From Roseibium limicola (GTDB lineage Bacteria; Pseudomonadota; Alphaproteobacteria; Rhizobiales; Stappiaceae), in contig NZ_JAFLNF010000004.1 in NCBI RefSeq assembly GCF_017313085.1, positions 62,001-126,000 of the forward strand: 64,000 bases of DNA, given 5' to 3'. The position numbers and the translations under genes were made by a program. A model generated the notes under the pieces. It did not search any database. It had not been told where the DNA came from and worked only from the letters and a program-made list of their open reading frames with translations. Of this stretch, positions 1 through 64,000 are shown piece by piece (position 1 is the first letter of the stretch; each line of letters starts with the position of its first letter).

Positions 1-1
1 T

Positions 2-142
2 AATGTCAGGGAAACACTGGGTCTGATCGACCGGGCTTACATCATTGCCTCCGGTGAAGTGCTCACCGAAGGACGGCCAGATGAAATCGTCGCCAACCCG
101 GATGTTCGCCGATTGTATCTGGGAGAACAATTTACGCTTTGA
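2..142 (+). CDS. lptB: LptB C-terminus (LPS export ABC ATPase), 5' end outside window
   Basis: The last 46 residues of an ABC ATPase are visible, open from the left edge to a TGA. The tail contains DRAYIIASGEVL and a VRRLYLGEQF end, which is the characteristic C-terminus of LptB. LptB is the cytoplasmic ATPase of the LptBFGC complex that extracts lipopolysaccharide from the inner membrane and pushes it toward the outer membrane. Its position directly before rpoN (71 bp gap) is the usual order in proteobacteria and supports the call. The Walker motifs lie outside the window, so identity rests on the tail and synteny. Confidence 0.85.
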   Translation, partial: NVRETLGLIDRAYIIASGEVLTEGRPDEIVANPDVRRLYLGEQFTL

Positions 143-213
143 TGACAGGTCCAAGGGTAGGTTATAAGCAAGAAGCGGACCAACCCAGACCAGCAAGGCG
201 ATTCTTCAGGTAG

Positions 214-1791
214 ATGGCACTTTCTCCCAAGCTTGAGATGCGACACAGTCAGTCGCTGATAATGACGCCGCAGCTGATGCAGGCGATCAAGCTGTTGCAA
301 CTGTCCAATCTCGACCTCACCGCCTATGTCGATGCGGAGCTGGAGCGCAATCCGCTGCTGGAAAAGGGCACCAGCGAGGGCGACGGGCCGGGTGAACCGG
401 TTCACGAAGCCACGGACAACGACTTTTCCGGCGATGGATCTGACAGCGGCTCCCCGTCCGATAGTGATGGCGGAACGTTTGAGTCATCGGCAGAGGATTG
501 GCTGCAGAAGGACCTGCAGCCGGGTTCCGAGCAGATCGCCGGCAACATGGACGCGGATCTCGGCAATGTCTTTCCTGACGATCCCGGTATTTCGGCCAAC
601 GAAAGCAACACCCGCCTGACCAGCGAAGGCGATGCCTTCAAGTCGAGCAGCACGTCTTCATCCTCGGGTGAAAGCTATAATCTGGAGGCCTTCGTCGCCC
701 AGGATGAGACCCTGACGGGAATGCTCGAAGAGCAGATGCACCTCGTCATCAGCGACCCGGTCGACAAGATCATTGCCCAACATCTGATCAATTCTCTCGA
801 CGAGAGCGGCTATCTTCTGATCGACATGGAAGAGGCCGCCGAACTTTTCGGGGTGGAGGAGGCTCGTGTCGAGGCGGTTCTGGTGATCCTGCAGACCTTC
901 GAGCCGGCTGGAATGTTTGCCAGATCTCTGGCTGAGTGCCTGGGTCTTCAGTTGAAGGACAGGAACCGCTTCGATCCTGCGATGGAAGCGCTGCTCGACA
1001 ATCTTGAGCTGCTCGGCCGGTATGAGTATGCCGCCTTGCGCCGGGTCTGCGGTGTCGATGAGGAAGATCTCGAAGAGATGATTGCCGAGATCAAGGCGCT
1101 CGATCCACGCCCTGGACGCATGTTCGGTGGCGCACCTCTCCAACCGATGGTGCCCGACGTTCTGGTACGCCAGGCAAGCGACGGCAGCTGGGCGATCGAG
1201 CTGAATGCCGACACCCTGCCCAAGGTGCTTGTCAACCAGACTTATTATGCCCGCGTGGCGACCACCGCCCGCAAAGAGGGCGAAAAGGAATATCTGACGG
1301 ATTGTCTGCAGACCGCCAACTGGCTGGTAAAGAGCCTCGACCAGCGGGCCAAGACCATCTTGAAGGTGTCCAGTGAGATCGTCCGCCAGCAGGATGGCTT
1401 CCTCACCTACGGTATTGCCCACCTTCGTCCGCTCAATCTGAAGACGGTTGCCGACGCCGTCGGGATGCACGAAAGCACCATCAGCCGGGTCACGTCGAAC
1501 AAGTACATGATGACCCCGCGTGGCATCTTCGAGCTGAAGTATTTCTTCTCCTCCGCAATCTCTGCAACGGTTGGGGGAGGTGATGCTCATTCGGCCGAAT
1601 CCGTGCGTCATCGCATTCGCCAGATGATCGACGGGGAATCGTCGGATGCCATTCTTTCTGATGACACGATTGTTAAAATCTTAAAAGAAGACGGCGTGGA
1701 CATCGCGCGACGCACGGTTGCGAAATATCGCGAAGCAATGCACATCCCGTCGTCGGTGCAGCGCCGTCGCGAAAAACGCGCCCGTCGATAA
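214..1791 (+). CDS. rpoN: RNA polymerase sigma-54 factor RpoN
   Basis: This 525-residue protein is the alternative sigma factor that binds -24/-12 promoters and needs AAA+ activators. Region I at the N-terminus (about 1-50) is Gln/Leu-rich with MTPQLMQAIKLLQ. Region II (about 50-150) is acidic and low in complexity and is rather long here. The core-binding region follows, then a helix-turn-helix near 410-435 (ADAVGMHESTISRV) and the diagnostic RpoN box ARRTVAKYRE at about 498-507. The start is the first ATG before the conserved MRHSQSL segment. It is followed by hpf and ptsN, the usual rpoN neighbourhood. Expected targets are nitrogen and other sigma-54 regulons; none is identified in this window. 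Confidence 0.97.
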   Translation: MALSPKLEMRHSQSLIMTPQLMQAIKLLQLSNLDLTAYVDAELERNPLLEKGTSEGDGPGEPVHEATDNDFSGDGSDSGSPSDSDGGTFESSAEDWLQKDLQPGSEQIAGNMDADLGNVFPDDPGISANESNTRLTSEGDAFKSSSTSSSSGESYNLEAFVAQDETLTGMLEEQMHLVISDPVDKIIAQHLINSLDESGYLLIDMEEAAELFGVEEARVEAVLVILQTFEPAGMFARSLAECLGLQLKDRNRFDPAMEALLDNLELLGRYEYAALRRVCGVDEEDLEEMIAEIKALDPRPGRMFGGAPLQPMVPDVLVRQASDGSWAIELNADTLPKVLVNQTYYARVATTARKEGEKEYLTDCLQTANWLVKSLDQRAKTILKVSSEIVRQQDGFLTYGIAHLRPLNLKTVADAVGMHESTISRVTSNKYMMTPRGIFELKYFFSSAISATVGGGDAHSAESVRHRIRQMIDGESSDAILSDDTIVKILKEDGVDIARRTVAKYREAMHIPSSVQRRREKRARR

Positions 1792-1902
1792 CTTCAGCAA
1801 AACCAGTGCCTTGAAGCGATCTTTAGCAGGTTCTTTTGGCCTGAGGCGCGGCTTTGGCCGAATCAATTCTCAACAGGCAAACGCGCGAAATCGGGCGATG
1901 CG

Positions 1903-1932
1903 TTGACAGCCGCCCAGACTCTCGCGTATAGG
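1903..1932 (+). promoter_or_regulatory. Putative sigma-70 type promoter in the rpoN-hpf gap
   Basis: A TTGACA hexamer (1903-1908) and a TATAGG hexamer (1927-1932) are separated by 18 bp. The site lies in the 278-bp gap after rpoN, about 140 bp before the hpf start. It would give hpf (and perhaps ptsN) its own promoter and a long leader. The rest of the gap shows GC-rich dyads but no reading frame I would call a gene. This is a sequence match only. Confidence 0.5.
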
Positions 1933-2069
1933 CTCGCCCGCAAGTGATGACAGACGAGGGGATGGCGCTTCGGCGCTGAGTGGTCCATTCTGTAGGCTTG
2001 AGGCACGGCCTGTCTCAAGCGCCGGATTACCCGGCGGCCTTTTGGTCCTAACGAGAATAAGAGGTCCCC

Positions 2070-2657
2070 ATGACTTTGCGGATTTCGGGAAAAAACGTCG
2101 ACGTAGGAGAAGCCCTGCGGACGCATGTGACCGATCGTATTGCGGATGCTTTGTCGAAATATTTCGATGGAGGGTTCGACGGCCACGTCACTGTGAGTCG
2201 CGAAGGTGCAGGTTTTAAATCGGAATGTATTCTACGTCTCGATACCGGCATCGTACTTCAGGCATCAGCGCAGGACCACGATCCCCGACCCAGCTTCGAT
2301 CAGGCTGCGGACAAGATCGAGAAGCGTCTGCGTCGATACAAACGCAAGCTGAAGGACCACCATTTGCATAACGGCAACGGTCGTGATGCGATGGATGCAG
2401 CGTCCTACGTGCTGGCATCGACTGAGGAAGAGGAAGAGTTGCCGGCGGACTTCAATCCGTTGGTGATTGCCGAAACCTCGGCAAAGGTTCGTACCCTAAC
2501 CGTGGGCATGGCCGTCATGGAGTTGGATCTCACCGAAGCACCGGTGGTTCTGTTCAAGAATGCGGCGAATGGTGGCGTGAATGTCGTTTATCGCCGTCCC
2601 GACGGGAATGTCGGCTGGATAGACCCAGCGTTGTTGGCGGAACAGACAGCCAATTAA
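2070..2657 (+). CDS. hpf: Long-form ribosome hibernation promoting factor HPF
   Basis: This 195-residue protein has an N-terminal HPF/RaiA domain (about 1-105, starting MTLRISGKNVDVGEALR) joined by an acidic linker to a C-terminal dimerisation domain (about 130-190, with GMAVMELDLTEAPVVLFKN). Long HPFs bind the 30S decoding region and pair 70S ribosomes into inactive 100S dimers in stationary phase. The length of about 190 residues separates it from the short 95-110 residue form. An AAGAGG ribosome binding site precedes the ATG. The gene sits between rpoN and ptsN, as in many alphaproteobacteria. Confidence 0.95.
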   Translation: MTLRISGKNVDVGEALRTHVTDRIADALSKYFDGGFDGHVTVSREGAGFKSECILRLDTGIVLQASAQDHDPRPSFDQAADKIEKRLRRYKRKLKDHHLHNGNGRDAMDAASYVLASTEEEEELPADFNPLVIAETSAKVRTLTVGMAVMELDLTEAPVVLFKNAANGGVNVVYRRPDGNVGWIDPALLAEQTAN

Positions 2658-2664
2658 AGAAACT

Positions 2665-2737
2665 GGTACCGGTTTTGCTTGCATGGGATCTGCGGCCCGA
2701 AGCAAGGCAACATGATTTATCAGGCAAATCCGGTACC
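2665..2737. repeat. 14-bp inverted repeat between hpf and ptsN
   Basis: GGTACCGGTTTTGC (2665-2678) and GCAAATCCGGTACC (2724-2737) are inverted copies that match at 13 of 14 positions, 45 nt apart. They lie in the 98-bp gap between hpf and ptsN. There is no T-tract after the right arm, so a simple Rho-independent terminator is unlikely. An mRNA stem that affects ptsN translation or an operator are both possible. Function is not known. Confidence 0.5.
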
Positions 2738-2755
2738 TGTAAGTTGTAGGCATGA

Positions 2756-3226
2756 ATGATGGATCTGAGTGATCTTATTACGAAAGAGGCAGTGGTTGCC
2801 GGGCTGAAGGCCAAGAGCAAGAAGCAGGCAATTCAGGAAATGGCCTGCAAGGCTGCAGAAATAACCGGCCTCTCGGAGCGTGAGATTTTCGATACGCTGC
2901 TTCAGCGCGAAAGACTTGGGTCCACTGGTGTGGGGCATGGCATCGCCATTCCGCATGGCAAGCTGACCCGCCTCGACAAGCTCATCGGTTTTTTCGCACG
3001 CCTGGACAAGCCGGTCGACTTCGATGCGCTGGATGATCAGCCGGTGGACCTGGTGTTTCTGCTGTTGGCGCCGGAAGGTGCCGGTGCAGACCATTTGAAG
3101 GCGCTGGCCCGAATTGCCAGGCAGCTGCGTGACAGTGCGGTTGTGCAAGGACTGCGCAACACCACCGACCCGGCTGATATGTACACTTTGCTGACTCAGC
3201 CGCTGGCGTCGTCCAACGCAGCCTGA
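2756..3226 (+). CDS. ptsN: PTS-Ntr EIIA protein PtsN
   Basis: This 156-residue protein is the regulatory EIIA(Ntr), the end phospho-acceptor of the PtsP-NPr chain. It does not transport sugar but controls potassium, nitrogen or carbon functions by protein contact. A PTS EIIA type-2 domain fills the protein, and the phosphorylated histidine lies in GIAIPHGKL (His67 if the first ATG is used). Two adjacent ATG codons (2756, 2759) could start translation; the choice changes one residue. Linkage to rpoN is the textbook context for ptsN. Confidence 0.95.
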   Translation: MMDLSDLITKEAVVAGLKAKSKKQAIQEMACKAAEITGLSEREIFDTLLQRERLGSTGVGHGIAIPHGKLTRLDKLIGFFARLDKPVDFDALDDQPVDLVFLLLAPEGAGADHLKALARIARQLRDSAVVQGLRNTTDPADMYTLLTQPLASSNAA

Positions 3227-3272
3227 CCAGCGGTGCGTCCCGGTGGATGGACAAGGCACAAGAATTTCAAAG

Positions 3273-3297
3273 CCCGGCCCCGGTGGTCGGGTTTTTT
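3273..3297 (+). terminator. Rho-independent terminator after ptsN
   Basis: A GC-rich stem CCCGGCC / GGTCGGG (one G-U pair) with a short loop is followed by TTTTTT, 46 bp after the ptsN stop. It ends the rpoN-hpf-ptsN unit just before the convergent cobK gene. Confidence 0.85.
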
Positions 3298-3300
3298 CGT

Positions 3301-4065
3301 TCAGGAGCGCGTGGTGAAGATCGCCATCAAGGCGTCACAGGTGGCTTCAGCGTCCGGCAGAACGGCCTGTGCCGGCTCCGCAGGGCGTGACACCATCAGC
3401 ATGGGGATCTGCAAGGCACGGGCCGCGGCAATTTTCTGGTAGGCACCATCGCCGCCACTGTTCTTGGTCACCATGTGGGTGATGCCGGCGTCTCTTAACA
3501 GCTGCAACTCTGCCGTCATGCTGCGCGCCGGGCGTCCCTCGATCCATCTCCAGCCCTCGGGAATGGGGAAGTCGGCAGGCTCGATGCTGCGGAACAACGC
3601 TGGCAGATGGGCGGCTTTGGAAAAGATCTGCCGCAGCTCCTGACGGCCAAGCGCGAGAAACGGACGACAGCTCGCTGGCAGTGCTTCCAGCGCGGCGGCA
3701 GAATTGGCGCAGTCGGTCCAGTCATCGCCTTGCATTGGCGCCCACGCAGGACGCAACAGGCGCAGCAGAGGTATGCCTGTTGCGCTTGACGCGGCCTGAG
3801 CATTGGCGCTGATGCTGGCCGCAAACGGATGCGTGGCATCCACCAGCGCGGTGATCTTCCGACTGAGCAGATAATCGGCCAAGCCCTCCGCCCCGCCGAA
3901 GCCGCCAACGCGGATTTCGCAGGACGTTTCCGGCAAATCGCGAACGGCCCCGGCAAATGACAGGATGACCTGGTCCGGTGCAGGCGCGCGCGCCTGTAAC
4001 AGAAGCGCCAGCTGGCGCGCCTCCGGTGTACCACCGAGGATCAGAATGCGCGCGTCAGTCGTCAA
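3301..4065 (-). CDS. cobK: Precorrin-6A reductase CobK/CbiJ
   Basis: This 254-residue protein reduces the macrocycle of precorrin-6A (or cobalt-precorrin-6A) with NADPH. The N-terminal ILILGGTPEARQLA is the CobK nucleotide-binding start; VDATHPFAASIS and VTKNSGGDGAYQKI are the other family motifs. Translation appears to start at a TTG that overlaps the end of cbiD by 11 nt, with no upstream ATG in frame, so it should be translationally coupled to cbiD. Because cbiD, cbiG and cbiX are also here, the natural substrate is probably the cobalt-containing intermediate, so the CbiJ name may be more precise. Confidence 0.92.
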   Translation of the reverse strand: MTTDARILILGGTPEARQLALLLQARAPAPDQVILSFAGAVRDLPETSCEIRVGGFGGAEGLADYLLSRKITALVDATHPFAASISANAQAASSATGIPLLRLLRPAWAPMQGDDWTDCANSAAALEALPASCRPFLALGRQELRQIFSKAAHLPALFRSIEPADFPIPEGWRWIEGRPARSMTAELQLLRDAGITHMVTKNSGGDGAYQKIAAARALQIPMLMVSRPAEPAQAVLPDAEATCDALMAIFTTRS

Positions 4066-5149
4066 AGCCGACCTCGCCGGTCACACGGCCCTGACGATCG
4101 ACAATCAAGACTTCCACCTCAATGGGCGCCCCGCGCAGGATCTCCAGCACAGCTTGTTTTGCGGCATGCGCCAGAGGCGTGCTCAGGTCGAGGTCTGCCT
4201 GTAGCGAAAGGTCCAGCACCTCTTTCGCCGTGTTTGCGGTGACGCAGCCCTCCAGCAGGCCCTGAGGCGCTTGCATGTCGCGCAAAAGGTCCTGCAGAAA
4301 GCTGAAGTCGACCTGGCTGCGGGCGGAGTGCAGATCGAGCGCCCCTTGCGCCAGTTTGGTGAACTTGGCAAAGCCTCCGGCCAACGTCAGCCGGGGCACC
4401 GGATGCTCGCGCAGGTATTTCAGCAGGCCACCGGCAAAATCTCCCATGTCGAGAAAGGCAACCTCATCCAGATCGTAGCGCGCGCGCACGGCGTCTTCAG
4501 AGGTTGCTCCGGTCGCGCCCACCACATGGGTAAGGTTGGCGGCGCGGGCCACGTCAACGCCCCTGTGGATCGAGGCGATCCACGAGGCGCAAGAAAACGG
4601 CCGGACAATCCCTGTCGTCCCCAGAACCGACAGACCGCCGAGGATGCCGAGGCGGGGATTCATGGTCTTCAGCGCCAGCGCTTCACCTTCATCAATGGAA
4701 ATGGTGATCTCCACGTCGGCAGCGGCACCTGTCGCCTGTGCAACTTCCGCCATAGCGGTGCGCATCATCTGCCGCGGCACCGGGTTGATCGCGGGCTCGC
4801 CGGGTGGAATGGGAAGTCCGGGCCGTGTCACTGTTCCCACGCCATGCCCAGCCTTGAACAGAACGCCCGACCCTGGTGGCAGCCTGCGCACGCTGGCGCG
4901 CACCAGAGCACCGTGGGTCACGTCCGGATCATCGCCCGCATCCTTGATGATGGCAGCCTCTGCGGTGTCATCGGAAAGGGTGTGATGGGCGAGGGCGAAA
5001 TGGGTGGTTCCACCCTTGGGGAGAGAGATTTCCACAGGGTCTGGAAAACGCTGCGTCAGAAGAGCGAAGTAAGCTGCTTTTGCAGCCCCTGTCGCACAAG
5101 CGCCGGTGGTCCACCCCCGTCTCAACTCTGCCGTCTGTCGTCGTTCCAT
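4055..5149 (-). CDS. cbiD: Cobalt-precorrin-5B C1-methyltransferase CbiD
   Basis: This 364-residue protein carries the signature RRGWTTGACATGAAKAA near the N-terminus and a matching length. CbiD methylates C-1 of cobalt-precorrin-5B in the oxygen-independent B12 pathway, using S-adenosylmethionine. In the aerobic route this step is done by the unrelated CobF, which is not seen here. The gene is divergent from cobA (122-bp gap) and overlaps cobK. Its presence is a main reason for assigning the island to the early-cobalt-insertion route. Confidence 0.93.
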   Translation of the reverse strand: MERRQTAELRRGWTTGACATGAAKAAYFALLTQRFPDPVEISLPKGGTTHFALAHHTLSDDTAEAAIIKDAGDDPDVTHGALVRASVRRLPPGSGVLFKAGHGVGTVTRPGLPIPPGEPAINPVPRQMMRTAMAEVAQATGAAADVEITISIDEGEALALKTMNPRLGILGGLSVLGTTGIVRPFSCASWIASIHRGVDVARAANLTHVVGATGATSEDAVRARYDLDEVAFLDMGDFAGGLLKYLREHPVPRLTLAGGFAKFTKLAQGALDLHSARSQVDFSFLQDLLRDMQAPQGLLEGCVTANTAKEVLDLSLQADLDLSTPLAHAAKQAVLEILRGAPIEVEVLIVDRQGRVTGEVGFDD

Positions 5150-5271
5150 GCGCCGTTTATAACCGAGAAATTTCCGGCGCCACGCTCTTTTCGCGTGCTC
5201 TGCGCGGGATAGATCGTCTCATCGGGTGGAAGAAGGCTTGGCGCGAGCTCAAGGGAGGTCTAAAAATCCTT

Positions 5272-6132
5272 ATGACCTCAGAAGATATCATACCCACCGC
5301 ACCCACCGGTTTGCCTTCTCTGGAGCCCGGCTGGGTCTGGCTGACCGGCGCCGGCCCAGGCGATCCGGGTCTGTTGACGCTGAATGCCTTGAACGGGCTG
5401 CGCCAGGCGGATGTAGTCGTCTATGATGCGCTGGTCGATGAAAGCATTCTGGAGTGGGCAAAGCCCGGTGCAATCAAGGACTTCGCGGGCAAGCGCGGGG
5501 GCAAGCCCAGCCCCAAGCAGCGCGACATCACGCTGAAGCTGATTGACTACGCCAAGGAGGGCAAGCGGGTTCTGCGCTTGAAGGGCGGCGACCCTTTCGT
5601 CTTCGGCCGGGGCGGTGAAGAAGCGCTGGGTCTGGTTGCCGCCGGGGTGCCGTTCCGCATCGTGCCCGGTGTGACCGCAGGCATTGGCGGCTTGGCTTAT
5701 GCCGGCATTCCCGCGACGCACCGCGATTGCAATCAGGTGGTGACCTTCCTGACCGGCCATGATCACACCGGCCTGATGCCCGGGGCCATCAATTGGGATG
5801 GCGTGGCCAAGGGCTCGCAGGTTCTGATCATGTATATGGCTATGAAGCATCTGGGGTCCATTGCCGGCAAACTGATCGAAGCAGGTCGCCCTGTGGATGA
5901 ACCTGTGGGTATCGTGTGCAATGCGTCCTTAGCTGGACAGCAGGTGCTCGAAACCACTCTTGGACGCTGCGTCGAGGATGCAGCAGACGCGGGCCTGCAG
6001 CCACCGGCTATTGTTTGCGTCGGCGAAGTTGTCCGCCTGCGTGCTGGCCTGGATTGGCTCGGCGCCCTCGATGGCAAGGTGTTGGTCTCCGATCCGCTGA
6101 ACCTGCGCGACGCAGCCAAAACCACCGCATGA
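5272..6132 (+). CDS. cobA: Uroporphyrinogen-III C-methyltransferase CobA (SUMT)
   Basis: The enzyme adds two methyl groups (C-2, C-7) to uroporphyrinogen III, making precorrin-2, the first committed step toward B12 and siroheme. The 286-residue product shows the SUMT start VWLTGAGPGDPGLLTL, then RLKGGDPFVFGRGGEE and the PGVTAG segment. I chose the ATG at 5272 because AGGGAGG lies 13 bp upstream; the frame is open farther 5' but that part is not family-like. There is no CysG dehydrogenase domain, so it is the stand-alone type. It overlaps cobB by ATGA. Confidence 0.95.
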   Translation: MTSEDIIPTAPTGLPSLEPGWVWLTGAGPGDPGLLTLNALNGLRQADVVVYDALVDESILEWAKPGAIKDFAGKRGGKPSPKQRDITLKLIDYAKEGKRVLRLKGGDPFVFGRGGEEALGLVAAGVPFRIVPGVTAGIGGLAYAGIPATHRDCNQVVTFLTGHDHTGLMPGAINWDGVAKGSQVLIMYMAMKHLGSIAGKLIEAGRPVDEPVGIVCNASLAGQQVLETTLGRCVEDAADAGLQPPAIVCVGEVVRLRAGLDWLGALDGKVLVSDPLNLRDAAKTTA

Positions 6133-7463
6133 TGTCCGTTGCCCCGAATGCCCCAAAAGGTCTGCTGATCGCTGCGCCGCATTCGGGGGCGGGCAAGACG
6201 ACAGTGACCCTGGCGCTTCTGCGCGCGCTGAAGAACAAGGGCTGCGCGGTTACCAGTGCCAAGTCGGGCCCGGACTACATTGACCCGAAGTTCCACGAAG
6301 CCGCCTGCGGAACGCCTTGCGTCAATCTCGATGCCTTCGCCATGTCAGGGCAACAACTTCGGCATCTGGCTGGCGTTCAGGCCGAAAATGCTCAGCTGCT
6401 GATTGTCGAAGGGGCGATGGGACTGTTTGATGGCGCGGCCAATGGCACTGGGTCGGCTGCCGATCTGGCGGCCTGTCTCGGCGTGCCGGTGGTTCTGGTG
6501 GTGGATTGCGCCCGTCAGTCTCAATCCGTCGCCGCTCTGGTGTCCGGCTTTGCCAATTTCAGACCGGATGTGAAAGTCGCCGGGCTTGTGCTCAACCGGG
6601 TCGGCAGTGCCCGTCATGAGGCGATGCTTCGCAAGGCATTGTTGCCGTTGAATATTCCCGTGGTCGGTGCCCTGCCGCGCGACGAGGCCCTGCATCTTCC
6701 GGATCGCCATCTCGGGCTGGTGCAAGCCTCGGAACATGGGGACCTTGAGCGCTTTCTTGAGACGGCAGCAGAGCGGGTGAGAGAATGTCTCGACCTTGAT
6801 CTGCTCGATAAACTTGCGACGCCGCTGGCGCTTGCAGGCCGAGCCGAACCGAAGCTCCTGCTGCCACCGCCTGCTCAACGTATCGCAATTGCCCGGGATC
6901 AGGCTTTTGCCTTTTGCTATCCGCATCTTCTGGACGATTGGCGGCGCGCGGGCGCAGCGCTGAGTTTCTTCTCGCCCCTGGCGGATGAAGCGCCAGAGGA
7001 AAATGCAGAAAGCGTTTATCTGCCAGGTGGTTATCCCGAACTCTATGCCGGTCCATTGGTGTCTGCCGAGACTTTTCGAAGTGGCATGATGGCAGCCGCT
7101 GAGCGCGGCGCGCTCATCTACGGGGAGTGCGGTGGCTACATGACCCTGGGCGAAGCTCTGATCGATGCTGACGGCGGGTCCCACCCGATGCTGGGACTCC
7201 TGCCGCTGGTGACAAGCTTTGCAGCGCGCAAGCGCCACCTTGGCTACCGGGTTCTGACTCCCCTGAACCTGGACGTTTGGCCGGGCCTTGCTGGCAAGCC
7301 TCTGATGGGGCATGAGTTTCACTATGCCAGCATCATCTCGGAAGGCCCGGCAGAGCGGCTTTTCTCCGCAACGGATGCGGAAGGTACGGCCATGCCCGAC
7401 ATGGGCCTGCGCTGTGGCCGGGTCATGGGCTCCTTTGCCCATGTGATCTGTCAGGGTGTCTAA
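6129..7463 (+). CDS. cobB: Cobyrinate a,c-diamide synthase CobB/CbiA
   Basis: This ATP- and glutamine-dependent enzyme amidates side chains a and c of cobyrinic acid (CbiA) or its hydrogenated form (CobB). The 444-residue product has an N-terminal P-loop (SGAGKTTVTLALL) and a C-terminal class-I glutamine amidotransferase domain with the nucleophile in YGECGGYM (about Cys334) and GHEFHY. The start overlaps the cobA stop as ATGA; a second ATG follows at once (6132). With early cobalt insertion the CbiA-type substrate is the likely one. No cobN/cobS/cobT chelatase is seen in the window. Confidence 0.93.
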   Translation: MMSVAPNAPKGLLIAAPHSGAGKTTVTLALLRALKNKGCAVTSAKSGPDYIDPKFHEAACGTPCVNLDAFAMSGQQLRHLAGVQAENAQLLIVEGAMGLFDGAANGTGSAADLAACLGVPVVLVVDCARQSQSVAALVSGFANFRPDVKVAGLVLNRVGSARHEAMLRKALLPLNIPVVGALPRDEALHLPDRHLGLVQASEHGDLERFLETAAERVRECLDLDLLDKLATPLALAGRAEPKLLLPPPAQRIAIARDQAFAFCYPHLLDDWRRAGAALSFFSPLADEAPEENAESVYLPGGYPELYAGPLVSAETFRSGMMAAAERGALIYGECGGYMTLGEALIDADGGSHPMLGLLPLVTSFAARKRHLGYRVLTPLNLDVWPGLAGKPLMGHEFHYASIISEGPAERLFSATDAEGTAMPDMGLRCGRVMGSFAHVICQGV

Positions 7464-7598
7464 TTTGTAGCCGCTCTGTTACAAATAATCTCGGAACTAT
7501 TATCTTTCCTCAAATGTTCTTGGTTTGAGTCTTCGGAGGCGATGTATTTCTATTCATTTCCGAGTATTTCCAGGATGATTACTGAGGAAAATTCAAGT

Positions 7599-8003
7599 AT
7601 GACTTTCAGAAAGATTGCCGTTTCAGCGGTTCTGGCGTTGTCTCTCGCTGTCCCCGCCACGTCGTCTGCTTTTGCTGCGGGGTCCAAGCCTGATTGCCAC
7701 AAGCAGGGTGAATGCCGGGATCAGAAGGGCCACGCTTCCAAGCAGGCTCCTCGGAAGCAGGACACCAAGGCCCAGCACACCAACAAGGACCACAAGAAGG
7801 ATGCGAAGCAGCAGCAACACGCCAACTGGCATCGCAAGGGCGGCAAGATGCCGAACTCCGCGAAGTGGTCCAAGGTTGACTACCGCAAGCATGGCCTGAA
7901 AAAGCCGCCGCAGAACCATCGCTGGGTGCGCTACAACAATGAATATGTGCTGATCGCCATCGGCAGCGGCGTGATCGCCAGCATCATTGCCGCCAACAAC
8001 TGA
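7599..8003 (+). CDS. RcnB-family periplasmic protein
   Basis: This 134-residue protein has a signal peptide (about 1-26, ending SSAFAA), a Lys/His/Gln-rich low-complexity middle, and a C-terminal RcnB-type domain (DYRKHGLKKPPQNHRWVRYNNEYVLIAIGSG is split here into DYRKHGLKKPPQ and HRWVRYNNEYVLIAIGSG). E. coli RcnB is a periplasmic protein that tunes nickel and cobalt export. Placement behind cobAB fits a role in cobalt balance, but this is inference; RcnB-like domains are common and most are untested. I used the ATG at 7599 because GAGGAA lies 9 bp upstream; an earlier in-frame ATG at 7542 would spoil the signal peptide. Confidence 0.75.
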   Translation: MTFRKIAVSAVLALSLAVPATSSAFAAGSKPDCHKQGECRDQKGHASKQAPRKQDTKAQHTNKDHKKDAKQQQHANWHRKGGKMPNSAKWSKVDYRKHGLKKPPQNHRWVRYNNEYVLIAIGSGVIASIIAANN

Positions 8004-8014
8004 TGCTCTGATTT

Positions 8015-8053
8015 GACCACGGTCATTTTTCGTTTCTGAAAATGACCGTGGTC
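8015..8053. terminator. Bidirectional hairpin terminator between rcnB-like gene and cobM
   Basis: GACCACGGTCATTTT (8015-8029) is a perfect 15-bp inverted match to 8039-8053 with a 9-nt loop. It lies 12 bp after the rcnB-like stop and 13 bp after the convergent cobM stop. The A/T ends of the stem give a T-rich tail in either direction. Confidence 0.85.
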
Positions 8054-8065
8054 ATTTGAATGCCG

Positions 8066-8833
8066 TCAGGCCTTCTTTTTCGGCCGCAGCACATGCACGT
8101 GTTCGGCGTCGTAGAGGGCGCTGTCGCGGAAGTCCGCAGCGGGCTTCAGAGCGTGGCCGACGAAGATCAGCGCGGTGCGGGTGATCTTCGATTTGCGGAC
8201 CTTGCTGGCAATGTCGGACAGCGTGCCATGGATGAACGACTGATCCGGCCACCCGACCCGGTAAGCAACGATCACCGGGCACTCTGCTCCGTACAGCGGC
8301 GTCAGCTTGCGCTCGATCTCGCGTAGATTTCGGATCGACAGGTGAATGGCCAGCGTTGCACCGCTTTTGCCCAGCGTTTCCAGGTCCTCGTTGTTCGGCA
8401 TCGCCGAGCTTTGCATCGTGGTGCGTGTGACGATGACGGTCTGCGCGACTTCCGGGATCGTCAGCTCCATCTTCAGTGCAGCCGCCGCTGCTGCAAAGGC
8501 CGGAACCCCCGGCACAACCTCATACGGAATTTCCAGTCGGTCCAGCCGACGCATTTGTTCTGCCGTCGCGCCGTAGATCGACGGATCCCCGGAATGCACC
8601 CGGGCAACGTCCTGCCCCGCAGCATGAGCCAACTCGATTTCCGCAATGATCTCATCAAGGTGCATGGGTGCGGTGTCGATCACCTTAGCATCGTCCGGGG
8701 CCGCCTCGACGATCTGTTCCGGCACGAGGGAACCTGCATAAAGACAGACCGGACAGGCCTGAATGAGCTTCAGGCCGCGCACGGTGATCAGATCCGGGTC
8801 GCCGGGACCGGCGCCGATGAAATAAACGGTCAT
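8066..8833 (-). CDS. cobM: Precorrin-4 C11-methyltransferase CobM/CbiF
   Basis: This 255-residue tetrapyrrole methylase methylates C-11 of (cobalt-)precorrin-4. It begins MTVYFIGAGPGDPDLITVRG, the usual CobM/CbiF start, and has HSGDPSIYGATAEQ and PGVPAFAAAAA segments of the family. It is the last gene of the long minus-strand cob operon and its ATG overlaps the stop of the cbiG-cobJ fusion (ATGA). Confidence 0.94.
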   Translation of the reverse strand: MTVYFIGAGPGDPDLITVRGLKLIQACPVCLYAGSLVPEQIVEAAPDDAKVIDTAPMHLDEIIAEIELAHAAGQDVARVHSGDPSIYGATAEQMRRLDRLEIPYEVVPGVPAFAAAAAALKMELTIPEVAQTVIVTRTTMQSSAMPNNEDLETLGKSGATLAIHLSIRNLREIERKLTPLYGAECPVIVAYRVGWPDQSFIHGTLSDIASKVRKSKITRTALIFVGHALKPAADFRDSALYDAEHVHVLRPKKKA

Positions 8834-10686
8834 GCCGGGTCTCCTTCAGAGGTTGTGTCTGGGGCGGTCTCTGGCGCGTCGATCCGCTTGGCATAGCCGC
8901 GCGGGGTAAAGACGTAAGGTTTTCCGTCGCCGCGCAGGCCAGCCTTGGAATTGGACGAGCCGACGAGAACGGTGGTCAGCATGTCGACCTCATCGACAGT
9001 CAGGGCTTCCAGCGTGGTCACCCGGACGATTTCTTCCGGACGGCCAAGGTTGATTCCCAGAACGACCGGCGTGTCTTTCGGGCGATGTTGCAGCAGGATT
9101 TCGCGCGCTGCGGCCAATTGTGTGCGGCGGCGCTTGGAAACCGGGTTGTAGAAGGCAATGACGAAATCGCCTTCCGCCGCAGCTTTCAGCCGTTTTTCAA
9201 TCGCCTCCCACGGGGTCAGCAGATCCGACAGGGAGATGGCACAGAAGTCATGACCCAGCGGCGCACCGATGCGCGCAGAGGCTGCCTGGAGTGCCGAAAT
9301 GCCCGGTGCGTTGACGATCTCCACCCGCTTGGCGGCATCCGTTGCCCCGCCGTTGTCCGTGTCTCGGTCAATCAGCTCATAGACCAGGGCGCCCATGGCG
9401 TAAATGCCTGCGTCGCCTGAACAAATCAGCGCGACGTTACGGCCTTCACCGGCCAGTTCCAGCGCGAACCGCACGCGCTCCTGCTCTTCGCCGAGCTTGA
9501 AATTGTGGTGGGTCTTGGCGGTGATGTGCGGGCGAACGATGTCCAGATAGAGCGAATAGCCGACCACGTCTTCCGCCTGTGCCAGCAGCCGCGTTGCCTC
9601 AGGCGAGCGCCAGTCGTCCTGTCCCGGCCCCAGGCTGACGACGGAGAGCTTTCCACGGGCGCGACCGATGGTGGCCGGGTCCACCGGTACGGATGCGCGG
9701 GCGATCGCCACCGTCGCATTGGCGGTCTTGTGCTTTTCCAGCACCAGCGCGCCCTCTGCCCCAACGCCGGCCAGGGCAGCGCCTTCCGACACCCCGTGGC
9801 AGCCGACTTCGGTAAACACCACATCGGACGGATTTTTCAGCCGTGGGGTTTCCTGTTCCAGACGCTCCGCCGTGAACACCCGGAACGGAACACCAAGATG
9901 GTCTGCCACTGCCGACATGGCCGCTTCATCGGCCTTCAGATCCAGGCTGGCAACGCAGGCCACCGCGCCCTGGGCAACATTGGCCTGGTCAAGGCATTGA
10001 TCTACAAGATCAATCAGCTCCCTCGCATCGCAGCCGCGGGCGCATCCCAGCCCGAGAACATGGGTCCGCGGATGGAACACCAGTTCCGTCGGCGAGCCTT
10101 TTGACGGTTGCTCGCTGACTGTGATCTTCAGGCTTGCATCGGTGGCCTGAGAGAGATTGGCGCTTGCGAGCCATGGCGCAGAGCCATTGATGGTGATGCT
10201 GGCGCCCGAAAGCAGTTCCGCCATCACCGGCTTGGCGTCTTCCGGGTTGGCCAGCGTCCAGCCTTGTGGCGGCTGATCCAGTGCGATGCCGAGGGCCGTA
10301 TCACCGGCCGTTGTCACCGCCGCATGACCCTCGAGGACACGGGCAAGCGCGCGCGCCAGATCATTGCCGCCATGATGGCCGCCGATCAGCGGCACCACGC
10401 TGGCGCCATCTTCGGAGACCGCAAGGACCGGCGGTTCCTTGCGCTTGTCGCTGAGCAGCGGAGCGAGGGACCGGATCAGAATGCCGCTGGCGCAGATGCC
10501 GATGATCGGATGACCGGCTTTGAACAGCTGCTGCAGGTGGGCGATGGTCTCATTGAACAGGGTATCCGCATCCCGGATACGCCCGGCCAGCCCGTGCAGG
10601 ACAGCGCCGGGGACGGCGGCCTCCAGCTTGCGGGCCGTGTCGAGACCAGCCTCGTTCAGAACGACGATGATGGGGGCAGCGTCCAC
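8830..10686 (-). CDS. cobJ: CbiG-CobJ fusion: cobalt-precorrin-5A hydrolase plus precorrin-3B C17-methyltransferase
   Basis: This 618-residue protein has two enzymes in one chain. Residues about 1-330 are CbiG: GICASGILIRSLAPLL and EDGASVVPLIGGHHGGN in the N-domain, then LGLGCARGCDARELIDLV and a GVSEGAALAG end in the C-domain. Residues about 345-618 are CobJ/CbiH (VVSLGPGQDDWRSPEA, then VALICSGDAGIYAMG and GHDFCAISLSDLLTPW). CbiG opens the delta-lactone ring and releases acetaldehyde; CobJ methylates C-17 and contracts the ring, the step that makes that lactone. The fusion therefore joins two nearby steps of the anaerobic route. Start is a GTG that overlaps cobI by 31 nt; a downstream start cannot be excluded. 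Confidence 0.9.
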   Translation of the reverse strand: MDAAPIIVVLNEAGLDTARKLEAAVPGAVLHGLAGRIRDADTLFNETIAHLQQLFKAGHPIIGICASGILIRSLAPLLSDKRKEPPVLAVSEDGASVVPLIGGHHGGNDLARALARVLEGHAAVTTAGDTALGIALDQPPQGWTLANPEDAKPVMAELLSGASITINGSAPWLASANLSQATDASLKITVSEQPSKGSPTELVFHPRTHVLGLGCARGCDARELIDLVDQCLDQANVAQGAVACVASLDLKADEAAMSAVADHLGVPFRVFTAERLEQETPRLKNPSDVVFTEVGCHGVSEGAALAGVGAEGALVLEKHKTANATVAIARASVPVDPATIGRARGKLSVVSLGPGQDDWRSPEATRLLAQAEDVVGYSLYLDIVRPHITAKTHHNFKLGEEQERVRFALELAGEGRNVALICSGDAGIYAMGALVYELIDRDTDNGGATDAAKRVEIVNAPGISALQAASARIGAPLGHDFCAISLSDLLTPWEAIEKRLKAAAEGDFVIAFYNPVSKRRRTQLAAAREILLQHRPKDTPVVLGINLGRPEEIVRVTTLEALTVDEVDMLTTVLVGSSNSKAGLRGDGKPYVFTPRGYAKRIDAPETAPDTTSEGDPA

Positions 10687-11381
10687 GCTTCGTCTCCCTT
10701 GTAAATCAGGATCATGGAAAAATACGGCGCGGCATCGTCAGCAACGTCTTCCAGCCGCAGAACCTTCTGGCTCGGTAGGCTGGCGCGTTCGACGTATCCG
10801 GCACGATCGAGCAGGTTCATGTCTTGCAACAGCGCCTTGAGGCGCGGCAGGTGACGACCGACCTTCATGATCGCCAGCGCCTGGGCACTGTCGATATGGG
10901 CACGGATCGCTTCGTCGGGCAGGGGCCCGGGAATGATCGTCATCACATCGTTGCGGCTGGTCAGCGGTCGTTGCAGCCGCGACGCACAAGCCGTCAGCGA
11001 GGTGACCCCGGGGATGACCTCGCACGTGAAGCGCTCTGACAACCGCTCAAACAGATACATGAAGGAGCCGTAGAAGAACGGGTCGCCCTCGCACAGCACG
11101 ACGACATCCTCGCCGGTCTCCAGTTCCGCGGCGATGGTTTTGGCGGCCTCATCGTAGATCTGTTTGGCCGGAAACCGGTCGACCCGCATGGGAACAACCA
11201 TCGGGATTTCCCGCGCATCCTTGGAAATGACATCGGTCGCGATCGAACGGGCGAAACTCTCGCCCGTATCCGGTGCGGGATAGGCGACCACACGCGCCGA
11301 AGAGATCAGCCGGTGCGCCTTCAGGGTCATCAGCTCCGGGTCGCCCGGGCCAAGACCGACGCCATACAGAACCCCGCTCAT
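10656..11381 (-). CDS. cobI: Precorrin-2 C20-methyltransferase CobI/CbiL
   Basis: The enzyme methylates C-20 of (cobalt-)precorrin-2 with S-adenosylmethionine. The 241-residue product starts MSGVLYGVGLGPGDPELMTL and carries VVLCEGDPFFYGSFMYL and PGVTSLTACASRL, all typical of CobI. The chosen ATG (11381) overlaps the cobL stop as ATGA; 20 extra codons are open upstream but do not match the family. The downstream gene overlaps its end by 31 nt. Confidence 0.94.
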   Translation of the reverse strand: MSGVLYGVGLGPGDPELMTLKAHRLISSARVVAYPAPDTGESFARSIATDVISKDAREIPMVVPMRVDRFPAKQIYDEAAKTIAAELETGEDVVVLCEGDPFFYGSFMYLFERLSERFTCEVIPGVTSLTACASRLQRPLTSRNDVMTIIPGPLPDEAIRAHIDSAQALAIMKVGRHLPRLKALLQDMNLLDRAGYVERASLPSQKVLRLEDVADDAAPYFSMILIYKGDEAWTLPPSSSF

Positions 11382-12595
11382 GCGATGTCTCCATGCGGCT
11401 TGGTCAGGCTCCACTGGGTCACCGGCATGAAGGGGCGCCATCCGGTCAGTCCGCCCACCTTGTCGGCGCGCTGGATAGTCAGGCGGATCAGATCGCCGCC
11501 GTGGGTTTGATGCGCGCTCAACAGCACGGCTTCTCCTTCCAGGGTCACCGCATTGGCGACCAGACGCCCGCCCGGCTTCAGGCGCGACAGGCAGGTGGCA
11601 ACAAGCGTCGGGGTGGTCAGTCCACCGCCGATGAAGATGGCGTCCGGGTCGGGCAGGTTCGTCAGCCCATCCGGCGCGGTTGCATCCACCAGTTTGAGCG
11701 CCGGAGTGCCCAGCGCCAGGGCGTTTTCCGCCGCCATGGCCCGGCGCTCAGTGTGGGGCTCCAGACCAATGGCGCTGGTCTGCTCTGCAGCGCGCAGCCA
11801 TTCGATACCAATCGATCCGCAGCCGGCGCCGACATCCCAGAGAAGCTGGCCGGGCATCGGCTGCAAGGCGCTCATGGTGACGGAGCGGACTTCGCGCTTG
11901 GTCATCTTGCCGTCGTGACGGAAAGCGCTGTCGGGCAGCCCCGGCACCCGCGCAAAGGCTTTTGCATCGGGGCCTGGCAAAAGCTCGATGGCCAGGGTGT
12001 TGAAGTCGGCACAGGCCTCGCGCCACTCAGCCGCAGTGGCTGAGCAAAGCCGCTCCTGCGCACCCCCCATATGCTCCATCAGGGTCATGCGGGAGGGGCC
12101 AAAGCCTGCATCGGTGAGCCGTCGCGCGACCTTGCCCGGCGTCTCGCCATTGCTGGTCAGCGCAAGGATCTTGCGGCCCGGTTGCAGGTAACCGTTCAGG
12201 GTTTCCAGGGCGCGCCCATGCAAGGACAGGCAGGTCACGTCCTGCAGCGGCCAGTGCATCCGGGCGCTCGCCAGCTGAAAGGCGGAAGGCGACGGCAGCA
12301 CAAGCATTTCTTCAGGTGAAACATGGGCAGCAAGCGCCGACCCGATGCCGTACCACTGTGGGTCGCCGGTGGCGAGAATGGCCGTCGGCGTGCCTTTCAA
12401 GGCGGCGAGGTCCGAATAGACCGATGCGAAAGGCGATGGCCACTGCCGGGCCTCTCCGGTGATCTCGGCACCGCACAGCTCGAAATGCCGCGCCCCGCCG
12501 TAAACCACCTTCGCCTGCGCCAGCGTATCCCGCGCCGCAGGCGACAAGACTCGATCCTCGCCCATGCCGATCAGTGTCAGCCACGCTGCGGTCAT
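11378..12595 (-). CDS. cobL: Precorrin-6Y C5,15-methyltransferase (decarboxylating) CobL/CbiET
   Basis: This 405-residue bifunctional protein methylates C-5 and C-15 and decarboxylates the C-12 acetate. The N-terminal half (about 1-205) is a CbiE-type tetrapyrrole methylase (WLTLIGMGEDRVLSPAA, ATGDPQWYGIG). The C-terminal half (about 215-405) is CbiT, a Rossmann methyltransferase with LLWDVGAGCGSIGIEWLR. The fused form is common in proteobacteria. The 280-bp gap upstream holds hairpin elements rather than a promoter I can define, so it may still be read with the upstream genes. Confidence 0.94.
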   Translation of the reverse strand: MTAAWLTLIGMGEDRVLSPAARDTLAQAKVVYGGARHFELCGAEITGEARQWPSPFASVYSDLAALKGTPTAILATGDPQWYGIGSALAAHVSPEEMLVLPSPSAFQLASARMHWPLQDVTCLSLHGRALETLNGYLQPGRKILALTSNGETPGKVARRLTDAGFGPSRMTLMEHMGGAQERLCSATAAEWREACADFNTLAIELLPGPDAKAFARVPGLPDSAFRHDGKMTKREVRSVTMSALQPMPGQLLWDVGAGCGSIGIEWLRAAEQTSAIGLEPHTERRAMAAENALALGTPALKLVDATAPDGLTNLPDPDAIFIGGGLTTPTLVATCLSRLKPGGRLVANAVTLEGEAVLLSAHQTHGGDLIRLTIQRADKVGGLTGWRPFMPVTQWSLTKPHGDIA

Positions 12596-12628
12596 AGGGC
12601 AGCTCCCTTTTCAGATACGCTCTCCTTC

Positions 12629-12735
12629 GTCATCCCGGACGCAGATCCGGGATCGGTGCGCCGTAGGCGTTGGATGAACACGTAGACGTCGCGGCTCACC
12701 GGTCCCGGCTCGGAGCTGCGCTTGGCCGGGATCAC
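12629..12735. repeat. Bipartite GTCAT-hairpin element A
   Basis: The left end is GTCAT followed by an 8-bp stem (ATCCCGGA 12632-12639 / TCCGGGAT 12646-12653). The right end is a GC-rich stem in inverted direction that closes with ATCAC instead of ATGAC. Layout matches elements B, C and D: two outward-facing hairpins around a variable centre. It is a small nonautonomous or REP/BIME-like sequence; no transposase is present. Confidence 0.6.
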
Positions 12736-12778
12736 GGAGGAAAGGTTTGTTTTAATCGCAACCTTCCCCCCACGAGGC

Positions 12779-12854
12779 GTCATGCTCGGGCCTGTCCCGA
12801 GCATCCAGCCGGCACTGTGCGTTCTGGATCCTCGGGACGTTGCCCGAGGATGAC
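12779..12854. repeat. Bipartite GTCAT-hairpin element B
   Basis: The element begins GTCAT and ends ATGAC. The left stem is ATGCTCGGG (12782-12790) with CCCGAGCAT (12796-12804); the right stem is ATCCTCGGG (12828-12836) with CCCGAGGAT (12843-12851). Both stems are perfect 9-bp pairs and the two hairpins face in opposite directions. It belongs to the same family as elements A, C and D. Confidence 0.7.
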
Positions 12855-12875
12855 GGAGGGAAAAGAAAAGGCCCA

Positions 12876-13121
12876 TCACTGGCCGCGCTTTGGTTTGAGT
12901 GAGAATGGCTTGACCGGGATCTTGTCCAGCTGGTCGGGGGAGGCGTCGGATGTCGGCGTAACCTGGCGGATGCCGCGGGCCTTGCGCGGCGCGCCATCGG
13001 CATCGCGGGGAATGTCGGGAGACTGCGGCGACCCGTGGGACAGCGATCCGATTGCCCGACGAACGTCCTTTTGCCCGGCAGCCGAGCGCAGTCCGAATTT
13101 TGGGGGCGTCGATTTCTTCAT
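12876..13121 (-). CDS. Small basic protein of unknown function coupled to cobH
   Basis: I do not recognise this 81-residue product. It begins MKKSTPPKFGLRSAAGQKD and is rich in Lys, Arg, Pro and Ser with no membrane segment, signal peptide or Cys motif; it looks partly disordered. Its ATG overlaps the cobH TGA (ATGA), the same coupling used by neighbouring cob genes, which is the main reason to accept it. It could be a small accessory protein of the pathway or a leftover. No function is proposed. Confidence 0.5.
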   Translation of the reverse strand: MKKSTPPKFGLRSAAGQKDVRRAIGSLSHGSPQSPDIPRDADGAPRKARGIRQVTPTSDASPDQLDKIPVKPFSLKPKRGQ

Positions 13122-13780
13122 GGCGCGCGGTCTTCCGGCAGGCCGGCGGCGAGTGCGTTGACGCCGGCAGCCGCCATGGCCGAGCCGCCCCGTCGTCCCT
13201 TGAGCGAGACGAAATCGAGTCCGAAGGGGTTCTTCGCCAAAGCGTCCCGGGATTCCGCCGCGCCGACGAAGCCGACAGGAAAGCCGAGAATGACGGCGGG
13301 CCTGGGAAACCCTTCGGCGATCCGCTCCATCAGGTGAAACAGAGCTGTCGGAGCGTTGCCGATGGCCACCACGGCGCCTTCCAGTTGATCTTGCCACAGA
13401 TCGACGGCGGCCGCCGAGCGGGTGGTGCCCATTCGCTCGGCGCGCTGACGAACACCAGGATCATTCAACGTGCAGATGACCTGGGTTGCAGCGTCCAAGC
13501 GCGAGCGGATGATGCCATGGGCGACCATTTCCACGTCAGTGAAGATCGGTGCTCCGGCCTGCAAGGCTTCACGGCCGCGTGCCATAGCGTCCGGTGACCA
13601 GGTCAGGTCCTCGACCACATCCGTCATGCCGCAGGCATGGATCAGGCGCACGGCAAGCGGCTGAAGATCTTCCGGCACAGCGGAGAGATCGACTTCGTCG
13701 CGAATGGTCGCGAACGACTGCCGGTAGATGGCAGCCGGGTCGCGCTCATAGTCATAAAGCCGGGCAGGGGCAGTGCTCAT
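13118..13780 (-). CDS. cobH: Precorrin-8X methylmutase CobH/CbiC
   Basis: This 220-residue enzyme moves a methyl group from C-11 to C-12, giving (cobalt-)hydrogenobyrinic acid. The catalytic histidine lies in VRLIHACGMTDV (about His49); VEMVAHGI, NAPTALFHL and GFPVGFVGAAESR are further family motifs. It starts 5 bp after the cbiX stop and overlaps the next gene by ATGA, so it sits in the middle of a tightly packed operon. Confidence 0.95.
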   Translation of the reverse strand: MSTAPARLYDYERDPAAIYRQSFATIRDEVDLSAVPEDLQPLAVRLIHACGMTDVVEDLTWSPDAMARGREALQAGAPIFTDVEMVAHGIIRSRLDAATQVICTLNDPGVRQRAERMGTTRSAAAVDLWQDQLEGAVVAIGNAPTALFHLMERIAEGFPRPAVILGFPVGFVGAAESRDALAKNPFGLDFVSLKGRRGGSAMAAAGVNALAAGLPEDRAP

Positions 13781-13785
13781 CGGGC

Positions 13786-14907
13786 TCAGTCCGCCTTGTC
13801 CATCGACTTCGGGCCGAGCGGATGGTCCGCATGCGGATAGGGATGATGGTGGTGATCATGAGAATGGTCATGCCCGTGATCATGCCCGTGGTCATGTTTG
13901 TGATCGTGGGAATGCCCGTGCCCATGATCATGCGTGTGATCATGGTCGTGATGATGATGGGCGCCGGCCTTGCGCACCTGCTCCTCGCAGGCACCGGTGC
14001 ACAGCTCCTCACACAGCTTGCACTCGGCCTCCGCGCCGAGGCCTTCCACATGATGGTGGTGGCTTTCCTGCGCCAGACCGACTTCGGCTTCGAAGCCGAG
14101 AACCTGTTCGCGGTACTTGCACATCTGGCAGTTCATCACGTTGGCGCCCTGCAGGATTTCCTGCACCCGGTCGGCCATCGTGTCGATCACCTGCGGGTGG
14201 TCGTTGAGATATCCTGCCTTCAGGAATTCGATGTTGGGGTGCTTGGCCGCCACTTCGTCGGTTGCCGAGTAGATCCGCTGCACCAGAACGCCGGTGAAGA
14301 GGAAATACGGGAAGACGATGATGCGCTTGTAGCCGAGCCGTGCCGCGTGTTCGAGGCCAGGGCCCACAAGCGGAAAGGTAACGCCGGAATAGCAGGTTTC
14401 GCCCCAGCCGAAGCCCATGCCTTCCCACAGAAGACGCATGATTTTCGAGACGTTGGAGTTGGCGTCCGGATCGGAGGCGCCGCGCCCGACAACCATCAGC
14501 AGGGTCTCATGCGGATCGACGTTGGTCGGCGCCGCGTCCAGTGCTTCCTGAATACGCTCGGCGGCCGCGCGCACCATGCGCACGTCAACGGCCAGTTCGC
14601 GGCCATAGGTGATCTTCATGTCCGGATGCTGCGCCTGATAGGTGTTCAGCACGCTGGGAATGTCGTTCTTGGCGTGACCGGCGGCAAACAGCATGCCCGG
14701 AACGGCCAGCACATGGGTGCAGCCTGCCTCGCGCAGCTTGTTCAGTCCGTCGTGAATGACCGGGTTGGCGAATTCCAGATAGCCGTATTCGACTGGCCAG
14801 TCGGGAAAGCGGCTTTTCAGGCCTTCTGCCAGCTTGGCGAACTGACCGACGGCGCCACGGTTGCGGGAACCATGACCGCAGATCATCAGGCCCAGTTTTT
14901 CAGCCAT
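13786..14907 (-). CDS. cbiX: Sirohydrochlorin cobaltochelatase CbiX, long form with Cys cluster and His tail
   Basis: CbiX inserts Co2+ into sirohydrochlorin, the entry of the early-cobalt B12 route. This 373-residue protein has two CbiX/SirB domains (about 1-125 and 130-255; His12 in CGHGSR and His78 in GHAKND are likely catalytic). It then has the MNCQMC motif (258-263), the M-x-C-x-x-C pattern known to hold an Fe-S centre in some CbiX proteins, four more Cys (296, 299, 303, 307), and a tail (about 317-362) in which roughly every second residue is His. The tail probably binds or buffers cobalt. Its ATG overlaps the upstream TAA (TAATG). Confidence 0.92.
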   Translation of the reverse strand: MAEKLGLMICGHGSRNRGAVGQFAKLAEGLKSRFPDWPVEYGYLEFANPVIHDGLNKLREAGCTHVLAVPGMLFAAGHAKNDIPSVLNTYQAQHPDMKITYGRELAVDVRMVRAAAERIQEALDAAPTNVDPHETLLMVVGRGASDPDANSNVSKIMRLLWEGMGFGWGETCYSGVTFPLVGPGLEHAARLGYKRIIVFPYFLFTGVLVQRIYSATDEVAAKHPNIEFLKAGYLNDHPQVIDTMADRVQEILQGANVMNCQMCKYREQVLGFEAEVGLAQESHHHHVEGLGAEAECKLCEELCTGACEEQVRKAGAHHHHDHDHTHDHGHGHSHDHKHDHGHDHGHDHSHDHHHHPYPHADHPLGPKSMDKAD

Positions 14908-15191
14908 TATGCGGCCTCCGTTTCAGCGGCGTCAGAGGCTTCTTCCGCAGTGTCTTCAGGGGTGTCGGCAGATCTCTTGCGCCCTTTGAGCGCCGCAATA
15001 CCTGCCAGGGCCGCAGCACCTGCCAGAAGGGCAGCACCGGCCCAATGGGAGTGACCCGCGAGTTCGCCCAGATGACCGACGTGGGCCTGGGCTGTGGCCG
15101 GCAGCAGGGCAAGGCTGGTCGCGGTCGTCATGAGACCGACGACAAGTGTGCAGGCAAATGCAGTTGCCGATCGGTTTTGATGCTGGCTCAT
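14907..15191 (-). CDS. Small exported or membrane protein with HVGHLGELAGHSHW motif
   Basis: This 94-residue protein has an N-terminal hydrophobic signal/anchor (about 12-36, ending ATAQA), then the His-rich motif HVGHLGELAGHSHW, a second hydrophobic Ala/Leu segment (about 51-68), a short basic patch (KGRKR) and an acidic Glu/Ala tail. It is the first gene of the long cob operon and overlaps cbiX. The motif resembles small uncharacterised proteins found next to B12 genes in alphaproteobacteria (possibly the family labelled DUF6732) and also the His start of HupE-type metal permeases. A role in cobalt supply to CbiX is inference. Confidence 0.7.
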   Translation of the reverse strand: MSQHQNRSATAFACTLVVGLMTTATSLALLPATAQAHVGHLGELAGHSHWAGAALLAGAAALAGIAALKGRKRSADTPEDTAEEASDAAETEAA

Positions 15192-15671
15192 GTCTGTGGT
15201 TCCCTCACACTTCGTCGTGCCCGCGCGTCATACCGGAACAGAACGATCGTGGACATGAGGGAAAGCATGCGCATACCCGCCTGCCGTCGAGGGGCAGGGG
15301 AAATAGAAAATGCGCCGACAGCTCCGGACTGGGTCCCCGACATGGGTCAACCGTCACCGGAATAGCTTTCAGTCCGTCCACGGACGCTGTCCAGTTGTTG
15401 GCGCTCAAGCTATGCGAGGCAGGGGATGCAATCAACTGCCAGAGCAGAAGTTTTTGCATCGCCGCACAAACTCCGGTTGTCTGCTGGTCCCGGCTGATCT
15501 TCTGATGTGTTGGATTTGCCTTAGGCGTTTCTTGCGGGGAACCGGATCCTTCACTGGACGATTTGATCTATGTCGCGGCAGCGACTGCCGTTCGCTGCTT
15601 CAGTGGCGCAGTCTCGCCACGGCATTCCGCCAATCCCGGCTTCGAAAAATCAAAGGACAGTGTCCTCCACT
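15192..15671. other. Intergenic stretch before the permease; no gene or riboswitch recognised
   Basis: This gap separates the minus-strand cob operon from the plus-strand permease, so both promoters should lie here. I looked on both strands for the B12-box pattern of cobalamin riboswitches and did not find it. A small hairpin GGACAGTGTCC (15655-15665) overlaps the ribosome binding site of the permease. Nothing else is clear. Confidence 0.5.
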
Positions 15672-16877
15672 ATGCTTCTTGCAGCCACCATCGTGCTGGC
15701 CGTTCTCATGACGGCGATTTATCTGTTTTCGCCCAAGCTCAGAACGTCCCGACCATGGCGCGCCATGGTCACGCCTTTGGCCTCGATCATCGGCAGCGGT
15801 TTTCTGGTTCTCGGGCCGATCCTGCTGCACAGTTATGGCGCCTGGGCGCCGCTGGTGATGCTGGGCCTGTGTGCTGCAGCATACGCCTTCGGCTCTGCCA
15901 TCCGTTTCAATATTGCCTTTTATGACAGCCGCGAGGATGGCGATGCAGAAACGCTCAGTCATAAGATGCTGGAGCAAATCTCCTCCTGGGCGCTGGCTTT
16001 CGCCTACTTCATTTCCGTGGCTTATTATCTCAACCTTTTTGGTGCTTTCGGTCTTGATATGCTGCCTCTGGAAGGCGACATCTGGCCACGGCTGCTGACC
16101 AGTGCCGTGCTGGCGCTGATCGTCGTGGTTGGTTGGGTGAAGGGCTTTCGGTCGCTGGAAACCCTGGAATATGCCTCTGTGACGGTCAAACTGGCGATCA
16201 TCGCCGGGTTGCTGGTCGGATTGGGGGTCTTCTTTGGCGAAACTGTCGGGTCCGCCGGTCTCCTCCTGCATGCATCGAACCTGACAGGCTGGCCCGCACT
16301 GACATTGGCCTTCGGATTGCTGATCACGGTGCAGGGGTTTGAGACTTCAAGATACCTCGGCCATGAGTACAAGGCAGAGCTTCGCATCCGCTCGATGCGC
16401 TGGGCGCAGATCCTCGCCAGCGTGATCTACATCGCTTACATTCTGCTGATTGCCTATGTGTTCGAGGCTGACAGTCTGCAGCTGAGCGAAACCGCGATCA
16501 TCGATCTGATGCAGGTGGTGTCGCCGGTACTGCCCATACTGCTGGTAGCTGCAGCGCTTGCCGCCCAGTTCAGTGCCGCGATTGCCGACACCGGTGGGTC
16601 CGGTGGACTGATCATGGAAGCGAGTGGTGGGCGTGTCTCGGAACGGATGTCGTATCTGGTCCTTGGACTTTTCGCCTTGGCGCTGACCTGGACAGCCGAT
16701 ATTTTTGAAATCATCACCTACGCTTCCAAGGCTTTTGCGTTCTACTATCTGCTGCAAGCTGCCATCGCATGTCTGAGTGCCTATCGCAGCCAACGCAAGG
16801 CGCGGGCTGCGGGCTTCGCTGGCCTTGTCCTGCTCGGCGTGGTCATCGTCATATTCGGGCAATCCATGGCGGCATAG
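15672..16877 (+). CDS. APC-superfamily-like integral membrane transporter
   Basis: This roughly 401-residue protein is almost wholly hydrophobic, with 10-12 predicted membrane segments (for example LAATIVLAVLMTAIYLF and AILVAAALAAQFSAA-like helices). A helix break near the first segments (PLASIIGSGFLVLG) and a QGFETSRYLGHEYK turn resemble amino-acid permeases of the APC fold. Substrate is unknown. Translation probably starts at 15672 after AAGGACAG; an upstream in-frame ATG at 15570 adds 34 residues that are not membrane-like. It is followed by the Hsp70-like gene in the same direction. Confidence 0.7.
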   Translation: MLLAATIVLAVLMTAIYLFSPKLRTSRPWRAMVTPLASIIGSGFLVLGPILLHSYGAWAPLVMLGLCAAAYAFGSAIRFNIAFYDSREDGDAETLSHKMLEQISSWALAFAYFISVAYYLNLFGAFGLDMLPLEGDIWPRLLTSAVLALIVVVGWVKGFRSLETLEYASVTVKLAIIAGLLVGLGVFFGETVGSAGLLLHASNLTGWPALTLAFGLLITVQGFETSRYLGHEYKAELRIRSMRWAQILASVIYIAYILLIAYVFEADSLQLSETAIIDLMQVVSPVLPILLVAAALAAQFSAAIADTGGSGGLIMEASGGRVSERMSYLVLGLFALALTWTADIFEIITYASKAFAFYYLLQAAIACLSAYRSQRKARAAGFAGLVLLGVVIVIFGQSMAA

Positions 16878-16981
16878 GTTGCGGCGCGGCGCGAAATGCC
16901 GGTTGCCCCCTTGCGGGTACTGGCTTCAGCGGTTAGAAGGCGCGCCCCGCTTGCCCTTTGTCTGCTGCTCACGAGGTCTCC

Positions 16982-18271
16982 ATGTCCCGCTCTTTCGGTC
17001 TCGATTTCGGGACCTCCAACACAGTGCTGGCCCAAAGTGGCACCACCGAAACGGTCGAGCGTGTGACGTTTGGCAATGGCGACGACAGTCACGACGGCAT
17101 TGCCTCCATCCTCAGCTTTCTGCGGCCTGACGCTTTTCAGACGCCGGTCCCCGAAGTTGGACCCTGGGCCATTCGTCAGTTCATCGAGCACATGGGCGAC
17201 GTGCGCTTCATCCAGTCGCTGAAGAGCTTTGTTGCCAGTGGCCAGTTCAAGGGCACAGGCGTCTTCGGCAAGCGTTACGATTTCGAGGGTCTGATGAGCA
17301 CCCTTCTGGGGACAGCGTTTGCCAAGACCTGTGTCGAGGAAGAATTGAAAGGGTCACGCATCGTCGTTGGCCGTCCGGTGATCTTTGCCGGCAGTGCGCC
17401 GAACGAGCAGCTGGCGATGGAACGCTATCGCAAGGCGCTTGCAACCTTCGGCTTCTCGGACGTGCATTTTGTTTATGAACCGGTCGCGGCGGCTTTCTCC
17501 TTCGCCCAGCGGCTGGAGCGCGATGCCACGGTGCTGGTTGCCGATTTCGGCGGCGGTACGAGCGATTATTCCATCATGCGGTTTTCACGTCACGGCGGTG
17601 TTTTGCAGGCCGAGCCGGTCAGTCGCGGCGGCATCGGCATTGCCGGCGATACTTTCGACTACCGCATCATCGACAAGGTGGTTTTGCCGGAGCTGGGCAA
17701 GGGGTCGCATTACGCCAGCATGGGCAAGACGCTGGAAGTGCCGCCCAATCTGTTTTCCAACTTTGCCCGCTGGCACCAGCTGTCGTTTTTCAAGCAATCG
17801 CAGGATTTTGCCGAGCTGAAAAAGCTGCTGCGCTACTGCGAGGATGACGACAAGATCGAGTTGTTCATCGAGCTGGTGGAAGAAGATCAGGGCTATCCGC
17901 TCTACAAGGCGGTCTCCGACGTCAAGGCACAACTGTCGTTTGAGGAAACGGTGGAGCTGAGGTTCGCTCCCATCGGTCGGGATTTTGCGGTCACGGTGGA
18001 ACGGGCTGATTTTGACACCTGGATCGCCGGGGATCTGGCGCGCATGGACAAGGCTCTGGACGACACCATCGCTCGGGCGAATATTGCAGATACAGACATT
18101 GATCAGGTGTTTCTCACCGGCGGCACCTCGTTTGTGCCCGCTGTACGCTCGATGTTTGCCCACCGGTTCGGGGCAGACAAAATCACCGGCGGGGAGGAGC
18201 TCTCGTCGATTGCCAACGGTCTGGCTCTGATCGGCGCCCGCGGCGATGCCGAGCGCTGGGCGGCCTCGTGA
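16982..18271 (+). CDS. Short Hsp70-family protein (YegD-like)
   Basis: This 429-residue protein has the Hsp70/actin ATPase signatures: phosphate-1 FGLDFGTSNTVLA near the N-terminus, phosphate-2 VADFGGGTSDYSIM around 185, and the adenosine motif VFLTGGTSFVPAVRS near 380. It lacks the substrate-binding and lid domains of DnaK, which matches YegD-type proteins of about 430-450 residues. YegD is a chaperone-like protein of unclear role. The start at 16982 follows GAGGTC; an in-frame ATG 24 bp upstream is less likely. Confidence 0.85.
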   Translation: MSRSFGLDFGTSNTVLAQSGTTETVERVTFGNGDDSHDGIASILSFLRPDAFQTPVPEVGPWAIRQFIEHMGDVRFIQSLKSFVASGQFKGTGVFGKRYDFEGLMSTLLGTAFAKTCVEEELKGSRIVVGRPVIFAGSAPNEQLAMERYRKALATFGFSDVHFVYEPVAAAFSFAQRLERDATVLVADFGGGTSDYSIMRFSRHGGVLQAEPVSRGGIGIAGDTFDYRIIDKVVLPELGKGSHYASMGKTLEVPPNLFSNFARWHQLSFFKQSQDFAELKKLLRYCEDDDKIELFIELVEEDQGYPLYKAVSDVKAQLSFEETVELRFAPIGRDFAVTVERADFDTWIAGDLARMDKALDDTIARANIADTDIDQVFLTGGTSFVPAVRSMFAHRFGADKITGGEELSSIANGLALIGARGDAERWAAS

Positions 18272-18397
18272 GGCGCTCCAGCGCGGGTTGAAGGGCTCAG
18301 ATAAGCAGCTATCCAGAGAACTCGACGGGCGTTTGATTTGCCGTTAGGCTCCGCGTCAGCGCCCGCCAAGATAATGCGCCGTTGGAGGAGTAACCTT

Positions 18398-18916
18398 ATG
18401 CAAAGCCACCTGGTTTTCACCGTGATATCCAAGGATCGCCCCGGTCTGGTCGACCGCCTGGCGGAAGCGATTGCGGCTGCGGGCGGAAACTGGGTTGAAA
18501 GCTCTATGGCGCGTCTGGGGGGCGAATTCGCCGGTATCGTCAGCGTTGATATCGCCGCCGATGCCCTGAGCGACCTGGAGACGCGATTCGCCGCGCTTGA
18601 ATCCGAAGGCCTGTCCATCTCACGTCGTGCCGGCGCCAGCAGGCAGCAGGCACCGGAAGGCAAACTGGCCCATCTGGATCTGGTGTCCCAGGATCATCCG
18701 GGCATCTTGCGCAAGGTAACGAAGGTGCTGACCGACCATAATGTCAGCATCGAGAATCTGGAAACCGAAGTGGCCGCAGGCTCCATGTCCGGCGAAAGCC
18801 TGTTCAAGGCCACCGCCGACTTGCGGCTGCCTGTCGGACAGGACCTGGCAGCGCTCAGTGATGCCTTGCAGGAAACAGCGGCCGACATGATGGCCGACAT
18901 CAAGCTTCTGGATTGA
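18398..18916 (+). CDS. Two-ACT-domain regulator of the GcvR family
   Basis: This 172-residue protein has two ACT domains: about 1-80 (HLVFTVISKDRPGLVDRL) and about 90-172 (LDLVSQDHPGILRKVTKVL). ACT domains bind amino acids. E. coli GcvR binds glycine and restrains the activator GcvA; other members of the family are less well studied. A GGAGG site precedes the ATG at 18398. No gcv gene is in the window, so the regulated target is not known. Confidence 0.8.
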   Translation: MQSHLVFTVISKDRPGLVDRLAEAIAAAGGNWVESSMARLGGEFAGIVSVDIAADALSDLETRFAALESEGLSISRRAGASRQQAPEGKLAHLDLVSQDHPGILRKVTKVLTDHNVSIENLETEVAAGSMSGESLFKATADLRLPVGQDLAALSDALQETAADMMADIKLLD

Positions 18917-18937
18917 ATTTGACATCAGCCGAAATGG

Positions 18938-18960
18938 CCGCCAGTCGAGCTGGCGGTTTT
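18938..18960 (+). terminator. Rho-independent terminator after the ACT-domain gene
   Basis: CCGCCAG (18938-18944) pairs with CTGGCGG (18950-18956) across a 5-nt loop, followed by TTTT. It lies 22 bp after the stop and separates this gene from the convergent AraC-family gene. Confidence 0.85.
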
Positions 18961-18991
18961 GGGGTGTTGATGACTGCGGCGGCTTTGCTGC

Positions 18992-19876
18992 TCAGGTTTT
19001 CAGGCGGCTGGTGCTCGGGCATTCGCCGAACTGGCGCTTGAAAGCTGCGGAAAAACTACCGATCCGATTGTAGCCGGCAAGAGTCGCTGCCTCGGAAACG
19101 CTGACGCCTTCCCTCAGCAGGGCCTCGCGGGCCTTGAACAACCGTGCTTGCCGCACATATTCAAACACCGGCTCGCCGAAATGCTCGCGGAATTTCCGCT
19201 GCAGCGACCGCACGCTTGTGCCGGTCTCGCGCGCCACTGTGCCGATGTTCAGATCATCGTCAAGATGCGCCAGAAGGTAGTCACGGACCTTGTTCATCTG
19301 GTTTTTCGAGGCAAACACCGGCTCGGCCTGCTCGTCGCCGGAGCCGGAAATTCGCTGGCAGACCGCCATCATGACCTCAAGCCCGCGGGCGGAGAGATAC
19401 AGCTCCCGCATCTCGCCTTCCAGCCAGGTTGGCGGGGACTGGATCTGTTTGCAGAGGGACAGGACATCGGGCCCAGGCTCCCAAATCAGATAATTGAGAT
19501 GGCCGGAGAGAAAACGCGTGAGCTCCTTGTGGCAGGCGGAGGGATCGATATGCATATCGTCCATCCACGAAATTGGCGAAGTCAGCGAGATTTTCCGCAA
19601 GGGGCGGTTGGTGCCGCGCAGCAGCCGAATGTCGGTCTCCTGATTGAGCACGAACGTCAGCGCCTTGGGCTTCGTCTGAGCCCCATGCCCCGCAGAGATG
19701 TGGAAGAAGGCTCCGTCCAGCCAGAAGCTCTGCTCACCTTCCATGAAGATGAACGTCTGGAATTTCGTCTGAACCCGCGAGCACTTCACCGTGCTGATGC
19801 TGGTCGCTTCCCAGCTTCGGCAGTCGACTTCGACCAGCTTGCGTTTCTGGCCAGCGTGAACCGGATGAGCACTCAT
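18992..19876 (-). CDS. AraC-family (PchR-like) transcriptional regulator of siderophore uptake
   Basis: This 294-residue protein has an N-terminal sensor region and a C-terminal AraC DNA-binding domain with two helix-turn-helix units (IGTVARETGTSVRSLQRKFRE region and VSEAATLAGYNRIGSFSAAFK region). Its shape, including QTFIFMEGEQSFWLDGA, is like PchR, which binds a ferric siderophore and activates receptor genes. It is divergent from the first TonB-dependent receptor. I preferred the ATG at 19876 (GAGTAGG before it) to a GTG 12 bp upstream. Likely binding sites in front of both receptor genes are listed separately. Confidence 0.85.
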   Translation of the reverse strand: MSAHPVHAGQKRKLVEVDCRSWEATSISTVKCSRVQTKFQTFIFMEGEQSFWLDGAFFHISAGHGAQTKPKALTFVLNQETDIRLLRGTNRPLRKISLTSPISWMDDMHIDPSACHKELTRFLSGHLNYLIWEPGPDVLSLCKQIQSPPTWLEGEMRELYLSARGLEVMMAVCQRISGSGDEQAEPVFASKNQMNKVRDYLLAHLDDDLNIGTVARETGTSVRSLQRKFREHFGEPVFEYVRQARLFKAREALLREGVSVSEAATLAGYNRIGSFSAAFKRQFGECPSTSRLKT

Positions 19877-20000
19877 GAGCCTACTCACAAAATTACCGTT
19901 ACGTCAGAGAGTTGAATGGCGCGGACGAAGCAAAGATTGGCGTTCTTGCAGCAATCGTCCGATGGACATGGGTTGCATCAAATTCTAGATAGTTGAGCCA

Positions 20001-20037
20001 GAAAGTCAAGTTTTGACCGCCGCGCTCTGAAACCCAT
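20001..20037. promoter_or_regulatory. Shared operator-like motif, copy 1 (before receptor 1)
   Basis: The stretch with AAGTTTTGACC and GAAACCCAT, 42 bp before the start of receptor 1, closely matches 22377-22410 before receptor 2: the two share GAA-GT-AAG-TTTTG, a CGCGC core and an identical GAAACCCAT end, with a 3-bp size difference. Similar sequence outside coding regions in front of two receptors beside an AraC gene suggests the binding site of that regulator. Confidence 0.5.
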
Positions 20038-20078
20038 GGGGGGCTTCGTAGTGCCAAAAATACAAGGAACGCAGGCAT

Positions 20079-22235
20079 ATGGTCCGTCTGACAAAAACGA
20101 TGACCGCAGCTCATCTGGCTGCAACCGTCAGCCTTATGGCGTTGAGTTCCGCCTGGGCGCAATCTGCGGCCACGGTGGAATTGAAGCAAGTGACCATCGA
20201 GGCAGCAACCGAGCAAGGTGCCGGTGTTGTCGAAGGGTATGTTGCCGAGCGCAGCGCATCAGCCTCAAAGACCGATACGCCGCTGATCGAAACACCGCGC
20301 ACAGTCAGTGTGGTGTCGCGCGAGCAGATTGAAGATCAGGATGCCGGCTCGGTCTCAGAAGCCTTGCGCTACACGCCGGGCGTAGCGACGGAATACCGTG
20401 GTCAGTCAAACTTCCATGATGAGATGTACGTTCGTGGCTTCGGTTATGTGCAGCGCTACGTCAACGGCCTGGAATACGGTTGGGCCTCATCGGGCAAGAT
20501 CAACCCCTTCCTGCTGGAGCGCGTCGAAGTGCTCAAAGGCCCGGCCTCCATCCTTTACGGACAGGCCAGCCCCGGCGGCATCGTCAACATGACCACCAAG
20601 CAGCCGAGCGGCGCGACCAAGCGCGAAGTTGAGCTGAGTGCCGGAACGGACGCGCGCGTCGGTGGCGCCTTCGACATTCAGGGCACCTTTGATGACGCTG
20701 GCGTCTGGTCCTACCGGGTTGCAGGTACGGCAGAGCGCTTCGATCTGGTGGAAGACGGCTTGAACCAGGAAGGCTTCTCGATCTCGCCGACCTTGCGCTG
20801 GGCACCGAGTGAAGACACCGCGCTGACCCTGATCACCTTGTTTTCACATGAGCCTAAAGCCGGTTTCCGGAACTTCCGCGATGCGTCGGGTCTGTTGTAT
20901 CCGACCGCGAATGGCTACATCCCCGAAAGCTTCCTGATTTCAGATCCGGACTTCGAAGAGTACCGCCGCACCCAGTTTCAGGTTGGCTACAACTTCGAGC
21001 ACCGCCTGAACGAGGCCTTCAAGATCCGCCAGAACGTCTCCTACAACATCATCGACACCTACCATCAGTCGCTGATCTGGGGCTCGCAAACAACCGGCAC
21101 GACGATCACCCGCTCTCCGCGCGGTGGTGGTGACGATCTCAACCAGTTCGTGGCTGACAATCAGCTGCAGAGCGATTTTGACACCGGTGCCTTCAGACAC
21201 ACGCTGTTGACAGGCTTCGACTTCAAGCACTCCATGCGCAACTATTGGTGGGGCAGCGGCGCTCAACAGAGCATCGACTGGGCGAACCCGGTCTATGGAA
21301 ATCTGGGCGCGATCACTCTGACGGAGACCGACAGCCATGTGACCACCGCCTGGCAGGCTGGCCTTTATGCGCAGGACCAGATCGAAGTCGGCAACCTGCA
21401 CCTGAACTTCGGTGCGCGCTATGACTGGGCCGGAACCGAGATCGACAACGCCTCAAGCGCCGATCAGAGCTATGATGATGGTGCCTTTACCTGGAGCGCC
21501 GGGGCGCTTTACGCCTTCGACAACGGCATCTCGCCGTATGTCAGCTACTCGACATCCTTCGAACCGGCGCTTTCTGCGGATTCTGCCGGCAAGATGTTTG
21601 ATCCGACCACAGCCCAGCAGTGGGAAGCCGGCGTCAAGTTCGCTCCGGCAGACAGCCGCATTCAGCTGACGGCCTCCGTTTTCCAGATCTATCAGCAGAA
21701 TGTCATCAATTCCGCCTGGGCCTATGACGCAGCAAGCGGCAGCTGGACCCAGTCGTCCTATCAGACCGGGGAAGTCCGAAGCCGCGGCTTCGAGATTGAA
21801 GGCCACGCCGAGGTCACCGATAATTTCTCGCTCATCGCCAGCTACTCCTACATCGATGCAGAAATCACCGAAGATCGTGATCCGACAAATGTCGGCCTGA
21901 CCAAGGACCGGATTCCGAAACAGCAGGCATCCATCTGGGGCAAATACGAGTTCTTCGAAGGCCCACTCGACGGTCTGTCCCTGGGACTTGGCGTTCGCCA
22001 CATTGGCGAAAGCATGAGCAGCGACAACAGCCTGACTGTGCCAACAGCAACGCTGGTGGATGCCATGGCATCCTATGACTTCGGCGGCCTGTCCGACAGG
22101 TTCGAGGGCGTGAAGCTGCAGCTCAACGGCTCTAATTTGCTCGACAAGCGCTACACGGCAAGCTGCGCATCAGAGTACGCTTGCTGGTATGGCCCGGGCC
22201 GTGCTCTGAGCGCCAAACTGAAGTACAGCTGGTAG
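20079..22235 (+). CDS. TonB-dependent siderophore receptor 1
   Basis: This 718-residue outer-membrane receptor has a signal peptide (about 1-27, ending SSAWAQ), a likely TonB box (VELKQVTIEA), a plug domain (about 50-170, with TPRTVSVVSREQIEDQ and GGIVNMTTKQP) and a 22-strand barrel ending in the aromatic-terminal LSAKLKYSW. The plug and barrel resemble the FhuA/FoxA group for hydroxamate-type or mixed siderophores. There is no N-terminal signalling (STN) domain, so gene control would come from the adjacent AraC regulator rather than a sigma/anti-sigma system. The exact ligand cannot be read from the sequence. Confidence 0.93.
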   Translation: MVRLTKTMTAAHLAATVSLMALSSAWAQSAATVELKQVTIEAATEQGAGVVEGYVAERSASASKTDTPLIETPRTVSVVSREQIEDQDAGSVSEALRYTPGVATEYRGQSNFHDEMYVRGFGYVQRYVNGLEYGWASSGKINPFLLERVEVLKGPASILYGQASPGGIVNMTTKQPSGATKREVELSAGTDARVGGAFDIQGTFDDAGVWSYRVAGTAERFDLVEDGLNQEGFSISPTLRWAPSEDTALTLITLFSHEPKAGFRNFRDASGLLYPTANGYIPESFLISDPDFEEYRRTQFQVGYNFEHRLNEAFKIRQNVSYNIIDTYHQSLIWGSQTTGTTITRSPRGGGDDLNQFVADNQLQSDFDTGAFRHTLLTGFDFKHSMRNYWWGSGAQQSIDWANPVYGNLGAITLTETDSHVTTAWQAGLYAQDQIEVGNLHLNFGARYDWAGTEIDNASSADQSYDDGAFTWSAGALYAFDNGISPYVSYSTSFEPALSADSAGKMFDPTTAQQWEAGVKFAPADSRIQLTASVFQIYQQNVINSAWAYDAASGSWTQSSYQTGEVRSRGFEIEGHAEVTDNFSLIASYSYIDAEITEDRDPTNVGLTKDRIPKQQASIWGKYEFFEGPLDGLSLGLGVRHIGESMSSDNSLTVPTATLVDAMASYDFGGLSDRFEGVKLQLNGSNLLDKRYTASCASEYACWYGPGRALSAKLKYSW

Positions 22236-22537
22236 TCCCTCAGCTCACGACGCAAAAAAACCTGACGCCGCAGGACCTTGGAAGATCCTGCGGCGGAATT
22301 CCGGTTCGTGACGTGGCGGTAGATTTTTGGTGTGGCGCAGATGTCCCACTGTCAAATATTAGAGCCGTTGGCGTTTGAACGTAAGGTTTTGGCGTTCGCG
22401 CGAAACCCATCCAGTAGACTCTACCCGGAAAAGCGAAATAAATCTGAGTTCATAATTCATGTTTAGCGCTATCCGGTCAAAAAGAAGCCTTTGGGGGGCT
22501 TCAGGGGAGCGCGTAATCCGCGCAGGTAGGTGTCCTA
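22236..22537. other. Intergenic stretch between the two receptors with a strong hairpin
   Basis: CGCCGCAGGA (22266-22275) pairs perfectly with TCCTGCGGCG (22286-22295). A run of seven A (22254-22260) lies on its left, so it would read as a terminator with a T-tract on the minus strand and as a transcript-end hairpin for receptor 1 on the plus strand. The operator-like motif copy 2 is at 22377-22410. No gene is visible. Confidence 0.65.
22377..22410. promoter_or_regulatory. Shared operator-like motif, copy 2 (before receptor 2)
   Basis: This copy reads GAACGTAAGGTTTTGGCG, then CGCGC and GAAACCCAT, and lies 128 bp before receptor 2. It aligns with 20001-20037 with one small gap. It probably binds the AraC-family regulator at 18992-19876 and would place the receptor 2 to ABC transporter operon under the same control. 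Confidence 0.5.
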
Positions 22538-24670
22538 ATGAGTAACTTCCGTCAAAACCTTCTGACTTTCTCGCTGGCTGCATCGGTCAGCGTGCTTGCT
22601 TTGGCCAGTGCCCAGACGCGGGCGCAAGCGCAGGAAATTCAGCTTGAAAAGGTAACGGTCAATTCAAGTGCAGAAACCGCCACCGGTCCGGTGGAAGGCT
22701 ATGTCGCAGAGCTGAGCCGGACGGGCACCAAGACCGATACGCCTCTTTCCAAGACGCCGCAGTCGATCAGCGTTGTTCCGACCGAACAGATCGAGGATCA
22801 GGGCGCCGAGAACATTGCCGAAGCCCTGCGTTACACGCCCGGCGTCTACTCCGATTATCGTGGCGACCAGACGGTGCTCGACGAAGTCTTCATGCGGGGC
22901 TTCCAGTATGTGCCGGTCTTTGTCAACGGACTGGACTATGGCACCAACCGCCTGGGCAGCTGGAACTCCTATTTGCTGGAGCGCGTCGAAGTTCTGCGCG
23001 GGCCGTCCAGCGTTCTTTACGGTGCAGCAACACCGGGTGGTCTCGTCAATCTGGTGACGAAGAAGCCGACGGGTCTGAACAAGCGCGAAGTCGAAATTCT
23101 GACAGGCCTGGACAACAAGATCGGCGTTGGCGTCGACTGGCAGGGCACGATCGACGATGCGGGCGTGTGGAGCTATCGCATTGTCGGGCAAGCGCAGCGC
23201 GAAGACTCCGAAGTCAACGATATCATCGAACAGGGCTTCGCCATTTCGCCAAGCCTGCGCTGGTCGCCGACTGCCGACACATCCCTGACCTTGAGCGCCA
23301 TGTACAATCATGAGCCGGATGCGGGCTACAAGAACTTCCGCACGGCAGCCGGTACGCTGTTTGCCTCTTCCGGTGGCTGGATCCCGGCGGATGTGCCGTT
23401 CTCCAACCCCAACGTTGACGAATCCATCGTGACGCAGGGCCAAGTCGCCTACGAATTCGAGCATCGTTTCAACGACATGTTCAAGTTCCGCCAGAACGCA
23501 GCCTATAACAACATCGACACGGCCTTCACGTCGGTGCTGCATCGCGGCGTCTCCGGCAATCTGCTCACATCCGGTGTGGCCACTAACCGTGACACCGATC
23601 TGCAGCAGGTCGTGGTCGACAACCAGTTGCAGACGGATTTCGCCACAGGCGCGCTGACCCACACGCTGCTGACCGGTGCTGATTACAAATACACCACGAC
23701 GAATTATCTCGGCCTGTTCGACCGCAACGTACCGGATCAGGACTGGACCACGTCCAACTATCCAGCCTACACGCCGAACTGGTCTGTGCAGTCTCAGTAT
23801 GAAGCGGAAGCGCAGCAGATCGGCCTTTATGCCCAGGACCAGATCGAGATCGGCAACCTCAACATTTCTGTTGGTGGCCGCTATGATTGGGCGACACAGG
23901 ACTACAACAACCAGTCGGCCGGGACGACGGAAACCTTCGACGAATCCGCTTTCACGGGCCGGATCGGGGCGATCTACAACTTTGAAAACGGCATTTCGCC
24001 CTATGTCAGCTACTCGACCTCGTTCGAGCCGAGCTTCCAGGTCGACAGCAACGGCAAGCCGCTGGATCCGACAACCGGCCAGCAGATCGAAGCCGGTGTG
24101 AAATTTGCCCCGGTCGGCGGCAATTTCCAGGTCATCGCGTCGATCTTCCAGCTGTATCAGCAGAACATCGCTTCTTCTGACGGGATCAACACCTATCAGA
24201 CCGGCGAAGTCCGCTCGCAGGGTGTCGAGCTTGAAGCCCGTGCCAAATTGACGGACAATCTGTCGGTTATCGCTGGTTACTCTTATGTCGACGCGGAAAC
24301 CACAAAGGACGAGCAGGCAGCCAATGTTGGCCTGCGCCCGGCAATGATCCCGGAAACCATGGCCTCCGTCTGGGGTAAGTACGACTTCTTTGACGGTGCG
24401 CTTGAAGGCCTGGGTCTTGGATTGGGTGTTCGTTACATCGGCGAAAGCACCACCATGGACAACGTCTACACGATCAAGTCCGCGACGCTCCTCGATGCAA
24501 TGGCGTCCTATGATTTCAGCCGGTTCGGCAATTCCTTCGAAGGCCTGAAGCTTCAGGTCAACGGATCGAACCTGCTGGATCGTCGCTACGTGTCGGCTTG
24601 TAACACCACTACAACCTGCTTCCTCGGCCAGGGCCGCACGGTCACAGCCAAGCTGAAGTACACCTGGTAA
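22538..24670 (+). CDS. TonB-dependent siderophore receptor 2
   Basis: This 710-residue receptor is similar to receptor 1 along its length (shared VEGYVAELS, KTDTPLSKTPQSISVVP, IEDQGAENIAEALRYTPGV, and the TAKLKYTW end) and is probably its paralogue. It has a signal peptide (about 1-31), a TonB box like IQLEKVTVN, a plug and a barrel. It is the first gene of an apparent operon with the esterase 6 bp behind. Two paralogues side by side suggest uptake of two related siderophores or of ferric and hydrolysed forms; this is inference. Confidence 0.93.
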   Translation: MSNFRQNLLTFSLAASVSVLALASAQTRAQAQEIQLEKVTVNSSAETATGPVEGYVAELSRTGTKTDTPLSKTPQSISVVPTEQIEDQGAENIAEALRYTPGVYSDYRGDQTVLDEVFMRGFQYVPVFVNGLDYGTNRLGSWNSYLLERVEVLRGPSSVLYGAATPGGLVNLVTKKPTGLNKREVEILTGLDNKIGVGVDWQGTIDDAGVWSYRIVGQAQREDSEVNDIIEQGFAISPSLRWSPTADTSLTLSAMYNHEPDAGYKNFRTAAGTLFASSGGWIPADVPFSNPNVDESIVTQGQVAYEFEHRFNDMFKFRQNAAYNNIDTAFTSVLHRGVSGNLLTSGVATNRDTDLQQVVVDNQLQTDFATGALTHTLLTGADYKYTTTNYLGLFDRNVPDQDWTTSNYPAYTPNWSVQSQYEAEAQQIGLYAQDQIEIGNLNISVGGRYDWATQDYNNQSAGTTETFDESAFTGRIGAIYNFENGISPYVSYSTSFEPSFQVDSNGKPLDPTTGQQIEAGVKFAPVGGNFQVIASIFQLYQQNIASSDGINTYQTGEVRSQGVELEARAKLTDNLSVIAGYSYVDAETTKDEQAANVGLRPAMIPETMASVWGKYDFFDGALEGLGLGLGVRYIGESTTMDNVYTIKSATLLDAMASYDFSRFGNSFEGLKLQVNGSNLLDRRYVSACNTTTTCFLGQGRTVTAKLKYTW

Positions 24671-24676
24671 GTCCAA

Positions 24677-26356
24677 ATGATATCACGGCCTGCATCGCGT
24701 CTCCTGATGGCTTTTTCCTTCGCTCTACCGCTCATCGCGGCCGCCTCAGCGCTTGATGGGGCAACGCCCGCATCTGCGCAGACAGCCACCGCTCCGGCAT
24801 CGCCGATCGCTCTGTCGATTGTCGATCAAGGGTGGGTCTGGGAAGTGTCATCTGCTGCTGGTACGACATCACAGCTCGCATTGGATCTCCCTGCGGGGTC
24901 CTATGTTGCGGTGACTGTCGACAGTGGTTCGGCAGATCTGGTCGTGGACCTCAAGTCAGCCGACGGAAGTTTCCTCCGCCGGCTGACGGACAGCACGGAC
25001 TGGCGACGGGATTTCAACCTCGTTGTCGGTGCGCCTGGAACTTACCTGGAAGCGGTAATTTCTCCGGAGGCTTCGATCGGCAGCGCCAAGTTGACCTTTG
25101 CCAAGATCGTGACACCGGAGCACCTGACCGGGGTCGACGCATCCGACGACACCTTGCTCAGCCCGACCTTGCAAGCTCTGGCGGAACAGACATCTGATCC
25201 GCAAGCCATTGCGGCCTTCTGGCAGGACATGCAGACAAACGGCACGCCTCTGATCGAGCCTGCGGGTGAGGGCAAGTCCCTCCTGACGTTCCTGTATCAA
25301 GGGGCCGGGCAGAATGTCCGCATTCTCGGTTCCCCGTCGGCAGATCATGATTACATGCACCGGCTGGAGGGCACCGACGTCTGGTACCGCAGCTACGAAG
25401 TGCCGAACGACACGCGTCTGTCCTATCGGTTGGCGCCGGATATTCCTGATGTTCCAGGCACCTTCTGGGAAAATCGGATTGCCATACTCTCAACTGCTCA
25501 AGCCGATCCCCTGAATCTCAATCCCTGGCCGGCGGAGGCAGCTGATCCCTGGCGCCAGAAGTCGGTGATCGAACTTGCCGATGCCCCGGCGCAGCCTTTC
25601 GTCGCGCCGGATGACAGCCTGCCGGCGGGCACGGTTGAAACCCTGCAGTTCACCAGCGAGCGGCTCGACAACACCCGCGACGTGACATTTTACCGTCCGG
25701 ACGGGTTTGATCCGGCGGACCCGCAGACGGTGCTGCTGGTGCTCTTCGATGGGGATGCTTATCAGCAGACTGTTGATGTCCCCGGTATCCTCGACCGGAT
25801 GCAGGGCTTCGGCGTTCTGCCGCAGACTGCAGCCGTCCTGATTTCAAATCCGGACATGAAGGCTCGCGGCATGGAGCTGCCGGGCAGTCAGGATTTCTCC
25901 GATGTGATGGCGCAGGACCTTCTGCCCTGGGCCCAGCAACAGCTCGGTCTTCAGGTGCCGGCGGTGCGCACGGTTCTGGCCGGGTCAAGTTACGGCGGGT
26001 TGGCCTCCATGCGCCTGGCGCTGGATCATCCCGACACTTTCGGCAACGTGATTTCCATGTCCGGATCCTTCTGGTGGGCGCCGAAGGATGCAGATCCCGC
26101 GCATGGCGAACACACGGCCTACAGGGTTGCGACAACCCCCAAGCAAGAGCTTCGGGTCTTCCTGACAGCCGGCCTGTTCGAGACATCCCGGGATGGCAGT
26201 CTCGACATATTGAACACCAACCGACACCTGCGCGATGTGCTGGTGGCGCGCGGTTACCCCGCCACCATGCGGGAGTACGCCGGGTCTCACGACTATCTCA
26301 TTTGGCGCGGCGCCTTGAGTGACGGACTGACCCAATTGTTCGGTCCCGCCCCCTGA
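24677..26356 (+). CDS. Exported Fes-like ferric siderophore esterase
   Basis: This 559-residue protein has a signal peptide (about 1-35, ending TPASAQ), an N-terminal beta domain of the enterochelin-esterase type (about 150-270) and a C-terminal alpha/beta hydrolase of the esterase-D/Fes family (about 315-555). The nucleophile lies in VLAGSSYGGLASM and the catalytic His in AGSHDYLIWR. Fes cleaves the ester backbone of ferric enterobactin to free iron; the signal peptide here puts the reaction in the periplasm, as for PfeE of Pseudomonas. A role on a tri-ester siderophore is inferred from the family and from the adjacent receptor. Confidence 0.85.
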   Translation: MISRPASRLLMAFSFALPLIAAASALDGATPASAQTATAPASPIALSIVDQGWVWEVSSAAGTTSQLALDLPAGSYVAVTVDSGSADLVVDLKSADGSFLRRLTDSTDWRRDFNLVVGAPGTYLEAVISPEASIGSAKLTFAKIVTPEHLTGVDASDDTLLSPTLQALAEQTSDPQAIAAFWQDMQTNGTPLIEPAGEGKSLLTFLYQGAGQNVRILGSPSADHDYMHRLEGTDVWYRSYEVPNDTRLSYRLAPDIPDVPGTFWENRIAILSTAQADPLNLNPWPAEAADPWRQKSVIELADAPAQPFVAPDDSLPAGTVETLQFTSERLDNTRDVTFYRPDGFDPADPQTVLLVLFDGDAYQQTVDVPGILDRMQGFGVLPQTAAVLISNPDMKARGMELPGSQDFSDVMAQDLLPWAQQQLGLQVPAVRTVLAGSSYGGLASMRLALDHPDTFGNVISMSGSFWWAPKDADPAHGEHTAYRVATTPKQELRVFLTAGLFETSRDGSLDILNTNRHLRDVLVARGYPATMREYAGSHDYLIWRGALSDGLTQLFGPAP

Positions 26357-26403
26357 TTTCAGAGTTCCTCAGCCAGCGTCAGATCTCAAAGGACAGCCAG
26401 CTC

Positions 26404-26715
26404 ATGTACACAGTCGAAGCCACCTTCAAGACGGCTTTCGCCTCAAAATACCTCCAGCAGCTCTGCAAGCACTTTGCCCACAAGGTGTCCGTGGAATTTA
26501 CGCCGGAGAAGGGCGAAGTGCAGTTCCCCTTTGGCTTTTGCTGCATTCAGGCGAACGGCGACGAACTCAGCTTTGCCGCACGCACGGACGAGCTGAAGAA
26601 AACCGAGATGGTCAAGGGTGTGATCGACAGCCATCTGGTGAAATTCGCCTGGCGCGAAGACGTGGCTCTGGACTGGCACGTAACAGAAATCGCTGCGGAC
26701 ACCGCAGCGAGCTAA
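26404..26715 (+). CDS. DUF2218 protein
   Basis: This 103-residue protein fits DUF2218 (HFAHKVSVEFTPEKGEVQFPFG, then KGVIDSHLVKFAWREDVALDW). The domain is small, cytoplasmic by prediction and of unknown function; it is often seen beside siderophore genes. It lies between the esterase and the binding protein, in the same direction and with short gaps (48 and 38 bp). A task in iron release or siderophore reduction is possible but not shown. Confidence 0.85.
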   Translation: MYTVEATFKTAFASKYLQQLCKHFAHKVSVEFTPEKGEVQFPFGFCCIQANGDELSFAARTDELKKTEMVKGVIDSHLVKFAWREDVALDWHVTEIAADTAAS

Positions 26716-26753
26716 TTCCGGAAGCATTATCCCGGACAGGAGACGACAGCGCG

Positions 26754-27878
26754 ATGCTGAACACATTTGCACGGATCGCAGTCTGGACGCTTGCCTTGTT
26801 GGCAGGCGGACTGGGCGCCGCTCATTCCTTTGAACTGGTCGACGTGGCCGGCCGCACAGTGAACCTCGATAAGCCGGCGCAAACGGTCGTGCTCGGCGAT
26901 GGTCGGGCACTGTCGGCAATGGCCATTCTGGATCCGGAAAATCCGGTGAGCCGGGTCAAGGCGATGCTGTCGGATCTGGAACAGACCGACCCTGAGCTTC
27001 TGGCCTACATGACCAAGCGCCATCCGGAAACGGCAGATATTCCGATGGTGACGGGCGTTGAAACCGGCGCGTCGGCCGAAGGCGTGATTGCTCTTGCACC
27101 GGATGCCGCGATCCTGTCGCTGTCGGGTCATGGCCCAAGCGTCGAGGACGAGGAATTTGTCGCCCAGCTGGAAGCCGCGGGCATTCCGGTCGTCTTCATC
27201 GATTTCCGCATGAACCCGATGGAGAACACCGTCGCGTCGCTGGAGCTGATGGGCAAGGTTATTGGCCGAGATGCTCAGGCCGAGGAGTTTGCCGAATTTT
27301 ACAATGGTCGCAAGGCGCTGATCGAAAGCCGCCTGGCGGGTTTCACTGGCGAACGCCCGACGGTGTTCCTTCAGGCCCATATCGGTCGCTTCGAGTGTTG
27401 TGTCGGCATGGCCAACGGCATGCTTGGGCCCTTCGTAGAGGCTGCTGGTGGACGTAATATTTCCGCTGAAGCCGTTCCTGGCCCGGTCGGGCGCCACACG
27501 CAGGAGTTTCTGCTGGCCGGCAATCCGGACGTCTGGATTGGCACAGCCTCCGGCACGCCGGAAGATTATGCTGCCGGCAAGCCCTACGCGGTGCTCGGAA
27601 TGCATGTCGATGAGAAGCTGGCGCGTGACTCTGCCAAGGCCGGTCTCGACAGTGCAGGGCTTGAGGTGCTGGATGCAGTGAAAAATCATCGCGCCTACAC
27701 CATCTGGCATGGCTTCTACAATTCGCCTTTCAACATCTACGTGCTGGAGGTCTTCGCCAAGTGGTTCCACCCGGAACTGTTTGAAGACCTCGATCCGGAA
27801 GCCACCTTCCGCGAAGTCCACGAGAAGTTCTTGCCGCTTGACCGTCCGGGGTTGTATTCCCTGAAGGTTTTTGAATGA
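26754..27878 (+). CDS. Ferric-siderophore ABC transporter, periplasmic binding protein
   Basis: This 374-residue protein has a signal peptide (about 1-24) and a FecB/FhuD-type class-III binding fold: LVDVAGRTVNLDKPAQTVV at the start, IALAPDAAILS in the middle, and the typical long linking helix. It delivers ferric siderophore from the receptors to the membrane permease. I chose the ATG at 26754 after AGGAGA; the frame is open 216 bp farther upstream but that part overlaps DUF2218 and is not family-like. It overlaps the permease gene by ATGA. Confidence 0.88.
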   Translation: MLNTFARIAVWTLALLAGGLGAAHSFELVDVAGRTVNLDKPAQTVVLGDGRALSAMAILDPENPVSRVKAMLSDLEQTDPELLAYMTKRHPETADIPMVTGVETGASAEGVIALAPDAAILSLSGHGPSVEDEEFVAQLEAAGIPVVFIDFRMNPMENTVASLELMGKVIGRDAQAEEFAEFYNGRKALIESRLAGFTGERPTVFLQAHIGRFECCVGMANGMLGPFVEAAGGRNISAEAVPGPVGRHTQEFLLAGNPDVWIGTASGTPEDYAAGKPYAVLGMHVDEKLARDSAKAGLDSAGLEVLDAVKNHRAYTIWHGFYNSPFNIYVLEVFAKWFHPELFEDLDPEATFREVHEKFLPLDRPGLYSLKVFE

Positions 27879-28957
27879 GCCAGCAGGAAATATCTGAACC
27901 GGGTAACGCCGGCGCGGGGCTGTTTGAACATTACAGATTGATCGCCGCGCGTCGGACAATGGTTCTCATCTGTCTGTTTGCGTTGATGTGCCTGGCGTTT
28001 CTGATGGACATCACCGCAGGCCCGGCGAACCTCGGGCTGCTTGATGTTCTGAAGGGCATTTTCAGTCCGTCCAGCCTGGATCAGCGCAATTATGTCATCA
28101 TCTGGTCGGTACGCTTGCCGGATGCGTTGATCGCTCTGGCCGTCGGCGGGGCCCTGAGCCTTGCCGGTGTGGAAACCCAGACGACACTGAACAACCCGTT
28201 GGCCAGTCCCTTCACACTGGGCATCTCGGCGGCAGCCACACTGGGCGCGGCCTTTTTCATCGTGGTGGCACCGAATGTCGGCGGCTTCAGCCAGACGTTG
28301 ATGCTGCCGGCTTTCGCCTTTTCGTTTGCCATGATGGCAGCAATGGCGATCCTGACCCTGTCGACCCTGCATGGCGGATCGTCGACCACCATCGTGCTTT
28401 ACGGAATTGCGCTGGTGTTCCTCTGTGAGGCTTTGACCGCAGCCCTGCAATATGTGGCGAGTGCGGAAGTCATTCAGCAGATCGTGTTCTGGAACATGGG
28501 CAATCTGACCCGTGCCGGCTGGACAGAGGTTGCCGTGGTGTCTGCGGTTTTTGCCCTGGTGCTGCCTCTCAGTCTGCGCGATGTCTGGATCCTGACTGCC
28601 CTGCGCGGGGGCGAGGACCAGGCCCGCAGTTCCGGCCTGTCCGTCAACCGCATCCGGCTGGTGGTGATGATCCGTGTGGCGATCCTCTCCGCCGTGGCAG
28701 TCTGCTTTGTCGGCACTATCGGTTTCATCGGCCTCGTCGGGCCGCATATTGCGCGCATGTTGCTGGGGGAGGATCATCGGTTCCTCGTACCCGGTGCCTG
28801 CCTGACGGGGGCGGCGTTGCTTTCGCTGGCGTCCTGCCTGTCCAAGGTGCTGGTTCCCGGCGCCATCGTGCCGGTCTACATCATCACCGCGATCATCGGC
28901 GTGCCGGTGTTCCTGGTCCTGATCTCCTGGCGACGGAAGGAAGCCTCATGGCAGTGA
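27875..28957 (+). CDS. FecCD-family iron-siderophore ABC permease
   Basis: This 360-residue membrane protein has about 9-10 helices and the FecCD landmarks RLPDALIALAVGGALSLAG and the coupling region GFIGLVGPHIARMLLGEDHR. It forms the transmembrane pore, probably as a homodimer since no second permease is present. A short N-terminal hydrophilic stretch of about 30 residues precedes the first helix. It overlaps both neighbours (4 nt with the binding protein, 10 nt with the ATPase). Confidence 0.92.
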   Translation: MSQQEISEPGNAGAGLFEHYRLIAARRTMVLICLFALMCLAFLMDITAGPANLGLLDVLKGIFSPSSLDQRNYVIIWSVRLPDALIALAVGGALSLAGVETQTTLNNPLASPFTLGISAAATLGAAFFIVVAPNVGGFSQTLMLPAFAFSFAMMAAMAILTLSTLHGGSSTTIVLYGIALVFLCEALTAALQYVASAEVIQQIVFWNMGNLTRAGWTEVAVVSAVFALVLPLSLRDVWILTALRGGEDQARSSGLSVNRIRLVVMIRVAILSAVAVCFVGTIGFIGLVGPHIARMLLGEDHRFLVPGACLTGAALLSLASCLSKVLVPGAIVPVYIITAIIGVPVFLVLISWRRKEASWQ

Positions 28958-29739
28958 TGAGCGTTGCTGATCTCCATGTCCGGTTGTCGGGGCGCGAGAT
29001 CCTCAAAGGCATCTCCTTGCCGGAAATGCGGGCAGGCCAGATGGTCGGTCTGATCGGGCCGAATGCGTCCGGAAAATCGACCCTGCTCAGGGCCATTGCG
29101 ATGGGCAATGGTACGCAAGGGGGCATCAGCCTGGGCGGCAAACCGGTGACAGCCATGAAGCGGGCGGAACGGGCGGCCAACATATCGTTGATGCCGCAGA
29201 CGCCGCCTCTCGGTTCCACTCTGACGCCGTTTGAATTGCTGCGAAGCTATGCCCGCGCCACCAATCTGGGTTTGTCCAATGCCCAGTTGGGAGATCGCAT
29301 GGGCGAGCTGCTTGGCAAGCTCGGACTCCTGCCCGATGCACATCGCAAACTGAATGAGCTGTCGGGCGGCAAACGTCAGCTGGTCGGCATGTGTCTGGCG
29401 ATGGTCAATGAACCCAAGTACCTGCTGCTGGATGAGCCGACTTCGGCGCTCGATTTGCGCTGGCAGCTGACGGCGCTGAGTGTTGCGCGCAACTATGCCC
29501 GTTCGCGGGAGGCCATTTGCGTGGCCGCGCTGCATGACATCAACCTTGCCCTGCGGTTCTGCGATTTGCTCGTCGTTCTGAAAGATGGCTGCGTGGCGGC
29601 CAGCGGGGTGCCGGAAGAGGTCATCGACAGCGCGCTTCTGGCGGACGTCTATGGTGTTTCCGCACGTCTGGAACGCTGCAGCCAGGGAGCGCCGGTGTTG
29701 ATCGCGGACGCTGCCAATGAGATTGGTGCTAGCGCATAG
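28948..29739 (+). CDS. Iron-siderophore ABC transporter ATPase
   Basis: This 263-residue protein has the Walker A GPNASGKST (about 38-46), the ABC signature LSGGKRQ (with K in place of the usual Q) and Walker B YLLLDEPTSALD, then the H-loop in AALHDINLALRF. It powers the FecCD permease and matches FecE/FhuC in length. It ends the receptor 2 operon and is followed by a terminator. Confidence 0.93.
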   Translation: MAVMSVADLHVRLSGREILKGISLPEMRAGQMVGLIGPNASGKSTLLRAIAMGNGTQGGISLGGKPVTAMKRAERAANISLMPQTPPLGSTLTPFELLRSYARATNLGLSNAQLGDRMGELLGKLGLLPDAHRKLNELSGGKRQLVGMCLAMVNEPKYLLLDEPTSALDLRWQLTALSVARNYARSREAICVAALHDINLALRFCDLLVVLKDGCVAASGVPEEVIDSALLADVYGVSARLERCSQGAPVLIADAANEIGASA

Positions 29740-29745
29740 CCCAGG

Positions 29746-29787
29746 CGGCTTTGACCCGAATTTCGGAGCGGAAAAGCCGTTATTTTA
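29746..29787 (+). terminator. Terminator after the siderophore ABC operon
   Basis: CGGCTTT (29746-29752) pairs with AAAGCCG (29773-29779) with a smaller nested dyad (CCGAA/TTCGG) between, followed by TTATTTTA. It separates the ABC operon from exbB. Confidence 0.6.
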
Positions 29788-29880
29788 GGGTTGAAAAGGG
29801 ATTGACATCTCGACTGCAAAGCGCATGTTGCGCCACAGCAAACTTGACTATAAAATTCAGGAAGTAGCGACGGGCTTCTC

Positions 29881-30690
29881 ATGAAGTCTGGTCGAGCGGA
29901 CCGGTCCTTGTTTCGGATGATCGGTCTTGTTCCTGATCAAATGACCCAAGCGATGGATCCAACCATGTTCGCAGAGTTTCTGAACAGCCTTCCGCCCTTT
30001 GCCCAGCCTCTGGCCGAATTGATCCAGTCGGGTGGATCGGTCGTCTCCATCCTGCTGTGCCTGTCCGTTGTGGCTGTGGCGCTGGTGATCGCCAAGTTCC
30101 TGCAGTTTCAGGTTCTGCGTGTCGGCAGCCATGGCGCATCCCGCAAGGCCCTCGGCCTGTGGTTGGAAGGGCGTCAGTCCGATGCGATGAAGCGGGCATT
30201 TTCCAGCAAGTCGGTCTCGGCTGGCATCTTGCAGAAGCTGATGCAGGGGGCGTCGACGTCCGGGGTGGACCGTGAGCTTCTGAAGGAAGACATCGAGCGT
30301 GTCTGCAATGCCCGCATCAACACGCTGCGCGCCTACATGCGCCCAATGGACATGATCGCCCAGACGTCGCCGCTGATCGGCCTTCTGGGAACAGTTCTCG
30401 GCATGATCCAGGCGTTCCAGTCAATGCAGGGCGCAGGTGCTGCGGTGGATCCTTCCGTGCTCGCTGGCGGCATCTGGGTGGCCTTGCTGACCACCGCCGT
30501 AGGTTTGGCAATCGCCATCCCGATGTCGGCCATTGTCGGCTGGTATGATGCCAAGATCGAGGCCGAGCAGGCTGAGATGGAAAGCATGGTCACGGCGTTC
30601 TTCACCGGGGCTGCTGCCGATCGTGGCACGTCCCGCGTGGTGCCTCTCGACAAGCAGGTCGCCCCGGCGGAATCGCGCTATGCGGTTTAA
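29881..30690 (+). CDS. exbB: ExbB/TolQ-family proton channel subunit
   Basis: This 269-residue (or shorter) protein has the MotA/TolQ/ExbB fold: a first membrane helix (about 53-70, VSILLCLSVVAVALVIAKF), a large cytoplasmic loop, and two helices (about 160-180 and 200-220) with TSPLIGLLGTVLGMIQAF. With ExbD and TonB it uses the proton gradient to energise outer-membrane receptors. Start is uncertain: ATG codons at 29881, 29917, 29941 and 29956 are in frame and none has a good ribosome binding site. It overlaps exbD by 11 nt. Confidence 0.88.
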   Translation: MKSGRADRSLFRMIGLVPDQMTQAMDPTMFAEFLNSLPPFAQPLAELIQSGGSVVSILLCLSVVAVALVIAKFLQFQVLRVGSHGASRKALGLWLEGRQSDAMKRAFSSKSVSAGILQKLMQGASTSGVDRELLKEDIERVCNARINTLRAYMRPMDMIAQTSPLIGLLGTVLGMIQAFQSMQGAGAAVDPSVLAGGIWVALLTTAVGLAIAIPMSAIVGWYDAKIEAEQAEMESMVTAFFTGAAADRGTSRVVPLDKQVAPAESRYAV

Positions 30691-31060
30691 GCCGAGGGTC
30701 AAGCGCAAGGCGGTTGGTCTGACCTCGTTGATCGACGTGATCTTCCTGCTGCTCTTGTTCTTCATGCTTGCTTCCAGTTTCACCCGCTATCAGTCGTTGC
30801 CACTGGCCAGCGGGGCGCAAGGGGGGGGAGCCGAGGTCAGGCCAGCCTACTTCCGCATTCACACGGCCGACAAGATGGACCTCAATGGGCGCCCCTTGAG
30901 CCGTGAGGAAATGCCAGCCCGTTTCGCCGATGTAGCCGCTGCCGAAGGCAAGCTGGTGGCGATCTGGTCGGGTCCGGAAGCCACCGTCCAGAATGTGGTT
31001 GATGTCATGTCCGCTGCCCGCAGGTCCGGATTGGACGCGGTCATTGTGACTGGAAAGTAA
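30680..31060 (+). CDS. exbD: ExbD-family protein 1
   Basis: This 126-residue protein has one N-terminal membrane helix (about 17-36, LTSLIDVIFLLLLFFMLASSF) with the essential Asp in LIDV, and a periplasmic domain. It is the proton-carrying partner of ExbB. The ATG at 30680 lies within the end of exbB. A second ExbD follows 64 bp later. Confidence 0.9.
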   Translation: MRFKPRVKRKAVGLTSLIDVIFLLLLFFMLASSFTRYQSLPLASGAQGGGAEVRPAYFRIHTADKMDLNGRPLSREEMPARFADVAAAEGKLVAIWSGPEATVQNVVDVMSAARRSGLDAVIVTGK

Positions 31061-31124
31061 GGCCTTGGGCCGGAACCTTCGGGTCGGGCCTGATTGCAAA
31101 GCCAGAAGATAGGGAATTGCCCCC

Positions 31125-31523
31125 ATGCGCATGAAGCGCCCGGTACGGCGAGAGCCGCCCGAGAATACCATTCCGTTGATCAACGTGGTGTTCTTGATGC
31201 TGATCTTCTTCCTGTTCGCCGGCTCCGTGGCGCGTGACGACGCGCGTCAGGTCGAGCCACCGGAAGATATTTCCGAGGACGAAAACATCCGCTCCACCGG
31301 GGCGATGATCCTGACCTTCGATGGCCTGCTGCTGTCGCAGGACCAGGAGACGACGGTCGCAGACTTTGTCGCCGCCCATGCTGTTTCAGACCTGGCGGAT
31401 GAGCCACTGAAGATCGCTGCCGACGGCAACCTGCCGGCAGATCGGCTGGAAGAAGTGCTCGCCCAGCTGCGCGACATCGAACGGACCGACGTGGTTCTGA
31501 TCACCCGGAAAGGCAAGCCGTGA
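31125..31523 (+). CDS. ExbD-family protein 2
   Basis: This 132-residue protein has the same build (ENTIPLINVVFLMLIFFLFAGSV at the N-terminus, then a periplasmic domain) but carries Asn where ExbD1 has the conserved Asp: the helix reads PLINVVF rather than SLIDVIF. The conserved Asp in that helix carries protons in ExbD, so this copy may be structural or regulatory. Its stop overlaps the GTG start of tonB (GTGA). Two-ExbD sets are known beside some TonB systems. Confidence 0.85.
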   Translation: MRMKRPVRREPPENTIPLINVVFLMLIFFLFAGSVARDDARQVEPPEDISEDENIRSTGAMILTFDGLLLSQDQETTVADFVAAHAVSDLADEPLKIAADGNLPADRLEEVLAQLRDIERTDVVLITRKGKP

Positions 31524-32662
31524 AGTTTTACCGTCTTCTCCTTGTAGGTGGTGTGCTGTCTCTTGCCGTTCATGGCGCGGGATCGGCCTATTTTGCACCG
31601 GACCCGGAAGAAACCCTGATCGCCGCCTCTGACGGCGGATCGGTCTCCGTGATCGGTTCTCTGGAAGACCTGGTTGAGGGCACCGACACGCCGCTGGAAC
31701 CGGTCGAAGAGCCGCTTGAGGAAGTGAAAGCCGTCAAGGCCGAGCCGGTCGAACAGATCATCCAGCCGGTCACCCAGGTTCAACCAATGCAGGTCGCGGC
31801 TGTTCAGCCTGTGGTGCGAGGCGTCACCGATGTGGCGCCGGTGAATACAGAGAGTGCCGACGAACTGCCCCCTCCGCCGGAGCTGGAACAGCCCGAAATG
31901 GAGGTTATGAAGCCTCTGGGGGATGTCGAGCTGGTCGAGACCGCTGCGGTCAAGCCGGTGGAAATGACGCAGCCTGTCGAAAAGCTTGAAGCGGTCGAGC
32001 CGCCAAAGGAAATCGAGCAGGCCACTCCGGTGACGACACCCACGACCCAACCCGTTGAGCAGCTCGATGCGAAGCCGGTGGAGCAGATCGAGCCGGTGCA
32101 GCAGACTGAACCGCTGGAAATCAAGCCGGTCGAGCAGGTGAAGCCGCAGGTTGTAGCGGCCATTGCCCCGACAGAGGTCGAGGAAGAAATCACTCCGGAG
32201 GAACTGGTCACTCAGGTGCCCATGGCCAAGCCGGAACCACCGAAAAAGAAGATTACGAAGAAGAAGCCTGCCAAGCCGCGCGGCACCAATGTCAGTTCCC
32301 GCAAGGGCGCGGATAACGCCAATCCCAAGCAGCAACAGTCCAGCCGTCAGGGCACCAACGCCGGCAACGCGAAGCAGCAGGGCAATGCTGCCCGCTCCAA
32401 TTATTCCGGCAAGGTGCATTCCAAGATCGCCCGGGCGAAGCGTTATGTGCGCAACCGTCGGGTCAAGGGACGGGTTCGCATAAGCTTCGTGGTCAGCCGC
32501 AACGGGGCAGTCAGCAACATCCGCATCAGCGGGTCATCGGGCAATTCCGAGACGGATCAGGCCGCGGTGCTGATGGTGCGGAAGGCCGGTCGCATGCCGA
32601 AGATGCCGCCCGAGATGCCGGGCAACAGCATGTCTTTCAGTATTCCGATCAGTTTCCAGTAG
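31520..32662 (+). CDS. tonB: TonB protein with long Pro/Glu/Val linker
   Basis: This 380-residue protein has one N-terminal anchor (about 5-25) with the S-x-x-x-H motif (SLAVH) that couples TonB to ExbB. A periplasm-spanning region (about 45-255) follows, rich in Pro, Glu and Val with many PVEQ/KPVE repeats, then a Lys-rich stretch, and a C-terminal TonB domain (about 295-380, GRVRISFVVSRNGAVSNIRIS) that binds TonB boxes. It starts at GTG and overlaps exbD2. It is longer than E. coli TonB (239 residues), mostly through the linker. Confidence 0.9.
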   Translation: MKFYRLLLVGGVLSLAVHGAGSAYFAPDPEETLIAASDGGSVSVIGSLEDLVEGTDTPLEPVEEPLEEVKAVKAEPVEQIIQPVTQVQPMQVAAVQPVVRGVTDVAPVNTESADELPPPPELEQPEMEVMKPLGDVELVETAAVKPVEMTQPVEKLEAVEPPKEIEQATPVTTPTTQPVEQLDAKPVEQIEPVQQTEPLEIKPVEQVKPQVVAAIAPTEVEEEITPEELVTQVPMAKPEPPKKKITKKKPAKPRGTNVSSRKGADNANPKQQQSSRQGTNAGNAKQQGNAARSNYSGKVHSKIARAKRYVRNRRVKGRVRISFVVSRNGAVSNIRISGSSGNSETDQAAVLMVRKAGRMPKMPPEMPGNSMSFSIPISFQ

Positions 32663-32686
32663 CTTTCGGCAAGCAGAAAAGGCCAG

Positions 32687-32713
32687 CGGGGAGGATGCAA
32701 GCCTCCCCGTTTT
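32687..32713 (+). terminator. Terminator after tonB
   Basis: CGGGGAGG (32687-32694) pairs with CCTCCCCG (32702-32709) across a 7-nt loop and is followed by TTTT. It lies 24 bp after tonB and 30 bp before the convergent TetR gene. Confidence 0.85.
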
Positions 32714-32742
32714 GCGTTCTAAGCCCCAGGTGATGTGAGCCG

Positions 32743-33453
32743 TCAGGGATCTTCGCGCGGCGCCAGTCCGTGAACCAGCATGGCAACTGCATTGCGCATA
32801 TAGGTGCGCAGATCTGACACGCCGGGAATACTGGCAGGATCCTTGGCCCGGAATATTTGGGCGCCGATCAGCACATCCATCAGATACTTCGCGGTATCGG
32901 GAGGCGAAGGGGAGGAGATTCTCCCGCGTTCGACCTGGCCGATGACCCAGCCGGTCAGCAGATTATGGAGATCCGCACCGCAGAATTTCTTCAGAATTTC
33001 CCCGAGTTCCGGGTTGGCGACCGCTTCGACGTAGAAAAGCCGCATCTCGGCAGATTGCTGGCGATGCTCTTCGTCGCAGCGCTCGACACGAAAAATTTCC
33101 AACAAAGCCTGTTCAAGTGGCAAGTTGTCATAGTCCCCTGACAGTTGAACGATATTAGAGCGGTGGAGCATTGCCAATTCAGCGAATAGATCAGTCTTTG
33201 ACGGAAACAATTCGTAAAGCGTTCTTTTTGAAATACCGCAATTCGTTGCAATCAGGGACATCGTCGTGCCCTTGTAAGAATGCTTTTGAAAGGTCTGGAA
33301 GGCAATCTCGATAACTTGAGACTTGAGGGTTTCCGTCTCATGCACTTTCTGTCGGCCTCTGGGTCGGCACAAAGAAGTGCGCTCCAGCTTGAGGGTGCCA
33401 GGCTTGCTGCCTTTTTCGAGTGCATGTGAGGAAGGTTTCATCTTCCGCCCCAT
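32743..33453 (-). CDS. TetR-family regulator, divergent from the RND pump
   Basis: This 236-residue protein has an N-terminal TetR helix-turn-helix (about 45-90, MSLIATNCGISKRTLYELFPSK) and a C-terminal ligand domain. A basic 35-residue N-terminal extension precedes the usual start; the ATG at 33441 is an alternative. It is divergent from the efflux operon with a 115-bp gap that contains a palindrome. By analogy with AcrR-type repressors it probably represses the pump. Confidence 0.85.
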   Translation of the reverse strand: MGRKMKPSSHALEKGSKPGTLKLERTSLCRPRGRQKVHETETLKSQVIEIAFQTFQKHSYKGTTMSLIATNCGISKRTLYELFPSKTDLFAELAMLHRSNIVQLSGDYDNLPLEQALLEIFRVERCDEEHRQQSAEMRLFYVEAVANPELGEILKKFCGADLHNLLTGWVIGQVERGRISSPSPPDTAKYLMDVLIGAQIFRAKDPASIPGVSDLRTYMRNAVAMLVHGLAPREDP

Positions 33454-33511
33454 TCGTTACGGTTTGATACGGATATTTGATTGACTCCCGTGCTGAGTCC
33501 ACACTAGTGGT

Positions 33512-33533
33512 ACTCGTGAGTTTTGTAAAACTC
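33512..33533. promoter_or_regulatory. Palindrome in the TetR / RND pump intergenic region
   Basis: GAGTTTT (33518-33524) and AAAACTC (33527-33533) form a perfect 7-bp inverted pair with a 2-bp centre, overlapped on the left by ACTC-GT-GAGT (33512-33521) and followed by further GAGT/ACTC half sites to about 33547. Such nested half sites between a TetR gene and a pump fit an operator. Confidence 0.6.
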
Positions 33534-33568
33534 GACATGAGTTCGAGTGCGAAAAGGATCCGGCCATC

Positions 33569-34813
33569 ATGACCCAAACTCCTGAAATTAGGCACGCCCA
33601 CCGGCGTCTTTCAGTGCCAAGAGCGGCACGCGTTCTGATGATCTCAGGTTTGCTTGCTGCGACCGGATTACACTCACAAGTTTACGCGCAGGGCGCAGGT
33701 CAGGCAGCTCCCAAGGCGCAGGTTGGCGTGGTTGAGTTGCATCCCCAGTCCGTTGCGGTCACTGCAAAGCTGTCGGGACGCACGGTTGCCTCGCTTGACG
33801 CCGAAGTTCGCCCACAGGTCGGCGGCATCATCGAAGAACGTCTGTTCAAGGAAGGCTCTGAAGTCAAGGCTGGCGAAATTCTCTACCGCATTGACGACGA
33901 TGCTTATCAGGCAACGTACGACAGTGCGGTCGCCGCGCTGACACGCGCCGAGGCTGCACTCCCCAGTGCTCAGACCAAGCTTGAGCGCTATGAAGAGCTG
34001 ATCAGCCAGAATGCCGTTGCCAAGCAGGATCTAGATGATGCGCGCGCGACGCTGGCCCAGGCCAAGGCGGATGTTGCCTCCGCCAAGGCAAACGTTCAGA
34101 CCGCGAAGATCAATCTCGACCGCACCAAGATCCGTGCGCCCATCGCCGGCCGCATCGAAAGCTCCAGCCTGTCTGTTGGGGCGCTGGTAACTGCCAGCCA
34201 GACGACCGCATTGACGACCATTCGTCAGCTGGATCCGATCAACGTCGATCTCACCCAGTCGAGCACCAATCTGTTGAACCTGCGCAAAGCGGTCCGTGAA
34301 GGTCGCGTCAAGCTGACGGGTGACAACGTCCAGGTGCGCCTGGACCTGGAAACCGGGGAAGAATATCCGCTCACCGGTCATCTTGAGTTTTCCGAAGCCT
34401 ATGTGGACCCGACCACCGGCACCTACACCTTGCGCGCCGAGTTCCCCAACCCGGATCGTCTGCTGCTGCCTGGCATGTATGTGCAGGCAGCTGTTGAGGA
34501 GGGCATTGCCCAGAACTCCTATCTGGTGCCCCAGCGAGCGGTGACCCGGAACGCCCGTGGCGAGCCGATTGCCTTTTTCCTCGGGCAGGACGGCAAGGTT
34601 GACGAGCGCATCCTGGAGGTCAACGGCAATGTCGGTAACAACTGGCTTGTCAGCGAAGGTATTTCCGATGGTGAACGGCTGATCGTTGAGGGAACCCTCT
34701 TCGTCAAGGCCGGACAGGAGGCCACCGGCACTCTGGTGACCATCAATGAGACCACCGGTGAGGTGGAGAGTCGCGGCGATGCCGTCACGAACCAGGGCGA
34801 GAAGACGAACTGA
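33569..34813 (+). CDS. RND efflux periplasmic adaptor (AcrA/MexE-like)
   Basis: This 414-residue protein has an export signal (N-terminal about 1-45, long, ending VYAQG), a lipoyl/hairpin domain (about 75-200, with [21 protein letters not shown]-type motif) and a beta-barrel/membrane-proximal domain. It links the inner-membrane pump to the outer-membrane channel. No lipobox Cys is evident, so it is a soluble or signal-anchored adaptor. Stop and the acrB start overlap as TGATG. Confidence 0.93.
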
Positions 34814-37800
34814 TGTCAGCGTTCTTTATCGACAGGCCGATTTTCGCCTGGGTCATCGCGATCGTCACGATGTTGGCGGGCGCATTGGCCATCACTCAGT
34901 TGTCGGTCTCGCAGTATCCGCAGATCGCACCGACAGCGGTCAACATTTCTGCCAGCTATCCAGGCGCCGACGCCGAAACAGTTGAAAACTCGGTCACCAA
35001 GGTGATCGAACAGGGCATGTCGGGGATTGATAATCTCGACTACATGACATCGACGTCCTCGGCCACGGGCTCGGCCCAGATCTCGCTGACCTTCAACAGT
35101 GAAGCCGATCCGGACATCGCCCAGATGCAGGTGCAGAACAAACTGCAGCTCGTCAGCAGCCAGTTGCCGCAGGTGGTTCAGTCCACCGGGATCACGGTCA
35201 ACAAGTCGACCTCCGGCTTTCTGATGGTTCTGGGCTTCGTCTCGAATGACGGCCGCATGACCTCAACCGACATCGCCGATTATGTCGACAACACCCTGAA
35301 CGATACGCTGAAGCGTGTTGAAGGCGTGGGCGAAACCCGGCTCTTCGGCTCCGGCTATGCCATGCGCATCTGGCTCGATCCGGCCAAGCTGAACAAATAC
35401 GCGCTGATGCCGACTGATGTCAGCTCGGCAATTGAAGCTCAGAACACCCAGGTTTCCGCTGGCCAGCTCGGCGGTTTGCCGCAAGTGCAGGGCCAGCAGC
35501 TCAACGCCACGGTGACTGCCTCCAGCCGTCTCCAGACGGTGCAGCAATTTCGCGACATCATTCTGAAAAGTTCCGGTGACGGATCCATCGTCCGCCTCAA
35601 TGATGTGGCGCGGGTCGAGATCGGCAACGAGAGCTACACAACGGCTGCTGCCTACAACGGCCTTCCCGCCTCAGGCCTCGCAATCACACTGGCCACCGGC
35701 GCCAACGCCATCGATACGGCGTCCCGCGTGCGTGAGACCATTGACCGTCTGTCGACGACACTGCCAGCCGGCGTGGAAGTGGTTTATCCGTATGACACCA
35801 CGCCTTTCGTCGAGCTCTCCATCGAGAAGGTGGTTCACACGCTGATCGAAGCGGTGGTGCTCGTCTTCCTGGTGATGTTCCTGTTCTTGCAGAATATCCG
35901 CGCGACGATCATTCCGACCTTGGCAGTGCCGGTGGTGCTGCTTGGAACCTTCGGGATTTTGGCACTCTTCGGATATTCGGTGAACACCTTGACCATGTTC
36001 GCCATGGTGCTGGCCATCGGCCTGCTGGTGGATGACGCCATCGTCGTGGTGGAAAACGTCGAACGTGTGATGGAAGAAGAGGGGCTGTCGCCCCGTGAAG
36101 CCACGCGCAAGTCGATGAAGGAAATCACCGGCGCGCTGATTGGGATCGCCGTCGTGCTGTCCGCCGTCTTTGTGCCGATGGCCTTCTTCGGCGGCTCAGT
36201 CGGTATCATCTATCGCCAGTTCTCGGTCACCATCGTCTCAGCGATGATGCTGTCGGTTCTGGTTGCGCTTGTCCTCACACCGGCACTTTGTGCCACGATT
36301 CTGAAAAAGAGCGAGCACGGCCACAAGCGTGGTCCGTTCGGCTGGTTCAACCGCGGCTTCGACCGCAGCGCCGATGGCTACCGCAAGGCCAGTGGCGGCA
36401 TGATCCGCTGGGGCAAGTCCTTCCTTGTCATCTTCCTGATCATTGCCGGTGGCATGGCCTGGATGTTCAACAAGCTTCCCAGCTCGTTTCTGCCACAGGA
36501 AGATCAGGGCATCTTGATCTCGATGGTCAACCTGCCGGTGGGCGCCACACAGGACCGGACCCTCAAGGTTCTGGATCGGGTGCGGACCCACTTTATTGAA
36601 AATGAACCGGATGCGGTCGAGAGTGTCTTTACGGTTGCCGGTTTCGGCTTCGGCGGTCAGGGCCAGAATGTCGGTCTGGCTTTCGTTCGCATGAAGGACT
36701 TCTCGGAACGTCAGGACCCGAGCCTTTCGGCCCAGGCCGTCGCAGGTCGGGCGATGGGCTCCTTCTTCCGCTATAATGATGCCCGGGTTTTCGCATTGGC
36801 ACCTCCCGCCATCCAGGGCATGGGCAACACCAACGGCTTCACCTTCTATCTGCAGGACATCAATGGCGTCGGCCATGACGGCCTGATCAAGGTGCGCAAC
36901 CAGCTGCTCGGCATGGCCGGTCAGTCGCCGCTTCTGACAGCCACGCGTCCGAATGGTCAGGAAGACGAGCCGCAGTTCAAGATCGATATCGATACTGAGA
37001 AGGCCCGCCTGCTCGACCTGTCGATCTCCAACGTCAACAGCACCCTGTCGATTGCCTGGGGCTCGGATTACGTCAACGACTTCATTGATCGTGGCCGTAT
37101 CAAGCCGGTCTATGTTCAGGCTGATGGACCTTACCGCATGCAGCCGTCGGATCTCGACCAGTGGCATGTGCGCAATACCAACGGCGACATGGTCCCGTTC
37201 TCGGCTTTCGCCACGTCGCGTTGGGCATACGGATCGCCACGTCTCGAGCGCTTCAACGGGTCGTCTGCTGTAGAGCTGCAAGGCCAGGCTGCTGCCGGGG
37301 TCAGCTCGGGTGATGCAATGGACGAGATTGAAAACCTGGTCGGCCAGCTGCCATCCGGCTTTGTCAAGGAATGGACGGGCCTGTCTTATCAGGAACGCCT
37401 GTCCGGCGATCAGGCCGCTTCGCTGTATGCCATCTCCATTCTGGTGGTGTTCCTTTGCCTCGCGGCATTGTATGAAAGCTGGTCGATTCCATTTGCAGTC
37501 ATGCTCTCCGTTCCGATCGGTATTTTCGGAGCACTGGCAGCAGCCATGCTGTTTGATCAGACCAACGACGTCTACTTCAAGGTGGGTCTGTTGACGACGA
37601 TTGGCTTGGCGGCGAAAAACGCTATCCTGATCGTCGAGTTCGCGATTGAGCGGCAACGGGAGGGCAAGGGGCTTGTCGAGGCCACTCTGGACGCGGCCCG
37701 CCAGCGGTTGCGGCCAATCCTGATGACGTCCTTCGCCTTCATTCTGGGTGTGTTGCCACTGGCAATTGCAACCGGGGCAGGCTCGGGAGCGCAGAACTCC

Positions 37801-37953
37801 ATCGGTATCGGGGTGATGGGCGGCATGATTGCCTCCACTGTCCTCGGCATTTTCTTCGTGCCTCTGCTCTTCGTGGCAGTACGGCGTATTTTCGGCGGAA
37901 AATCGGCCATGCTGCCTGCTTCTGCGGGATCGGCCTCGGGCGAAAACACATAA
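34813..37953 (+). CDS. RND multidrug efflux transporter (AcrB/HAE1 family)
   Basis: This 1046-residue protein is the proton/drug antiporter of the tripartite pump. It begins [18 protein letters not shown] as in AcrB, has the paired Asp of the proton relay in [18 protein letters not shown] (about 405-420), and [15 protein letters not shown] near 935. Full HAE1 length with 12 helices and two large periplasmic loops. Substrates cannot be read, but hydrophobic drugs and solvents are usual for this group. Confidence 0.96.
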
Positions 37954-37970
37954 CTTAAGAGCGGACTATC

Positions 37971-39494
37971 ATGCGGGTAACTAGAGAACGGCCGGCGGGG
38001 GCTGCAAGACAGGCCAGCTCCGCTGGTCGCACGTCAGGCTTCAAGCGTATCGCGACGGGCTTGCTGATGGTGACGTTCCTGAGTGGATGTGCTGTCGGCC
38101 CTGACTATCAGACACCGAACATGTCGGTGCCTGGCAGCTGGAAGAATGCGGATTCGTCAACTCCGGCCTCTGTGCCGAAGCTGGCCTATTGGTGGACCAA
38201 GCTTGGCGACAGTCAGCTTGACCATCTGATTGCCCAGGCTATTGAGAGCAATCTCGATGTGCGCACAGCCAAAGCCAAGATCCGGGCGGCGCGTGCCAGC
38301 TACAAGCAATCCAATGCCTCACTGTTCCCGAGCCTCGACGGCTCGGCCGCTGTAACGCGGGCCAAGACGGCAACGTCTGCTTCCGGCAACGTCAACACTG
38401 TCTGGAATGGCGGCTTCGATGCCGGCTGGGAATTGGATCTGTTCGGCGCCAACCGGCGGTCGCGTGAGGCTGCCCAGTACGGCCTCGATGCAGCCGAGGA
38501 AGAATTGCGCTCCACAATGCTGACCCTGATCGGCGACGTGGCAACCAACTACGTTCAGGCACGTGGCTTCCAGCAGCGCCTCGCTCTGGCTCAGCGTACG
38601 GCCAACTCTCAGGGAGAAACCGCCAAGCTGACCCGCAACCGCTTCCAGGCCGGATCCTCGTCCGGGGTGGATGTGGCCAATGCGGAAGGTCAGGCCTCTT
38701 CGACACTGGCGAATATTCCGACGCTGAAAACGGCTTTGGCGGCGTCCGTTCACCGTCTCGGGGTGCTGACCGGGCAGGAGCCGACGGCTCTGACCTCACA
38801 GCTCGCGGCGTCCAAGCGGATCCCGCGTCCACGTCTGCCGCTCCCGGCCGGCGTTCCGGCCAATGTGCTTCTGGCCCGTCCGGATGTGCGCCTGGCAGAG
38901 CGTCAGCTGGCGCAGTCGACAGCTGCCATCGGTCAGGCCGAGGCAGCGCGTTATCCGTCGGTCAGCCTGACAGGCGCCATCGCCACCTCGGCGACGGATC
39001 TGGGCGATATCGGCAAGAACTCTTCCATCAGCTGGTCCTTCGGGCCATCGCTCAGCGTCCCGTTGTTCAATGCGGGCAAACTGGCGGCTGCGGTGGAGCT
39101 GGCCGAAGCTCAGCGCGACCAGTCGTTCCTGGCCTATCGGGCCTCGGTTCTGGGGGCGCTTGAGGACGTGGAAAACGCCCTCGTCGGCTTTACCCAGGAA
39201 CGCCGCCGCCTGGCGGCCCTGTCCAAGTCTGCCGACAGCTACCGCGAAGCCTCCAAGCTGTCCCAGTCGCTTTACAAGACCGGTGCGGTCAGCTTCCTTG
39301 ACGTTCTGGATACAGACCGCTCGACCTACTCGGCCGAAGACACTCTGATCCAGAGCCAGGTTTTGCTGACGACCTACTACATCTCGCTGCACAAGGCGCT
39401 GGGTGGCGGCTGGAACGGCGATGTGAACGCCGACAAGCCTGAAGTCGTCGACGAAAACACCGGCCCGCGTCTGGCGAAGGCCATATCCGGCTAA
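37971..39494 (+). CDS. Outer-membrane efflux lipoprotein (NodT/OprM family)
   Basis: This 507-residue protein has a lipobox (FLSGC, lipid Cys40) and the TolC-like efflux fold with two repeats; VGPDYQTPNMSVPGSW after the Cys is typical of the NodT/OprM family. It forms the outer-membrane channel for the pump. It follows the transporter after 17 bp and is the last gene of the operon. The signal peptide is long because of a 20-residue basic N-terminal lead. Confidence 0.94.
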   Translation: MRVTRERPAGAARQASSAGRTSGFKRIATGLLMVTFLSGCAVGPDYQTPNMSVPGSWKNADSSTPASVPKLAYWWTKLGDSQLDHLIAQAIESNLDVRTAKAKIRAARASYKQSNASLFPSLDGSAAVTRAKTATSASGNVNTVWNGGFDAGWELDLFGANRRSREAAQYGLDAAEEELRSTMLTLIGDVATNYVQARGFQQRLALAQRTANSQGETAKLTRNRFQAGSSSGVDVANAEGQASSTLANIPTLKTALAASVHRLGVLTGQEPTALTSQLAASKRIPRPRLPLPAGVPANVLLARPDVRLAERQLAQSTAAIGQAEAARYPSVSLTGAIATSATDLGDIGKNSSISWSFGPSLSVPLFNAGKLAAAVELAEAQRDQSFLAYRASVLGALEDVENALVGFTQERRRLAALSKSADSYREASKLSQSLYKTGAVSFLDVLDTDRSTYSAEDTLIQSQVLLTTYYISLHKALGGGWNGDVNADKPEVVDENTGPRLAKAISG

Positions 39495-39520
39495 CCCGGA
39501 TTTGCGCGCCTGACATATGA

Positions 39521-39550
39521 AAAGCCGGGGGAGAAATCTCTCGGCTTTTT
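39521..39550 (+). terminator. Terminator after the RND operon
   Basis: AAAGCCG (39521-39527) pairs with CGGCTTT (39542-39548) and is followed by TT; the stem is extended by A/T pairs (AAAA...TTTTT). It lies 26 bp after the last stop. Confidence 0.75.
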
Positions 39551-39613
39551 GTGTGTTTTGGCGCAGCCCCCTTCAGTCCTGCCGCACTCTGTCCGTCATG
39601 CCCCACCGTGTCC

Positions 39614-39731
39614 GTCATGCCATGGCTCGACCATGGCATCCATGCCGTTACACCTGGTCAATGGGAGCCCGAATGTGTGGCACGGGAGCGGCATGGATCC
39701 CCAAACAGCAGCGGGTCAAGCCGAGGATGAC
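39614..39731. repeat. Bipartite GTCAT-hairpin element C
   Basis: It begins GTCAT with a 7-bp stem GCCATGG / CCATGGC and ends with CCGAGGATGAC as the inverse of a GTCAT end. Between the ends lies a stretch (ATGGGAGCCC...GAGCGGCATGG) also found in element D. C and D are about 90% alike over 118 bp. Confidence 0.75.
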
Positions 39732-39821
39732 GCGGGTGGGGAGGAGAGGCTCGCTGCGAGGAAAGGTGCGGGCGTTGCTCCTGAATCATGCCAGCCTTTC
39801 GCTCATTCCCCATCTCTCTCC

Positions 39822-39940
39822 GTCATGCCATGACTTGATCATGGCATCCATGCCGTTACACTTGGTCAATGGGAGCCCGAATGTGTGGCACGGGAGCGGC
39901 ATGGAATCCCAAACAGCAGCGGGTCAAGCCCGAGGATGAC
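39822..39940. repeat. Bipartite GTCAT-hairpin element D
   Basis: It is a second, direct copy of element C, 208 bp to the right. Its left stem is GCCATGA / TCATGGC: compared with C, one base has changed on each arm and pairing is kept. Its right half is closer to a perfect CCGAGGATGAC end. Both copies lie in the same direction. Confidence 0.75.
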
Positions 39941-40022
39941 GCCGGTGGCGGGCGAACGGCATCGCGTCTCGGCAATGTCCGCGTCCACGAGGAAAACAGC
40001 TGCCGGACGCACGGGGTCTGAC

Positions 40023-41753
40023 CTATGCCCCAGCGGGTGGGAGAGGTACGGGTGAGGCCAGCCGTTGCCAGGCGCAATAGTGCGACAGAAACACCTCGCC
40101 GTTGAGGCTTGCCAGAAGAGAGCCGGTCTGCAGCTTGTCCATCACCGGGCCCTTGACCTCCGACAGGTGCAGACTGATGTCCATGTCGCGCAAGCGGGCA
40201 TTGATGGCTTCCAGACTTTCCAGAGCCGAGTAATCCAGATCGTTGACCGCGGAGAAAAGCAGCACCACATGGCGGATCTGGCAGCCGTCCGTCACCCGGT
40301 CGAGGATCAGATCCTCCAGAAACCGTGCGTTGACGAAATAAAGGCTCTCATCGACCCGCAGGCTGAGCAGGTGGGGATCGGTTTCGACGGCGTGTCGGTC
40401 GATGTTGCGAAAGTGCTGGGTGCCGGGAACCAGCCCGACTTCGGCCACATGCGGGCGCGATGTCTTGTAGAGGTGAAGCAGCACCGAGAGGAGCACACCC
40501 GAGGCGACGCCGATCTCGACGCCGAGTCCAAGTGTGAGAACGATGGTGGCGGAAACAGCTGCAAAGTCTGAGCGCGAATAGGACCAGGTCTTCTTCAGCG
40601 TCGAGAGGTCGACGAGACTGAGCACGGCGACGATGATGGTCGCAGCCAGCGTGGCTTTGGGCAGAAAGAACACCAACGGCGTCAAGGCGACAGCAGCCAC
40701 GGCCAATCCGAGCGCCGTAAAGGCGCCGGCAGCAGGGGTCTCGGCCCCGGCATCGAAGTTGACGACGGAGCGGGCAAAGCCACCGGTCACTGGATAGCCA
40801 CCGGTGAAGGCCGCGCCGATGTTGGCCATGCCCAGCCCGATCAACTCCTGATCGGGACCGATCCGCTGGCGTTTTTTGGCAGCCAGGGTTTGTGCCACGG
40901 ACATGCTCTCGACAAAACCGATGATAGAAATCAGCACCGCCGGAAGCCAGAGCTGACGCACCAGATCCAGGGACAGGTCGGGCAGGGTGAACGGCGGCAG
41001 GCTTTGCGGCACGGCGCCGACGATGGCAACGCCCTCCCGGTCAAGCTGCAACTGGCTGACAAGAACGGTGGTGACTATGACGGCGGCCACCGGCCCTGCC
41101 TTTGCAATGACGTGGGCCAGGCGCGGCCCCAGGCCAAGCCGGATCAAAAGGGGTTTCAGTCCCTTGCGCACCCAGAACAGGAACCCGGTGGCGCCGACGC
41201 CGAGCAACACGGTCGGCAGATTGATCTCGGAAAGGTGCCCTGCCAGCGAAGCCAGGATCTCGAACAGCGTGTGCCCTTCGGCGGGAATGCCCAGGATATG
41301 CTTCAACTGGCTGGCTGCAATCAACAGGCCGGAGGCGGTGATGAACCCGGCGATCACCGGATGGCTGAGGAAGTTTGCCAGGAACCCGAGACGGAAGAGC
41401 CCGAGAATGACCAGAAAGCCACCGGACAGCAGCGCCAGTGTCAGCGCGGCGACCGCATAGCCCGCAGTGCCCTGCGCGGCCACCTGCCCCACCGCCGTGG
41501 CCGTCAACAGGGAGACCACTGCAACAGGCCCGACCGCCAAAGAGCGCGATGTGCCGAAAACCGAATACAGCAGGATCGGCACGATGGAGGCATAGATACC
41601 GGCTTCCGGCGGCAGACCGGCAAGCAGCGCATAGGCGAGGGACTGTGGGATCAGCATGATGGTCACAATGACCGCAGCAATCAGATCGTTCGACAGGGCA
41701 TGTCGATCATAGCTGCGTCCCCAGTCGAGAACGGGCAGATAGCGTCGCAACAT
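40023..41753 (-). CDS. SulP-family anion transporter with STAS domain
   Basis: This 576-residue protein has the SulP core (about 1-410, MLIPQSLAYALLAGLPPEAGIYASIVP is the signature, split here as MLIPQSLAYALLAG and LPPEAGIYASIVP) and a C-terminal STAS domain (about 440-560). SulP proteins move sulfate, bicarbonate or other anions. With a persulfide-dioxygenase-like protein 100 bp upstream, export or uptake of sulfate or sulfite is plausible, but bicarbonate cannot be ruled out. It is likely in one transcript with the upstream minus-strand genes. Confidence 0.92.
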   Translation of the reverse strand: MLRRYLPVLDWGRSYDRHALSNDLIAAVIVTIMLIPQSLAYALLAGLPPEAGIYASIVPILLYSVFGTSRSLAVGPVAVVSLLTATAVGQVAAQGTAGYAVAALTLALLSGGFLVILGLFRLGFLANFLSHPVIAGFITASGLLIAASQLKHILGIPAEGHTLFEILASLAGHLSEINLPTVLLGVGATGFLFWVRKGLKPLLIRLGLGPRLAHVIAKAGPVAAVIVTTVLVSQLQLDREGVAIVGAVPQSLPPFTLPDLSLDLVRQLWLPAVLISIIGFVESMSVAQTLAAKKRQRIGPDQELIGLGMANIGAAFTGGYPVTGGFARSVVNFDAGAETPAAGAFTALGLAVAAVALTPLVFFLPKATLAATIIVAVLSLVDLSTLKKTWSYSRSDFAAVSATIVLTLGLGVEIGVASGVLLSVLLHLYKTSRPHVAEVGLVPGTQHFRNIDRHAVETDPHLLSLRVDESLYFVNARFLEDLILDRVTDGCQIRHVVLLFSAVNDLDYSALESLEAINARLRDMDISLHLSEVKGPVMDKLQTGSLLASLNGEVFLSHYCAWQRLASPVPLPPAGA

Positions 41754-41853
41754 TGGAAGGGCTCACAGTTTCGGCAGATGGGCATGGATGCGCGACGGTC
41801 TGCGACGCAGCTCCTGTCTGCATCACAGACCGTCGTCAGGGGATCGTGGCCTT

Positions 41854-42738
41854 TTACAGGCCGTTGATGGGGACTTTCAAAAACCGCTTGCCGGTGTCGT
41901 CGGCAGGTGGCAGGTCGCCGCCCCGCATGTTGATCTGCAGCGACGGGATGATCAGTTTCGGCATGTCGAGCTTGGCATCTCGTGCGGTTCGGAAGGCGAC
42001 GAACTCCTCCCGGGATGTGCCGTTGCCGACATGGATGTTGTGGGCCTTTTCGTCGGCGACCGTGGTCTCCCAGCGGATATCGCGTCCGTTCGGCCCATAG
42101 TCGTGGCACATGAACAGACGGGTCTCGTCGGGCAGGCTGAGCACTTTTTGAATGCTGTCATAAAGCGTGCCGGCGTCGCCGCCGGGAAAATCCGCACGGG
42201 CAGACCCTCCGTCCGGCATGAACAGCGTATCGCCGACAAAGGCCGCATCGCCCATCACATGGGTCATGCAGGCCGGGGTGTGGCCCGGCGTGTGTAACGC
42301 CCGACACTCCATGCCGCCGACGCGGTAGGTATCGCCATCCTCGAACAGCTGGTCGAACTGTGAGCCATCACGCTGGAACTCGGTGCCTTCGTTGAAGACC
42401 TTGCCGAACGTCTCCTGTACGATGATGATGTTCGCGCCGATGCCTAGTTTGCCGCCCAGTTTCTCCTGAATGTAGGGGGCGCCCGACAGATGGTCGGCGT
42501 GAACGTGGGTTTCAATCAGCCAGTCGAGCGTGAGCCCGTTTTTCTGGATAAACGCGATGATGTCATCGGCATGGGCGTGGGAAATGCGCCCGGCGGCATA
42601 GTCGATGTCCATGACGGGATCGACGACCGCGCAGGCGGTGGATGCGGGATCCTGGACCACATAGGAAATGGTGTTGGTTGCGGCATCGAAGAACCCGGTC
42701 ACATCGGGACGGATCTCCATATGGGTTGCATAGCTCAT
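41854..42738 (-). CDS. MBL-fold hydrolase of the persulfide dioxygenase (ETHE1/Blh-like) group
   Basis: This 294-residue protein has the metal motif THVHADHLSG (HxHxDH) and the later metal His and Asp in LHTPGHTPACMTHVMGD and GDTLFMPDGG. The group oxidises glutathione persulfide to sulfite with one bound iron; a glyoxalase-II-like function is the alternative. The start at 42738 follows GGAGGAT; the frame is open farther upstream but overlaps the DUF2892 gene. DUF2892 and SulP neighbours support a sulfur role. Confidence 0.85.
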   Translation of the reverse strand: MSYATHMEIRPDVTGFFDAATNTISYVVQDPASTACAVVDPVMDIDYAAGRISHAHADDIIAFIQKNGLTLDWLIETHVHADHLSGAPYIQEKLGGKLGIGANIIIVQETFGKVFNEGTEFQRDGSQFDQLFEDGDTYRVGGMECRALHTPGHTPACMTHVMGDAAFVGDTLFMPDGGSARADFPGGDAGTLYDSIQKVLSLPDETRLFMCHDYGPNGRDIRWETTVADEKAHNIHVGNGTSREEFVAFRTARDAKLDMPKLIIPSLQINMRGGDLPPADDTGKRFLKVPINGL

Positions 42739-42758
42739 GTCATCCTCCATCCGTTGGC

Positions 42759-42968
42759 TCAGCACTTCCGGCAGGTTGTCAGTCCGAGAACGCTGTAAAG
42801 CGGGCAGATGCCGACGAGGGCGGTCAGAACGAGAATGGCGCCAACCAGAAGAGCCAGCCAATAGGCCAAGCCGGTCAAGGCAATCTGCGGTGCGAAGGCA
42901 AGTGCGTAGAGTAGGGCCGCGACAACGAGGCGAAGTCCCCGGTCCAGTCTTCCGATATTCATGCTCAT
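42759..42968 (-). CDS. DUF2892 (YgaP-like membrane) protein
   Basis: This 69-residue protein has two helices (about 12-29 and 32-52) and the DUF2892 features: NIGRLDRGLRL at the start and GICPLYSVLGLTTC at the end with conserved Cys. The same domain is the C-terminal membrane part of the YgaP sulfurtransferase. Small DUF2892 proteins are typical beside persulfide dioxygenases and SQR genes. ATG at 42968 follows GGAGACG; extra codons upstream cover the promoter. Confidence 0.85.
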   Translation of the reverse strand: MSMNIGRLDRGLRLVVAALLYALAFAPQIALTGLAYWLALLVGAILVLTALVGICPLYSVLGLTTCRKC

Positions 42969-43029
42969 GATGTCGTCTCCTCGAACAAACCCGATGAGAC
43001 ATCCTAGACCGTGAGCCGATTGCGCCACG

Positions 43030-43042
43030 GTGACTTCGTCAC
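43030..43042. promoter_or_regulatory. GTGAC-N3-GTCAC palindrome before the sulfur operon
   Basis: GTGACTTCGTCAC is a perfect dyad with a 3-bp centre, about 62 bp upstream of the DUF2892 start and 100 bp downstream of the Crp/Fnr gene. It resembles the half site TGTGA/TCAC of Crp/Fnr proteins with one base less between arms. It may bind the neighbouring regulator. No other site in the gap looks similar. Confidence 0.4.
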
Positions 43043-43144
43043 ATTGGAACGGACGTTCGATCGAGCAGGGGGAAGGGCTGCGAAGCAGCTGCAGGAGATG
43101 CGGAGAGCGCGAAATGCGGGAGCTACCTGTCTGGCGATCTGTGT

Positions 43145-43825
43145 CTAGCGCTCGCCAGAGGAGTGCGCCAACCGCTCGATGCCGCTCTTGCCGACAAGAT
43201 GCACTTCACCGCGCGCCTGTTGCACCCAGCCGCGGCGCTGAAATTCCGCCAGCGTTCGAGAAATCACCTCGCGCGCCGTACCCAGCTCGTTGCCGAGGGT
43301 CTGATGGGTGGCGTGAACGACATTCTTCGTGTCGGCCAGCTCCAGCAACCGCGCCGCCAAGCGCACGTCCATGCGTTGAAAGACGATGTCGTCGATCAGG
43401 GTGAAGAGGTCGGTGATGCGTCGGGAGTAAGCCTTGAAGATGAATTCGCGAAACACCGGGGACCTGCCGGCCAGGTCGTCGAAGGTCTTGCGCGGAATGG
43501 CGACCGCTGTGATGTCCGTTTCGGCAACGCCGTCAGCGGAGTAATCCTCATAGGCCAGCATGCAGGCGGTGGTCAGGACACAGCTTTCGCCAGCATGCAC
43601 CCGGTACAGGAAGACTTCACGTCCGGTTTCGGATTTTTGCTGCACCCGGACGGTGCCATCAAGCAGCAGCAGGAGGTTGTCGGCAGACTGACCCGGCGCA
43701 AATATTTCGGTGCCGGCAGCGACAGAGATGACCTGCGACCCGCCCACGAGCACATCCCGCAAGTCCTGCGGCAGTCGGCTCAATCCTGCGAACTGAGAGA
43801 TCCAGTCGGTGGTTTGGACATGCAT
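43145..43825 (-). CDS. Crp/Fnr-family transcriptional regulator
   Basis: This 226-residue protein has an N-terminal cyclic-nucleotide-binding fold (about 20-140) and a C-terminal winged helix (about 150-215, GNELGTAREVISRTLAEFQRRG). The N-terminal Cys cluster of oxygen-sensing Fnr is absent; Cys occurs only near 82-88 (ESCVLTTACM). The two spaced Cys (about 82 and 88) could sense sulfide or oxidants. It is in the same direction as the sulfur genes and 177 bp upstream of them, so it may control them. Confidence 0.88.
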   Translation of the reverse strand: MHVQTTDWISQFAGLSRLPQDLRDVLVGGSQVISVAAGTEIFAPGQSADNLLLLLDGTVRVQQKSETGREVFLYRVHAGESCVLTTACMLAYEDYSADGVAETDITAVAIPRKTFDDLAGRSPVFREFIFKAYSRRITDLFTLIDDIVFQRMDVRLAARLLELADTKNVVHATHQTLGNELGTAREVISRTLAEFQRRGWVQQARGEVHLVGKSGIERLAHSSGER

Positions 43826-44000
43826 GCGTCAGGTCTCCCGCATCCTTGGTGGATCAGGGTGCACACTGAAACGTGAAGATAAACAAGCGCCCGGTTTCCA
43901 GCTGCAAGCTTAACCGCTCGACCGCAGTTCTGGCCAGGAATCAATCGTCTTTCCCCAGAGGGGAAATGATAAACATCTGATTTTAGGGTAAAAAAGTAAA

Positions 44001-44090
44001 TGGCGGACAGAGAGGGATTCGAACCCTCGGAACGCTTTCACGCTCACACGCTTTCCAAGCGTGCGCCTTAAGCCACTCGGCCACCTGTCC
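44001..44090 (-). tRNA. tRNA-Ser (GGA anticodon)
   Basis: A 90-nt tRNA with encoded CCA is seen on the minus strand. The acceptor stem is GGACAGG with CTGTCC, the T arm carries GGTTCGAATCC, the variable arm is long (class II) and the anticodon loop is CTTGGAAAG, giving anticodon GGA for Ser UCC/UCU codons. A sigma-70 like promoter lies upstream. Confidence 0.97.
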
Positions 44091-44124
44091 TTAAAAGCGG
44101 TTGATTGCCGCCTTCAGGTGGCGC

Positions 44125-44152
44125 AATATACTCGGGGATTTCTGCATGGCAA
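44125..44152 (-). promoter_or_regulatory. Putative promoter of tRNA-Ser
   Basis: On the minus strand TTGCCA (44147-44152) and TATATT (44125-44130) are separated by 16 bp, about 35 nt upstream of the mature tRNA end. Position and spacing fit a tRNA promoter. Confidence 0.55.
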
Positions 44153-44335
44153 GTCGCCTGCCTGATTTTTTTGGCTGGTTGATTTTAGCTTGTGGATAGT
44201 AATTTTTATTGGCGGTTTTCTGCGGTTTTTGCAGGCCTGTGAAATTGTTGTTTTGGCTGTTGGAACGCAGCTGTTTTAACGGCGTTGGAATAGCCAAGTG
44301 CGTTCCGCGGGACTTTGCAGCAAAATATGGGACTG

Positions 44336-44396
44336 CCACCTGATCGGCACAGACCGATTGGTGGCGGGTGTAATTCCCGGTCACCTGGGGAGGTGA
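44336..44396 (+). promoter_or_regulatory. Three-hairpin leader that can hide a ribosome binding site
   Basis: Hairpin 1 pairs CCACC-ATCGG (44336-44347) with CCGAT-GGTGG (44354-44364). Hairpin 2 pairs CGGG (44365-44368) with CCCG (44376-44379). Hairpin 3 is TCACCT-GGGG-AGGTGA (44381-44396) and contains the GGAGGTGA site for the ATG at 44407. GGTG (44367-44370) could instead pair CACC (44382-44385), which would free the site. This suggests a switch, but only by sequence; no known riboswitch consensus was recognised. Confidence 0.45.
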
Positions 44397-44406
44397 GTAG
44401 AGTAAT

Positions 44407-44733
44407 ATGTTGGCGTTGATACGAGTACTTTGTCGTTTGGGCGGATGCGGTTTTCTGGCCGCTGCGCTGGTTGTCGCGGTTGTCGACGGTAGCAAGATGA
44501 TTGCCCAGTCCAGTCTGACCTTCACCTCCTTTGGAGATTTCTGGGCGACCATAGTCGGTGATAGCCTGACCCTCACGGCATCTGCCGGGGCGCTGCCGAT
44601 GAGTGCGGCCTTCACATCAAGTTCGCTGGAACTCCTGACCTATCTTCCGGTTTTCATGGTGTTTGCCATCGCAGGATTACTGCTGATGTGGATCGGCTGG
44701 CCGCGCCAGACCCGCAGCCTGTCATACGTTTGA
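44407..44733 (+). CDS. Small membrane protein of unknown function
   Basis: This 108-residue protein has two helices (about 12-29 and 79-96) that flank a hydrophilic, Ser/Thr-rich loop (about 30-75). It resembles small uncharacterised proteins common in Hyphomicrobiales that keep the pattern LAxVVAVVDGxxxI after the first helix. No domain with a known role is seen. It stands alone between the tRNA and msrA and has the structured leader described above. Confidence 0.65.
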   Translation: MLALIRVLCRLGGCGFLAAALVVAVVDGSKMIAQSSLTFTSFGDFWATIVGDSLTLTASAGALPMSAAFTSSSLELLTYLPVFMVFAIAGLLLMWIGWPRQTRSLSYV

Positions 44734-44976
44734 GCCCGGCTCCGTCGACCTGAGCTGCAGGTCGAGCGAAGACCGAGGCTTGGCTTCCTGGAGGTGGCAC
44801 AAAGCCCGCCTTCCATGCAGACGGCTGCAGCGGGAACCGTCGCCGTCAAATTTTGAAGCTTGAAGCACATTGAAGCTTGAGTTCGACCGGCCTATCTATC
44901 TCTCACAACCATCGTTCACACCATCCGCAAGGCCCTCTTGGCCGATCCGGAGCGATCTTCAGACAAGGAGAGAGCC

Positions 44977-45636
44977 ATGTCGTTCATGACCACACTCATG
45001 AAAAAATTCTCCATGCCCACCCCGGAGGAGGCTCTTCCCGGACGGGCGCAGCCGATTGTTCCCGAGGAACCGCACTTCGTCTCAGGCCGCCCCATGACCG
45101 GACCGTTTCCCGATGGCTTCAAGACGCTGATCGTGGGCATGGGCTGTTTCTGGGGTGCAGAGAGGGTCTTTTGGCAGATGGACGGCGTCTGGGTGACCGC
45201 TGTCGGATATGCCGGTGGCTATACGCCGAACCCGACCTACCAGGAAACCTGCACCGGCCGAACCGGCCATACGGAAGCAGTCCTTGTGGTCTATGACCCA
45301 GCCAAGGTCTCGCTTGAAGCGCTGCTGCAGGTGTTCTGGCAGGCCCATGACCCGACCCAGGGCATGCGTCAGGGCAATGACACCGGAACGCAATATCGTT
45401 CGGCCTGCTTTGCCCAGACCGAGGAGGATCTGGCTGTGGTGTTGGCATCACAGCGGGTCTATCAGGATGCTTTGAAGGCCTCTGGCGTCAAGGCTGACAT
45501 CACCACGGAGGTGCGTCAGCTTCCCCTGGCTGAATTCCAGTATGCCGAGGCATCACACCAGCAATATCTGGCCAAGAACCCTGCTGGCTATTGCGGCATC
45601 GGTGGAACAGGCGTGTCGTGTCCTGCTTTCGCCTGA
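44977..45636 (+). CDS. msrA: Peptide methionine sulfoxide reductase MsrA
   Basis: This 219-residue enzyme reduces methionine-S-sulfoxide in proteins, with thioredoxin as the donor. The catalytic Cys57 lies in [10 protein letters not shown], with [13 protein letters not shown] and the resolving-Cys tail [14 protein letters not shown] long N-terminal lead (about 50 residues, rich in Pro/Met) precedes the core, as in the longer MsrA type. ATG at 44977 follows AAGGAGA. Confidence 0.96.
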
Positions 45637-45965
45637 AGGCGCTGATCCGCCGGTTGCGACAGGCTGATCCGGCAACAGTTTGAAGAGACGCCGCACCTTC
45701 GGGTTGCGGCGTTTTTTCTTGTCAAAAGAGCAGTGGGGGATGCCTTTTCCCTAGAGTTAAACCTGTCACTTTGAAGTGCGAGATCCGTGATTTATTGGTG
45801 CTTGGGAGTTTTGTCATGAGTAAATACAACGCGTAATTGCACGCTTGGCGAGAAAAAAGTAGCGGAAGTCACTTTAGTATTTCCCTGAAGAGGGGCAGTC
45901 AGGAAATATTAAAGGAAATGCCGCATGTGTTAGTTTGTCGCAAAGTTTTTTAATAGGGATGGTCA
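45637..45965. other. 329-bp gap before the small-protein/chemoreceptor pair, with a hairpin
   Basis: The left end has the msrA terminator. The rest is AT-richer than its surroundings and should hold the promoter of the following pair. TATTTCCCTGA (45878-45888) and TCAGGAAATA (45899-45908) form an imperfect 10-bp inverted repeat with one bulged base. A tiny frame starting at 45815 gives only six residues, and I do not call it. Confidence 0.55.
45688..45718 (+). terminator. Terminator after msrA
   Basis: ACGCCGCA (45688-45695) pairs with TGCGGCGT (45705-45712) and is followed by TTTTT. It lies about 52 bp after the msrA stop. Confidence 0.85.
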
Positions 45966-46283
45966 ATGTCTCGCCGTTTCATCGCCAGCTATTTCATCGG
46001 GGCTTGCCTCGTCATGATCCTGGCGGCCGTTCAGCCGGGGCCAGGAGAGGCAGTCGTTGTGGTGTCCTCTCCCTGGGGCGTGCCAGCAGCTGAAGTGGTC
46101 GCGCGCGCCGGCGGACGCATCGTGTCGACAAGCCCAGGCGGATGGGTTGCGGTGTCCATGGAGGGCGCTCAGAGCAGCATCGGCCAATATTATTCCGCGG
46201 GAGCAATGGCGGTCATGTCTGCAAAGGTTTGGCAGAGCTGTCTTGGCGCGATTCCGGGAAACTGGGGGAGGTTATCATCATGA
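45966..46283 (+). CDS. Small membrane-anchored protein coupled to the chemoreceptor
   Basis: This 105-residue protein has one N-terminal helix (about 7-26) and an outside domain with [31 protein letters not shown] and a [18 protein letters not shown] end. Part of the pattern (ARAGGR then GWVAVS, then AGAMxVMSA) looks conserved enough to be a real family. Its TGA overlaps the ATG of the chemoreceptor (ATGA), so the two should be made together. I know no function for it; a periplasmic sensor subunit or a chaperone for the receptor are both conceivable. Confidence 0.6.
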
Positions 46284-47761
46284 CAACATCTGTAAGCAAC
46301 AGCCTTGATCGGCTGAGAGAAGCATTTTCCAAATACGTCGTCTATTTCATCTGGATGAATGTCCTGCTGATCATGGTCAGCAGCTGGTGGCATCCACACG
46401 CCCCGACCGTGATCCTGTCTGGCGCCGCCTTGCTGGTTGGAGCTGCTGCGACAGGCACCTGGATCAAGTTCGGAACCAAGGCGGAAACCCGCCTCGCCAC
46501 ATCAATTTCCCTAGCGGCGCTGGTTGGGTTGCTGGTGGCCTCCATGGCGAGCGAGGGGCAAGGCTCGTCCTTCCAGATCGATGCCCATATGTACTTCTTT
46601 GCCGTCATGGCGGTTCTGACTGGATGGGTCGACTGGCGTTCCATCGTGGCTTATTCGGCTGTTGTCGCGGTTCACCACCTGACCTTGAATTTTGCTTTGC
46701 CGTGGGCCGTATTCCCGGATGGCTCGAACTTTCTCCGGGTTGTCTTTCACGCTGCCATCGTCGTTGTCGAGGCCTCCATCCTGTTGTGGGTTGTCAGCCA
46801 GCTCGAACGCGCCTTCGTCGGCGTTGAAAAGTCACGCACAGATGCTGAAGCGGCCAATATCCAGGCCTCCAGCATGCAGCAGGCGGAAGAGCACCGGATG
46901 GAAGGGGAGCGTCAGCGTCAGGCTCTCATCGGGGTTCGGATTCAGGAGTTCCGAGACGAGATTGAAAGCAAACTGGCCTCTGTAACGACGCAGGTCCGGC
47001 AGATGCGTGACGCATCCCAGAACCTGGGCGGCGTTGCCGAGGATACATCGGGTCGGGCTTCGCAAGCCTCACGGGCTGCAGAAACAGCGTCCCAGAACGT
47101 GCAGACGGTGGCCAGTGCGGCTGAAGAGCTTTCGGCCAGCATCAACGAGATCACCCGTCAGGTGGATGAGACCACAAGGATCGTGGCGCAGGCGACCGAC
47201 AGTGTTCAGACCAGCAATCGCAAAGTTGCCGGCCTGTCGGAATCTGCTAATCGGATCGGTGAGGTTGTGACGCTGATCCAGGCGATTGCCGAACAGACCA
47301 ATCTGCTTGCCCTCAATGCGACCATCGAGGCCGCGCGCGCGGGCGAAGCCGGTCGCGGATTTGCGGTCGTTGCCTCCGAAGTAAAGGAGCTGGCGACACA
47401 GACATCCAAGGCGACTGAGGAAATCGGCGCGCAGATCGCTGCCATTCAAGGCGAAACCAAAGATGCGGTGGAGGCAATTTCAGCCATCGCCACCACCATG
47501 GATCAGGTCAACAACTACACGGCCACGATTGCTGCTGCGGTGGATGAACAAGGTTCCGCCACCAACGAGATCTCGCGCAATGTCGCCGAAGCTGCAAATG
47601 GCACCGGCATTGTGGCGAGCAGTGTTGGTGGATTGACCGAAGCAGCTGAAACAACAACTTCCTCTGCGGCCAGCGTGGCTGACGTCGCAGCAGAACTCGA
47701 GCGCGAAGCCGAACAGATGCGGCAGGCCGTTGATGACTTCCTGAAGGATGTCGCAGCCTAA
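46280..47761 (+). CDS. Methyl-accepting chemotaxis protein with six-helix His-rich membrane sensor
   Basis: This 493-residue protein has six predicted helices in residues 1-175, no large periplasmic ligand domain and no clear HAMP. Conserved-looking residues lie in or near the helices: His103 (DAHMYFF), His132-133 (AVHHLTL), His157 and Glu164 ([10 protein letters not shown]). The signalling domain spans about 220-493 with the hairpin tip [30 protein letters not shown] split at about 332-365. It would signal to CheA from a membrane-embedded cue, perhaps a metal, haem or gas. Start at 46280 follows GGGGGAGG and overlaps the upstream gene. Confidence 0.9.
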
Positions 47762-47789
47762 AAGCTGCTTTCATGTGATTGATGAGGAG

Positions 47790-47818
47790 GCCGCTTCCCG
47801 CAAGGAGCGGCCTTTTTG
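47790..47818 (+). terminator. Terminator after the chemoreceptor
   Basis: GGCCGCT (47790-47796) pairs with AGCGGCC (47807-47813) and is followed by TTTTT, about 28 bp after the stop. Confidence 0.85.
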
Positions 47819-47932
47819 GGTCTTGGTGGTGTGCCGCCTCTTGACGCGTCGCGGGCAGGGTGCCAAATCGCGAGCAAAGAAAGCGGCTGTCCTTGGCCGT
47901 CTGTCGCGTGAACCCCAAGGCTCCAAGTATAT

Positions 47933-49729
47933 ATGGCCAAGACTTCACTGCCAGCCAACAGCGTCCTGCTTCTGGATGCGCTGACGGAGCGAACCGGCCA
48001 GCTCTATACGAGCCCGCGCAAGATCCTCCAGTGCCGTGATTTGGATGACGTTCAGGCATTCCTGCAAGATGTCGAAGCACATCGTCGGCAAGGCGCGCAT
48101 CTTGCCGGTTTCCTTGCCTATGAGCTTGGCTTCGCCTTTGAGGACAAGCTGAAGGCGCGCTGGAAAAGCACCGGCGATCTTTTGGGCTGGTTCGGTGTTT
48201 ATGATGGGTTCGAGACGCTGTCGCTCGATCAGGTACGGGCGCGACTTGGAGACGAGGGCGAGACCCTCTCACCCAGGCTGGCTGAACCGCGTTTCGACAT
48301 GGGTCGGGATGCTTACGACGCTGCTTTTGCCCGGTGTCAGGCCCATCTGGCTTGCGGGGATATCTATCAGGTCAATTTCACCCTTCGCGCCAGATTCTTG
48401 CATGAAGGAACGCCTGAGCGCCAGTTCCTGGAGCTGCTTAAACGTCAGCCCGTGGCTCATGCGGCTTTCGTAAAGCTGCAGGACCGTTCCATCGTCTCGC
48501 TCTCTCCTGAGTTGTTTCTGAAACGTCGGGGTAACCGGCTTGAGTCGCGCCCTATGAAGGGAACGGCGCCGCGTGGAAATGATCACCGGGAAGACCTGCG
48601 GATTGCCCGCGAGCTGGCGGCCGATCCGAAGCAGCGCTCGGAGAACATCATGATCCTTGATCTGATGCGCAATGACCTTTCGCGTATCAGTGAGACGGGC
48701 AGCGTCAAGGTGACGAGCCTGTGCGAGGTGGAGCGCTACAAGAGCTTGCATCAGATGACATCAACGGTGGAAGGCGCTTTGTTGCCCGACATGGCGTTTC
48801 CGCAGATCATCGAGCGTTTGTTTCCCTGCGGTTCGATCACAGGGGCGCCAAAACTGTCTGCCATGACCATCGCAGATACGTTGGAGACCAGCCCGCGTGG
48901 GGTCTACACCGGCTCCATCGGCGCTATTGCTCCCAATGGCGATTTCAAGTTCAACGTGGCGATACGTACTTTGGTTTTGAAAACGGACGGCACGGGCGAA
49001 GTAGGCACGGGCTCAGGTGTGGTCTACGACAGCGGCGCGGCACCCGAGTATGACGAGTGCAAGCTGAAACTCAAATTCATGCGGGCTGACAGCGTGCCGG
49101 AGTTTGCCCTGCTGGAAACCATGGCCTATTGGCCGGACGACGGGATTCTGCTGAAGCAAAGACATTTGCGCCGGCTTGAAGCGGCCGCCAGTTATTTCGG
49201 CATGCGCTACTCTCCGGCGGAGATTGAGCGGGCGCTTCACGATAAGATCAGAGACCACGATGGCCCGTTGCGGCTGCGCCTGACGCTGGACAGCGATGGG
49301 TACATCGACGTCACGGCGACCCAGCTCACAGAAACGCCTGCGGATGCGCTCTGGAAGCTTGCACTCGCGCCAAAGGTCATCAGCGGCGAGCTGCCCTTCC
49401 GGCTGCACAAGACCACGCACAGGGCGTTCTATGATGATGTTCGTGTAGACCTGTCGAAGCAGACGGGCTGTCAGGAAGTGCTTTTCAGCAATGAAGAAGG
49501 GTTTCTGACCGAAGGCAGCTTTACCTCTCTTTTCATCCAGCAGGCAGGCCGTCTGCTGACGCCCGCCCTGCGTCATGGACTTTTGCCAGGCACACTGCGT
49601 GCTGCCTTGCTGGAAAGCGGGAGGGCAATCGAGGCGGACCTGCGACCGGATGATCTGAAGATGGCGGAGAAGATCTTCGTCGGAAATTCAGTGCGAGGTC
49701 TGATCCGTGCCGAGATGGTTGGCCTCTAA
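47933..49729 (+). CDS. pabB: PabB-PabC fusion: aminodeoxychorismate synthase I plus 4-amino-4-deoxychorismate lyase
   Basis: This 598-residue protein has a PabB domain (about 1-370) with SRPMKGTAPRG, the Lys of PabB-type enzymes, and a chorismate-binding end GTGSGVVYDSGAAPEYDEC. A PabC domain (about 385-598) follows, a fold-IV PLP lyase with LLETMAYWPDDGILLKQRH and the Lys in LHKTTHRAFYDD. Together they turn chorismate and ammonia into p-aminobenzoate for folate. No pabA glutaminase gene is next to it, so this subunit is elsewhere. It has its own start 171 bp after the chemoreceptor. Confidence 0.92.
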   Translation: MAKTSLPANSVLLLDALTERTGQLYTSPRKILQCRDLDDVQAFLQDVEAHRRQGAHLAGFLAYELGFAFEDKLKARWKSTGDLLGWFGVYDGFETLSLDQVRARLGDEGETLSPRLAEPRFDMGRDAYDAAFARCQAHLACGDIYQVNFTLRARFLHEGTPERQFLELLKRQPVAHAAFVKLQDRSIVSLSPELFLKRRGNRLESRPMKGTAPRGNDHREDLRIARELAADPKQRSENIMILDLMRNDLSRISETGSVKVTSLCEVERYKSLHQMTSTVEGALLPDMAFPQIIERLFPCGSITGAPKLSAMTIADTLETSPRGVYTGSIGAIAPNGDFKFNVAIRTLVLKTDGTGEVGTGSGVVYDSGAAPEYDECKLKLKFMRADSVPEFALLETMAYWPDDGILLKQRHLRRLEAAASYFGMRYSPAEIERALHDKIRDHDGPLRLRLTLDSDGYIDVTATQLTETPADALWKLALAPKVISGELPFRLHKTTHRAFYDDVRVDLSKQTGCQEVLFSNEEGFLTEGSFTSLFIQQAGRLLTPALRHGLLPGTLRAALLESGRAIEADLRPDDLKMAEKIFVGNSVRGLIRAEMVGL

Positions 49730-50331
49730 GCGGCCTTGTCCCAGGGCACGACGGTCAACTCGGGCCACAGTTGCTTCATCCGCTCGCCTTTTGAGGCGTA
49801 GGTCGCAGAATTGTCGAGCACATAGTTGGGCACCAGTCTCAGCTCGAAAATATGTGACAAGCCGAAGGGAGCGACGATGTCCAGAGTGTCATCGGATGTC
49901 AGGCGTGCGGCCACCGCATGGGTCTCGGCAGCATAATTGTTCAGAGACTGGGTGGCATGGGTCAGTTGCGGGTAGGGCTGACCGAACTTCTCAGGATACC
50001 AGAGGTGGACGCGTGCCTGATTGCGCAGCTCCAGCTTGTCTGCCAGATCGGGAAGTGCTGCCGCAAGGCGTTGAATTTCCCTATCCTCGGCCTCGAAGCT
50101 GATGTCGCTCGGGTCGAAGTAAATGGCGTCATAGTCCTTCAGCCCATGCAGAGAGTCCCGGCCCGTCAGCTGGTTCCAGACCGTCTGATAGATACAGCCC
50201 GAGACGATCCAGGCGTCGGGTAATTCTAGCGACCTCAAGGTCGTCATGAGGCGCATCAGGTCCGGCGTGGCGACAAGAGTGGCCCGGAGCCGGGCGCGGT
50301 AAGCTGTGTCCGATGTCAGATCAATCGTCAT
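49726..50331 (-). CDS. DUF925 nucleotidyltransferase-like protein
   Basis: This 201-residue protein fits the DUF925 family: WIVSGCIYQTVWNQLTGR and KDYDAIYFDPSDISFEAEDREI carry the conserved Gly and Asp residues. The family is related to nucleotidyltransferases but has no known substrate. It is tail-to-tail with pabB, and the two stop codons share bases 49726-49729. ATG at 50331 follows AAGGA; a GTG 18 bp upstream is an alternative. Confidence 0.8.
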   Translation of the reverse strand: MTIDLTSDTAYRARLRATLVATPDLMRLMTTLRSLELPDAWIVSGCIYQTVWNQLTGRDSLHGLKDYDAIYFDPSDISFEAEDREIQRLAAALPDLADKLELRNQARVHLWYPEKFGQPYPQLTHATQSLNNYAAETHAVAARLTSDDTLDIVAPFGLSHIFELRLVPNYVLDNSATYASKGERMKQLWPELTVVPWDKAA

Positions 50332-50427
50332 GCCGGTTCCTTGCAACACCCCATGATGATCTTGCGCGGATTCGTGTGACAGGGGAATGAGCGTCGCTGC
50401 CCGACTGTCTCACCTGATGTGGATCAT

Positions 50428-50460
50428 CAAAAAAACCGCCCCGGTAGCCCGGAGCGGTTC
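50428..50460 (-). terminator. Terminator after pheT
   Basis: On the minus strand AACCGCTCCGG pairs with CCGGGGCGGTT and is followed by seven T (50429-50435). It ends the pheS-pheT transcript. Confidence 0.85.
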
Positions 50461-50487
50461 TTCAGTTTGGGTCCGTTAAAAAGGTAC

Positions 50488-52908
50488 TCAGCCGCGCAGA
50501 GTGCCGCCGGTGGCCTTTTCAACCGAGGCGATGATCTTCTTGGCGACGGCATCGATTTCCTCGTCCGTCAGCGTCTTTTTCACTGGTTGCAGGGTGACAT
50601 CGATGGCCAGAGACTTGCTGCCTTCCGGCACGCCCTTGCCTTCGTAGATGTCAAACAGCGTGACGTCTTTAATCAACACCTTGTCTGCCCCGCGTGCAGC
50701 CTTCAACAGCGTTTCTACCTGGACGTCGCCCGTGACCACGAAGGCGAAGTCGCGGCGTACCGGCATCAGGTCAGAGGCGTTCTGCGCGCCCTTGGAGCGG
50801 CTGGACTTGCCCTTTTTAGGTGCCGGCAGATTGTCGAGGAAGATTTCGAACGCGACAATCGGGCCTTCAATGTCCAGCTCTGCCAATGTGCGCGGATGGA
50901 TCTCGCCAAAGACAGCCAGCGTGTTCTTCGGACCCAGCTTCAGCGCACCCGAGCGACCCGGATGGAAGTAGGACGGGGCATCGGTGAAAACCTGCAGCTT
51001 TTCAACCGGTGCGCCAATCGCGGCCAGGGCTGCAGCAGCATCGGCCTTGGCGTCGAAGACGTCGACATTGGCCACCGGGGCCGACCAGTGACGACCGGAG
51101 CCAGCGAGTTTGGCTGTACCGCGACGCAGGCCGGCGGCGACCATCTTCTGGCCTTCCGGTGTGTCGGTTTCAAAGATCTGACCGACTTCGAACAGGCCAA
51201 CGTCGCCATTGCCCCGATCCGCATTGCGCTGGGCTGCCATCAGCAGACCCGGCAGCAGGCTGGGGCGCATGTCCGACATGTCGGTGGAGATCGGATTGGC
51301 GAGTTTCAGTTCCGCTGCACCGCCGCCGAAATGGTTGGCCTGAGCGTCGGAGATGAAAGACCAGGTGATGGCTTCATTCAGGCCGCGTGACGCCAGAGCC
51401 CGGCGGGCACGACTGCGGCGGATTTGACCGGTGGTCAGCACTTTCTGGCCGACCGTTCCGGTGCGCGGCAGCGGTGTGGAGATAACCCGGTCGAGGCCGA
51501 GAATTCGCACGACTTCTTCCACCAGATCGGCCTTGCCGTGAATGTCGGGGCGCCAGCTCGGGGGCGCAACCTTTACCACAGGACCGGAGCCGGAAATCCA
51601 GAAGCCGAGGGCTTTGAGGATCATGTTGATCTCAGGCGTCGCCACATCGATGCCCGACAGGCGCTTCACTTCCGCATAAGGGAAGTCGATGATCTTGGCG
51701 TCTTCCGGCACCGCGCCGGCGACATGAACTTCGGACGGCTGGCCGCCGCAGATGTCCAGCACCAGACGGGTGGCCGCATGGAGACCCGGCATCATGTAGT
51801 CCGGGTCCACCCCGCGCTCAAACCGGTAGCGGGCATCGGTGTTGATGGCGAGCTTGCGGCCCGTTGCGGCAATTGCATCCGGATCCCAAAGAGCGGATTC
51901 AATCAGCACGTCGACGGTTTCCGCTGTCGAACCGGAATGCTCGCCGCCCATGATGCCGGCCAGGCTTTCCGGGCCATTGTCATCGGCAATGACATAGGCG
52001 CTTGCATCAAGATCGTAGGACTTGCCGTTCAGGCCTTCCAGGCTTTCGCCGGCCTTGGCCCGACGCACGGTCAGGTTGCCTGCCACCTTTGCTGCGTCGA
52101 ACACATGCAGTGGACGGCTCTGATCGAAGGTCATGTAGTTGGTGATGTCGACCAACGCATTGATCGGGCGCAGGCCGATCGCCAGCAGTCGTTCCTGCAT
52201 CCACTTCGGCGATGGGCCGTTCTTCACGCCCTTCACCAGACGCAGGCCGAAGGCCGGACAGAACGGGGTGTCGCCGTCGTTGTCCAGTGTCACGGTTGTC
52301 GGGCAAGGGAACTCACCACGAATCTGTTCGCGTGAGCGTTCCTTCAGTTTGCCGAGACCGGCTGCGGCCAGATCACGGGCGATGCCGTAAACGCCGGTGC
52401 AATCCGGGCGGTTCGGTGTCAGGCCGATCTCGATGACCGGATCGTCCATGCCGGCGATCTGGGCAAAGGGAATGCCTACCGGTGTATCGTCCGGCAGATC
52501 GATGATGCCTTCATGCGCGTCGGAGAGTTCCAGCTCGCGCTCCGAGCACATCATACCGTAGCTTTCCACGTCGCGGATCTTGCCAACGGACAAAGTGATG
52601 TCGAGGCCGGGAACATAGTCGCCGGGCTTGCCGAGAACGCCGATCATGCCGGCGCGGGCATTCGGAGCGCCGCAGACGACCTGCATCGGTTCGCCTTCGC
52701 CTGTGTCGACCTTCAGCACCTGAAGTCGGTCGGCATTCGGATGTTGGGTCGCTTCCAGAACCTTGACGGTTTTGAACGGGGCGAGCGGCGCGGCGCGGTC
52801 GGTGACTTCCTCGACCTCGAGACCGATCATCGTCAGCTTCTCGACAATCTCGTCAAGGCTGGCGTCGGTGTCCAGATGGTCCTTCAACCAGGAGAGAGTG
52901 AATTTCAT
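50488..52908 (-). CDS. pheT: Phenylalanyl-tRNA synthetase beta subunit
   Basis: This 806-residue subunit has an OB-fold tRNA-binding domain (about 40-150), B3/B4 editing and B5 domains (about 200-480), a core fold like class-II synthetases (about 480-700) and a C-terminal anticodon-binding FDX-ACB domain (about 710-806, [16 protein letters not shown]). It starts [21 protein letters not shown]-type sequence typical of the family. With PheS it charges tRNA-Phe as a heterotetramer. It follows pheS after an 81-bp gap. Confidence 0.98.
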
Positions 52909-52989
52909 GTTTCTGCTCTTTGCATCTCTGGGGCCTGTCGGTCCCGGGCAGCACGCTTGCGGCTGCGCCCGGGTGGGCCGAAAATCGGT

Positions 52990-54072
52990 TTAAGCGGACA
53001 GACCGCCGAAAAGGGTCGGCAGATCCAGCGGGCGGAACCCGTAGTGCTGGATCCAGCGGACATCAGCGTCGAAGAAGGCGCGCAGATCCGGCATGCCGTA
53101 TTTCAGCATGGCGATGCGGTCGATGCCCATGCCCCAGGCAAAGCCCTGATAGACGTCCGGATCCAGACCGCAATTGCGGATGACATTCGGATGGACCATG
53201 CCGCAGCCGAGGATTTCCAGCCAGTCGCTGCCTTCGCCGATCTTCAGCTCAGAGCCTGAGCGGTCGCACTGGATGTCGACCTCCATCGACGGCTCGGTGA
53301 AGGGGAAGAACGACGGGCGGAAACGCATCTCGATGTCATCGACCTCGAAGAAGGCCTTGCAGAATTCTTCCAGAACCCACTTCAGGTGGCCGAAATGCGC
53401 CTGCTTGTCGATGACGAGGCCTTCGACCTGGTGGAACATCGGCGTGTGGGTCTGGTCGCTGTCGCAGCGATAGGTGCGGCCCGGAATGATCACGCGGATC
53501 GGCGGTTCCTGGTTGCGCATGGTACGGATCTGTACCGGAGACGTATGAGTGCGAAGCAGCAGCCGTTCGCCGTCTTCCTTCGGATTGAAGAAGAACGTGT
53601 CGTGCATGTCACGGGCCGGGTGGCCTTCGGGGAAGTTCAGCGCCGTGAAGTTCAGCTCGTCGGTCTCGATGTCCGGACCTTCGGCGATGGAGAAGCCCAT
53701 GTCGGCGAAGATTGCGGTCAGCTCGTCGATGACCTGGCTGACCGGATGAATGCGGCCGGTCTCCAGCGGCGACGGGCGCAGTGGCAGGGTGACATCCACG
53801 GTTTCACTGGCCAGCCGCGCATTCAGGGTGGCTTCCGCCAGCACAGTCTTGCGTGCAGTGATCGCATCGGTGACCTTGGCTTTCAGGCCGTTCAGGGCCG
53901 GGCCCATCACCTGGCGTTCTTCCGGGGTCATCTTGCCGAGGGTTTTCATCTGCTCCGACAGACGTCCCTTCTTGCCGATGGCGGCAACGCGGGCATCTTC
54001 AAGGGCAGCTTCGGTTTCAGCCGCTTCAATGGAGGCGAGAAGTTCTGTTTCCAGGGTGTTCAGATCGGACAT
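52990..54072 (-). CDS. pheS: Phenylalanyl-tRNA synthetase alpha subunit
   Basis: This 360-residue subunit has an N-terminal coiled-coil (about 1-95) that binds tRNA and a class-II aminoacylation domain with [23 protein letters not shown] and [13 protein letters not shown] (motif 3). It carries out phenylalanine activation and transfer. Gene order pheS-pheT is standard. No attenuator peptide with clustered Phe codons was seen in the leader. Confidence 0.98.
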
Positions 54073-54418
54073 GGTCGCTCGATGGTTCGGGCTCTGCGAC
54101 TGGGCAGAACCTCAAGTCTGAATAAGTCGGGGGTCTTTTAGCTAAAAAAGCCCTGAAATGCCACGCCGGGCGTGAATTTCTGAAGGAGAAAGCGGTTGAG
54201 GGCGCCAGGACGGCACATCAGCCGGTCGTTACTGGCTAAATCGTCCGCAGGCCGGTCCCTGACGCGTGGAACAGCGGCGGGCCACCAGATGCAAAATTCT
54301 GCTCCCGGCGAATAGCGCAGGCTGAGGCGTCGCGGTGGGGCCCTGCAGAGGGCCTGAAGGCGTCAGGTTCATACTCATAGCGCGGCGAGTTTATCCATGG
54401 AGCCTCCAAGCGCAACCG
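54073..54418. other. 346-bp gap before pheS; holds an AT palindrome
   Basis: The gap should contain the pheS promoter. TTTTAGCTAAAA (54136-54147) is a perfect 12-bp palindrome about 64 bp upstream of pheS, inside GGGTC...AAGCCC. No clear gene, attenuator or terminator is seen. The right half is the end region of the LysR gene's downstream DNA. Confidence 0.5.
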
Positions 54419-55321
54419 CTAAATTTCCGGCGGCAGTTCAAGCGACTGCGGCAGCTCTTGCCTGAGCCAGTCCGAAAAGGCACGGGCCGGTCCGTCAAAA
54501 GGTTTGTGCGGGCTGTGCAGCAGCCAATAGGAGATGCCGGTCGCGATCATGTCCGGGAATGGGCGCACCAGCTGACCACTGGTCAAAGCGTAATAGGCAA
54601 GCGTTTCCCAGGCGAGGAAGACGCCTTGTCCGGCAACTGCTGCATCCAGGCAAAGCGCTCCGTCGGAGAAACTCGGGCCTGGCTGCAACTGTATCCGGTC
54701 GCGACCGGTCGCCTGCAGCCAGTCCTCCCAGGTGAACATCTGTCCCGGATCCAGGATGACCGGCAGCTTGAACATGTCTTCCGGCTTTTCGAAGGTTTCG
54801 GCCAGCACAGGACTGCACACCGGAAAAATGCGTTGGTCGAGCAGCTTTGTTGCCTTCAGTCCTGGGTAGGGGCCGCGACCGACGCGGATGCACAGATCAA
54901 CATCCGACAGGCTCGGATCTGTCAGCGCGACGGAGGCCTCCACCCGCACCCGAATATCGGGATGCGCCTTGGAGAAGGACTTCAGGTGCCAGACCAGCCA
55001 CTTGCCGGCGAAGACTGGCGCGGCAGAGACGGTGAGCATGCCGGAGCGTTCGCGGGAGGCCATATCGACCGCTGTCGACAGTGCACTCATGCCATGAGTC
55101 AGCTGGGACAGAACGGGCAGGGCAAAGGCAAGCGGAACCAGACCACGGGATCGGCGCTCAAACAGCGGTCGGGCGAGCTGGCCTTCTACCTTCTGCACCT
55201 GCTGGCTGACTGCACCGATGGTGACGCCAAGCTCTTCGGCCGCGGCCTTCAGAGAGCCTAGCCGTCCGACCGCCTCGACTGCCCGCAGGCCTGAAAGGTG
55301 AATGCGGTTAAGATTTTTCAT
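54419..55321 (-). CDS. LysR-family regulator (GcvA-like)
   Basis: This 300-residue protein has an N-terminal winged helix (about 8-65, LHLSGLRAVEAVGRLGSLKAAAEELGVT-type, with GAVSQQVQKVE) and a C-terminal periplasmic-binding-like effector domain (about 90-295). The pattern is closest to the GcvA group. It is divergent from the small DUF1127-like gene, and its own start overlaps a palindrome, so autoregulation and control of that gene are likely. The effector is unknown. Confidence 0.9.
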   Translation of the reverse strand: MKNLNRIHLSGLRAVEAVGRLGSLKAAAEELGVTIGAVSQQVQKVEGQLARPLFERRSRGLVPLAFALPVLSQLTHGMSALSTAVDMASRERSGMLTVSAAPVFAGKWLVWHLKSFSKAHPDIRVRVEASVALTDPSLSDVDLCIRVGRGPYPGLKATKLLDQRIFPVCSPVLAETFEKPEDMFKLPVILDPGQMFTWEDWLQATGRDRIQLQPGPSFSDGALCLDAAVAGQGVFLAWETLAYYALTSGQLVRPFPDMIATGISYWLLHSPHKPFDGPARAFSDWLRQELPQSLELPPEI

Positions 55322-55336
55322 ATAGAAAATCTATAT
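55320..55336. promoter_or_regulatory. ATATAGA-N3-TCTATAT palindrome at the LysR start
   Basis: A perfect 7-bp inverted repeat with a 3-bp centre overlaps the LysR start codon. A second TATAGA-like half site (CTTATATAGATAG, 55378-55390) lies closer to the divergent gene. Together they fit LysR-type binding sites. Confidence 0.5.
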
Positions 55337-55458
55337 CATGATGCAGAAGAAGTCGATTTTTTCTGCCAGATCTCAAGCTTATATAGATAGAATAGCTAAA
55401 TCCATATGAGGGCTTGGCCATGCCTGATCCTACGGCATTGCCGATAACAAGGAGAATA

Positions 55459-55602
55459 ATGATGATGCTGAAAACGATCTTTTCCCGCCGGTATCCCACA
55501 GACGACGCCCACGGCGGTCGCTGCACAGACCCGATGGATCATCCGGCCATTCAGCGCATGAGCGCACGTGAGCTGGCGGACCTGCCGATCAACCGCGGTT
55601 GA
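55459..55602 (+). CDS. Small DUF1127-like protein
   Basis: This roughly 47-residue protein ends DHPAIQRMSARELADLPINRG, in which HPAxxRMSxRELxDLP is the DUF1127/YjiS-like pattern of small, basic proteins. Some DUF1127 proteins act in phosphate, stress or RNA turnover; most are untested. Three ATG codons in a row (55459, 55462, 55465) follow GGAGA; the second or third has better spacing. It is divergent from the LysR gene, which suggests it is a target. Confidence 0.6.
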   Translation: MMMLKTIFSRRYPTDDAHGGRCTDPMDHPAIQRMSARELADLPINRG

Positions 55603-55738
55603 TCCACTTGCCTTCGAAAATTCGACCGTCCAACGGCGCCCGAAAGCAATTCGGCGCCGTTTTTGTTTTGATGATCAGAACTTGACTTGGAGTAACTCCA
55701 GGAAACTAGGTTGAACTGGTCAGAGAAAGGCGAGCGTT

Positions 55739-56098
55739 ATGAAAATTTCAGAAGCATCGGGAGAATGCGGTCTTAGCCCGGATACGATCCGCTTCTATGA
55801 AAAATCCGGTCTCGTCCAGATTGCGCGCGGCGCCGATGGCCTGCGCCGGTTCTCGCCCGAAAACGTCGAGTGGCTCACTCTTCTCTACTGGCTTCGTCAG
55901 ACTGGCATGCCGATGAAAGTCATGCATCGTTTTGCCAGCCTTTATCAGCAGGGCGCAGAGACCATAGGAGATAGAACAGCTCTCCTGCTGCAACACGCGG
56001 AGCATCTTCGCACTCGGCGCCAGGAATTGGACTGCTGCGAGCTTGTTCTCGCCCACAAGGTGTCTACCTATGAGGCGCTGGAAAGGAGTATCGCATGA
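55739..56098 (+). CDS. MerR-family regulator
   Basis: This 119-residue protein starts MKISEASGECGLSPDTIRFYEKSGLV, the MerR DNA-binding head, and has a short coiled-coil tail (about 75-115). It has no Cys cluster for metals, so it is the non-metal class that often controls an adjacent gene. It overlaps the SDR gene by ATGA. Confidence 0.9.
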   Translation: MKISEASGECGLSPDTIRFYEKSGLVQIARGADGLRRFSPENVEWLTLLYWLRQTGMPMKVMHRFASLYQQGAETIGDRTALLLQHAEHLRTRRQELDCCELVLAHKVSTYEALERSIA

Positions 56099-56697
56099 GA
56101 ATTCTTGTTGTTGGTGCCAAGGGAGATATTGGCCAGGCGATTTGCGCAGAGCTGCAGCCGCGCCATGAGATCATCACCGCCGGACGAACTTCCGGCGATC
56201 ACCAGGTGGACCTGACGGATCTTGCTTCGGTGCAAGCCTTGTATCAGGCGGTTGGTCCAGTCGATGCGGTTATCTCCGCAGTCGGCGAGGTCAAGTTCGC
56301 CACTCTGGCCGAGTTCACGCCCGATCAGATGCTGTTCGGTTTGCAAAACAAGGTGATGGGCCAGATCAACCTGGTTCTGGCCGGCCTGAATGTGGTGCGT
56401 GACGGCGGATCCTTGACCTTGACCAGTGGCATTCTCGACCGTGACCCAGTGGCCGTCGGTGTCGGCGCTGCGACAGCCAACGCTGCGTTGGGAGGCTTTG
56501 TGAAGGGAGCTGCCATCGATATGCCGCGTGGCTTGCGCCTGAACGTCGTGAGCCCCGGCCTACTAGATGTCTCTGCCGCAAAATATGGTCAGTTTTTTCC
56601 GGGCCACGTGCCGGTCGCAGCCACGCGCGTTGGTCTGGCCTATGCGAAATGCGTTGAAGGCCTGCCAAACGGACAAGTGGTGATCGTCGACGGCTGA
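56095..56697 (+). CDS. Short-chain dehydrogenase-like protein lacking the Tyr/Lys pair
   Basis: This 200-residue protein has the Rossmann start ILVVGAKGDIGQAI (GxxGxxG) and RTSGDHQVDLTDL for NAD(P) binding, and Ser111 near the active site. Where SDRs have YxxxK the sequence is AATANAALGGF, so Tyr becomes Ala125 and Lys becomes Asn129. The same pattern occurs in a subgroup of short SDRs. It may bind a nucleotide but not reduce in the normal way. Its start overlaps the MerR gene, which probably controls it. Confidence 0.82.
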   Translation: MRILVVGAKGDIGQAICAELQPRHEIITAGRTSGDHQVDLTDLASVQALYQAVGPVDAVISAVGEVKFATLAEFTPDQMLFGLQNKVMGQINLVLAGLNVVRDGGSLTLTSGILDRDPVAVGVGAATANAALGGFVKGAAIDMPRGLRLNVVSPGLLDVSAAKYGQFFPGHVPVAATRVGLAYAKCVEGLPNGQVVIVDG

Positions 56698-56717
56698 TAC
56701 CGGCGTTTGGTCAGGCG

Positions 56718-57296
56718 TTAGGACTTCTTGACGAACTCGGTCAGAATCACGATGCGCTGGTCGTTGACGCGGCCTTCGATCTGAGCAGCATTGTCCGGTA
56801 CCAGGCCGATGTTGCGCACGGCCGTGCCGCGCTTGGCGGTGAAGCCAGCGCCCTTGACCTTCAGGTCCTTGATCAGCGTCACCGTGTCGCCAACGGCCAG
56901 AACTGCACCATTGGTGTCCTTGTGAATGACGGCTGTGTCTTCGTCGGCGGTTTCTGCCTGACCGGCCTGGGCCCACGCCAGGGTCTCCTCATCCAGATAC
57001 AACATGTCGAGCAGGTCACGCGCCCAGGTCTCTGCCGATAGCCGGTTGAGCATCCGCCAGGCGGTAACCTGAACCGGCGCAACTTGCGACCATGCGCTGT
57101 CATTCAGGCAGCGCCAGTGGGTGTCGTTGAGCTCTGCGCCTTCGATCTGCTCCCGGCAGGTGGTGCAGGCCAGGATGGCCTCATCTAGCGTGTCGCCGTC
57201 CCTGGGGAGCACTGTCATGGCAGCAAGGTTATCCGTTGCGCCACAGAGTTCACATTTGCCATCAGCGCGGGCGTGGAGATCGGTTTCGAGGCTCAT
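56718..57296 (-). CDS. phnA: PhnA/YjdM-family protein
   Basis: This 192-residue protein has an N-terminal zinc-ribbon-like segment with CELCGATDNL and ACTTCREQ, then a C-terminal PhnA domain (about 120-192, DTNGAVLAVGDTVTLIKDLKVKG). The name comes from a phosphonate operon, yet E. coli YjdM is not required for phosphonate use and the true role is not clear. No phn genes are near. It stands alone in the minus strand next to lepA. Confidence 0.88.
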   Translation of the reverse strand: MSLETDLHARADGKCELCGATDNLAAMTVLPRDGDTLDEAILACTTCREQIEGAELNDTHWRCLNDSAWSQVAPVQVTAWRMLNRLSAETWARDLLDMLYLDEETLAWAQAGQAETADEDTAVIHKDTNGAVLAVGDTVTLIKDLKVKGAGFTAKRGTAVRNIGLVPDNAAQIEGRVNDQRIVILTEFVKKS

Positions 57297-57351
57297 CGGA
57301 GGTCCTTTTGAGGGGAGGCCGGCAATTCACGAAAAATGCTCCGGCGCAGTA

Positions 57352-57383
57352 CAAACAAAAACCCCGGCACTGGGGCCGGGGTT
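57352..57383 (-). terminator. Terminator after lepA
   Basis: ACCCCGGC (57361-57368) pairs with GCCGGGGT (57375-57382) across a 6-nt loop; on the minus strand it is followed by TTTTGTTTG. It lies 23 bp after the lepA stop. Confidence 0.85.
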
Positions 57384-57405
57384 CGAATAGGTGTCGTCAG
57401 GACAC

Positions 57406-59211
57406 TCAATCTTCCATCTTGAGCGCCTGGATGAAGGCTTCCTGTGGAATCTCCACCTTGCCGAACTGGCGCATCTTCTTCTTGCCGGCCTTCTGTTTTT
57501 CCAGCAGCTTGCGCTTACGGGTGGCATCACCACCGTAACACTTGGCGGTCACGTCCTTGCGCAGGGCCGACAGGGTCTCACGGGCAATTACCCGAGCGCC
57601 GATGGCAGCCTGAATCGGGATCTTGAACATGTGACGCGGGATCAGCTCTTTCAGCTTTTCGCACATGGCACGGCCACGGCGCTCGGCCTGGGAGCGGTGA
57701 ACCAGCATGGCGAGAGCATCCACCGGCTCGTCATTGACAAGCACCGACATTTTCACCAGATCCCCGGCGCGATAGTCGGAAATCTGGTAGTCGAAGGAGG
57801 CATAGCCCTTGGAGATCGACTTCAGCCGGTCGTAGAAATCGAAGACGACTTCGTTGAGCGGCAGGTCGTAGGAGACCATGGCGCGCGTTCCGACGTAGGA
57901 CAGATCAACCTGCAGCCCGCGACGATCCTGGCACAGCTTCAAAATGCTGCCGAGATAGTCGTCCGGTGTCATGATGTTGGCGCGGATCCACGGCTCTCGG
58001 ATCTCTTCAACCTTCACCACGTCCGGCATATCGGCCGGGTTGTGCAGATCGATCTCCGAGCCATCGGTCATCGACAGCTGATAAACCACAGAGGGTGCGG
58101 TCGCGATCAGGTCGAGATTGAATTCGCGGGACAGGCGCTCCTGAATGATTTCCAGGTGCAGCAGGCCAAGGAAGCCACAGCGGAAACCGAAACCGAGGGC
58201 TGCCGAGGTTTCCATTTCATAAGAGAAGCTGGCGTCATTGAGGCGCAGCTTGCCCATGGCGGCGCGCAGATCCTCAAAGTCGTTGGCATCCACCGGGAAA
58301 AGGCCGCAGAACACAACCGGCTGGGCTGGCTTGAAGCCCGGCAGAGCTTCGGCACATGGCTTCTTCTCCAGGGTGATCGTATCGCCGACGCGGGTGTCGG
58401 CCACTTCCTTGATCGAACCGGTGATCACGCCGATTTCACCGGCATGCAGCTCTTCAACTTGCAGGAACTTGGGGGTCATGACGCCGACGCGATCAACGTC
58501 ATACGCCGCCCCTGTTCCCATCATCTTGATCTTGTGGCCTTTTTTCAAGGAGCCGTTGATCACCCGAACAAGCACCATCACGCCAAGATACGTATCGTAC
58601 CAGCTGTCGACCAGCATGGCTTTCAACGTGTCGTCGGGGTCGCCTTGTGGCGCCGGCAGCTTCTTGACGATGGCTTCCAGAACCGTCTCGACGCCGAGGC
58701 CGGTCTTGGCGGAAATCATGCAGGCTTCGGACGCATCGATCCCGATCACGTCTTCGATCTGCTCCTTGATCCGGTCGGGTTCTGCCGCCGGCAGGTCGAC
58801 CTTGTTCAGGACAGTGACAATCTCGTGGTTGTTGTCGATGGCCTGATAGACGTTGGCAAGCGTCTGCGCTTCCACGCCCTGAGAGGCATCTACCACCAGC
58901 AAGGAGCCTTCACAGGCGGCCAGTGAACGCGAGACCTCGTAGGCGAAGTCGACGTGGCCCGGGGTGTCGATCAGGTTGAGAATATATTGCTGACCGTCTT
59001 CGGCATTGTAGATCAGTCGCACGGTCTGCGCCTTGATCGTAATGCCGCGTTCCCGCTCGATATCCATGCTATCGAGGAGCTGCTCGGTCATTTCCCGATC
59101 GGTCACCGTGCCGGTCATCTGGATCAACCGGTCGGCAAGCGTCGACTTGCCGTGGTCGATGTGGGCCACGATGGAGAAGTTGCGGATGTTGGAAAGCGTC
59201 TTGGTCGTCAT
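57406..59211 (-). CDS. lepA: Elongation factor 4 (LepA)
   Basis: This 601-residue GTPase has the G1 motif [14 protein letters not shown] (about 17-30), the G3 region [15 protein letters not shown], and the LepA C-terminal domain (about 490-590). It acts on ribosomes during stress, affecting initiation or back-translocation; its precise job is debated. Length and end match the family. It is followed by a terminator and not in an operon. Confidence 0.97.
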
Positions 59212-59321
59212 GGCGCTCGTTTATCATTGCAAGGGCCATTCGCAAAGGGTTTTGCGCGATTGCGTGTCCAGTTCTTTGGGCTTATGCACCACAGGTCCCC
59301 GGTTCACTTTGCAGGCCTGAC

Positions 59322-59840
59322 ATGAAACTGCGCGTAGCAAACGAAAAAGACCTTCCCGCACTCCTGGAAATTTACAATCAGGCTGTCCTCGAAACCACCG
59401 CGTCCTGGACCAGTTCTGCGGACAGCTTGGAAGGGCGCCGAGCCTGGTTGAGGGGGCGACGGGAGGAAGGCTATCCGGTGATCGTCGCCGTGGACGGGAC
59501 GGATGCCGTTCAGGGATACGCCAGCTTCGGCTCGTTTCGCGGCCGCGATGGCTATGGCCTGACGGTGGAACACTCGGTCTATGTGAAGCCTGCGGCACAA
59601 GGGCAGGGATTGGGGCGCCTTTTGCTGGATGCTCTTGTCATCGAAGCACGGCAAGCCGGGTTCCACACCATGGTCGGCGCCGTCGATGCCAGCAATGTGG
59701 CGTCTCTGGCACTGCATGCGAAGGCCGGGTTTTCGGCCTCCACGCCTCTGCCTCAGGTTGGCAAGAAATTCGGCCGTTGGCTCGATCTGGTGCTGGTGAC
59801 CAAGGTTCTCGACGAGCGGACAACGCCACCTGCCGCCTGA
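59322..59840 (+). CDS. GNAT acetyltransferase, phosphinothricin acetyltransferase-like
   Basis: This 172-residue protein has the GNAT acetyl-CoA motif VKPAAQGQGLGRLLLDAL (QxxGxG/A) and starts LRVANEKDLPALLEIYNQAV like the Pat/YncA group. These enzymes acetylate phosphinothricin, methionine sulfoximine or related amines. The substrate here is unknown. It is divergent from lepA. Confidence 0.87.
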   Translation: MKLRVANEKDLPALLEIYNQAVLETTASWTSSADSLEGRRAWLRGRREEGYPVIVAVDGTDAVQGYASFGSFRGRDGYGLTVEHSVYVKPAAQGQGLGRLLLDALVIEARQAGFHTMVGAVDASNVASLALHAKAGFSASTPLPQVGKKFGRWLDLVLVTKVLDERTTPPAA

Positions 59841-59878
59841 TCCCAGCGTTGTGTTGAGCCCGGTGTTACGTCTCAGTT

Positions 59879-60973
59879 CTACTGCGCCTCCAGGACCGCC
59901 CGGCAGCTGTTGGGGAGGGCCGCAAGCTCCATAGGGCGGCGCTTGACCACAGGCGCGTCCGGGTCTTTCGGCACCCATGGTTCATCCGAAAGCCAGTAGG
60001 CCAGATGTTTGCCACAGCCGTCGCCCGGTGGCGGTGGGGTCTGGTCCTTGCAGCCGCTGCTGCCTTTTGGGCAGCTTAGCCGAACATGAAAATGATAGTG
60101 ATGGCCCCACCACGGCCGGATGACCCGAAGCCAAGACCGGTCGCCAGTTTCAAACGCACAGAGCGCCTTCTTGATCGCCGGACTGACGAAGATGCGGGCG
60201 GTGCGCGGATCCTGTGCCGCGCGGCGGATCAGTATGGCGTGCGTGTCAGTGAACTTGCGGGGATCGACAGATCGGTCGGCGCCCTTAACGTCCATCGGCC
60301 CTTTCAGCATCGAAACGGCAGAGACATTCTCGCGCTCATCGGCATCCATCCGGTGGTCCGGCATAGGTTTCAGCCAGATATCCGCATCCAGACCGATCTG
60401 GTGGCTGGAGTGGCCTGAGGTCATTGGTCCGCCGCGCGGCTGCGCCATATCGCCGACCAGCAGGCCGCGCCATCCGAGTCCCGGAGCATCGCGGGCCAGA
60501 TCCTCCAGATAGTCGATCATCACCGGGTGGCCCCAATTGCGGTTGCGCGACAATCGCATGACCTGCCAGCCCGGCCCGTCGGTGGGGAGGGACTTCCCTC
60601 CCGCCAGACAGCCCTTGGCATAGGAGCCGATGGAGCGAGCACGCACATTGGAGGGCCGCAGCATCGCGCCAAAATACTCTTTCGCCGCCCGGTTTGGATC
60701 GAGTGACGTCAACCGTGTGCCCGGTGTTATTGGACGCCACTTCTGTGGGGGGGCGGGAATATCGCTCGGCAGTTGCACGCCGAAAGCCTGGGACCCGCCG
60801 GCGGCGGGGGCCGGTGTTGCAGAAACAACTCCGGGTTTTTCCGGCGGAACAGCGGAAGGGGCAGCACGCGCCCCGGTCATACATGCCAGCAGAACAGCTG
60901 CAAGCAACGGAAGTCGAGGGATTGTGCGAGTGCCGTTTGTCAAAATCCCACTGCCTTTCATTGCAACAATCAT
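59879..60973 (-). CDS. mepA: Penicillin-insensitive murein endopeptidase MepA
   Basis: This 364-residue protein has a signal peptide (about 5-37, ending GARAA) and the M74 metal motifs SHSSHQIGLDADIW (HxxGxxxD) and HYHFHVRLSCP (HxH). MepA cleaves D-Ala-meso-DAP cross-links in peptidoglycan in the periplasm. C-terminal Cys residues (about 4) suit the family. The ATG overlaps the patatin stop (ATGA), so it is probably translated with it; a second ATG at 60961 is possible. Confidence 0.92.
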   Translation of the reverse strand: MIVAMKGSGILTNGTRTIPRLPLLAAVLLACMTGARAAPSAVPPEKPGVVSATPAPAAGGSQAFGVQLPSDIPAPPQKWRPITPGTRLTSLDPNRAAKEYFGAMLRPSNVRARSIGSYAKGCLAGGKSLPTDGPGWQVMRLSRNRNWGHPVMIDYLEDLARDAPGLGWRGLLVGDMAQPRGGPMTSGHSSHQIGLDADIWLKPMPDHRMDADERENVSAVSMLKGPMDVKGADRSVDPRKFTDTHAILIRRAAQDPRTARIFVSPAIKKALCAFETGDRSWLRVIRPWWGHHYHFHVRLSCPKGSSGCKDQTPPPPGDGCGKHLAYWLSDEPWVPKDPDAPVVKRRPMELAALPNSCRAVLEAQ

Positions 60974-62022
60974 GCAGCCGTTGATGTCGTCTGACCGATG
61001 AGAAGCTCTGCGATTTCATCGAGGAGCAATGTGTTGTCCTTGATGATGCGGTCAGCGACGCCGTTTAGCGTGGTTACATTGCCTGGCCGTGCATTGTCCA
61101 TCGCCTCTGCGCCTTCGGGCAGGGTCCCGTTGAGGCGGATGTAGCGCGTTTCGCCCAGATCCGTGAACAGGCACTCGGCCTGATAGGCCGCCGTCTGCGC
61201 CTGGCCATCGGCGAAAATCGACAGAATAGGTACGCCGTTCGAGGGCTGCATCCAGCCCAGCGCGCCCCAACCCTTGGCGTCGCGATAGGAGAACGGGGTT
61301 TCCGAACTCAAACCGGTGCCGAGCGAGATCAAGATGATGTCTTCAGCCGCCCACCCCAGCTTGCGCGCTTCGATATAGGCGGCGAGTGCCGGATCGCTCA
61401 TGAAAACCCCACCGTCGATCAAGGCTTCCTCGCGCGCCTTGGTCAGGTTTTCGACCTTGGCCGGTTCAAAGAAGGAAGGCGCTGCCGTCGTCGCGCGAAC
61501 GGCCTGCCAGAGATAATAGTCGTCGCTACGATGGCCCTCACGCTGGCGGGTATTGCTCATGAAGACGGCCTTGCGCCGTTCGATATCATATGCAGTGAGC
61601 ACCAGATGTGTCAGCCCGGAGGCCATAGAGGTCCAGCCGAACTTGGACTTCAGCAGTTTTTCAAACGGGCGAGCGTCATAGGTCTCGTCAAACAAGCCGA
61701 AGGGATTGGAGAGGGCACGTCCGATCCTGTGGCTGAAGGAATGGCTGAAGATCTCGCGCGCATCGGTTTCATAGAACTGTCGCAGTTCCTGGATCGTTGC
61801 GGCTGGTTCGTCGCGTGCACCTCCAGGCTTTGGCGCGGCAAGTCCGGCGGCGATCAAGCCGCCCGTGGAGGTGCCGCAAATCAGGTCGAAACAGGCATGA
61901 GGCACCATGTCCTGTCCCCGATGCGCCATCCGTGCGGCAACGCTCTCCAGAACACGCAGGGGGATCAGACCTCGGACACCACCACCGTCGATGGACAGGA
62001 TTACATGTTTTTGTCGCGACAT
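60970..62022 (-). CDS. Patatin-like phospholipase
   Basis: This 350-residue protein has the patatin oxyanion motif DGGGVRG near the N-terminus, the nucleophile GTSTGG (about Ser52) and the catalytic Asp in IDGGVF (about Asp203). It is close to bacterial patatin hydrolases that act on acyl lipids. No signal peptide is seen, so it is probably cytosolic. ATG at 62022 follows GAGGAT; a GTG 12 bp earlier is an alternative. Its coupling with mepA is unusual. Confidence 0.87.
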   Translation of the reverse strand: MSRQKHVILSIDGGGVRGLIPLRVLESVAARMAHRGQDMVPHACFDLICGTSTGGLIAAGLAAPKPGGARDEPAATIQELRQFYETDAREIFSHSFSHRIGRALSNPFGLFDETYDARPFEKLLKSKFGWTSMASGLTHLVLTAYDIERRKAVFMSNTRQREGHRSDDYYLWQAVRATTAAPSFFEPAKVENLTKAREEALIDGGVFMSDPALAAYIEARKLGWAAEDIILISLGTGLSSETPFSYRDAKGWGALGWMQPSNGVPILSIFADGQAQTAAYQAECLFTDLGETRYIRLNGTLPEGAEAMDNARPGNVTTLNGVADRIIKDNTLLLDEIAELLIGQTTSTAA

Positions 62023-62346
62023 TAGGATCCTCACTCGGCAATTCAGGGCAGACGTTTGCAGGCCTCCGGCAAGACTGGCCGATAATGGCCGACAGAGGTC
62101 GCAATGACCCCCAAACAGGAATGCATGGGGATCCTCAGGGCCGAATGCGGCTGGGCTGTGGCAGCCTGGACCAGAGTTTGTCTACCTTGCAACATTGCAA
62201 CGAGTAAGTCCCGTCGCGGAACAATTCAAAGCTGGATTTTTGACACACTGCGCGATTTTTCCCCAGAGGGCGTTAACAGTGCATTGCCCGTTGCCTTCGC
62301 GCTGCCAACGCCTAAACTCGGGCACAAACAACAGGAAAGACATCAT
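62023..62346. other. 324-bp gap between the patatin gene and the M42 peptidase
   Basis: A plus-strand frame is open from 62104 into the peptidase, but its first 81 codons do not resemble the family, so I treat it as leader. It should hold both divergent promoters. I see no clear dyad or terminator. Confidence 0.5.
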
Positions 62347-63393
62347 ATGAATATCGATCTATTGCGCCGTCTGTGTGAAACGCCCGGCGTTCCCGGTCAC
62401 GAACACCGGATCCGCGAGCTGATCCTAAGCGAAATCGAAGGCCTGTTCGACGAAGTCACAGTTGACCCGATGGGGTCGCTTTTGTGCAAGCGCGCGTCGC
62501 GTGCGGCGCCGAAGGATGGCAGCGATCCGAAAAAGGTCATGCTGCTGTGTCACATGGATGAGATCGGCTTTCTGGTCTCCCACATCACTGACAAGGGCTT
62601 CCTGTATGTCCAGCCGGTGGGTGGGTTTGACCCCCGCAATCTGTTCTCCCGCCGCGTTCTCGTCTCCACTGACGATGGCGATTACAAGGGGGTGATGAAC
62701 CCGGGCGGCCGCCCGATCCACATTTCCTCGGCAGAAGAACGCAAAAAGGTGCCGGAGCCGAATGAGTTCATCATTGATGTCGGAATGGGCGAAGAAGCGA
62801 AGGACAAGATCAAAATCGGCGACATGGTCACCATGGACGAACCGCTGATCGAGATTGGCAACAAGATCGTTTCAAAGGCGCTCGACAACCGTATTGCCTG
62901 CTGGCTTGGCATCGAGGCCATCAAGGCGTTGGGCAAGGCAAAGCACACGTGCGAAATCCATGTCGCCTTCACCTGTCAGGAAGAGGTCGGCCTGCGCGGG
63001 GCGCGGACTGCAGCCTTCGCGATCAAGCCGGACATCGGCTTTGGCGTTGATACGACACTTGCCTGTGACACACCGGGCGTGCCGGATCAGGATCGCACGA
63101 CGGTGCATGGCGAAGGCTTCGGTCTGCACGTCAAGGATTCCAGCTTCATCGCCGATCGTGATCTGGTGAAAGAGATCGAAGCTCTGGCGGAAAAGGAAAA
63201 GATCCCGTTCCAGCGCACCATGTTGCGGGCAGGTGGTCAGGATGGCGCGGCAGCGCAACAGTCGGCTGCCGGCGCCAAGGCGGTCGGCATTGTCGTTGGC
63301 ACGCGCTACATCCACACCGTCACGGAAATGATCCATCGTGACGACCTGAAAGCAGCCTGCGATATTCTGGCAGCTTATATGGAAGCAGCGTAA
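62347..63393 (+). CDS. M42-family metallopeptidase (FrvX-like)
   Basis: This 348-residue aminopeptidase-like protein starts MNIDLLRRLCETPGVPGHE and has the M42 metal and catalytic residues: LLCHMDEIGF, SKALDNRIACWLG (Asp) and FTCQEEVGLRGA (Glu-Glu). M42 enzymes trim peptides and often form dodecamers. ATG at 62347 follows AGGAAAG. It stands alone. Confidence 0.93.
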   Translation: MNIDLLRRLCETPGVPGHEHRIRELILSEIEGLFDEVTVDPMGSLLCKRASRAAPKDGSDPKKVMLLCHMDEIGFLVSHITDKGFLYVQPVGGFDPRNLFSRRVLVSTDDGDYKGVMNPGGRPIHISSAEERKKVPEPNEFIIDVGMGEEAKDKIKIGDMVTMDEPLIEIGNKIVSKALDNRIACWLGIEAIKALGKAKHTCEIHVAFTCQEEVGLRGARTAAFAIKPDIGFGVDTTLACDTPGVPDQDRTTVHGEGFGLHVKDSSFIADRDLVKEIEALAEKEKIPFQRTMLRAGGQDGAAAQQSAAGAKAVGIVVGTRYIHTVTEMIHRDDLKAACDILAAYMEAA

Positions 63394-63408
63394 GCGCCTG
63401 GTTCAAGT

Positions 63409-64000
63409 TCAGGCAGAACTGGCGAGGAGGTTTCCGACTTGCTCGCCGGTTCCCGCATATAACGAGCTGACAGACGCGCTCTGATAGCTGAGAGCGCTGT
63501 TTCCGGATGTTGCTTCGATGTTGGCGGCTGTCGCCGAACGGGCACTCAGTCCGGTTCGGCTGTCATACGACACCCGGTCGATGGAAATGAATTCTGCCGA
63601 CACTGTCTGATCGCCGATCTCGGCTTCGATGGTCGTGGTTGAAATACTGGCGCTTTCGAACTGCAGCAGTTGTGTGCTGGCGTCGTCGCGTATGCCTTTG
63701 TCGCCGAGAGCGGTTTGCAACTTGCCAGCAGTTTTCTGATATTCGGCGATGGAGGCGAGGGCCTTTTTCTCGCTGTCCTCTTCCGTCTCGCCTTTGCCCT
63801 GGTCAACCGCCTTTTGCAGCGCGGCAATCACGACGGCATCCTTCTCTGCCTTCTTGGTGGCATTTTCCAAGACAGAGGTGACGGGATTGGCCGTCGCAGC
63901 CTTATCGGTCTGCTGCCCGGAAGCGGCGGATTTTCCCGATGTCGCCGACAGGGAAGCAATCAGCGTCGAGGACGTCTGCGTCGTCGTCTCGATGGAGATC
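63409..64000 (-). CDS. Unrecognised protein, N-terminus outside window
   Basis: The frame is open from the right edge (64000) to a stop at 63409, giving 197 C-terminal residues. It is rich in Ser, Thr and Ala with a Lys/Glu helix (about middle) and a patterned end SISTTTIEAEIGDQTVSAEF, RVSYDSRTGLSARSA, AALSYQSASVSSLY. I do not recognise a family; a secreted or surface-associated protein is conceivable by composition. Only the tail is seen, so no function is given. Confidence 0.6.
   Translation of the reverse strand, partial: ISIETTTQTSSTLIASLSATSGKSAASGQQTDKAATANPVTSVLENATKKAEKDAVVIAALQKAVDQGKGETEEDSEKKALASIAEYQKTAGKLQTALGDKGIRDDASTQLLQFESASISTTTIEAEIGDQTVSAEFISIDRVSYDSRTGLSARSATAANIEATSGNSALSYQSASVSSLYAGTGEQVGNLLASSA

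Follow-up and report, generated by a model that had tools for sequence, protein, structure and literature searches.

The 64,000-nucleotide stretch of the Roseibium limicola genome analysed here (the window) contains two overlapping forward-strand genes, which raise the question of whether a small anchored protein and a chemoreceptor form one sensor, and of what that sensor might respond to. The first gene (45966..46283, +) encodes a 105-aa protein with a predicted N-terminal membrane anchor and periplasmic ferredoxin-like domain, and the second (46280..47761, +) encodes a 493-aa chemoreceptor, as judged from its translation and its match to the Pfam family MCPsignal. The stop codon of the former and the start codon of the latter share the ATGA at 46280..46283 (+), and a Shine-Dalgarno-like stretch is found at each of the two genes (AGGGA; GGGGGAGG). 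A longer receptor frame starting at 46142 was disfavoured because the common N-terminus of the homologues fits ATG 46280, from which D101, H103, H132, H133, H157 and E164 are counted. The coordinates, reading frames, overlap and residue numbers of the first-pass annotation were exact. The 4.5-Mb genome has 20 MCPsignal matches, the receptor among them. Just upstream of the pair lies msrA (44938-45636; peptide methionine sulfoxide reductase, identified from its translated sequence), whose synteny with the pair is confined to Roseibium and Stappia. On the minus strand, at 40023-43825, a sulfate-permease-like gene, a persulfide-dioxygenase-like metallo-hydrolase and a Crp/Fnr-type regulator look like a sulfur-oxidation unit.

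MCPsignal was the only Pfam family above the cut-off in the receptor (PF00015, E = 9.7e-31), covering residues 307-461 (47198..47662, +), and no HAMP domain preceded it or figured among the 25 top-scoring Pfam families listed (E <= 10). An AlphaFold model built with 37 homologues (mean pLDDT 90.9, pTM 0.87) predicted a membrane sensor module in residues 1-190 (46280..46849, +) with helices at 8-37, 43-64, 68-88, 99-116, 119-139 and 151-189, the last of which is unbroken to residue 189 and runs on as the signalling helix. The six helices and the lack of HAMP had both been proposed from the sequence in the first-pass annotation. The module matched no Pfam family, including MASE, MHYT and 7TM, when tested with 37 and 41 homologues, and a known sensor domain was ruled out by Pfam and NCBIfam. 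Its profile found no sequence match among PDB chains and its model no significant PDB fold match; rhodopsins occupied the top Foldseek rows, at TM-scores of 0.25-0.3 and 10-20 A rmsd that are meaningless, and a rhodopsin-like fold was rejected.

Since 10 Lys or Arg residues flank the receptor helices on the inner side and 1 on the outside, both ends of the sensor module are predicted to lie in the cytoplasm, which places H103, H132/H133 and H157 in the outer third of helices 4-6. In the model, D101 and H103 (46580..46588, +) mark the start of helix 4 at its outer end, H132-H133 (46673..46678, +) lie in the outer part of helix 5 near its end, and H157 (46748..46750, +) is in the outer part of helix 6 near its start, with E164 (46769..46771, +) deeper, in the middle of that helix. 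These positions along the helices suggest that the histidines may be close to one another in space. An alignment of 41 sensors from alpha- and gammaproteobacteria, which are 17-62% identical to that of the window, retained only three invariant columns, H103, H133 and H157; H132 was kept in over 90% of the sequences, and position 101 was D or E. Position 164 was E in most sensors, Q in several to many and V or I in a few. The four histidines singled out in the first-pass annotation were thus borne out by conservation, while Glu164, which it had listed with them, is not essential.

The small partner was predicted by AlphaFold (mean pLDDT 84.8) to consist of an anchor helix at residues 3-22 (45972..46031, +), followed by an alpha/beta domain at residues 30-95 (46053..46250, +) with the order beta-alpha-beta-beta-alpha-beta-alpha, the last helix of which carries C92 (46239..46241, +); one helix and a small outside domain had been expected from its sequence. 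Cys92 was Cys in all 139 sequences reaching that column (139/139), and G79 was invariant along with it in one alignment of small proteins. The protein belongs to no named Pfam or NCBIfam family, which, with the same result for the sensor, agrees with the earlier view that both components are uncharacterised. Its model had no significant fold match in the PDB, and a subtilisin-propeptide-like fold was weak (E = 0.4) and was kept merely as support for a ferredoxin-like fold. No relative was found in the viral contigs searched. Decaying copies were observed beside otherwise full-length receptors, with an internal deletion in L079 and loss of the Cys end in L080, and the small gene of L141 is possibly frame-broken.

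Across all sets, the small gene adjoined 144 of 156 distinct alphaproteobacterial receptor genes, upstream in 141 and downstream in 3. In the fetched loci it was located at the 5' end of the receptor gene, with a 4-base overlap in 16 related pairs and short gaps or overlaps in the remainder. Receptors at only 30-45% identity, in which the small gene was missed by BLAST, still carried it 5', and the apparent exceptions L216 and L240 contained a diverged copy. A survey of 121 relatives detected the sensor in 71 genomes and the small gene in 55. An independent GTDB genome scan yielded 80 loci, alphaproteobacterial as far as named, of which 78 had a small-gene match in the slot upstream of the receptor. 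In 289 alphaproteobacterial genomes, the sensor and small gene occurred together in 29, compared with 5 expected (P = 2e-24); this value and the adjacency rule out chance pairing. The co-occurrence by which the first-pass proposal of a two-gene unit was to be checked was therefore found, and we regard the two genes as very probably a dedicated functional pair. No other neighbours were found to be conserved across genera, synteny being within-genus alone (e.g., msrA and pabB), and no copper genes were otherwise seen clustering with the pair. Two loci, L101 and L232, have one small gene common to tandem six-TM receptor copies. In plasmid records, annotation of the pair goes no further than 'hypothetical protein' and either 'methyl-accepting chemotaxis protein' or 'response regulator'. 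A Bacillus velezensis plasmid record (NZ_CP061939.1:996-1232) includes part of this alphaproteobacterial sensor at 48.8% identity, possibly through contamination or misassembly.

The pair is not limited to chemoreceptors. In Sphingomonas and Roseococcus, the same sensor heads hybrid histidine kinases (HisKA, HATPase, receiver, Hpt), and in Haematobacter it heads a long 'response regulator' of the hybrid-kinase kind; the small gene is directly upstream of these kinase-headed versions as well. Retention of the partner with kinase outputs marks the pair as an input module that does not belong to one chemotaxis system. The first-pass annotation had suggested a two-part chemotaxis sensor, of which the dedicated pair stands in Alphaproteobacteria and the restriction to chemotaxis does not.

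Homologous sensors in gammaproteobacteria often adjoin a different anchored periplasmic protein. In Marinobacter and seven further genomes, the gene directly upstream of the sensor gene is of the SCO1/SenC type, and its product has the features of that family, namely PF02630 (run on three of the proteins), CxxxCP, a distal His assigned by eye and a hydrophobic N-terminal anchor. By contrast, the 105-aa partner has no PF02630 match, a ferredoxin-like model and a single conserved Cys, and the alphaproteobacterial partners in general have no CxxxC or His/Met copper motif. In other gammaproteobacteria, DUF6436-type CxC proteins are encoded immediately upstream or downstream of the sensor gene; in L331-L340, DUF6436 repeatedly adjoins a six-TM chemoreceptor, and most copies have CxC motifs near both domain ends. 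Among the gammaproteobacterial sensors that retain the histidines, many lack an adjacent thiol partner, which in those bacteria could be unnecessary or encoded at another site. Around the gammaproteobacterial pairs, neither oxidase nor copper genes were seen.

The small domain also occurs apart from the sensor. It is related to the C-terminal domain of DUF2243 membrane proteins (HHalign prob 97.5%, obtained with a four-row alignment, one row of which has a wrong first residue outside the aligned part), and this domain carries the same invariant Cys; fused copies were located at L225:2308-3105, L228:2833 onward, L230:3201-4004 (-) and L244:1498 onward. DUF2243 is a His-rich membrane protein with invariant membrane histidines of its own, and its kinship to the six-helix sensor was ruled out (HHalign prob 1.5%). 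Further relatives come directly behind MFS transporter genes, at a distance of a few bases (L222, L223, L224 and L231), and also follow a SecDF locus. The small domain may therefore serve several polytopic membrane proteins as a general accessory, which tempers the reading in terms of copper given below.

With wide conservation of the histidines, a partner in the same membrane that keeps its Cys, and linkage of the pair whatever the output, all established at the level of sequence, we propose that both genes encode a single two-part sensor combining a three-histidine site with an anchored thiol partner, copper being its most likely ligand; we hold this complete reading at slightly under an even chance. 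As to its parts, it is fairly probable that the histidines form a metal or haem site, and the identification of copper as the ligand is a tentative one that falls somewhat short of probable. H103, H133 and H157 would together bind a metal at a site accessible from the periplasm, with a predicted three-histidine copper geometry resembling CuB of the haem-copper oxidases, which is itself a three-histidine site. The anchored thiol partner would load this site or set its redox state, as SCO/SenC metallates CuB. A change in occupancy or redox state, reflecting copper supply, oxygen or respiratory redox, could then shift helix 6, which leads straight into the signalling coiled coil, and thereby alter CheA activity, or kinase activity in the kinase versions. 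In oxidases, the CuA and CuB centres are supplied with Cu by SCO/SenC proteins (PMC12617631). It is mainly this role, together with the SCO/SenC partners of the gammaproteobacterial sensors and the likeness of the site to CuB, that leads us to prefer copper, and replacement of the small protein by SCO or DUF6436 CxC proteins speaks for copper or thiol-redox chemistry rather than for the binding of a free gas. The two-part reading also draws support from the joint loss of histidines and small gene described below, and from fusion of the small domain to DUF2243, likewise a His-rich membrane protein.

Two other readings of the sensor chemistry are, in our judgement, each unlikely. The histidines could bind haem b, alone or with copper, for direct sensing of O2 or NO as proposed for HtrVIII, with the partner helping haem insertion or protecting the site. 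Such a sensor would be consistent with histidines at similar depth on several helices, with SCO/SenC and haem-copper oxidases belonging to one pathway, and with the HtrVIII-like joining of six helices to an MCP domain, haem binding having been suggested for the helices of that transducer (PMC13401364). However, the partners in gammaproteobacteria comprise a copper chaperone and CxC thiol proteins but no haem proteins, and the sensor has no sequence match and no significant fold match in the PDB; its kinship to HtrVIII or to the oxidases is at most putative. Equally, the receptor could be free of metal and the partner could use its Cys, CxC or CxxxC to sense oxidants or the disulfide state in the periplasm and pass the signal on by docking to the outside of the six-helix module, the histidines and the acidic residue being structural or part of a proton-linked switch. 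An anchored periplasmic domain with a conserved cysteine is indeed the sole property common to the three partner types, and the 6-TM enzyme ImcA, restrained by the membrane protein IsmP, offers a precedent (PMC10904736). Three invariant histidines on three helices nevertheless exceed the needs of docking, and the four receptors without the histidine core have also lost the partner, the small gene being absent in three and decayed in one (Fisher P = 0.001 for the association, which is indicative only, as the sequences are related).

Less probable still is that the small protein acts as a mere assembly or stability factor for the receptor, with the signal being another periplasmic or membrane-soluble ligand. 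Overlapping genes often encode assembly partners, and the relatives after MFS genes and in DUF2243 fusions suggest that the domain serves several membrane proteins, but this would account neither for the invariant Cys nor for the exchange of the partner for SCO or DUF6436 proteins.

Extended beyond the window, the copper reading would describe a widespread sensor family of Proteobacteria in which a CuB-like site in the six-helix input module of chemoreceptors and hybrid histidine kinases is metallated or read by dedicated but interchangeable anchored thiol partners. The partner would be the small ferredoxin-like protein in Alphaproteobacteria and either SCO or DUF6436 in Gammaproteobacteria, and the sensor would link movement to copper, oxygen or the redox state of respiration; at this breadth we consider the proposal possible, though on balance doubtful. 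Many chemoreceptors have no recognised ligand-binding domain, and one such class now gains a testable chemistry and a dedicated partner, while two uncharacterised elements, the small protein and DUF6436, become linked to a chemoreceptor class. For annotation, the signatures are (D/E)xH ... HH ... H in the sensor and the invariant Cys in the small partner. The findings suggest that bacteria, soil, marine and plant-associated species among them, have put copper-chaperone chemistry to use in signalling. Our search of the open-access literature revealed no description of a six-TM MCP accompanied by a partner of the small, SCO or DUF6436 type.

Several known systems can be compared with this pair. 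SCO1/SenC and the haem-copper oxidases likewise comprise a membrane-anchored periplasmic protein, in their case a copper protein, serving a membrane protein with a three-His copper site (CuB), whereas the client here is a signalling receptor and the alphaproteobacterial partner differs in fold and has only one Cys. MASE and MHYT are also polytopic membrane input modules with several outputs and no periplasmic domain, and differ in that neither was matched by the sensor homologues in Pfam. HtrVIII, the aerotaxis transducer of Halobacterium salinarum, resembles the receptor in having six TM segments joined to an MCP domain, and an intramembrane haem or metal site has been proposed for it (PMC13401364). 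It is archaeal, and the likeness is one of architecture. We know of no anchored partner of HtrVIII. In Pseudomonas aeruginosa, ImcA is a six-TM signalling protein under the control of a separate membrane-anchored iron sensor, IsmP (PMC10904736), but its output is a GGDEF enzyme and IsmP is a large CHASE4-PAS-GGDEF-EAL protein; the Foldseek match of the sensor to ImcA was weak (prob 0.57, TM-score 0.49, rmsd 7.3, E = 1.7). The Caulobacter copper chemoreceptor McpR senses copper and redox state through His and Cys (PMC10579534), and is, unlike the window receptor, cytoplasmic, without TM helices, equipped with HAMP and without a partner protein. HtrVIII, ImcA-IsmP and McpR are thus the nearest systems, each having one feature in common with the pair and lacking others.
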